Assembly: GCA_947258985.1 (NCBI GenBank)
Contig: CAMYKI010000046.1
Span: 1-32,332, forward strand
Reading direction: 5' to 3'
DNA length: 32,332 bases
Source: an uncultured Acidimicrobiaceae bacterium
GTDB lineage: Bacteria > Actinomycetota > Acidimicrobiia > Spongiisociales > UBA5794
Position 1 is the first letter of the stretch; every line of letters starts with the position of its first letter. The notes below the pieces were generated by a model. That model saw only the letters and a program-made list of their open reading frames with translations. It had not been told where the DNA came from and did not search any database. Shown piece after piece: positions 1-32,332 of the stretch. A program made the translations under genes and the position numbers.

Positions 1-38
1 TATAAGGCGCTCACGAACGCCAGACCCGGTGACTCCGT

Positions 39-485
39 CTAGCGGTTCTCCACCGGCGTGATGATCCGGAAGCGCGTGCCGCTTTCGAGTGCGATGTCGA
101 GATCGAGGTGTTCGCCCGCCCTGAACGGAGCATCGAGACCGATACACATGATGTGAAGTCCCGCCGGTTCCATCTCGAGCGTCTCCCCGGCCGGGATGAC
201 GAGAGCCTCCGGTGTGGCCAGGCGCATTCGCATGATGCGGGCATCGTCGATGTTGGTTGTGTGCAGCTCGATGGCGTCGCAACGGTCGATGGTGACGTCG
301 GCAAGGCGGTCGTCGGCGTCTGTGCCGTTTTCTATCTGGACGTAGATGGCTGCCGTCTGGGCGTTCGGCGGTGTTGACGACGCCCACGAGTCGGCGACTT
401 CGATCACGCCACTCCCGCCGCCACCACAGGCGGCGACCATCAGCATCACGGCGGCCGTCGGTGCGGTCCAGACTGTGCTTCGCAT
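39..485 (-). CDS. PCuAC-family copper chaperone lipoprotein (paralog 1)
   Basis: Probable extracytoplasmic Cu(I) chaperone of the PCu(A)C (DUF461) family, which delivers copper to cuproenzymes such as cytochrome oxidase. The product has about 148 residues, with a hydrophobic signal ending in a lipobox-like VAAC, so it is probably lipid-anchored. The family's His/Met copper-site pattern is visible: a His after the second beta-strand (IELHTT), a Met cluster (RIMRMR), and a C-terminal GLHIMCIG giving H-x-M. The start is uncertain: an upstream GTG at 494 would add three residues, and neither start has a clear ribosome binding site. I chose the ATG at 485. It is divergent from the sugar kinase. 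A second family member lies at 8117-8542 beside a copper ATPase, which supports a copper role. Confidence 0.85.
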   Translation of the reverse strand: MRSTVWTAPTAAVMLMVAACGGGGSGVIEVADSWASSTPPNAQTAAIYVQIENGTDADDRLADVTIDRCDAIELHTTNIDDARIMRMRLATPEALVIPAGETLEMEPAGLHIMCIGLDAPFRAGEHLDLDIALESGTRFRIITPVENR

Positions 486-629
486 CGGACGCACGCTACA
501 TCGTCTGTGCGGTCACGTATGCGGTCGCTAATCCTGTTCTGGCGTTGGCCCTGCCGGTATCCCGGCACCGTTTACGCAGGAACGGGGGCGCGCGATCGCG
601 ATATCGTGCAGGGAGCAAACGAGGTAATG

Positions 630-1520
630 ATGCTCGGATCAGAGACCAATACCGGTGACGGCTTGCTGGTGTTTGTCGGGCTGCTCACGTTGGACGTCGC
701 CCAGCACACCACATCCCTTCCCGAGTTGGGCGGCAAGGCCACCGCAGACGCTGCGTACATGGACGTTGGCGGGCCGGCGGCCAACGCGGCGATTACCGCT
801 GCCGGGCTCGGTACGGATGTGCTGCTGCATACCGTGGTTGGAGCAGGGGAGCAGGCCGACTTTGTTCGTGGTGCCCTGGATAGGTACGAGGTTTCCCTCA
901 ACGATCACGCACCCGATGCCGCGGTGCCGTTGGCGAGCGTTTGGGTGCTGGCGGGAACAGGGGAGCGCACCATCCTGGCCACCAACAATGCCCACCTCGC
1001 TTTCGAGCCAGGACGACCGATGTTGCCCAAGAACACGATGGCGGTCCTGATCGATGGGCATTACCCCGACCTCGCAATGGCCGCGGCTGCGGAAGCGGCC
1101 CGCTCCAACGTTCCGGTGGTTCTCGACTGTGGCAGGTGGCGGCCGGTCTTCGCTGAGCTGCTCCCATTGGCCTCGGATGTCATCATGTGCGAGAGCTTTC
1201 GCCCGCCGGGCCTGGCTGCCACGACGGGCGAGGAGCTTGTCGACGAGGTCGTAGATAGGTGGGGGTCGGAGGTATGCGCCATGAGCCGCGGTCCTCGTGA
1301 TCTGCTGGTCGCTCACGGTGGCAGCCGGGAACTGGTGCAGGTTCCGCAAGTCGACGTCGTCGATACCACCGGCGCCGGCGATGTCCTTCACGGCGCCTAC
1401 ATCAGTTACCGGTACGCCGCGTGCTTGAGCCCGCTCGATGCACTCACCCGGTCGGTGGCAGTGGCGACCGCATCGTGCACTCACCTGGCGGCCCGGGCCG
1501 GAGTGGCCGACCCGAACTAG
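630..1520 (+). CDS. PfkB-family carbohydrate kinase
   Basis: ATP-dependent sugar or nucleoside kinase of the ribokinase/PfkB superfamily; the substrate cannot be told from sequence. It has about 296 residues, normal for the family. The N-terminal substrate-binding glycines appear as DVGGPAANAA, and the C-terminal PfkB signature DTTGAGDVLHGAY contains the anion hole and catalytic Asp. The frame stays open upstream to 507, but those 41 residues are Arg/Trp-rich and unlike a kinase. A GAGG at 621-624 sits five bases before the ATG at 630, so I start there (627 is also possible). It lies 63 bp upstream of the lipase gene on the same strand and may be cotranscribed with it. Confidence 0.88.
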   Translation: MLGSETNTGDGLLVFVGLLTLDVAQHTTSLPELGGKATADAAYMDVGGPAANAAITAAGLGTDVLLHTVVGAGEQADFVRGALDRYEVSLNDHAPDAAVPLASVWVLAGTGERTILATNNAHLAFEPGRPMLPKNTMAVLIDGHYPDLAMAAAAEAARSNVPVVLDCGRWRPVFAELLPLASDVIMCESFRPPGLAATTGEELVDEVVDRWGSEVCAMSRGPRDLLVAHGGSRELVQVPQVDVVDTTGAGDVLHGAYISYRYAACLSPLDALTRSVAVATASCTHLAARAGVADPN

Positions 1521-1583
1521 AACCCCAGATCGCCTCGGTGATCTATACGCTTGGGGAGCGGGCTGCCGGGTTAGGGGTTATTG

Positions 1584-4283
1584 ATGGTCGAGTCTTCTTC
1601 TCAGCCGAGCTGGCAGACGCTGCCGGACATCGAGCCTCCATTTCCGGAAGTCCTGAACGGACTGGCTCGGCAGTGTTTTCGCGCCTCTCGATGGGTATTG
1701 CTGGCCACCATTGGAGCATTTCTGCTGCTCCTGCTCTCCGGGCGGCTCGGTGCGCTCAACCTCATGCAGTTGGCGGGTACCGAGGCTGACGTCGCTACCG
1801 CAGTTGAGGCCCTCGGCGGCGAATCCGGAGCGCGCACGACGGTGCTCTTCAACCTTCTGTTGCTCATCCCCTGGACCGCCTTGCTGATCGGGCTGGCGTT
1901 CCGGATCCGGCTCTTCTACTACTCGCAAGCCCTGGAGAAGACGGCTCAACCGGTCATCTGGGGGCTCTTGTTCGCGCTGGGGCTCGGGCTGGTGCGCAGC
2001 GCCATCCTTTTGTGGCAGCTCCCTGATGTGGCCGGCGGATGGCTGATCGCATCGAGTGCAGCGGGCTGGGTGACGTGGGTGTTTGTGATCCTGGCAGTCT
2101 TGTACACGTTGCCAATGCTGCTTTCCCGCTGGCTCCCGGCGCAGCGTTACGGCACGGGTGGGAGCGTGTTCACGCTGGACCCGGTGACCGCCGATCAAGT
2201 GCGTGACCTGGATCCGTCGCTGCGAGCTCCCAAGGAGTTCCTGGCGACCTGGCAACTGGACACCGGGCGAGCCGGTGTCTCGGTTTCCGGCGGAGGTGTG
2301 CGGTCGGCTGCGTTCAACCTCGGAGCGTTTCAGGCTCTCGACGAGAACCAACTGTACGAGAAAGCCCGATTTGTCACTGCAGTCTCCGGAGGCTCATACA
2401 TCGCCGGCGCATATGCGATGGCCCGGCTGCGTGGCGACGACTCCTCTCCGGGTACAAGGCCCTTCGGGCGAAGCTCGCCGGAGGAGGACTTCCTCCGCCA
2501 CCATTCGACCTACCTGGCCCCCGGGTTCTCTGGAGTGATGCGGCTGCTGGCGCGACTGACTGTGGGTATTGCGATCAACGTTCTCCTCATTGGCCTGGCG
2601 GTATTCGTAGGAGGAGCGGTCGTGGGCTTCTTCCTCAGCTCATACCTGCTGTACCCCGAGCTTCGTGCCGGCACCGACTACACGGTGCATGCGAACACGT
2701 GGTGGGCCGTTGGATCGCTTGCAGCGTCGGCGCTCGCGGTCGCGTTCTGGCCGAGCCTGCGGCGCCAATCGGACGAAGGGCGCCGCGACACCTGGTTCAT
2801 CGTCGCCGGTCTGCTACTCGTCATGTCCGCGCTGATTCTGGTCCTGCATGTCGCGATACCGTGGACGATCACCAGCTTCCCCGCGTTCGCCTCCGGGCTG
2901 CTTGGAGCCGCCGCCGGGGAAGAGTCGGGCTCGGGAGCCAACTTGTTCTGGTGGCTGCAAATAGCCGGCATCGGCTCGATTCTGGCCGGGGCAGTACGCG
3001 CCGTAGTAGCGAAGAATCGTTCTTGGCTGGCGACCGTCGTTGCCGGCGTCATCGTTCCGATTCTCGTGCTCGTAGGTTTCTTCTTTGCGGTCAATACGGC
3101 TGCAAAGGACGGGCTGGTGTGGGACGAATTCGGTCTGTTCTGGATGACCGTCGTCGCTGCTTTCGTTCTGTTGGTGATGGTTGCGACCAGTGATCTGACC
3201 ACGTGGTCGATGCACCCGTTCTACAAACGACGTCTTGCCTCCGCCTTTGCCGTGCGGCGGAGAAAAGGCAAGGCACAGTCGATCGCATACGGGGAACTGC
3301 CGGCGATGTCGGAATTGGCAGATTCGACGCCGGAGCTGGTCGTCTGCGGTGCCGCCAACGTCACAGACCCGGGGCTGACGCCGCCGGGCCGTTATGCACT
3401 GACTTTCACGTTTGCGGGCCGAGAGATCGGCGGGCCCGAGGTTGGTTGGGTCGATACCGGCGACTACGAACAGATCCTCGGCAGCGCCAGGAAGGAGGAC
3501 ATGACCGTGCCCGCTGCGGTCGCGATCTCGGGCGCTGCGGTGTCTCCGGCGATGGGGAAGATGGGTCGGGGCAAACGGGCCCTGAGCTCGATCCTGGCTC
3601 TGGCCAATGTGCGCCTCGGTGTATGGCTTCCAAATCCGCGGTGGGTCCTGGCGGACAAAGATGGCGCTGCCGGTGCGATGCGACCGCCCCGGGCCACCTA
3701 TCTGCTCAAGGAGCTGATGGGCAGGTACAGCGTCGACGATCGCTTCTTGTATGTGACCGACGGCGGCCACTGGGAAAACCTAGGTTTGGTCGAATTGTTG
3801 CGTCGTGGCTGCGGCGACGTCTTCTGCTTCGACGCCGCCGGTGATGCTCCCGGCAAGTACTTCACCCTCGGCGAGGCCATCGCACTGGCTCGATCTGAGC
3901 TCAACATCGACATAGATCTCGATCCGCTGGTGATGCGGCCCGAAGACACTTCGAGCGAACCGGTCATCGTGCCGCAGGGCCATGCTTTCGGAAAGATCTC
4001 CAAGGACGGCCGGCAGATAGGCCGGATCCTCTATGTGAAGGCAGGCTTGACGGCCGATGCGCCGTGGGACGTGCGCGCCTACGGCGAGAAGAACCCTGAC
4101 TTTCCCAACCAGCCGACATTCGATCAGTTGTTCGAAGACGATCAGTTCGAGGCCTATCGAGCCCTGGGCCATTACTTGACGTCGGTGGCGTTGCAGGAAC
4201 GTGAGAGCGCTGAGAGCGGCAGCCTGGCCGTTGATGTAGACCTGTCGGAGAGCGCAGCCGATTCGGCTGCTAGCCAATCCTAA
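1584..4283 (+). CDS. Membrane-embedded patatin/cPLA2-like phospholipase
   Basis: Probable lipid acyl hydrolase of the patatin/cytosolic PLA2 fold, 899 residues. The oxyanion-hole motif SGGGVRS lies around residues 235-241 and the nucleophile motif AVSGGSY has Ser near 268. The catalytic Asp of a TDGGHWENLGL motif lies near 726. About four membrane helices precede the catalytic motifs (residues 38-185), and about six more lie between the Ser and the Asp (320-535), so the membrane block interrupts the hydrolase domain. The C-terminus is acidic and Ser-rich. The ATG at 1584 has AGGGGT at 1573-1578; a TTG at 1581 directly before it is less well spaced. The substrate and the side of the membrane on which it acts are unknown. 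Confidence 0.82.
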   Translation: MVESSSQPSWQTLPDIEPPFPEVLNGLARQCFRASRWVLLATIGAFLLLLLSGRLGALNLMQLAGTEADVATAVEALGGESGARTTVLFNLLLLIPWTALLIGLAFRIRLFYYSQALEKTAQPVIWGLLFALGLGLVRSAILLWQLPDVAGGWLIASSAAGWVTWVFVILAVLYTLPMLLSRWLPAQRYGTGGSVFTLDPVTADQVRDLDPSLRAPKEFLATWQLDTGRAGVSVSGGGVRSAAFNLGAFQALDENQLYEKARFVTAVSGGSYIAGAYAMARLRGDDSSPGTRPFGRSSPEEDFLRHHSTYLAPGFSGVMRLLARLTVGIAINVLLIGLAVFVGGAVVGFFLSSYLLYPELRAGTDYTVHANTWWAVGSLAASALAVAFWPSLRRQSDEGRRDTWFIVAGLLLVMSALILVLHVAIPWTITSFPAFASGLLGAAAGEESGSGANLFWWLQIAGIGSILAGAVRAVVAKNRSWLATVVAGVIVPILVLVGFFFAVNTAAKDGLVWDEFGLFWMTVVAAFVLLVMVATSDLTTWSMHPFYKRRLASAFAVRRRKGKAQSIAYGELPAMSELADSTPELVVCGAANVTDPGLTPPGRYALTFTFAGREIGGPEVGWVDTGDYEQILGSARKEDMTVPAAVAISGAAVSPAMGKMGRGKRALSSILALANVRLGVWLPNPRWVLADKDGAAGAMRPPRATYLLKELMGRYSVDDRFLYVTDGGHWENLGLVELLRRGCGDVFCFDAAGDAPGKYFTLGEAIALARSELNIDIDLDPLVMRPEDTSSEPVIVPQGHAFGKISKDGRQIGRILYVKAGLTADAPWDVRAYGEKNPDFPNQPTFDQLFEDDQFEAYRALGHYLTSVALQERESAESGSLAVDVDLSESAADSAASQS

Positions 4284-4414
4284 GTACCGACCGTAGCGGA
4301 GGGCCCCGTGGGCGGATACGATCGGCCTACAAGGGCGTATCGCCATAACCGGTAGGACCTGCTGGGCAGCAGGGCGGTTGGCGAGGAGTCCAAGGGCTAG
4401 GCAAGGGATGCGAC

Positions 4415-5059
4415 ATGTTCGGTCGTACTGTCGACGTAGTTACCGTTGATCTTTCTACAGTTGAGGTCGACGAGGATCTCCTCTCCGTGGCGGAATTGGG
4501 AAGGGCTCTCGGGATCGCCCGTACCGCCGCATTGACCGACTACTTGCGGGCGCACACCTGGCTCCGGCAACGTCTTTCTGAATATCTCGACGTACCCCCC
4601 GAAGAGATTGAGATCGCCGAGAACGAGCACGGGAAGCCGTACATCGACGCGCCGGCGACCGATCTTTCCTTCAACCTCTCCTATTCCGGCGGTCGGGCGG
4701 TGCTCGGAGCGGGGTTCCGCATGGAGGTCGGTGTGGACGTCGAGCCACTGGAAGGGGCCCAGCTCAATCCCGAGATGATGCATCGGGTGCTTTCCCGTCC
4801 CGAGGCCGAGACGGTGCGTCAATCCGGGAACATGAAGCGTGAGTTCTACAAGCTGTGGGTCCGCAAGGAGGCCATGGCGAAGGCCAACGGCTGGGGCGTC
4901 GGCGAGGAGACCGCGACAAATCTGCTGGGTCTTTCACCGGTCGAGCGAGATGGTTTCGAAGTCACGGACCTCAACATCGGCGACGAGTTCGCCGCCGCGG
5001 TAGCCGTGCCCGCCGGTTGCACTATCGACCTATCGGTCAAGATCGAGGCGATGGCCTGA
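4415..5059 (+). CDS. 4'-phosphopantetheinyl transferase superfamily protein
   Basis: Sfp-type enzyme expected to move the 4'-phosphopantetheine arm from CoA to a carrier-protein serine. It has 214 residues, the size of Sfp/AcpT proteins. The metal-binding GVDVE is at 106-110, and the second signature (W..KEA..K) is at 148-156 as WVRKEAMAK. The usual FNLSHS motif reads FNLSYS at 86-91, so the conserved His that contacts CoA in Sfp is Tyr here. AGGGA lies about six bases before the ATG. It is 131 bp downstream of the lipase gene and has no polyketide or peptide synthase beside it, so its carrier protein lies elsewhere. Confidence 0.85.
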   Translation: MFGRTVDVVTVDLSTVEVDEDLLSVAELGRALGIARTAALTDYLRAHTWLRQRLSEYLDVPPEEIEIAENEHGKPYIDAPATDLSFNLSYSGGRAVLGAGFRMEVGVDVEPLEGAQLNPEMMHRVLSRPEAETVRQSGNMKREFYKLWVRKEAMAKANGWGVGEETATNLLGLSPVERDGFEVTDLNIGDEFAAAVAVPAGCTIDLSVKIEAMA

Positions 5060-5182
5060 CTCTCGGCCCGGCAGAGTCGGGCTGTAGATCTGGACTCCGT
5101 GCCATGCCGGACCGAGACCGCCCAGCGGCGTAGCAACGATCCGGACCGCCTCCACGTATTCGTGCAGCGTCTCCGTCATGTA

Positions 5183-5232
5183 GTGAGGGGCCCGGACCGG
5201 GCCCCTCACCGTTATGGCTGGATTGCCCTCCT
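5183..5232. repeat. Solo copy of the composite hairpin/tail repeat; possible terminator
   Basis: This lies in the 284-bp gap between convergent genes. GTGAGGGGCCCGG (5183-5195) is followed after one base by its exact reverse complement (5197-5209), a 13-bp stem. The downstream bases, containing GCTGGATTGCC, match the tail of the element at 11601-11650. It could end transcription from either side, but there is no T-tract. I see no other feature in 5060-5343 apart from a 6-bp inverted repeat (GACTCT/AGAGTC) at 5058-5078. Confidence 0.75.
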
Positions 5233-5343
5233 ACACACGTCGATCGAGAACGACCGACACACTGGCTCTAGCCACAACGAGGGACCCGACTGAATCGCCG
5301 CTTGTTGCGTTGCTGCCCTGGGACGCAGGATCCCCGTGATGGG

Positions 5344-7140
5344 TTACAGCCCGGCCTCCTGGCTTCTTATCCCCATGTTGAATACGGCCGACGGGGAGGC
5401 TGCGGCAAGTCTTGCTTTCTCTTCGAACGACGTGGCGTCGTAGACGACCACCGCGCTACCCGTCTGCGAGACGACGTACACGCTGCTCCCGTCGTAAGTG
5501 AACTCCGGATGCCAAGAGGATTCCCCGGGCACCGGATGCAGCGTGCGGATGATCTCGAGGCTGGCGACGTCGATTACGTAGATCTCATCGTGACGGTCGC
5601 CGAACGCAGTTTCTGCCCAAACGTATGGGTATTCGTCTGCGGTTTCGGCTACCGGGTTGTGGCGAATGAAGAGGCCGGGTCCGCCAACGTCGATGTCCTT
5701 CACGTTGGTCCACGTGGTCGTGTCGATGACCGACACCGTTCCCTCCGGGTCCAGAGTCGGAATGAAGGTCAGGTTGCCAACCGTTGCTCCCGGCCCGGTG
5801 TGCGGCGTTTCGCCGGTTGGGACCTCGGCGATTTCCTCGCCCGTTTCGGTGTCAAGCACCCAAACAACGTTGGCGCCCTGCACCGCCGCGATCAGATAGT
5901 CGCCCTCGGGGGTCAGGTATGCATCGTGGAGAGGGGTCTGGCCGTCACCGAGGTCCTCGTATTTTCGCACCGGGAAGGTTGGGTCAGCGGTCTCGATCTC
6001 CCAGACGGCGTTGACGTCCTTGAGCACCATGTAGAGCTTGGTGCCGTGCTCGACGATTCCGCCGACCTTGCTCGCGGTTTCTGGCCCGCCGTTGATCGAT
6101 CCAGTCGCTTCGAAAATCTTAAGGACTTCGAGTGACTCGGCGTCGAGAAGCGTCGCCGTGTTTGGCTCGAAATTGCCGACCAGCAGGTACTTGCCGTCGT
6201 CGGTGAGGCCGGTACCTCGAGAGCTGACACCGACATCGATAGAGGCCTCTACCTCGAGGGTTGCCAGGTCGATGCTCGACAACCAGCCGTCGCGAGCGAT
6301 GACGTAAACCTTGGTGCCATCGGGCGAGGGAGTGGGCGCGTGGAGCTGGTGTCCTAGGTCGTCAATGCGTCCGAGCAGAGTGTGGGTGGTGCCGTCGATG
6401 AAGATGATGCTTCTGCAGTCCTTTTCGACCACCAGCATCAGATCCTTAGGATCCCACGATCCGCTTTCTGCGAAAAGGGTCGTCTGCGGGTCGATTGGCC
6501 CACCGATGTCCTCCGGCGGGCAGCCCTCGGGCACGGTGAAGACTTCCTCAGCAGTGATTTCTGAGCCCGTGTCGCCAGAGGCCGCTACGGCCGCGTCGGT
6601 CCACACCTCACCAATGAGGTTCTGCATCATCTTGTCGCGAATGACCGGACCGTGCTGGCGGTGGTAGACCTCGCTCGAGTCTCCGCCACAGTTGCGGAAT
6701 TGTGACGGATGGAGCTTGGCGGCGGCGGTGACATCGAAGACAAGGTCGTCGACGACTACCCAGCAGCTCGTACCGGTATCGCTGTGTGTCGCGATCTCCG
6801 CCAAGGTGAAGAAACCGTTGGGGATTTCCTCGGCAGGGCCTGCCGGTTCCGCGACGGTCGCAGGGTTGGCTGGGGCGACCGCGGGTTGCGCCGGAGCGGC
6901 TGCAACCGGCCGTTCGGCGACTGCGTTCTCCACGAGCGCGTTGATAGTCTCTACGTCGACATTGGGTCGGTTGGAGACGATCACCAGGGTGGTGGCACTG
7001 AGCAGGAGTGCAAAGGCCATGCCGGCAACTGCAACCGCCGTCCAGACTCCGTGGACGGCGTGGGTATGGTCGGGTCGGGGAGGGTACTGCTGCGCTGGGG
7101 AACTAGTGCGGGGTTGAGATTCGTGGTCGGAGGTGGTCAT
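5344..7140 (-). CDS. Cytochrome b5-like domain fused to a YncE/cytochrome-d1-like beta-propeller
   Basis: A 598-residue membrane-anchored protein. Residues 31-55 form one transmembrane helix, followed by an Ala/Pro-rich linker. Residues about 108-180 resemble a cytochrome b5 heme domain: FTLAEIATHS, CWVVVDDLVFDVT, then LHPSQF with His144 and an HRQHG with His160/163 as possible heme ligands. The rest is a repeated propeller (GTKVYVIARDGWLSSIDLATLEV and similar blades) like YVTN/cytochrome d1 proteins. The usual HPGG is HPSQ, so heme binding needs testing. The start ATG shares a base with the TAA of the Rrf2 gene (TAATG), indicating translational coupling. The frame stays open 46 codons upstream, but that part overlaps the regulator and is rejected. 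A role in nitrogen-oxide or redox chemistry is inferred from the regulator and propeller type only. Confidence 0.78.
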   Translation of the reverse strand: MTTSDHESQPRTSSPAQQYPPRPDHTHAVHGVWTAVAVAGMAFALLLSATTLVIVSNRPNVDVETINALVENAVAERPVAAAPAQPAVAPANPATVAEPAGPAEEIPNGFFTLAEIATHSDTGTSCWVVVDDLVFDVTAAAKLHPSQFRNCGGDSSEVYHRQHGPVIRDKMMQNLIGEVWTDAAVAASGDTGSEITAEEVFTVPEGCPPEDIGGPIDPQTTLFAESGSWDPKDLMLVVEKDCRSIIFIDGTTHTLLGRIDDLGHQLHAPTPSPDGTKVYVIARDGWLSSIDLATLEVEASIDVGVSSRGTGLTDDGKYLLVGNFEPNTATLLDAESLEVLKIFEATGSINGGPETASKVGGIVEHGTKLYMVLKDVNAVWEIETADPTFPVRKYEDLGDGQTPLHDAYLTPEGDYLIAAVQGANVVWVLDTETGEEIAEVPTGETPHTGPGATVGNLTFIPTLDPEGTVSVIDTTTWTNVKDIDVGGPGLFIRHNPVAETADEYPYVWAETAFGDRHDEIYVIDVASLEIIRTLHPVPGESSWHPEFTYDGSSVYVVSQTGSAVVVYDATSFEEKARLAAASPSAVFNMGIRSQEAGL

Positions 7141-7550
7141 TACATCTCTCCTGATCTTCCGGAAGGCAGGACCGGTATCTGTTTGAGTTCGGTCAGCACG
7201 GCCTGCTGAACCTGTTGCCACGAATCGTGCAGGGCACAAGGAACGAGGTCGGAGCAGGGACCGTCTTCGAGTACGCATTTATCGGTCGGCAGGGACCCTT
7301 CCACCGTTTCGATCAGCGTCAACATCGTTATGTGGTGTGCGGGCTCGACCAGGCGGTACCCGCCGGTTGGACCCCGACCGGAACCCACCCAGCCTGCATC
7401 GATCAAAGGTGACATCACCTGGGTGAGGTAGTTGGGGGTGGTGCCGACTGCGTCGGCCAGGGCAGGTCCTTGCATCGTGTCGCCGCGGGTTGCGAGAAGC
7501 CTGACGGCACGCAATGCCAGCTCAGTCTTTCGTTGCAGAGTGAATTTCAT
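7140..7550 (-). CDS. Rrf2-family transcriptional regulator, probably Fe-S binding
   Basis: DNA-binding regulator of 136 residues with the Rrf2 winged helix-turn-helix: KTELALRAVRLLA, then ALADAVGTTPNYLTQVM, then the wing GRGPTGGYRL. Three cysteines at 92, 99 and 105 (CX6CX5C) match the cluster-ligand region of NsrR/IscR-type proteins, with slightly different spacing, so it is probably an iron-sulfur sensor of NO, iron or redox state. It is first in a two-gene operon with the b5/propeller protein. Its ATG lies inside the right arm of an 11-bp inverted repeat (7544-7584), with no clear Shine-Dalgarno, suggesting autoregulation and perhaps a leaderless message. Which signal it senses cannot be decided here. 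Confidence 0.88.
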   Translation of the reverse strand: MKFTLQRKTELALRAVRLLATRGDTMQGPALADAVGTTPNYLTQVMSPLIDAGWVGSGRGPTGGYRLVEPAHHITMLTLIETVEGSLPTDKCVLEDGPCSDLVPCALHDSWQQVQQAVLTELKQIPVLPSGRSGEM

Positions 7551-7584
7551 AGTTTCTTAGTTTACTACTATGGAACTATGAAAT
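7544..7584 (-). promoter_or_regulatory. Candidate Rrf2 autoregulatory operator/promoter
   Basis: ATTTCATAGTT (7544-7554) is matched exactly by AACTATGAAAT (7574-7584), an 11-bp inverted repeat with a 19-bp AT-rich spacer in otherwise GC-rich DNA. The Rrf2 start codon lies within it. On the minus strand a TAAACT sits eight bases before the ATG and could serve as a -10 for a leaderless transcript. Operator function is inferred. Confidence 0.6.
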
Positions 7585-7648
7585 CAATGGTCGGTTGTGA
7601 AGATGTGGCCCACTTCTTGGAACCGACACGTGGCTGGGGACTGGCTCC

Positions 7649-7805
7649 CTCGTGCAGTGAGGGGCGTACCCCTCGTGCAGTGAGGGGCGTACCCCTCGTG
7701 CAGTGAGGGGCGTACCCCTCGTGCAGTGAGGGGCGTACCCCTCGTGCAGTGAGGGGCGTACCCCTCAAACAATTGAGGGGCCTGGTGGGGCCCCTAACTC
7801 TCGTA
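7649..7805. repeat. 23-bp tandem array (5 copies) plus terminal hairpin and tail
   Basis: Five exact 23-bp units begin at 7649, 7672, 7695, 7718 and 7741. Each contains GAGGGGCGTACCCCTC, a 6-bp stem with CGTA loop, and the unit junctions can form the alternative stem CCCCTC/GAGGGG. The array closes with CCCCTCAA (7761-7768) and TTGAGGGG (7773-7780) around an ACAA loop. Next come AGGGGCC (7776-7782) and GGCCCCT (7789-7795), then the tail ACTCTCGTAGC (7797-7807) shared with the element at 11601-11650. Open frames through it are only repeated peptides and are not genes. It lies between the divergent Rrf2 and PCuAC genes. Confidence 0.93.
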
Positions 7806-7888
7806 GCCGAGTAGGCGCCGCTGCCTAGCCCTTCGCCACGTCTGACCCATGTCGATAATCTGGCTTACCTCGTCTGACCGAAGGTGAA

Positions 7889-7979
7889 GGCCATCGTGGC
7901 TTGGCGGCGTCAAGTGATTGTCAAGCCGGCTGCAAGCGGGATTTGCAGTTCGCCGATGGCCCTTCGGCGGGAGCCGCCG
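7889..7979 (+). ncRNA. Candidate structured leader RNA (three-way junction)
   Basis: Nested inverted repeats can fold as a three-way junction. P1 pairs GGCCATCG (7889-7896) with CGATGGCC (7954-7961). Inside it, P2 pairs GGCTTG (7898-7903) with CAAGCC (7922-7927), and P3 pairs CTGCAA (7930-7935) with TTGCAG (7943-7948). A further hairpin, CGGCGG/CCGCCG around GAG, follows at 7965-7979. It would be the leader of the PCuAC gene at 8117. It matches no RNA class I recognise. In GC-rich DNA such pairings can arise by chance, so this is tentative. I see no gene in 7806-8116. Confidence 0.3.
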
Positions 7980-8066
7980 ACGTTTGCGCAACGCACCATC
8001 CGATTACTCTTGAGTACGCCGACGACCATATGCGAATGAGAGGATCGTCGGATGATAGGGCAAGGG

Positions 8067-8090
8067 TTCGCCGGTCCCTGGACCGGCGGA
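8067..8090 (+). promoter_or_regulatory. Strong hairpin in the leader of the second PCuAC gene
   Basis: CGCCGGTCC (8069-8077) and GGACCGGCG (8080-8088) form a perfect 9-bp stem with a two-base gap, ending 28 bp before the start codon. No T-run follows, so it is not a typical terminator. It could be an attenuator, an mRNA-stability element or a protein-binding site. Confidence 0.45.
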
Positions 8091-8116
8091 AGCGACGCAA
8101 AAGACTGAGGACGACG

Positions 8117-8542
8117 ATGCGTAGAACGCTGATGGTGATAGCGACCCTGGCCATGGTGGCGGGCGCCTGCGGCGGCGAAGCCGAGCTAGATGTAGCCGAT
8201 GCATGGTCGCGCCCGGCCATTGGGCCGAACGGAGCGGTGTATCTCACCATCGAGGGCGGCGAGGCCGACACCGCCCTCAGCAGGGCGTCGGCCCCCGCGG
8301 CCGTTGCCGCTACGGTCGAGATCCATCAGACCGTCATCCGCGACGATGGCGCCATGGGCATGACGGAGATCCCTCAGGTGGAAATCCCCGCTGGTTCCAC
8401 GGTGATGATGGTTCCCGGAGGTCTGCATGTGATGCTGCTGGATCTGGCGGAACCGCTCGAGCTCGGCGATACGTTCGACATGACACTCACGTTCGACGAC
8501 GGCGCCGAATTGATCACGACGGTCGAGGTGAGGGACGAGTGA
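8117..8542 (+). CDS. PCuAC-family copper chaperone lipoprotein (paralog 2)
   Basis: Extracytoplasmic copper chaperone of the PCu(A)C family, 141 residues. A short signal (RRTLMVIATLAMVAGAC) ends in a lipobox Cys. Copper-site residues are visible as EIHQT, a Met pair in DGAMGM, and GGLHVML (H-x-M). The ATG at 8117 has GAGG at 8106-8109 with good spacing; the frame runs upstream to 7901, but that stretch is Arg-rich, contains the leader hairpins and lacks a signal. It converges with copA, so copper export and extracytoplasmic chaperoning lie side by side. It is similar in plan to the 39-485 protein, though with diverged sequence. Confidence 0.88.
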   Translation: MRRTLMVIATLAMVAGACGGEAELDVADAWSRPAIGPNGAVYLTIEGGEADTALSRASAPAAVAATVEIHQTVIRDDGAMGMTEIPQVEIPAGSTVMMVPGGLHVMLLDLAEPLELGDTFDMTLTFDDGAELITTVEVRDE

Positions 8543-8553
8543 GGCGACGCCTC
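8541..8553. terminator. Weak hairpin between convergent genes
   Basis: GAGGCG and CGCCTC separated by one base lie exactly at the 3' end of the PCuAC gene, in the 72-bp gap before the copA stop. There is no T-tract. It is listed only as a possible transcription end for the + strand. Confidence 0.25.
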
Positions 8554-8614
8554 CTGGTTGCATCGGCGTTCTCGCCCTGATCGCCGGCCCCGTGTGGCGT
8601 TGGCGAAGCCGCAG

Positions 8615-10930
8615 CTACCGGCCGAAGCGCCTCAACCGGAGTGAATTCCCGACCACCGACACACTGGACATGGCCATGGCAGCGGCGGCGATCATTGGGT
8701 GGAGGAGTCCGGCGGCGGCCAGCGGGATCGCTGCTGTGTTGTAGGCGAAGGCCCAAAAGAGGTTCTGGCGGATCACCTGGAAAGTACGAGCCGCCAGTGA
8801 TAGCGCGGTGACCGCCAGTTCCGGGTCGCCGTTCATGAGTACCACGTCTCCGGCCTCGATGGCCACGTCGGTCCCGGTGCCGATCGCCATTCCCAGATCC
8901 GCCTGGACGAGTGCCGGGGCATCGTTGACGCCGTCGCCGACGAACGCCACTTGTTGACCCTCGCCCTGCAGCCGGGCGATCTCGGCGGACTTGTCTCCCG
9001 GGAGGACCTCGGCCATCACCCGGTCGATACCGATTTGATCGGCGATGGTGTCGGCGGTGCGGCGGTTGTCTCCGGTGAGCATCCCGGTTGTGAGCTCATT
9101 GGCCTGGAGTGATGCGATTGCTCGGGCCGACGATTCTCGAACGGTATCGGCCACGGCGAGGGCCGCCCGTACCTCACCGTCCCATCCGGCCAGGAACGCA
9201 GTTTCACCGGCCAGCTCCATCTCCTCGAGAGCGTCTTCGAACCGTTCGGGCACGAGCAGGCCGAGCTCGGCCATCAACTTCGCCGATCCGACGGCAACTT
9301 CGTGCCCGTCGACAGTGCCGCGCACCCCGCGGCCGGGCAGGTTCTCGAAGTTCGACGGGAGGACCAGCTCGGCGCCGCCTTCCTCTGCGCCGAGCGCCAC
9401 GGCGCGAGCGATCGGGTGCTCACTTGCCGATTCAGCCGAGCCGATGAGACGGAGGGCAACGGGCTCGTCGTCGGTGACGATCCGGCTCAAGGTCATCGCG
9501 CCTCTGGTCAGGGTGCCGGTCTTGTCGAACACGACGGTGGTAACCGCCTTCGTCCGTTCGAAGATCTCGGCGTTCTTGAACAGAATTCCGAGTTCCGCAC
9601 CTCGGCCGGAGCCGACCATGATCGCCGTCGGGGTGGCGAGGCCGAGAGCGCACGGGCAGGCGATGATGAGTACGGCGACCGCCGCCTGGACTGCCTGGGC
9701 GACGTCGCCATCGACCAGCAGCCATCCGGTCAGGGTGGCGATGGCGATGAGCAGCACCACCGGCACAAAGATGCCCGAGATGCGGTCGGCGAGCCGCTGG
9801 ATCGGTGCCTTGCTCGTCTGGGCGTCCTCAACGAGTCGGACGATCTGGGCCAGAGCCGTGTCGGACCCGATCCTGGTTGCCTCGACGATGATCATCCCGT
9901 GCTGGTTGATGGTTGCACCGAAGACCTCGTCTCCGGGCGCCTTGTCGACAGGCTTCGACTCGCCGGACAACATGCTCTCGTCGAACGAGGACGACCCCTC
10001 GAGCAGCATCCCGTCGGTCGGTACTTTTTCCCCGGGGCGGATCACCATATGGTCGCCGGGGGTCACCTGATCGATCGGTACAGTGACCTCGACGCCGTCG
10101 CGTGAGACCCGGGCCTCTTTCGCTCCGAGTTCGAGCAATCTGGTGATCGCGCTTGAAGCCCGTCCCTTGCTGCGTGCCTCGAAAAAGCGGCCGAGCAGGA
10201 TGAACGTGATGATCCACGCCGCCGTCTCGAAGAACACCGGCTCGCCTGCAAAGAATGCCCAGATCGAGTAGGTGTAGGCAGCCAGCGTCCCCATCGAGAT
10301 GAGCGTGTCCATGTTCGCTCCGCCGCTGCGTAGCCTGAGGAACGCAGTGCGGTGGAACTGCCATCCGAACACGAAGACGACCGGGGTGACCAGGAGCCAG
10401 ATCACCAGATCCGGCCACGTGGCTCCGCCACCCATGTCCATGGCGCCCATCTCGTCCATGTCCATGCCGGCCATGCCGGTCATGTCCATTTCCTCGACGA
10501 CGACACCGGCGTCGAGCTCAGATTCCATGACGGGTCCCAGGACGATGGCATCGTCGTTGCCCCCATCGTGCCCGCCGGGCCCAAACATCATGAGGAGAAA
10601 GGCCGGAACGGTGAAGATCGCCGCCCCGATCGCCATGCGGCGCTGGTACCGCGTCTCGGAGTCGTACCGATCGGCGAGGCTCTCCCGAGCCTCGTCCTGC
10701 ACCACCTCCGTGGCGCCGTATCCGATCTTCTCGACGGCGGCAGTGAGGCCGGCGATATCGATGCCCGGATGGACAGCGATCTTGGCCTCCTTGCCGGTGA
10801 GGTTTACCACCGCCGATTCCACACCATCCTGCTTGCCGAGCACACGCTCGATGCGCATCGCGCACGACGCACATGTCATGCCCTCAACGTCGAGGGTGAC
10901 GGTCTCGGTGGTGGTGGTCTCGGCGGGCAT
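8615..10930 (-). CDS. copA: Cu(+)-exporting P1B-type ATPase
   Basis: ATP-driven Cu(I) efflux pump, 771 residues. An N-terminal heavy-metal domain carries GMTCASC (17-23). P1B hallmarks follow: the CPC motif in [14 protein letters not shown], the phosphorylation site DKTGTLT, the actuator loop MLSGES, the SEHPIA motif and [10 protein letters not shown]. The Cu(I)-type CPC plus CsoR and CopZ neighbours indicate copper rather than zinc or cadmium. Unusually, the loop between the first two membrane helices holds eight Met in residues 148-166, mixed with Asp and Gly, resembling periplasmic copper-binding segments. The start at 10930 is seven bases after the copZ stop. Further upstream the frame overlaps copZ and is rejected, although no strong Shine-Dalgarno is seen. 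Confidence 0.96.
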
Positions 10931-10937
10931 ATCCGGA

Positions 10938-11147
10938 CTACTGGGAGGGGACGTCGTAGCCCTGGTCTTCGATGGCGCCGATGATGCCTTCGATAGATGC
11001 GGGCGCATCGAATCCGACACTCACGGTCGCATCCTTGACGTTGACCTCGGCTGAGGCGACGCCGTCGAGAGCGTTAACTGCGCCTTCGATCGACATCTTG
11101 CAGTGATCACAGTGGATCTCGGGTACCGACAGGGTGGTTTCAGTCAT
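10938..11147 (-). CDS. copZ: Copper chaperone, HMA domain
   Basis: Small cytosolic Cu(I) carrier of 69 residues, consisting of one heavy-metal-associated domain. The metal site is IHCDHC near residues 12-16, where CopZ proteins usually have MxCxxC, and the C-terminal GYDV fits the fold. It should pass copper to CopA and to CsoR. Its ATG overlaps the csoR TGA by four bases (ATGA), so the two are translationally coupled, and copA follows after seven bases. The gene order csoR-copZ-copA is a well-known copper operon. Confidence 0.93.
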
Positions 11148-11440
11148 GGAGTTGCTTCCTTGATCGGGCCGGTGATGGCCGGCGTGTAGCGGATGGTTTC
11201 GAGGAGTTCGTCGACAATTTCGGTGGTGCGCCCCTCCTCGACGGCATGCATCACGCAGGTCTCGATGTGGTTCTCCAGGAGAACACGATTGACTCCCTCG
11301 AGAGAACCCTGGAGAGCCGACACCTGCTTCATGATGTCGGGGCAGTACCGCTCATCATCGACCATGGCGATCACCGCATCGATGTGACCGCGGACGGTCT
11401 TGAGGCGATTGAGCGCAGCCTTCTTGTGGTCGGGAATCAT
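11144..11440 (-). CDS. csoR: CsoR-family copper-sensing repressor
   Basis: Cu(I)-responsive repressor of the CsoR/RcnR family, 98 residues and all-helical. The Cys-His-Cys ligand set is present: Cys in ERYCPDI, and His and Cys in NHIETCV. Helix one carries KKAALNRLKTVRGHIDAV, the conserved DNA-contact region. Copper binding should release the operator and induce csoR-copZ-copA. I start at the ATG at 11440. The frame remains open to 11596, but the extra 52 residues are translated tandem repeat (RDTPLTRV copies) and not protein. A G/C-tract inverted repeat at 11469-11489 is the likely operator. Confidence 0.93.
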   Translation of the reverse strand: MIPDHKKAALNRLKTVRGHIDAVIAMVDDERYCPDIMKQVSALQGSLEGVNRVLLENHIETCVMHAVEEGRTTEIVDELLETIRYTPAITGPIKEATP

Positions 11441-11468
11441 GGGGTCCTTGCCGTAGCTGACCCCAGTG

Positions 11469-11489
11469 TACCCCTCCCGGGGAGGGGTG
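11469..11489 (-). promoter_or_regulatory. Candidate CsoR operator
   Basis: ACCCCTCC (11470-11477) and GGAGGGGT (11481-11488) form an 8-bp inverted repeat around CGG, about 30 bp upstream of the csoR start. Pseudo-palindromes with C/G tracts flanked by TA are typical of CsoR sites, and the TACCCC...GGGGTG form fits. Binding is inferred, not shown. Confidence 0.55.
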
Positions 11490-11528
11490 GATGTCGTGCC
11501 GCCGCCGCCGGGCGGCCGCACCGTACGG

Positions 11529-11650
11529 GCAAGGGGCGTATCCCTCACGCGAGTGAGGGGCGTATCCCTCACGCGAGTGAGGGGCGTATCCCTCACGCAA
11601 GTGAGGGACCCCCACCGGGCCCCTCACTCTCGTAGCTGGATTGCCTTCCG
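11529..11650. repeat. 24-bp tandem array plus terminal hairpin and tail
   Basis: Units of 24 bp begin at 11553 and 11577, with a partial copy from about 11529 and a diverging last one at 11601. The unit junctions form CCCTCAC and GTGAGGG stems around GCGA, GCGA and finally GCAA. The element ends with GTGAGGG (11601-11607) paired with CCCTCAC (11621-11627) and a tail CTCTCGTAGCTGGATTGCC. Unit and tail are homologous to the array at 7649-7805 and the solo copy at 5183. It lies between the csoR promoter and the nrdJ terminator. Confidence 0.92.
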
Positions 11651-11653
11651 TAA

Positions 11654-11676
11654 CGCCTCGGCCCCAGGCCGAGGCG
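11654..11676 (-). terminator. Probable terminator of nrdJ
   Basis: CGCCTCGGCC (11654-11663) and GGCCGAGGCG (11667-11676) form a perfect 10-bp stem with a CCA loop, beginning 8 bp beyond the nrdJ stop codon. On the minus strand only TTA follows before GC resumes, so the U-tract is poor. Confidence 0.6.
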
Positions 11677-11683
11677 CCAGCCC

Positions 11684-14600
11684 CTAGCTACAACCTGTGG
11701 TGCCTCCGCATCCGAGACACACGAAACAGCTGCCGTTACGGACGGTGATGGCACCGCATGTGTCGCAGATGGGTGCATCGCCCATCTTGTCCGCCATCGC
11801 CGACTGCATGGCTTGCTGCTGCACCGCAGCCGCCGTGGTCGCCACGGCCGCGCCGCCCCCGTTTGCCTCCGGCGCCGGGGTGTAGGCGAGTGCTCCCGAG
11901 TTGCGGTACGCGTCCTGCGACGTTGCTAACCCGGAGCCACCGCTCACCGGTGCCACTACCTCGCCGTCGGCGAAATCTGCCGCCTCGACGGTTGCGTCGA
12001 CGGCGATCTCCGCCTCAGCATCGGTGAGGTCCAGCTGAATGCCGGCATCGACGGCGACGCCCTTTGGCGGCTCCGGCAGCTCCCGGCTCCGATCCGGTGG
12101 GACCTGAGCCAGCTCGTCGAGATGCAGGTATTCCACGCCGAGGGCCCGGAATACGTAGTCGATGAGCGAGTTCGCCATCTTGATGTTCGGATGCCCTTCG
12201 ACCATGCCACGAGGCTCAAACGTCTGGAACGTGAACGTATCGACGAACTCCTCGAGCGGAACGCCATGCTGCAATCCCTTGCTCACAGCAATGGCAAAGC
12301 AGGAGAGGATTCCGCGCAGCGTTGCACCTTCCTTGGCCAGATCGATGAAGACCTCGCCCAGAGTGCCGTCCTCGTACTCGCCGGTGCGGAGGAACACTTT
12401 GTGTCCGCCGACTCTGGCTTCGTGGGTGAATCCGCTGCGGCGTGCCGGCAACAGGAACCGGGGCCGCTTCATGTCGGCGTAGGCCGTCGCCGGCGAAACC
12501 CCCGGCTTGAGCGACTCGTGCCACGGCACCCGGCCGTGAGAGACGAGCTCAATCTCGTCGACCAGCGCGTCTTCGATGCCTTCTGGCTCGTCATCTGCAT
12601 ACCCGTCATCGGACTGAGACGACAGCGGCTGGGAGGCCTTCGACCCATCACGATAGATAGCCATCGCCTTTAGCCCGAGTTCCCACGAGGCCTTGTAGGA
12701 CTCCTCGATGTCCTCTCTCGTCACCTCGTTCGGCATGTTGATGGTCTTCGATATGGCGCCGGAGATGAACGGCTGGGCAGCAGCCATCATCTTGATATGC
12801 CCGCTGTAGTGAATGAACCGCTCGCCGAACCGTCCGTTGCGGTTGGCGGTGTCGAACACGGCGAGGTGCTCGTCTCGGAGCCGGGGAGCGCCCTCGATCG
12901 TCTGCCTTCCGCAGATGTAATCGTTGGCTTCCTGGATCTCTTCATCGGTGAACCCGAGCGCCTTGAGCATGGAGAACCCGGGATCGTTGTACTGCTCCGG
13001 GGTGAAGTCGAGCCGTTGCATGACGTCCTCACCCAGCGTCCACTGGTTGAAGGCAAAGCCGATCTCGAACACACCGGGCAGTATCTCCTCGATCTTGCCG
13101 AGATCGTCTGCCGTGAATCCCTTGGCGATGAGCGTCGCCATGTTGATGTGCGGCGACCGTGCCAGGCTGTTGGTGCCGACCACGTGCTCGATGATCCGCT
13201 GGATCGTGTTCTCCGAATACCCGAGCCGCTGTAGTGCCGGTGCAATCGACTGGTTGGCGATCTTGAAGTATCCGCCTCCCGCCAGCTTCTTGAACTTCAC
13301 CAGGGCGAAGTCGGGCTCGACTCCGGTGGTGTCGCAGTCCATGAGCAGGCCGATGGTGCCTGTGGGTGCCAGCACGCTCACCTGGGCGTTGCGGTATCCG
13401 TACTGCTCGCCACGTGCCAGCGCTGTATCCCAAGCAGTGCGGGCCGCCTCGAGCATGTCGAGGGGAGTGAGGCCGGCGTCGATTCCCATGACGAGGTGGC
13501 TGACGCCTTCGTAGTCGCCCGCATCCTTGTTGTATGCGGCGCGACGATGATTGCGGATGACCCGCAGCATCGCCTCCATGTTCATGTTGTATTTGGGGAA
13601 CGGCCCCAGCACACCCGCCATCTCGGCGGAGGTGGCATAGGAGTTTCCGGTGAGGATCGCCGTCAGCGCCCCGGCAATCGCCCGACCATGATCCGAGTGG
13701 TACGGGATGCCCATGCGCATGAGCAACGAGCCGAGATTGGCGTATCCCAAGCCAAGAGTGCGGTAGTCATAGCTACCAACGGCGATCTCCTTGGAGGGGA
13801 ACTGTGCCATCGTCACCGAGATCTCGAGCACGATCGTCCACAACCGCACTGCATGCTGATAGCCGGTCAAGTCGAATGTTCCCGTGTACCCGTCGTAGAA
13901 CTTGCCCAGATTCAAGCTGGCCAGGTTGCACGCCGTGTTGTCGAGGAACATGTACTCGCTACATGGGTTGGAAGCTCTGATCTCGCCTTCGGAGGGGCAG
14001 GTGTGCCATTCGTTGATGGTGCCGTGGAACTGCAGACCGGGGTCGGCGGACTGCCAGGCGGCGTCCGCGATCTTGTCCCAGAGCTCCCGCGCCCTAACGG
14101 TCTTCATGACGGCACCGTCCGTGCGGGCCAGCAGGTCCCAGTCGGCGTCGTCAACGACCGCTTTGAGGAAGGCATTGGACAGCCGCACGGAGTTGTTGGA
14201 GTTCTGACCGGCAACGGTCGCATATGCGTCGCCGTTGAAGTCTGAGGAGTAGCCGCCGGCTACAAGCGCCCGCACCTTCTTCTCTTCTTCGGCCTTCCAT
14301 CTGATGAACGTCTCTACGTCGGGATGGTCGATGTCGACGATGACCATCTTGGCGGCCCGCCGGGTGGTGCCCCCGGACTTGATGGCGCCGGCAGCACGGT
14401 CGCCGACCTTGAGGAACGACATGAGTCCCGAAGACTTGCCACCACCGGACAACGGCTCGCCTTCGGCGCGCAGGTTGGAGAAGTTGGCGCCAGAACCGGC
14501 ACCCATCTTGAAGAGCCGGGCCTCCCGGACCCATAGGTCCATGATCCCGCCCTCGTTGACCAGATCGTCGTCGACGGAATTTATGAAACAAGCATGGGGG

Positions 14601-15148
14601 GCGGGGCGGCTGTAGGCATCATCGGAGAGGGTCGCTTCACCGGTCTCGGGATCCACGAACCAGAAGCCCTGCTCGGTTCCGGTGATTCCATATTGATGGT
14701 GGAGTCCGGTGTTGAACCACTGAGGAGAGTTGGGGGCCGCCATCTGGTGCAGCAGCATGTAGGCGAGCTCATCTTCGAACGTCTGTGCGTCGGTCTCCGA
14801 TGCGAAGTAGCCGTTGGTCTCGCCCCACCAGCGCCATGTGGAGGAAAGGCGCTTGATGACTTGACGTGCCGACGTCTCGGCACCGGTGATGGGGTTGCCG
14901 TCGTCGTCGAGAAGCAAATTGCCGGCCTCGTCGTATTGGGGGACACCGGCTTTTCGGAAGTACTTCGAAACCATGATGTCGGCCGCCACTTGCGACCACT
15001 GCGCCGGAATATCGGCACCCAGCATCTCGAAAACCACCGAGCCGTCGGGGTTGGTGATCCGGGAGTCCCTACTACTCCACTCCACCGTTTCGTAAACATC
15101 TTGACCTTCGGCGGTGAACCGCCGTTCGATGGTCAACCCTTGGCCCAT
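11684..15148 (-). CDS. nrdJ: Adenosylcobalamin-dependent (class II) ribonucleotide reductase
   Basis: Single-chain enzyme making deoxyribonucleotides with coenzyme B12, with no oxygen requirement. It has 1154 residues. The catalytic Asn-Cys-Glu set is NPCSE at 394-398 (Cys396 as thiyl radical site), and the redox pair is Cys187 in HACFIN and Cys407 in NTACNLASLNL. APTGTIGLLMDCDTTGVEPDF is the family phosphate-binding region. The C-terminus has a Cys-rich zinc-ribbon-like tail (CDTCG, CLGCGG, final CS) thought to help regeneration. No NrdB-like subunit is present. The ATG at 15148 has GGGAAGGG upstream; the frame runs 40 codons further, across the regulatory palindromes, and is rejected. The long upstream region carries candidate NrdR and DnaA sites. 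Confidence 0.96.
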   Translation of the reverse strand: MGQGLTIERRFTAEGQDVYETVEWSSRDSRITNPDGSVVFEMLGADIPAQWSQVAADIMVSKYFRKAGVPQYDEAGNLLLDDDGNPITGAETSARQVIKRLSSTWRWWGETNGYFASETDAQTFEDELAYMLLHQMAAPNSPQWFNTGLHHQYGITGTEQGFWFVDPETGEATLSDDAYSRPAPHACFINSVDDDLVNEGGIMDLWVREARLFKMGAGSGANFSNLRAEGEPLSGGGKSSGLMSFLKVGDRAAGAIKSGGTTRRAAKMVIVDIDHPDVETFIRWKAEEEKKVRALVAGGYSSDFNGDAYATVAGQNSNNSVRLSNAFLKAVVDDADWDLLARTDGAVMKTVRARELWDKIADAAWQSADPGLQFHGTINEWHTCPSEGEIRASNPCSEYMFLDNTACNLASLNLGKFYDGYTGTFDLTGYQHAVRLWTIVLEISVTMAQFPSKEIAVGSYDYRTLGLGYANLGSLLMRMGIPYHSDHGRAIAGALTAILTGNSYATSAEMAGVLGPFPKYNMNMEAMLRVIRNHRRAAYNKDAGDYEGVSHLVMGIDAGLTPLDMLEAARTAWDTALARGEQYGYRNAQVSVLAPTGTIGLLMDCDTTGVEPDFALVKFKKLAGGGYFKIANQSIAPALQRLGYSENTIQRIIEHVVGTNSLARSPHINMATLIAKGFTADDLGKIEEILPGVFEIGFAFNQWTLGEDVMQRLDFTPEQYNDPGFSMLKALGFTDEEIQEANDYICGRQTIEGAPRLRDEHLAVFDTANRNGRFGERFIHYSGHIKMMAAAQPFISGAISKTINMPNEVTREDIEESYKASWELGLKAMAIYRDGSKASQPLSSQSDDGYADDEPEGIEDALVDEIELVSHGRVPWHESLKPGVSPATAYADMKRPRFLLPARRSGFTHEARVGGHKVFLRTGEYEDGTLGEVFIDLAKEGATLRGILSCFAIAVSKGLQHGVPLEEFVDTFTFQTFEPRGMVEGHPNIKMANSLIDYVFRALGVEYLHLDELAQVPPDRSRELPEPPKGVAVDAGIQLDLTDAEAEIAVDATVEAADFADGEVVAPVSGGSGLATSQDAYRNSGALAYTPAPEANGGGAAVATTAAAVQQQAMQSAMADKMGDAPICDTCGAITVRNGSCFVCLGCGGTTGCS

Positions 15149-15185
15149 TGTTGTCACCCTTCCCGCCACGTCCCCGGACGTGCAC

Positions 15186-15288
15186 TTATCCACAGCTTTA
15201 TAAACAACCACAACATCTTGTGGTTCGCTGCGGCAGGCGAACCCCATATGTTGCGCAGGGGAAGTCAATGATACTTACACGGGTGTAA
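15186..15288 (-). promoter_or_regulatory. nrdJ control region: NrdR-like boxes, DnaA-box match, palindrome
   Basis: Four sites lie 38-140 bp upstream of the nrdJ start. TTATCCACA (15186-15194) equals the consensus DnaA box. AACCACAACATCTTGTGGTT (15206-15225) is an 8-bp inverted repeat with a 4-bp spacer. ACCCCATATGTTGCGC (15241-15256) is a weaker match to the NrdR box consensus, its centre 33 bp from the first, near the three-turn spacing usual for NrdR pairs. TTACAC/GTGTAA (15275-15288) is a further palindrome. A -10-like TATCAT on the minus strand lies at 15268-15273. Function is inferred. Confidence 0.5.
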
Positions 15289-15439
15289 CTACGCAAGAGT
15301 CATTCAAGACGCGTATTCGCAACCTGTGCGCTAGGGGAAGAAGGCCTATTTCTACAGGCTCGGGACCGGTTTGGGCAACCTAAACACCTTCAATTGTTTC
15401 GCGAGACAACCGCAGTTTTCGCGCTGGCGCGATGTTCCA

Positions 15440-15711
15440 GGTCCGAGCGTGACAGACAAACGCCGTGGAGGCTTGCGTTGGCGACGGGCGTCGAGCCAGT
15501 GGGCTGGAGCCAGCGTTGTTTGTTGCGCGAGTCCGAGCGAGACAAACAAACGCCGTGGAGGCTCGCGTTGGCGGCGAGCGTCGAATCAATGGGCTGGAGC
15601 CAGCGTTGTTTGTTACGCGAGGTCCGAGCGTGACAAACAAACGCCGTGGAGGCTCGCGTTGGCGGCGAGCGTCGAATCAATGGGCCGGAGCCAGCGTTGT
15701 TTGTTACGCGA
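15440..15711. repeat. Three tandem 90-91 bp cloverleaf-like repeats
   Basis: Copies begin at about 15440, 15530 and 15621. Each is bounded by a long imperfect stem (ACAAACAA arm near the start, TTGTTTGT near the end). It encloses a GCTCGC/GCGAGC hairpin and a GCTGG/CCAGC hairpin. The repeated peptides read through it on both strands are artefacts. The array lies 92 bp upstream of the lipoprotein start at 15804 and about 290 bp upstream of nrdJ on the other strand. I see nothing else in 15300-15439. Confidence 0.9.
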
Positions 15712-15803
15712 GGCCGGCGCCGCGAGGTCGGCGGCGGCTTCAACAGATTCCCGGGGACCGGGCCCAGGCGAGCTAGCGTTGATTGGGAGTCGAAGGGAAG
15801 CCA

Positions 15804-17009
15804 TTGAACCGGACCATCGTCGTCGCAGCGTTCAGCCTCTTGCTGGCTGCCTGCGGGTTGCCTACCGAGACTTCGGATGAACCCGGCACCACCGTGGTGG
15901 CCGCCGCCGACGCCACCACGACTTCCACGGTTGCTACGACTACCTCCACGACGGTGGACTTGCCCGCTCCGGTTGACCTGGAACCGGGCTGGGTCGAACC
16001 ACAGCTGCTGCAGAGCGACGTCCCGAAAATCTTGACCGAGCAATGGTCGGCCGCAGAGAACCGCAGCTGGTGTTCGGCGCTGTTTCCCGTCGACGCAGAG
16101 TCTCTTGCTCCCGATGCCGCGATTCGTTCCGCATACTTCGGCGGCGGATGGGCTGTTGCCTGGGATCTGCCCGTCGGTCCGGGCCGGGCGGCGTCGGGGG
16201 AGTATTGCCCTGACTGTGGGCGGGGTGCCTACGGAATAGCCGGTACCGGCGGATCGGCCTGGGGCGACGAGGCAGATGGCTGGCCTTCAGTGGTCGAGAT
16301 GAGCGACGGCTCGAAAGTGGGTTATGGCATCGAAGGCGACGCATCTCCCGATTCCGGCGCCCCGATGTTGGCGCATCTGCTCGTCAAAGAAGAAGGTTGC
16401 TTGTACAACGTCTGGTCCTTCCTCGGTGAGGAGCATCTGCTTGACCTACTCGGCAGGCTGCGCAACGTGCAGGGATTACAGGGCACGCCGACGCAGTGGC
16501 AATCGGAACTGCCCCAACCCGACGCTGTGGATCTGGGGGATCCGCCCTGGGACCAGCCCGCGCTTCTGCTGGCCGTGGTGCCATCGATTCCCGAGGACGA
16601 GTGGGCCGAGGCGGGATCACCTTCAACTTGTCCGATGCTCTACTTTGCCGATCTGGGCGACGCAGGAGGGGCGGCGATCCGGGCGGCTGAGAACTCAGGC
16701 GAGATGCTGGTCGCATGGGACCTCGGTGATGGGCCGGGTCACAACGGGGATAGCACCCCGTGCGCGGACTGCGGCCGCGGCGTCGTCGGCTTAGGCACCT
16801 TCCAATCGAGTTCGCACACGGGACCGGTTGCCTACACCTGGTCCGATGGCAGCGAGGCGCGACTGCGCACGGGACCGTACAGCTATGGCGTTGAGGCTTT
16901 CGTCAGCGTCGAAGGCTTCGACTGCGACTACTGGATTTGGACCCACCTCGGGGATGATCACCTGGTGTATCTGATGTCGCAGCTGCGCCGGGTGGAGAAC
17001 TCGCCTTAG
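15804..17009 (+). CDS. Secreted lipoprotein of unknown function with internal duplication
   Basis: I do not recognise a family. The product has about 401 residues with a signal peptide (NRTIVVAAFSLLLAAC) ending in a lipobox, then a Thr/Ser-rich linker (residues about 25-50). The rest is two similar halves of roughly 160 residues. Both contain a Cys-x-x-Cys-Gly-Arg-Gly motif (CPDCGRG and CADCGRG), an AWDL strand before it, an S-D-G-S strand after it, and an ending like FLGEEHLLDLLGRLR / HLGDDHLVYLMSQLR. The TTG at 15804 has GAAGGGA upstream and leads straight into the signal; a TTG at 15783 is less likely. The CxxC pairs may bind metal or form disulfides outside the cell. The stop abuts the convergent pgk stop with no spacer. 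Confidence 0.7.
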   Translation: MNRTIVVAAFSLLLAACGLPTETSDEPGTTVVAAADATTTSTVATTTSTTVDLPAPVDLEPGWVEPQLLQSDVPKILTEQWSAAENRSWCSALFPVDAESLAPDAAIRSAYFGGGWAVAWDLPVGPGRAASGEYCPDCGRGAYGIAGTGGSAWGDEADGWPSVVEMSDGSKVGYGIEGDASPDSGAPMLAHLLVKEEGCLYNVWSFLGEEHLLDLLGRLRNVQGLQGTPTQWQSELPQPDAVDLGDPPWDQPALLLAVVPSIPEDEWAEAGSPSTCPMLYFADLGDAGGAAIRAAENSGEMLVAWDLGDGPGHNGDSTPCADCGRGVVGLGTFQSSSHTGPVAYTWSDGSEARLRTGPYSYGVEAFVSVEGFDCDYWIWTHLGDDHLVYLMSQLRRVENSP

Positions 17010-18242
17010 CTATCTCCGGCGCATTGCTCGCAGCAGCGGCAACTCGACGCCGCTCAGGTAGCGGACCAGGGCGCCGCCACCCGTACTGACGTAGTTGATC
17101 GCATCGAGGTCCACGAAAGCGGCGGCGCTGGCCACGGTGTCGCCACCGCCGATAACCGTTGTCCCGGCGGTATCGGCGACGGCGTTCCACAGCCGCCGGG
17201 TGCCTTCAGCGCTTTCCTCCCGCTCGTAGACCCCGGGGGGGCCGTTGACGAAGATCGTGCGAGCGTCGGCGATGACTTGCTCATACCGAGAGATCGTTTC
17301 CTCTCCGATGTCGACAATCAAGTCATCGACCGGCAGATCTTTGATCGAGATCTCGCGGCGGCCCCCATCGGCTATGGCTACGTCGGTCGGCATCAGGATC
17401 TGTTCGGGGAACCGGCTCAGGTAGTCGGCCGCCACCGGCACGAAGCTCTCGAGACCGCGGTCCTCGATGAACCTCTCCGATCCCTGTCCCAGCTTGTGGC
17501 CGGATGCGAGCAGCATGATCTCACCCGTGACGCCGCTGGTTATCACCTGGTCGGCGGTCCCCTCGCCGAGGACCTGGCTCATCATGGAGAAGGCATCGCT
17601 GATCTTGAGACCGCCCAGGGCAAACACACACGGTCGGGCAGGATCCACCGCCACCGACTGCAGCATCTCCACCTCTTTGAACAGCAGACGCCCGGCGGCC
17701 GATGGCAACTTCTCCTGGAAACCAACCATCGACGGCGCGTCCCGGTGGGCTGCCGCAAAGGCGTCGTTGACGTAGAGATCGAAGAGGGGAGCAAGGTGGC
17801 GCACGAGATACGTCTCCGCCATCTCGACCGGCGTGAGCTTCACCGCGTGCTCAAAGCTGCTCATCTCCTCGCTGTAGATCCGTATGTTGTCGAGCAACAG
17901 GATGTCCCCGTCTTCGAGGCTCTTGATGCGTTCCCGCGCCGCCGGTCCTGCGACGTCGTCGATGAAACCAACCGGTCGTTTGAGCTTGTCCGCCAGCTTC
18001 CCTGCATGTTCCTCGGTCGAAACGACGTTGTGGTAGTCCAGCACATCGCCCTGGTGGGCGATGATCACCAGCCGGGCTCCGGCATCTGCCAGATCGGCGA
18101 TGGTGGGGAGGCTCTTGTTGAGTCGGTTCTCGTTGCTGATCCGCTTCGTGGCCGGATCCAGTGGCGAATTGATGTCCACTCTGAGGAGGACCCGTTTGCC
18201 TCGAACTTCGAACTCGTCAATCGACGCAATATCAAGAGCCAT
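17010..18242 (-). CDS. pgk: Phosphoglycerate kinase, archaeal-like
   Basis: Glycolytic/gluconeogenic kinase moving phosphate between 1,3-bisphosphoglycerate and ADP, 410 residues. PGK landmarks are present: LLRVDINSP near 19-27, VNDAFAAAHR near 158-167, a VNGPPGVYE loop, GGGDTVAS, and STGGGA close to the C-terminus. Several motifs follow the archaeal rather than the usual bacterial form: AHQGD instead of SHLGRP, STEEHA, DAFAAAHR, and a C-terminal GVELPLLRA. ALGGLKISD replaces the normal GGAKV, so a usually conserved Lys region is altered. GAGAGG precedes the ATG. It is not beside gap or tpi. It follows the Mca-like gene by 63 bp on the same strand. Confidence 0.88.
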   Translation of the reverse strand: MALDIASIDEFEVRGKRVLLRVDINSPLDPATKRISNENRLNKSLPTIADLADAGARLVIIAHQGDVLDYHNVVSTEEHAGKLADKLKRPVGFIDDVAGPAARERIKSLEDGDILLLDNIRIYSEEMSSFEHAVKLTPVEMAETYLVRHLAPLFDLYVNDAFAAAHRDAPSMVGFQEKLPSAAGRLLFKEVEMLQSVAVDPARPCVFALGGLKISDAFSMMSQVLGEGTADQVITSGVTGEIMLLASGHKLGQGSERFIEDRGLESFVPVAADYLSRFPEQILMPTDVAIADGGRREISIKDLPVDDLIVDIGEETISRYEQVIADARTIFVNGPPGVYEREESAEGTRRLWNAVADTAGTTVIGGGDTVASAAAFVDLDAINYVSTGGGALVRYLSGVELPLLRAMRRR

Positions 18243-18305
18243 CGCAGCCTCTCCGGATAGGTGTTACGCAGATGAAGAGTAGTGCCCGGGAATCAAGCCG
18301 ATTCT

Positions 18306-19151
18306 TCAGCGGAGCCCGGCGAAAAGGTCCTCTTCCAGTTCGTTGCAGGCAACCGAAGAGGCGATCCTGGCGAAGGCCTCTAACCCAAGGACCTCCTCCT
18401 CGACGGAGTCCGGGATATTGAGCAGGAACCAGTCCTCCGGGATCTGTGTCCGGTGGGCCTTCCAGGCGGCTTCCTTCTGCTTCCACCGGTCCCGAACGTC
18501 GATCCAGGCCGTGACTTGCTCGTCGGGGAACCCGGCCGCGGCCTGACGCTCGTGGGTCGATTTATCGATGGTGCCCTGCTCGAGTCGCACATCGGCGAAT
18601 GCTCTCACCCGGGAGCGGGGCCACGCCGTCCAGTAGAGCTTGGCCGGGGCCCACTCCGCCTCGCCATCGGCGAGGGGGTACCGCCCCAGATCGCGGGCGG
18701 CGTAGAAAGCGGCGAGACCGACTCTATGGACCTGGATGTGATCGGGGTGTCCGTATCCGCCAAACGGGTCATAGATGGTCATGACCTCGGGTTGATAGTG
18801 GCGGATCAGCTTGACCAAGCGGCCGACCGCCTCATCGAAGTCGGCGATCCAGAAGCAGTCCGGGTGTTTGTTGGTCGGCTCACCCATCATCCCGGAATCC
18901 CGATAGCCGAGGAATTCGTGATGCTCGACACCGAGGATTTCCAGTGCCGCCGCAATCTCTTCTGCCCTGACTTCGCTGAGGCGTCGCCTGACTTCGTCGG
19001 GGTTCGGGTAGTTGTGCACTTCGCCTTCGGCGCCGTCGGTGGCAGTCACCACAACGACCTGTTCGCCGGCCGCAGCGTATCTGGCGAGGGTGCCGCCGGT
19101 CGAGGTCACTTCGTCGTCGGGATGGGCATGGAATGCAAGTAGTCCTGGCAT
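18306..19151 (-). CDS. mca: Mca-like mycothiol S-conjugate amidase (PIG-L family)
   Basis: Zinc-dependent deacetylase/amidase of the PIG-L fold, 281 residues. The metal motif HAHPDDE lies near 8-14, with GYRDSGM in the middle and GHPDHIQVH as the second metal-binding His segment. A C-terminal AHRTQI and a final EEDLFAGL resemble Mca, which cleaves mycothiol conjugates so that toxins leave as mercapturic acids. MshB, the biosynthetic deacetylase, is the main alternative. The ATG at 19151 begins a typical MxGLLAFHAHPDDE; earlier in-frame codons run into the divergent gene's control region. No Shine-Dalgarno is visible, so the message may be leaderless. It is divergent from the DUF2157-like operon and upstream of pgk. 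Confidence 0.78.
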   Translation of the reverse strand: MPGLLAFHAHPDDEVTSTGGTLARYAAAGEQVVVVTATDGAEGEVHNYPNPDEVRRRLSEVRAEEIAAALEILGVEHHEFLGYRDSGMMGEPTNKHPDCFWIADFDEAVGRLVKLIRHYQPEVMTIYDPFGGYGHPDHIQVHRVGLAAFYAARDLGRYPLADGEAEWAPAKLYWTAWPRSRVRAFADVRLEQGTIDKSTHERQAAAGFPDEQVTAWIDVRDRWKQKEAAWKAHRTQIPEDWFLLNIPDSVEEEVLGLEAFARIASSVACNELEEDLFAGLR

Positions 19152-19195
19152 AGCGACTGAGGTTAACGGGCCGGCAGCACTCCTTGCGCCGTCGG

Positions 19196-19227
19196 GTACC
19201 CCCAACCGGCTTTGGGGGTACACCCCC
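19196..19227. promoter_or_regulatory. Inverted repeat between divergent genes
   Basis: GTACCCCCAA (19196-19205) and TTGGGGGTAC (19212-19221) are exact reverse complements with a 6-bp spacer. The right arm overlaps a second repeat, GGGGGT/ACCCCC (19214-19227). It sits 45 bp from the mca start and 57 bp from the membrane-protein start. C/G tracts flanked by TA resemble CsoR-type copper operators, but no copper gene adjoins. Confidence 0.5.
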
Positions 19228-19277
19228 CTTTCTTTCGGACCGGCGGAGACGCACGATTGCGGAGAAAGGAGGAAATC

Positions 19278-20228
19278 ATGATCAATCTGGACACCCAACT
19301 CGAGGACTGGCTCCGGGAAGGGATCATCTCAACCGACCAGGCCCGCAGGATGCGACAATCCGCGCTGGGACCGCCGTCGACAGAAGAAGTAGCCGACGAC
19401 GCGGGACGCCGCATCCCTTTGGTCACAGAAATCCTCGGCTACGTCGGCGCCGCCCTGGCCATCTGGGCGGTGGCATTCCTGGTCTCGGAGTTCTGGGCGA
19501 ATCTGGACGATTGGGCACAGGCAAGCCTCTTTGGAGCGCTGTCGTTTGCCCTGATAGTGGCCGGCGCTCAGTTGCTCGACACCACGGAAGAAGCGCTGGC
19601 AAGACTGTCCGGCGTACTGTGGACGGCCGGCCTCGCCGCGCTCGTCGGGGCGCTCTACATAGCTTTCGACCCAATTGCGGGTCTCAGCATCGAACTCACC
19701 TGGACACTGACCAGCGCAATCGCAGCCGGGATTGCGGCGGCGATGATGTGGAAGAAGCCATCTGTGCTTCAACACATCGTCTTGTTCGCTACTTCGTTGG
19801 CGACGATCGTTTCCCTGCTGACGTTGGGCCCGGAACCGGAGCTCTTTGTCTACGGATTCGTGGTGTGGGCGTTCGGCCTGGCTTGGATACTGGTAGCGAG
19901 AGCCGGAGTGTTGCCAAGCCTCAATGCGGGGATGGTCCTCGGTGGAGCCGCCATGCTCTACGGAGCCCAGATAGCCGCCGTCGAAGACACCGCCACCTTT
20001 GGCGTGTTCCTCGGTTTGGCTACGGCCGGTGTTCTCGCCGGTGCCGGCGTCGTCCTCAAGGAGAAGCTGACGATCATCCTCGGAGGTATCGGCATATTCA
20101 TGTTCGTGCCCCAGGCGATGTTCCACTTCTTCGGCGAAGAGATGGGCGCCATGTTCGGCCTGTTCTTCAGCGGCCTGCTCATCATCGGCCTCGCCGTGTG
20201 GTTCGGCCGTCACAAGGAAGCGTTGTGA
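19278..20228 (+). CDS. DUF2157-like polytopic membrane protein
   Basis: Integral membrane protein of 316 residues with a soluble N-terminal part (about 1-50, INLDTQLEDWLREGIISTDQA...) and about ten hydrophobic helices. The N-terminal 'W...G.I...QA' segment followed by a membrane domain resembles DUF2157 proteins, whose function is unknown. The start is well supported by AAAGGAGG at 19266-19273. It is first in a three-gene cluster: the next gene starts on a GTG overlapping its TGA by four bases. It is divergent from mca. Confidence 0.75.
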   Translation: MINLDTQLEDWLREGIISTDQARRMRQSALGPPSTEEVADDAGRRIPLVTEILGYVGAALAIWAVAFLVSEFWANLDDWAQASLFGALSFALIVAGAQLLDTTEEALARLSGVLWTAGLAALVGALYIAFDPIAGLSIELTWTLTSAIAAGIAAAMMWKKPSVLQHIVLFATSLATIVSLLTLGPEPELFVYGFVVWAFGLAWILVARAGVLPSLNAGMVLGGAAMLYGAQIAAVEDTATFGVFLGLATAGVLAGAGVVLKEKLTIILGGIGIFMFVPQAMFHFFGEEMGAMFGLFFSGLLIIGLAVWFGRHKEAL

Positions 20229-20845
20229 GCCGGGCATCGAAGATCTGGCTGGCCGCAGCCGGAGGCGTCGTCATCGTGGCCGTTGCGGTTGTGTTCGCCT
20301 TCGGATTGACGTCGGCGCCAGAGTTTCCGAGTCTGTATGACGGCGGAGCCCCGACAGTTGAGGGCACCGTCGCATACGTTGACTATGACCGCGACCAATG
20401 CGTCATCGTTATGGATGTAGCTACCGGCGACACAACTGAGGTCCTCTGCGACGATTGGTTGTGGCTGGAAGGATGGGACGACAACGGCAACCTGCGGGTC
20501 CATGCCGACAACGGAGCGGAGCAGGCGCTGGTCGTCGATCCGGCAACCGGACAGGTGCACGACAGCGGAGAGGTCCCGGGCATTCCTCCCAACTATGAAC
20601 CGTCGCTCCGAACGTCGTCTCGTGATGGGCACGCAACCCTCACCTACGACAAGGACGGTGCGGCGGTCACGCTGATCGACGTGGAAGGCCCCCGCCAGTA
20701 CAGCTTCTGGGACTACGGGTTGAACGCCGACGAGACCTACGCCTGGGTCCGTGACAGCGAGGATCGTCTGCTGGTGGTTGCCGTCGACGGCAGCAGTGGT
20801 CCGTGGATCGTGGCCGAAGACGTCAACGAGATCGCCTGGAAGTAG
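20225..20845 (+). CDS. Membrane-anchored extracytoplasmic protein, unknown function
   Basis: A 206-residue protein beginning at a GTG that overlaps the previous stop (GTGA). Residues about 7-27 form one transmembrane helix (WLAAAGGVVIVAVAVVFAFGL). The remainder is acidic, with repeated beta-strand pairs such as CVIVMDVATGDTTEV, ALVVDPATGQVHDSG and LLVVAVDGSSGPWIV. These look like WD/YncE propeller blades, but there are too few for a full propeller. The same frame is open back to 19184 in antiphase to the upstream gene; that extension is spurious. It is probably coexpressed with its two membrane-protein neighbours. Confidence 0.72.
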   Translation: MSRASKIWLAAAGGVVIVAVAVVFAFGLTSAPEFPSLYDGGAPTVEGTVAYVDYDRDQCVIVMDVATGDTTEVLCDDWLWLEGWDDNGNLRVHADNGAEQALVVDPATGQVHDSGEVPGIPPNYEPSLRTSSRDGHATLTYDKDGAAVTLIDVEGPRQYSFWDYGLNADETYAWVRDSEDRLLVVAVDGSSGPWIVAEDVNEIAWK

Positions 20846-20847
20846 AC

Positions 20848-21459
20848 GTGTCGGCAGCTCGAAACCGTGCCAGGCTCGTTGTCGTTGCTGTGGCGGTTGC
20901 GACGTGGTTTCTAATCGGATACCTCTCGGAGGAAGGCGGAACGGATCACATCGTTGAGATTCCGCAGCTAGGTCGGCCGGTCGAGATCTTCCTCGGTGCG
21001 GCAGCCGCATTGATCGCGCTGAGGGCCGGGTGGCGGTTCTTCGGTCCTTCTCGGAGCTGGCTCATTGACGAGGGGTGGTGGCGGGTCTACGTGCGGCTGC
21101 TCGGTTGCGGCGTGTTCCTCGCAGCCGGCGCACGGATCGTCACTGCGGGCTCCAGCGGAGCGAACATCGGCGGGGGAATGCTCTTGTTGGTTGGACCACT
21201 GCTGCTCCTCTACCTCTGGGGACGGGCACGAGAGGAGGCGATCCGGGTGCGGTCCGCCGCACCTCCCGGCTGGACGCCGTCCGCGGTTGAGTGGCTGTGG
21301 CGGGGTGGCGGGGGCACCGGTCCTCAGGTGGCGGTGGCCGTCGTTGTCGGGTTCGTTGTGATCATGCTGATCCCGTGGCAAGCGCTGGTAGCTGTGGCCG
21401 GCATCAGTGGTCTGACGAGTCTTGCAGCAAAGAATCGACGGCTTGAGCTGCGGCGCTAG
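20848..21459 (+). CDS. Small polytopic membrane protein, unknown function
   Basis: A 203-residue protein starting at a GTG two bases after the previous stop. About five hydrophobic helices are visible, including LVVVAVAVATWFLIGYL near the start, and there are charged loops rich in Arg. I do not recognise a family. The stop overlaps that of the convergent pgsC-like gene within a shared CTAG (21456-21459). An upstream ATG at 20803 would overlap the preceding gene and start with a very basic stretch, so I prefer the GTG. It is third and last in its operon. Confidence 0.65.
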   Translation: MSAARNRARLVVVAVAVATWFLIGYLSEEGGTDHIVEIPQLGRPVEIFLGAAAALIALRAGWRFFGPSRSWLIDEGWWRVYVRLLGCGVFLAAGARIVTAGSSGANIGGGMLLLVGPLLLLYLWGRAREEAIRVRSAAPPGWTPSAVEWLWRGGGGTGPQVAVAVVVGFVVIMLIPWQALVAVAGISGLTSLAAKNRRLELRR

Positions 21460-22610
21460 CTCCGTGCCGGCGCCATCGAGCGCAGCCGCATCAGCAGGAC
21501 GGCCCAGAAGTATTTCGCCAGCAACACGAACTGGTTTCCGAAGATCACGAGTCCGCTGACGACCGCTACGGCCACCGCCATCGGTTGGGGCACCCAACCG
21601 CCGTAGTAGCCGGTCACCGCCGTTGCGGCTATCCACGTGGTCGTGAGCACGAAGCTGACCGAGTAGACCAGCCCGGAGAACACCAGGAAGGGTGACGACC
21701 TCTCGAGGTCGTTGGCGATCAGACCGGGTACGAACAGCGGGGTCAGCGCCACAGTTGCCATCGACTCATAGGCGGCGATGCTGACATCGAAGAAGCCCGT
21801 CGAGATCCACACCCCGGCCCACGAGATCACGCTGGCGCTCACCATCATCAGAGCGAACTTGCGTCGCCCGAACACGATCATCGTCCGCATGAACACCCGG
21901 GTGACGAGCAGCCAGGCCGTCAGACCGATAACGCCGAGGAAGATCAGGTTCAGCGGGCTGGTGGTCAGCATGGCGAGGTAGGCGGCGCCGACATAGCCGG
22001 CGGATCGGAAGCCGTAGTTGTACTGCAACGCCCAGGCGGCGGCCGCCGACAGCAGAACGGCGAAGGGAATCCACTCTGGCGGGAAGGCGAGAACGCCAAA
22101 GCCGGCGAGTCGGGTCCCCGCCTGCGCATCCGGGAAGAACATGATCGCCAGCGTCATGGGAACCGCCACCAGAGCAGACGCCATCCCCACCGCCCGCATC
22201 GTCAGCTTGATCCCCTGGCGGCCGAAGTCATGGGCAATAAGCGCAGGAACCAGATACCCGACACCGACAAGGAGAGGGATGCTCGACTCCCACAGATACG
22301 GCGTCTCGGGGCTGAGCTTGAGCAGGGTCACCTGCACCGATGCAGAGATGATCATGATCGTCGAGAACTTGTTTCGCCCGTCGAGCAGAAAGCGTTTCGC
22401 CAAGACGTGGTTCACCACCCAATACGAGAACAGGGCGTTGAGGAGGGTGATGAGAAGGATCAGCGGCTGGAGGACGAAGACGGCCACATAGCCGGGGACG
22501 ACGATGCTCCCCGATGTGATGTGGTGGCGTTCGTAGATGAACACCGACGCCAGCACACCAACAATGAACGCGAACCTGACGGTGTTGATATCAAAGAGAT
22601 AGTCATGCAT
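21456..22610 (-). CDS. pgsC: PgsC/CapC-type poly-gamma-glutamate synthesis protein, duplicated
   Basis: Membrane partner of PgsB in poly-gamma-glutamate-type polymer synthesis. Typical PgsC is about 150 residues; this one has 384, with two similar halves. The first half has IVVPGYVAVF, then GRNKFSTIMIISASV and VGYLVPALIAHDF. The second has GRRKFALMMVSASV and LFVPGLIANDL in the same order. About ten to twelve helices are predicted by eye. The ATG shares one base with the pgsB TGA (TGATG), so synthesis is coupled. The duplication could give a fused dimer or two specialised subunits. The polymer made is not certain: other amide-linked polymers are possible. Confidence 0.82.
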   Translation of the reverse strand: MHDYLFDINTVRFAFIVGVLASVFIYERHHITSGSIVVPGYVAVFVLQPLILLITLLNALFSYWVVNHVLAKRFLLDGRNKFSTIMIISASVQVTLLKLSPETPYLWESSIPLLVGVGYLVPALIAHDFGRQGIKLTMRAVGMASALVAVPMTLAIMFFPDAQAGTRLAGFGVLAFPPEWIPFAVLLSAAAAWALQYNYGFRSAGYVGAAYLAMLTTSPLNLIFLGVIGLTAWLLVTRVFMRTMIVFGRRKFALMMVSASVISWAGVWISTGFFDVSIAAYESMATVALTPLFVPGLIANDLERSSPFLVFSGLVYSVSFVLTTTWIAATAVTGYYGGWVPQPMAVAVAVVSGLVIFGNQFVLLAKYFWAVLLMRLRSMAPARS

Positions 22611-23857
22611 CAGGCAACCGCCACGAGGTGCTTCTTCCTCCTGCGCATGTCTCGCTCAGCAACCTCTTCGAAGTACTCCAGCATCATCTCGGCCTGGTGA
22701 GTGTGAATGTTCACAAAGCCGACCAGCAACACGTCCTTGGTGGGCATCTTGGCAACGGCCTCTTCGATGATCTGCTCGATGGTGGGGTTGCGTTGCTCCC
22801 CAAGGTTGATGATGTTCTGTGCGGCGTAACCGTTTCGGTGGAGGATGTTGGTCACAAGGTCTTCGTATGCGCCGAATGTCACCAGGCGATCGAAAATGAG
22901 GTCGTTGACTGCGATGTCGGCAAACTGCAGAGCCCGACGTTGTCGATCAGTTCGGTTGTTGAGGATCCCGACGGACGTGGTGTTCTCCCCGGCATAGGGG
23001 CGGAGCTTCCCGGCGGCGGCGATCATCGACTCCCGGTCGTTGACGGCAAAGAGGTTGGCCCAGGTGACGTTCTTGCCGGCAATCTTGTAGCGATCTATCC
23101 GCAGCACGCCCGGATCTGCCGGCGCCTTGACCATGCCCGCCATAGCGACGTGGCGGGGAATGTTGAGCAGCTCGGCTATCGCCAGAACGATGGCGATGTT
23201 CTCCTCGAATGAGATGTAATCGAACGCTCCGACTTCGTCGGCATGCACCTTTGTTGGGTCGGCGACGATGAGGCTGGTTCCGCGCCTGCGGGCCTCGGCG
23301 AACATGATGTCGAGCAGCTCGGGGTTCTGCTCCGCCGTGACGAGGATGCCGCTTTTCGGGCAACTCGACATGAGGGACCGGGCGATCTCCGGCAGCGTCT
23401 CTCCCATCACGTCCTGATGATCTTCCCTCACGTTGGTGATGACCCCGATCGTGGAGCGGATGATGCGGTCCTCGCTGACCTTCTGATAGCGGGGGTTGAT
23501 CGCCATGCACTCCATGACGATGGCGTCGACGAAAGGGGTTACCCAATCCCTGACGACGTTGATCTGTTCGAGGATGGTCGGCGAACCGGGGCGGTGCAGC
23601 GGCCGATCCTGCCCATCGGGGTCGATCACAGCGGCAAAGCTCCCGGTGGATTTCGCCACCGTCACGAGGTCTGCCTCCCGGAGCATGCCTGCGATGAGAC
23701 GGGTCACGGTCGACTTGCCGCGGATACCGTTGACGTGGATCCGATGGGGAACCATTTTGAGGCGCTTGGCGTGGCTGAGGGATTCCCCGAACCAGCGCAA
23801 CAACATCGCAACAGCTGCGACGACTGCGATGACGAAGAATACGATTTGCGATGCCAA
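22610..23857 (-). CDS. pgsB: PgsB/CapB poly-gamma-glutamate synthase, Mur-ligase-like
   Basis: ATP-dependent amide ligase that links glutamate through the gamma-carboxyl, 415 residues. An N-terminal membrane helix (residues 4-20) is followed by the P-loop HVNGIRGKST at 41-50, as in CapB. Mur-ligase-like motifs follow: VMECMAINP near 138 and TNVREDHQDVMG. The C-terminal basic tail (DMRRRKKH) is cytoplasmic. A strong AGGAGG precedes a TTG at 23857 by six bases, so I start there; a GTG at 23872 lies inside that ribosome site. pgsC follows with an overlapping start. No PgsA/CapA or PgsE gene is seen in this window. Confidence 0.88.
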   Translation of the reverse strand: MASQIVFFVIAVVAAVAMLLRWFGESLSHAKRLKMVPHRIHVNGIRGKSTVTRLIAGMLREADLVTVAKSTGSFAAVIDPDGQDRPLHRPGSPTILEQINVVRDWVTPFVDAIVMECMAINPRYQKVSEDRIIRSTIGVITNVREDHQDVMGETLPEIARSLMSSCPKSGILVTAEQNPELLDIMFAEARRRGTSLIVADPTKVHADEVGAFDYISFEENIAIVLAIAELLNIPRHVAMAGMVKAPADPGVLRIDRYKIAGKNVTWANLFAVNDRESMIAAAGKLRPYAGENTTSVGILNNRTDRQRRALQFADIAVNDLIFDRLVTFGAYEDLVTNILHRNGYAAQNIINLGEQRNPTIEQIIEEAVAKMPTKDVLLVGFVNIHTHQAEMMLEYFEEVAERDMRRRKKHLVAVA

Positions 23858-23980
23858 GGCTGGCCTCCTCACCGACTTATCGGTCGAATGAAGGGGCTGC
23901 CTTATGGGCGCTTCGACCTAAACGGCAGTGAATATCTGCCATATGGGACCCAATGCCGGTCACCCCTGGCCGATCACGGG

Positions 23981-25420
23981 TCAGGCCGGCGAATCTCCCG
24001 ATGCGGCTCTCTCGGCGAGGATGCCGTTGACCTCGCCGATGTCTCCCGGGGATGTCTGCGCTGCCCGGTAGTAGCAGTAGCCCGTGGGGAGGAAGAAGAC
24101 CTGGAAGATCGATAGCCCGACCGCCCAGTTGAGCGGGGGCGGAATTGCCGTCTCGATGGCGCCGGCTACAGCACCGGTGAGGCCGTTTCCGGTGGCTCGG
24201 CCGACACCGTTCGAGAAGTTGGCGAGCCCGAAGATCGTGCCGCGGTGCTCCGGCAGGTTGACGTCGGAGATGAGAGCAAACCAGTTCGGTGAATCTGCTC
24301 CGGTGAGGGCAACTGCGGCCAGGGCTGCCAGGAAGGCGCCGGCTGCCCACGGGTTTGTGACCAGGTTGCGTAGCACCTCGGGAAGCAGCGTTGCCGTCCC
24401 GGCACCGTTTGTTACCTCGAGGCCGCGCAGCGGTATGAAGAAGAAGATGAGAAAGAACGGGATAGCCCCGAGAATCCCGACTGCCGAGACAATTGCCCGG
24501 CCGCTCGACGTCCGGCGTTGCATGCGGTCACCGATGTGTCCGGCGAGGATCGAGAAGAGGCCGCCGATCTGGAACACCGCCGCAAAGATGCCACCGACCT
24601 TCGTGGCGGTTGCGGAGTCATATCCAACGGCCATGACCTTCTCCTGATACAGCAGAGGCACCCAGATCAGCGAGCCGTACGCCACCTGAGCGCTGAGACC
24701 CTGGAGGATGAGCCACACGTTTGTGCGGCGCCGGAACAGCGTTGGGATCTGCTCGGCCTCGATTCGGTATTCGTAGTCGCCCCCTTCTTCGTACATCTCC
24801 TCGAGGGCCGGTTCCCGGAGACCCCGTGGGGGGTTGTAGGTGAACAGGTAGAGCACCGCGGTGAGTGCACCGAGAACGGCGATGATCTGGAGGGCGCGAG
24901 CGAAGTCATTCGCGCCAATCTGGCTGGCAAGGAGGCCGCCGACGATCCCGCCGATGCCCTGGGAAAGACCCCAGAAGCTCATCGCAAGACCGCGCCGGCG
25001 CGGCGACACAAAATCGCTGATGACCGAGAAGCCGACGGAAGCAATCACGCCGAGTCCGACGGCCGTGAGTATCTGCCACCCGAAGAGCTGCCAGAACGTG
25101 GTCGCGGTAGATGAGAGTCCCACCCCAACCACCCAAACCAGCGTACCCCAGAACAACAGCTTCTTGCGGTCCGATCTGTCACCCCAATATCCCCAACCGA
25201 CTGCACTCAGCGCAGTGATGAAGATGACGGTCCCGGTGAGGATTCCGATGGCCGCTTCGGATGTGTCCAGCGCTTCGGTGATCGGAAGCACCATCGAGGG
25301 GATGGTGGCGAGGGCCGCGTTGTCGAGCGAGGCGAGGGTGACGAAGACGGCGATGGTGAAGAAGATGTGCCCCTTCCCGCCCCACCAACCTGGCCGCCGT
25401 CGCTCTGTCATGTGGCGCAT
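23981..25420 (-). CDS. MFS transporter
   Basis: Secondary transporter of the major facilitator superfamily, about 479 residues with twelve helices by eye. The loop 2-3 signature appears as GYWGDRSDRKKL, and a matching loop after helix 8 as GHIGDRMQRRTSSGR. The central loop carries an acidic stretch (EEMYEEGGDYEYRIEAEQIP). The overall pattern resembles Spinster-like carriers, but the substrate is unknown. ATGs at 25438, 25420 and 25411 are possible; 25420 has a G-rich site upstream. pgsB follows after 123 bp on the same strand, so it may export a precursor or be unrelated. A 14-bp inverted repeat lies just upstream. Confidence 0.85.
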   Translation of the reverse strand: MRHMTERRRPGWWGGKGHIFFTIAVFVTLASLDNAALATIPSMVLPITEALDTSEAAIGILTGTVIFITALSAVGWGYWGDRSDRKKLLFWGTLVWVVGVGLSSTATTFWQLFGWQILTAVGLGVIASVGFSVISDFVSPRRRGLAMSFWGLSQGIGGIVGGLLASQIGANDFARALQIIAVLGALTAVLYLFTYNPPRGLREPALEEMYEEGGDYEYRIEAEQIPTLFRRRTNVWLILQGLSAQVAYGSLIWVPLLYQEKVMAVGYDSATATKVGGIFAAVFQIGGLFSILAGHIGDRMQRRTSSGRAIVSAVGILGAIPFFLIFFFIPLRGLEVTNGAGTATLLPEVLRNLVTNPWAAGAFLAALAAVALTGADSPNWFALISDVNLPEHRGTIFGLANFSNGVGRATGNGLTGAVAGAIETAIPPPLNWAVGLSIFQVFFLPTGYCYYRAAQTSPGDIGEVNGILAERAASGDSPA

Positions 25421-25442
25421 ACTGGCAGCGCCCCCCATGTAC

Positions 25443-25478
25443 TTGCGTAGATGCGGATATGCGACCGCATCTACGCAA
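25443..25478. promoter_or_regulatory. 14-bp perfect inverted repeat upstream of the MFS gene
   Basis: TTGCGTAGATGCGG (25443-25456) and CCGCATCTACGCAA (25465-25478) are exact reverse complements with an 8-bp spacer. The repeat begins 22 bp upstream of the preferred MFS start. Its size and position suit a dimeric repressor operator (TetR- or GntR-like) controlling the transporter. No regulator gene adjoins. Confidence 0.6.
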
Positions 25479-25493
25479 GAACGGAAAAGGGAA

Positions 25494-25518
25494 GCGCCCC
25501 CTCATCAAGAGGGGGCGC
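25494..25518 (-). terminator. Intrinsic terminator of the propeller lipoprotein gene
   Basis: GCGCCCCCTC (25494-25503) and GAGGGGGCGC (25509-25518) form a perfect 10-bp stem with a 5-base loop, 27 bp after the stop at 25546. On the minus strand it is followed by TTCCCTTTTCC, a fair T-rich tail. Confidence 0.82.
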
Positions 25519-25545
25519 AGCCGCCAGGTCGCTGTCGGGCTGGCT

Positions 25546-27609
25546 TTACTGCCAGAAGGCGACGTAGGGGCCCGGCTCGACCGTCTCGAGGTCGCTCTGC
25601 AGGATTCCCTCGTATGAGTAGGTGTAAAGGCTGTCGCCGATTACCAGTGACCGCTCGATCGCCGGTGCCCACCAGTACTCCTCACCCTCGGTCTTCTGAC
25701 CGTGGGTTATCCGACCGATTTCCTCGATGCCCTCGCGAGTTGCCTTCAACGCGATGGCGCCGGAGAACCCGGACTCCTCGCCGGTCTCCTCATCCCACGT
25801 CCAGCTCTGCACGGGGATGACCGTGAGGCCGGTCTCCGGCCAGTGCAGGAAGGCGCGGTGGTCGTATTCGACGCTCGAGTATCCGTCATCGAGCGTGTAG
25901 TTGTAGATCCGCTCCGGATTGGCCAGATCGCTCACGTCGAACAACGAGATCTGGGTGCCGAGGGTGCGTCCCTCTTCGGTGGCATCCTGGCCGACACCAA
26001 GAAGCAGTCCGTCGCCGACGGGGTGGAGGTACGCCGAGTAGCCGAGGATCTTCAGTTCGCCGACGACTTCCGGTTTGGTCGGGTCGGATAGATCGATGGT
26101 GTAGAGCGGGTCGGTCTGGCGGAACGTGACGACATAGCCGATGTCGTCGATGAACCGCACCGAATAGATACGCTCGCCCTTGCCGAGTCCGCCGACCTTG
26201 CCGATCTCGGCCAGCTCGCCGTCCTGTTCTTCGAGCACGGTCACGAAACTCTCCGATTCTCGCTCGGCGCCCCACCACCAGTCCGGTGATGACGTTGTCG
26301 CCACCCGCAGGTGCCCGTCGTATTCGGACATCGACCACTGGCTCAGCATGAAACCGGTGACCCGACCGGTCGCCACGTAGGTCGTACGGGCAGGGTCGGA
26401 GATGTCGAACTTGTGGATGTCTGTTGTGTACTCGTTCATGGCCTCTTCAGCAGCGGCCTCATCGAACAGTTGCCAGTTCTGCCATGCCGCCGAGGCGATG
26501 TACATCGCATCGGTTGATGCGTAGACGATGTTGCCCGCAGCCATGACGCCGACGGCGTCATCGATGTTGAGGCTGTTATCCAGGTCGACGGTAACTACGG
26601 TGAGCATCTCCAGTCCGGAGAACTCCTCCGGATGATGGGCGCTTGCGCAATCGAGCAGCGCACCCTCCCGGATGACCCGCCCGGAGCCGTCCTCGAGCAC
26701 GTAGTAGGGCACCCAGTTGTCGATAGTCGAGTCCATGACGACCTGGCGGTTGTACTCGGTGGCGTCGCGCTCAGCCTTGAGCCCGCTGGTGTCGGGGTAC
26801 TGGAACTTGAGACCGGTCGGCATGGAGCTGACGACAATCCGCACCGAGTTGCCGACCATGCGGGCGCTCACCTTGCTCCCGTCGATGTACAGCGTACGTT
26901 CGATCTGGGGATCGTCGATGTTGGAGATGTCGATTTCCATGAGGGTCGCAATCGGGGTGGGATACCAGATCTCCGACGAGGCGGCGACGTCCGCTTCCAT
27001 GACGGGGGTGGCGTAACTGTCGCCGAAGCCCATCACCAGTACCCGGTCGCCTGAGATGAACAGATCAGACGCCCAGCCCGTTTCCAGATTGACCTGACCG
27101 GCAAGGCGAGGCTCGTCACCGGTCACATCGATCACATAGAGGACATTGCCGCTGGTCACGACGATCTTGGTGCCGTCGGTCTTGATGATGTCGGGTTCGT
27201 CGACCCCGAGTTCCTGGATATTGGTGCCCGAATAGTCGACACCCTGTTGCAGTGACCCGGAGGCCGGTGCGCCGCCGTCCGAGGACGGTGCCGCGGTGGT
27301 CTCAGCTGCCATTTCCACGGAGAGATCATCCAAGGTACCGCGGAACCAGGGCCCGAAGTAGCCGAAGTCGAAGCCGTACGGCCCGACCATCTCGACGGCG
27401 TGACCCTTGACGTAGTCGAGAAAGTCCTCGCAGGCATCGAACTGCCGCAGGCCGTACGCCACCGGAATGGCCTGTATCGGGGGTCGGGTGCCGGTCGTGC
27501 CTACCGTCGTGGTGGACGTCACTGTGTCAGATGGCATGGAGTCGGATGTCGAAGTGCACGCAGCCGCCAGAACGACGATTGCTGCGATTGCGATGGTGAA
27601 GCGTCTCAT
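25546..27609 (-). CDS. Secreted beta-propeller lipoprotein
   Basis: Extracellular, lipid-anchored protein of 687 residues. The signal (RRFTIAIAAIVVLAAAC) ends in a lipobox and is followed by a Ser/Thr-rich linker. From about residue 125 the sequence (QELGVDEPDIIKTDGTKIVV) matches the start of the Beta_propel domain (PF09826), with blades such as VLYVIDVTGDEPRLAGQV and YTIDLSDPTKPEVVGELKI. The family is predicted to be secreted and its role is unknown; protein binding or surface catalysis is plausible. AGGGGA precedes the ATG. A good terminator follows, and the gene lies 106 bp downstream of the SGNH hydrolase gene on the same strand. Confidence 0.85.
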   Translation of the reverse strand: MRRFTIAIAAIVVLAAACTSTSDSMPSDTVTSTTTVGTTGTRPPIQAIPVAYGLRQFDACEDFLDYVKGHAVEMVGPYGFDFGYFGPWFRGTLDDLSVEMAAETTAAPSSDGGAPASGSLQQGVDYSGTNIQELGVDEPDIIKTDGTKIVVTSGNVLYVIDVTGDEPRLAGQVNLETGWASDLFISGDRVLVMGFGDSYATPVMEADVAASSEIWYPTPIATLMEIDISNIDDPQIERTLYIDGSKVSARMVGNSVRIVVSSMPTGLKFQYPDTSGLKAERDATEYNRQVVMDSTIDNWVPYYVLEDGSGRVIREGALLDCASAHHPEEFSGLEMLTVVTVDLDNSLNIDDAVGVMAAGNIVYASTDAMYIASAAWQNWQLFDEAAAEEAMNEYTTDIHKFDISDPARTTYVATGRVTGFMLSQWSMSEYDGHLRVATTSSPDWWWGAERESESFVTVLEEQDGELAEIGKVGGLGKGERIYSVRFIDDIGYVVTFRQTDPLYTIDLSDPTKPEVVGELKILGYSAYLHPVGDGLLLGVGQDATEEGRTLGTQISLFDVSDLANPERIYNYTLDDGYSSVEYDHRAFLHWPETGLTVIPVQSWTWDEETGEESGFSGAIALKATREGIEEIGRITHGQKTEGEEYWWAPAIERSLVIGDSLYTYSYEGILQSDLETVEPGPYVAFWQ

Positions 27610-27715
27610 GATGTCCCCTGTTGCTTCTGGCTTGACTCTCTTCTGATGTCGCGAGGGAGCTGCCAGGTTCCCGGAACTACGGATTGTCTCGATCCCTATG
27701 TATCGGATCAGACGC

Positions 27716-29260
27716 CTAGCGCCTCAAGGCATCGAGCACCGCGGCCGTCAGAATGTCGTAGCCGACGGCGTTGGGGTGGATGTCGGGGGGTGTATCCGTC
27801 ATGTGGGTCGTGGCGGTTGTCGTGCCCCGCATCGGTGTGAAACCGTCTGCAATCAGAACGTCAAATTTCTGGGCGACCGTCACGGCGATTTCGTTGAGCG
27901 CCTCCAATGCCAGGTTGCTCCTCGCCTCGAACTCCACCTGCTCTTCAAAACCGAGGCTGAAAGGGTTGTAGGCGAGCAGGAAAACGATGTCAGCATCAGG
28001 GAATGCGTCTTCGGCTTCTTCGAGGATCAGCGTCAGATTCTGCTCGTAGGCAATCAACGTGGCGTCGATTCGGGAGCGACACTCAGGGGCCGCAATGTCC
28101 TCGCTGCAATCTGATGACGCCAGGTGGCCGAGGAGATCGTTGGCGCCGACGTCGATCGTCACGTAGCGGACGTCATGTTCCTCGCCGAACCCGGCTGCCG
28201 TGGTGAGTTGATCCCCGAGCAGCATCGTGCCGGATGTTTCCCCGGTCTTGCCGAAATTCCGGAGGCCGTATGGGATGCCGTCGACGAGGCTCAGCTCACG
28301 ATGAACCTGGGATACGTAACCTTCGGCGAGGCTGTCGACGCCCACCGCGACGGCAAGGGAGTCACCGAGAGCTACGTAGTACTCCTCGCCGTCCACCGCC
28401 GTGGCGTCGACCCCTGGTGCGTATGGAGGCGCGTCGACTGTGGCGATCGCTATTTCACCGAGGTTGCTGAAGGAGGCCAGCAATACACCGGCGTCGATAG
28501 ATCCCTCGCCCGTGGCGATGCCGGTGACGACTATCTGGTCGTCTCCGATGACGACGTCCTGCACGTCGGCTCCCTCTTCTGCGAGCGCCCGGTTGAGGTC
28601 TGCCACTCGGCCGATCATGTCCTCTACGGCATCTCGGGCCACTCCCGGCATCGTGAACATCCCGACCTCGGCATCGACCAACTCGAATTCGAGGCGACCG
28701 CCCATGATCTCGGCGGTCAGTTCTCCGTCGACGCTGAGACGCCCGTTCTTGAAGTCACCGTGGAAGCCGATGAGGGCCGGTTCGGAAGAAGCATTCAGGA
28801 TGTCGATCGTGATCAGTTGGAACGGGGTGTCGGTCTCGGTAAGAGCGTCCTGGAGGACGGCGTTCAACTCCGATTCGCTCAGTTCAACCCGAAACGTGTT
28901 GTCCTCGACCGACTGATCGATCTTCAGCTCGGCGCTGGCGAGCTGGTCCGGATCGGCCGGGTCAACGGGACCCGATTGATCGCCGGCGAGAGCCGCAAGG
29001 ATCTGGATTGTGCCGAGGGCCCCGACCGTGAGCGATCCCGCGAGCGTGACCACGAGGACACCGAGGATGATCCTGCCTAGCAATGGAGACGCGGTGAAGG
29101 CGATGACTGCCGACGTCACCACGATCGTTGCCGCGGTGACGATGGCGTATGTCTCTCCGATTGTGAAAAGAGCGAGCGCTCCGGCGGCCAGCGCTGCAAG
29201 GATGCCGAAAAAGACGATCGAGAAGCGCAGAGTGCCGGTGGCCGGGGTGAGGTCGGTCAT
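27716..29260 (-). CDS. Membrane-anchored SGNH/GDSL hydrolase with an N-terminal accessory domain
   Basis: A 514-residue protein in three parts. Residues 10-92 hold three or four membrane helices. Residues about 105-285 form an extracytoplasmic domain (ELKIDQSVEDNTFRVELSESELNAVL...) that looks like lipid-binding DUF2993/LmeA-type folds. From 294 there is an SGNH hydrolase: block I ALGDSLAVA with Ser301, VGANDLL with Asn374, and the catalytic DIHP with Asp493 and His495. It probably acts as an esterase on lipids or surface polysaccharides. The frame is open to 29470, but the extra 70 residues are translated DNA repeat, so I start at 29260. No clear Shine-Dalgarno is seen. Confidence 0.8.
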   Translation of the reverse strand: MTDLTPATGTLRFSIVFFGILAALAAGALALFTIGETYAIVTAATIVVTSAVIAFTASPLLGRIILGVLVVTLAGSLTVGALGTIQILAALAGDQSGPVDPADPDQLASAELKIDQSVEDNTFRVELSESELNAVLQDALTETDTPFQLITIDILNASSEPALIGFHGDFKNGRLSVDGELTAEIMGGRLEFELVDAEVGMFTMPGVARDAVEDMIGRVADLNRALAEEGADVQDVVIGDDQIVVTGIATGEGSIDAGVLLASFSNLGEIAIATVDAPPYAPGVDATAVDGEEYYVALGDSLAVAVGVDSLAEGYVSQVHRELSLVDGIPYGLRNFGKTGETSGTMLLGDQLTTAAGFGEEHDVRYVTIDVGANDLLGHLASSDCSEDIAAPECRSRIDATLIAYEQNLTLILEEAEDAFPDADIVFLLAYNPFSLGFEEQVEFEARSNLALEALNEIAVTVAQKFDVLIADGFTPMRGTTTATTHMTDTPPDIHPNAVGYDILTAAVLDALRR

Positions 29261-29293
29261 TGCCGGGAGACTAGGAGACTGTCGAACATAGGC

Positions 29294-29463
29294 GGTGGAG
29301 GCTCGGCGGGGCGACGGAGTGTCTGTTCGCGGAGTGGTCGTCGAGTCGGTACTCGTGTTGTTCGGTGGGTTCCCGGGAGACTGTTGGGCAGAGGTGGTGG
29401 AGGCTCGGCGGGGCGACGGAGTGTCTGTTCGCGGAGTGGTCGTCGAGTCGGTACTCGTGTTGA
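29294..29463. repeat. 68-bp direct repeat, two identical copies at 102-bp period
   Basis: Copies at 29294-29361 and 29396-29463 are identical over 68 bp, and flanking bases (GGGAGACTGT-like) are also related. Each contains the hairpin CGAGTCGGTACTCG and shares GTGGAGGCTCG with the 90-bp repeats at 15440-15711. It lies in the 253-bp gap upstream of the SGNH gene and downstream of the LLM gene. No gene is seen in this gap. Confidence 0.88.
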
Positions 29464-29489
29464 CTCGCATTGCTCAGCAGGCTCCCCCA

Positions 29490-29515
29490 GAGGCGCCCCG
29501 ATTTTGCGGGGCCTC
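29490..29515 (-). terminator. Hairpin at the end of the LLM gene
   Basis: GCCCCG (29495-29500) and CGGGGC (29507-29512) pair around ATTTTG, with the stem extended by GAG/CTC across a small bulge. It touches the LLM stop codon on the minus strand. No T-tract follows, so termination is uncertain. Confidence 0.4.
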
Positions 29516-30422
29516 ACATCAGCTTGCTTAACTTGAGTTCGAGGTCATCGGGATCGAACCTGCCCTGAATGTAGAACCGGGTCATGCCCCGCTCCTGCAT
29601 GCCTGCCAGGATCGATCGAACCTGATCCCATGTGCCGCGAGGCGCGTTTCTCTTTGCCGCTTCCTCTTCGATCTTCTCGGGGTCCAGATCGGCACCTGCT
29701 GCGATCTCGGCGATGAGATCGTGGTACGCGGACTCGGTGTCGGCGGCAACGACCTGACCCGAGCTGCTCACCAGCAGCTGGGATGGAGCGCGCCCGGCCG
29801 ATGCGGCGGCATCCCGGGCCCTTGCCACCTTGGCGGAGAACACGTCGGGCTGGTCCGGGAAGGCGTTGAACTCATCGGCATAGGCGCCCGCCAGGCGCGG
29901 GGTCTTGATCTTGCCGGTCCCTCCAACCACCAACCGCAACTCCGGGCGCGGCAGAATGTTGAACGCCTCGAGGGTGTAATGCTTACCCTTGAAATCCTGC
30001 GGTGGCTCGTTGAAGGCCGCTCGCAGATACGCCAGAGTCTCTTCTGCCATTTCGAATCTGGTCGCGGTGTCCGGAAAGTCGATGCCGAAGCTGCGGTGTT
30101 CTTGCTCCAGCCATCCGGTGCCGACACCGAGTTTGAAGCGGCCTCCGGCCATTTCCTGGATCGTGGCTGCATTCTTGGCAAGCACCGCGGGATGACGGAA
30201 CGTCACTGGGGCGACGGTGATCGAGAGCTCTATCGAAGATGTTTCTCGAGCCAGCCCGGCCATGACGGCGAAGGCGTCGTACGCCGGAGCATCTGGGCCC
30301 GACATGCTGTAGATGTAGTGATCGGGAATGGCGAATGCCGCCAGGCCCTGAGACTCGGCCCAGCGGGCTGCGGTGAGGAATTCCTCGTAGGAGCCACCGA
30401 CTGTCTGTAGTGCGTATTCCAT
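29514..30422 (-). CDS. LLM-class flavin/F420-dependent oxidoreductase
   Basis: Luciferase-like monooxygenase-fold (TIM barrel) oxidoreductase of 302 residues. Family features include AARWAESQGLAAFAIPDHY near 16-34, ITVAPVTFRHPAVLAKNAATI, and GRFKLGVGTGWLEQEHRSFG, followed by an insertion and the C-terminal barrel strands. In actinobacteria such proteins commonly use coenzyme F420, but FMN cannot be excluded. The substrate is unknown. The ATG at 30422 starts at the first beta-strand (MEYALQTVGG); the frame extends upstream to 30545 through a basic, Cys-containing stretch that overlaps the divergent histidine kinase start and is rejected. Confidence 0.87.
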   Translation of the reverse strand: MEYALQTVGGSYEEFLTAARWAESQGLAAFAIPDHYIYSMSGPDAPAYDAFAVMAGLARETSSIELSITVAPVTFRHPAVLAKNAATIQEMAGGRFKLGVGTGWLEQEHRSFGIDFPDTATRFEMAEETLAYLRAAFNEPPQDFKGKHYTLEAFNILPRPELRLVVGGTGKIKTPRLAGAYADEFNAFPDQPDVFSAKVARARDAAASAGRAPSQLLVSSSGQVVAADTESAYHDLIAEIAAGADLDPEKIEEEAAKRNAPRGTWDQVRSILAGMQERGMTRFYIQGRFDPDDLELKLSKLM

Positions 30423-30478
30423 TGCGGCATTGTGGCAGGGTGAACAGGCTCGCCGAGTTCTAAACAGATCATCGGATT

Positions 30479-32095
30479 GTGCCGATAGGACGCGAAGTGC
30501 CACTGCGACGCGCCCCATCCAGCAGCGCCGGGCAAACGGTTCCATGGTTTGCCGCGGCCTTCCTAGTCGCGCTTGCCAGCGTCTTGGTCGCTTCTTGGCT
30601 GAACACGACTGGCGCCAAGGTGGATGAGGCCACTCTCGAAAGAGGGGCGGATGCCGTCGCCGCCAACATCGAAGAACAGATCCGAATTCTCGAGCTTGCC
30701 AGCACTGGAGTGCAGAGCATTGTCGGCCAATCGTCCGCCCGCCCCGATATTGATAGGTTTTTGAAGCAGATCGACGTATCGGTGTTCCGGTCGCTGGTGG
30801 GTGTTGTCACCTATCCGGTGGGCGAGGGTGGGGTTCTTGATGGCGACCAGGTCGATCTTGGATTGACCGCTGCCGACATCGAGGTACCTCCTATCGAGGC
30901 CTCTGTCGCGGAAATCCAGCAGCTGGACGAAACTGGGAACGCCTTCATCAGTGGACCGGTGGAATCGACGGATCCAGGGCGTTACGAATACGTTATCGCC
31001 ATCCCGGTTGAGGACGAGGACGGGGCCGTGCTGCTGGCAGGTGTGGTCTTCCAACCTAAGGAGCTTCTCGATACGGCAGTCGCCGGATCGGGGGAAGGCC
31101 ACTATGCCGTCGACCTGGTTGACAATCGGTACGGTGATCTAGTGGTGGCTTCTACCGGAGACGCGGTCGGCGACATGGCAGTTCGACGCTCCCCCGACGG
31201 CACAGCCGGCTACATCGACCTGGTGGTGCGCCCCGGCGCCGACTTCCCCTTTTCGCAGACGGCCTGGGTCCCCGGTCTTGTGGTCGCCGCCGGCCTGATT
31301 GTTGCGCTTCTCCTCCTTTGGATGGGCCGGATGGCGCAAGCTCGCGCCGAGGACCTTGTCGAACGTCTTCGGCTGGCCCAGGAACTGAACGAGAGCAAGG
31401 ACCGCTTCCTTGCGACCGTCAGCCACGAACTCCGCACCCCGCTGACGGTGGTTCTCGGGGTCGCAGCCGAGGTCGGACCCCATTGGGATCAGCTGTCGCC
31501 GACCGACCGGAGCGACCTCCTGGCCATGATGGGCGAGCAGGCCCGCGAGGCGTCGACCATTGTCGAGGACCTTCTCGTGGCGGCTCGATCCGACCCGAGC
31601 CAACTGCGCCTGGCAATCGAGGCGACAAGCCTGGAGCCGCATCTCGACTATGCATTTCAGTGTCTGCCGGTTGAGTCGCTGTCCGGCCTCGACTGGGACG
31701 GAACCGACTACACCGTGGAGGCCGACTCGACGAGGCTCAGACAGATCCTGAGGAATCTCCTCGAGAATGCCGCCAAATACGGAGGTGCCAATATCAAGGT
31801 CTCCTCGCAGCGCTACGGAATGACCGTCAGAGTGGAGATCTGCGATGACGGCCCCGGAGTCGCCGAGGACGATCTCGAACGGATCTTCGAGCCGTATGAG
31901 CGCGCCACCAGCGCATCCCAGGACGCGCCGACCGGTGTGGGCATCGGTCTCTACGTCAGCAGGCTGCTTGCCCGGCTCATGGGCGGAGATCTCGATTGCA
32001 TCCGCCGCGACGGATGGACGGTTTTTCGTCTGAACCTGCCCACATCATCCGCTTCACCGACGGATGTTCTGGCTACGGTTGGCGAGGCCGAGTAA
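30479..32095 (+). CDS. CHASE-like sensor histidine kinase
   Basis: Two-component sensor of about 538 residues. Two membrane helices (22-42 and 264-282) bracket a 220-residue extracytoplasmic region resembling CHASE domains (ATLERGADAVAANIEEQIRILE...). The cytoplasmic part has the phosphoacceptor His316 in SHELRTP, the N box NLLENAAKYG, the G1 box DDGPGV, an F-like IFEPYERA, and the G2 box GVGIGLYVSRLLA. All elements for autophosphorylation are intact. Starts are GTG at 30479 or GTG at 30497; AGGA six bases before 30497 slightly favours the latter. No response regulator is beside it, so it is an orphan within this window. Its stop codon overlaps the first base of a 20-bp tandem array. Confidence 0.9.
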   Translation: MPIGREVPLRRAPSSSAGQTVPWFAAAFLVALASVLVASWLNTTGAKVDEATLERGADAVAANIEEQIRILELASTGVQSIVGQSSARPDIDRFLKQIDVSVFRSLVGVVTYPVGEGGVLDGDQVDLGLTAADIEVPPIEASVAEIQQLDETGNAFISGPVESTDPGRYEYVIAIPVEDEDGAVLLAGVVFQPKELLDTAVAGSGEGHYAVDLVDNRYGDLVVASTGDAVGDMAVRRSPDGTAGYIDLVVRPGADFPFSQTAWVPGLVVAAGLIVALLLLWMGRMAQARAEDLVERLRLAQELNESKDRFLATVSHELRTPLTVVLGVAAEVGPHWDQLSPTDRSDLLAMMGEQAREASTIVEDLLVAARSDPSQLRLAIEATSLEPHLDYAFQCLPVESLSGLDWDGTDYTVEADSTRLRQILRNLLENAAKYGGANIKVSSQRYGMTVRVEICDDGPGVAEDDLERIFEPYERATSASQDAPTGVGIGLYVSRLLARLMGGDLDCIRRDGWTVFRLNLPTSSASPTDVLATVGEAE

Positions 32096-32214
32096 ACGCC
32101 GGCACACGTGCCAGAACGCCGGCACACGTGCCAGTACGCCGGCACACGTGCCAGTACGCCGGCACACGTGCCGGTACGCCGGCACACGTGCCAGTATGCC
32201 GCCAGACTTGCCGG
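32095..32214. repeat. 20-bp tandem array, six copies
   Basis: Six contiguous 20-bp units start at 32095, 32115, 32135, 32155, 32175 and 32195. The first five differ at only one or two bases and the last is degenerate. Each carries GGCACACGTGCC, a short hairpin containing the palindrome CACGTG. The array begins on the last base of the histidine kinase stop codon and ends 41 bp before the next start codon. Confidence 0.94.
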
Positions 32215-32255
32215 TGGGCGCCACACGCAATCCGACGAGGCTAACTTGGCTGGGC

Positions 32256-32332
32256 ATGAAGCCGATCGCGATCCTGCAGCACAACATGGAGGTCCCGCCC
32301 GGGTTCCTCGACGAGGCAATCGCCGCGGCGGG
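32256..32332 (+). CDS. Probable type 1 glutamine amidotransferase-like protein (5' fragment)
   Basis: An ATG at 32256 opens a frame that runs off the window after 25 codons: MKPIAILQHNMEVPPGF and onward to DEAIAAAG. The IAILQH strand, followed by a Pro-Gly turn and a helix ending in Ala-Gly, is the usual beginning of class I glutamine amidotransferase-like proteins (GMP-synthase-type domain). The catalytic Cys would lie beyond the window. There is no strong ribosome site. The call rests on a short N-terminus only. Confidence 0.5.
   Translation, partial: MKPIAILQHNMEVPPGFLDEAIAAA

Follow-up and report, generated by a model that had tools for sequence, protein, structure and literature searches.

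Organization of the two-gene unit

The window, i.e., the whole stretch of 32,332 nucleotides that was analysed (contig C46), belongs to the genome of an uncultured actinobacterium (3.6 Mb, 93% complete and distributed over 150 contigs). A unit of two genes on the reverse strand encodes an Rrf2-family regulator and a membrane-anchored protein, in which a cytochrome b5 domain is joined to a cytochrome d1 propeller (b5-d1). The genes and their features are located as follows.

7544..7584, reverse strand: candidate operator, ATTTCATAGTT-19 nt-AACTATGAAAT; the right arm overlaps the Rrf2 start codon
7140..7550, reverse strand: gene for the Rrf2-family regulator, 136 aa (PF02082, E 7e-27)
5344..7140, reverse strand: gene for the anchored cytochrome b5-cytochrome d1 protein, 598 aa (Pfam, structure model)
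6916..7140, reverse strand: N-terminal anchor, aa 1-75, transmembrane helix at about 29-57 (homologous to NirK anchors of related genomes)
6595..6813, reverse strand: cytochrome b5 domain, aa 110-182, predicted ligands His144 (in HPSQ) and His163 (PF00173, profile, Foldseek)
5374..6456, reverse strand: cytochrome d1 propeller, aa 229-589 (PF02239, E 3.4e-65; confident model)
6340..6342, reverse strand: His267, counterpart of the proximal heme d1 ligand His182 of NirS (identical in 34 of 34 d1 sequences)
5926..5928, reverse strand: His405, counterpart of catalytic His327 of NirS (alignment of 34 d1 domains)
5800..5802, reverse strand: His447, counterpart of catalytic His369 of NirS (same alignment)

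Base 7140 is common to the stop codon (TAA) of the regulator gene and the ATG of its partner (..GGAGAGATGTAATGACC..). An earlier note on this DNA had described the overlap, as well as the coupling of an Rrf2 regulator to a protein with a transmembrane helix, a b5 domain and a d1-type propeller, and the coordinates and Pfam domains agree with it on both counts. An in-frame ATG further upstream would allow an ORF of 644 residues; homologous proteins begin at the position matching the ATG at 7140, which favours the 598-residue product. The pair is real and not a product of chance, since the domains of b5-d1 score above curated cut-offs and the homology of its anchor exceeded all 2000 of 2000 composition-preserving shuffles. 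The earlier note had further held that nothing of the kind was obviously described, and no account of it was found in the searchable papers; the open-licence literature yielded neither a published b5-d1 fusion tied to nitrite reductase nor a published link between Rrf2 and nitrite reductase in Acidimicrobiia.

Modular structure of the b5-d1 protein

The propeller was modelled with confidence, and its best PDB folds were NirN, NirF and NirS, followed by a clear drop to YVTN/YncE propellers. The earlier description of a d1/YncE-like propeller thus stands for its d1 part, given the PF02239 match; the YncE part does not, and a YncE/lactonase propeller was rejected (14.4 bits versus a cut-off of 27.1). 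A reading as L-NosZ was likewise discarded, at 37 bits against a cut-off of 700; a true NirN obtains 51 bits with the same model.

In NirS, His182 holds the heme, and His327 and His369 are catalytic (PMC8756737). Among the 34 aligned d1 domains, the position of His327 is occupied by His405 in the window protein, by Asp in NirN and by Tyr in NirF. The NirS-type histidines are all kept, unlike in NirN and NirF, and make the active site reductase-like, although NirN (6rtd) is the top PDB match by both sequence and fold.

The b5 domain is matched by the Pfam Cyt-b5 family over residues 112-164 (E 2e-5, above the gathering score), and a profile built from the window domain and five Patescibacterial sequences matched solved cytochrome b5 (E 1.5e-8). 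Both axial ligands are kept in the alignment; His160 is likewise invariant and may be an alternative heme ligand. Modelled alone, the domain reached a modest pLDDT of 66 and a Foldseek TM of 0.74 to b5, and among the matches listed all with E ≤0.001 were b5 domains; in the whole-protein model this part is poor, with a pLDDT of about 50. The altered HPGG motif noticed earlier is genuine and reads HPSQ, and the b5 fold, whose absence would have spoken against that earlier proposal, was recovered by the profile match as well as by the separate model. The combined evidence of profile and model points to a b5 domain with both of its heme histidines. No CXXCH motif, as in an N-terminal cytochrome c, occurs in the window protein, which carries the b5 domain instead.

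The transmembrane helix is seen in a structure model built from 19 homologues. The first 75 residues are 50-54% identical to the anchors of NirK in the related genomes G160 and G105 and to a gene in G278, an identity matched by none of 2000 shuffles; similarity to the NirK anchors of G050 and G232 is weaker, at about 30% identity. This type of anchor is therefore borne by NirK in four genomes (G160, G105, G050 and G232). The copy in G278 is a fifth, in a gene cut by the contig end behind a nos cluster, and G152 contains a further weak match. Following a single transmembrane helix, the heme domains most likely reside outside the cell, on the outer side of the membrane.

Phylogeny and distribution of the d1 domain

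In the d1 tree, the domain from the window groups with b5-d1 proteins of Patescibacteria (support 99/97), apart from NirS, NirN, NirF and the c-d1 proteins of its own order; its branch is long, and the support overstates how well its position is known. The NirS clade (100/100) excludes it, and it also falls outside the NirN and NirF clades. Within the class, b5-d1 is present in only one of 296 genomes, that of the window. Elsewhere in the searched genome contigs, the fusion was found only in Patescibacteria (genomes of 0.7-0.8 Mb), complete at five loci (L078-L082) and cut at another (L086). The five complete proteins begin with about 200 residues that form a multi-helix membrane domain, unnamed by Pfam and containing conserved histidines, which could be the entry point for electrons from quinol. 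None of the Patescibacterial genes has an Rrf2 neighbour. No plasmid record covered 80% of the b5-d1 protein.

The modules fused to d1 in this branch comprise cytochrome c, cupredoxin together with cytochrome c, a cupredoxin-like domain alone, and b5. The cupredoxin-like domain occurs in a Thermofilaceae archaeon (L085, 1442-3211) and shows a CuA-like CxxxCxxxH motif. Separately, the window's order contains a NirS with two cytochrome c domains (c-c-d1; L045, 12164-14116, in G282, and also L046 and L047), an arrangement that has been described as exclusive to Chloroflexi (PMC8756737). The siroheme decarboxylase family PF17805 was not found in these three c-c-d1 genomes.

The Rrf2 regulator and its candidate operator

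Candidate Fe-S ligands of the window Rrf2 are Cys92, Cys99, Cys105 and His108, which correspond to the cluster loop found in Rrf2 proteins of the Fe-S type and are kept in all of the Rrf2 homologues linked to nitrite reductases. In terms of the NsrR cluster ligands (PMC11500311), the position of Asp8 is occupied by Glu10, and it varies among the homologues. The protein scored 28.9 bits against the 182 required by the NsrR equivalog, a model of the enterobacterial type. It is likely the sensor of the unit, to judge from its residues, and from the context we infer that it would sense NO. In Thermus, an Rrf2/NsrR protein represses nirS by binding to its promoter (PMC5748679).

The arms of the operator-like repeat match exactly (11 of 11), and none of 400 dinucleotide shuffles was as good. 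Comparable repeats lie at the equivalent position in G050 and G232 (11-12 bp) and in G105 (9 bp), again with 0 of 400 shuffles in each case; the Rrf2 gene of G105 starts with GTG, and its repeat shows the matching change in the left arm (TTCACAGTT/AACTGTGAA). G186 has a different inverted repeat nearby, and no comparable repeat was found at the Rrf2 genes of G160 and G278 or at those beside NirS. The 7-bp core pattern occurs a single time in the window genome, at this site, which suggests that the regulator is dedicated and autoregulatory.

Nitrite reductase genes beside the Rrf2 clade

The window Rrf2 is a member of a clade that is separated (99/98) from the other Rrf2 proteins of the same genomes, in a tree whose long branches call for some caution, and is closest to those of G160, G105 and G278 (89/90). 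Members of the clade are located beside NirK in four genomes, namely G160 (divergent), G186, G050 and G232, the latter two having an overlapping two-gene operon with Rrf2 first. Three others (G282, G219 and G183) are beside NirS, and one (G230, locus L097) forms an overlapping operon with c-d1. In G207, Rrf2 (C184, 11571-11951) is located beside nosZ (G207:C184:12165-14000), 0.2 kb upstream of it, with a cytochrome c gene before it (L062). In G105 and G278, the Rrf2 gene is located away from NirK. The NirK proteins of these relatives score 249-296 bits with TIGR02376, mostly just below the equivalog cut-off of 296.3. A fragment similar to Rrf2 (L044, 7409-7555; 53% over 49 aa) lies just upstream of c-d1 in G186, to which locus L100 also belongs, and looks like a truncated Rrf2.

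Searches of the window genome (93% complete) detected no NirK, NirS or NosZ, which leaves b5-d1 as its only candidate nitrite reductase. Loss of the pairing in relatives was the other condition that would have spoken against the earlier proposal: Rrf2 does not accompany b5-d1 in Patescibacteria, and the pairing with b5-d1 itself is not conserved, but that of the Rrf2 clade with several kinds of nitrite reductase is kept in the order. Since this clade stands beside NirK, NirS, c-d1 or NosZ and the anchor is shared with NirK proteins, b5-d1 occupies the slot of a nitrite reductase. The simplest account is that NirK gave way to b5-d1 while the anchor and regulator already present were kept, with the direction of the change presumed.

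Proposed function

An Rrf2-controlled nitrite reductase with cytochrome b5 as its electron relay is, with some reservation, the explanation that we regard as probable; its substrate, the cofactor in the d1 pocket and its topology are inferred. The unit would be an autoregulated Rrf2-nir operon, in which Rrf2 acts as an Fe-S repressor of the IscR/NsrR type, bound to the inverted repeat at the start codon of its own gene. With an intact cluster both genes would be repressed, and NO or loss of the cluster would relieve the repression. The anchored enzyme would operate on the external side of the membrane, where the b5 heme would accept electrons and hand them to a tetrapyrrole bound by His267 of the propeller, and His405 and His447 would help to convert nitrite to NO. 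The b5 domain would thereby take the role that cytochrome c has in NirS. The variable electron-transfer module of the branch is as expected of a redox enzyme and supports a reductase, and the NsrR control of nirS in Thermus provides a precedent for the regulation. On the other side are the lack of a standard heme d1 supply in sight, the top match to NirN, the occurrence in one of 296 genomes and the lack of nor or nos genes in the window. The protein should not be filed as NirS: it has no cytochrome c, it lies outside the clade and the d1-biosynthesis genes were not found.

Cofactor supply and alternative explanations

The synthesis of heme d1 requires NirDLGH, NirJ, NirF/NirC and NirN (PMC13168839). 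The window genome (93% complete) yielded no siroheme decarboxylase (PF17805), no second d1 protein resembling NirF and no NirJ candidate near the cut-off; the best candidates for NirJ were sulfatase-maturase-like or MoaA-like by sequence, and L034 was rejected as NirJ at 490 bits as an anaerobic sulfatase maturase. PF17805 was also missing from 10 relatives, including three with a typical NirS, and from 20 of the 22 genomes behind other d1 loci. The two genomes that do have it, Thermaerobacter (L096) and L101 with a true NirF, indicate that the search works. Either another cofactor, another supply, or heme d1 genes that are diverged or unassembled would have to be assumed in these d1-bearing organisms. 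This gap is the main weakness of the nitrite-reductase explanation.

The strongest alternative, which we consider rather unlikely, is that the propeller holds heme b or another tetrapyrrole and carries out a different reaction, e.g., the oxidation or reduction of NO, as part of Rrf2-controlled protection against NO. The missing biosynthesis genes, the validated scarcity of PF17805 among genomes with d1 relatives and the presence of b5-d1 in the small Patescibacterial genomes would all fit. However, relatives with a typical NirS also lack PF17805, such that its absence is not specific to b5-d1, and the three NirS histidines are kept. A broader proposal is tentative and somewhat doubtful, yet conceivable: the b5-d1, cupredoxin-d1 and c-d1 proteins of Patescibacteria, Actinomycetota, Chloroflexi and an archaeon would form a widespread branch of redox enzymes that do not depend on the known heme d1 pathway, having either heme b in the d1 pocket or heme d1 from a different, novel route of synthesis. 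In that case, b5-d1 would be the heme-b-wired form of the branch, under the control of an Fe-S Rrf2 protein in the window organism.

A role in heme d1 maturation, of the NirN or NirF kind and with b5 as electron acceptor, would agree with the leading PDB matches by sequence and fold and with the fact that NirF works with the cytochrome NirC (PMC13168839). We nevertheless discarded it as highly improbable, since the genome has no detected NirS to mature and no upstream d1 genes, the residue at position 405 is the His of NirS, and the domain belongs to neither clade. The earlier note had envisaged an NO- or redox-responsive heme system. Its connection to nitrogen oxides holds, but the heme partner more closely resembles a nitrite-reductase-type terminal enzyme than the sensing half. 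There is very little to be expected of b5-d1 as a heme sensor forming one signalling system with Rrf2: despite the overlapping genes and the heme-binding residues, members of the Rrf2 clade are paired with NirK in relatives, the heme domains would most likely be extracellular and Rrf2 cytoplasmic, and no regulator adjoins the Patescibacterial genes. A chimeric or contaminating assembly, which could account for a gene found once in the class with its nearest b5 and d1 relatives in Patescibacteria, is equally hard to credit, because GC and GC3 of both parts match the contig and a single uninterrupted ORF bears an order-typical anchor and overlaps an order-typical regulator.

Comparison with known systems

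The window protein resembles NirS in its eight-bladed d1 propeller and the counterparts of His182, His327 and His369, but differs in the b5 domain that stands for cytochrome c, the membrane anchor, the place of its d1 domain in the tree and the heme d1 biosynthesis genes, which were not found in its genome. NirN, a dihydro-heme d1 dehydrogenase, gives the highest PDB scores; in contrast to b5-d1, it bears a cytochrome c domain, has Asp in the place of His327, and occurs together with nirS and nir biosynthesis genes. NirF is a single-domain propeller with Tyr, whereas the window protein is a fusion with His405. The chimeric C1-C2-NirS and the cupredoxin-bearing forms of Chloroflexi (PMC8756737) similarly have extra or exchanged electron-transfer modules on d1, but these bear cytochrome c, some with cupredoxin, and b5 is not mentioned. 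In Thermus, an Rrf2/NsrR protein also controls a d1 nitrite reductase; there, however, the genes are separate transcription units in the nic cluster, NirS is of the cd1 type and nirJ is present (PMC5748679). The anchored NirK proteins of G160, G105, G050 and G232 share with it the N-terminal anchor and the Rrf2 clade, and in G050 and G232 also the overlapping operon, but are copper enzymes.

Nitrite reductases catalyse the step by which nitrogen is committed to gaseous products. If the proposed function is correct, the built-in relay of such an enzyme can be b5, besides cytochrome c or cupredoxin, which suggests that the electron-feeding part of a cd1-type nitrogen-cycle enzyme is swappable; surveys of nirS and nirK would then tend to miss b5-d1. 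Some Patescibacteria, in which nirK has been reported (PMC5581439), would gain a second candidate route of nitrite reduction. The near-general absence of PF17805 from the checked genomes with d1 relatives makes the identity of the cofactor in these d1 domains directly testable. The Rrf2 slot, occupied by NirK, NirS, c-d1 or b5-d1, shows plainly how, next to a single type of regulator, an enzyme can in nature be exchanged for a non-homologous one.

Other features of the window

Copper genes adjoin the operon (7901-11596) and encode PCuAC, a CopA-type ATPase and a CsoR/RicR-like repressor; a second PCuAC is located near the contig start (39-494). A functional tie between these genes and the operon, for which their position speaks but no other evidence, was not adopted. 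Short tandem arrays are located at 7647-7766, 11532-11607, 15439-15713, 29274-29462 and 32096-32212. Upstream of the operon, a 23-bp unit (CCCTCGTGCAGTGAGGGGCGTAC) is repeated 5.2 times, and the 24-bp unit of the array at 11532 resembles it.
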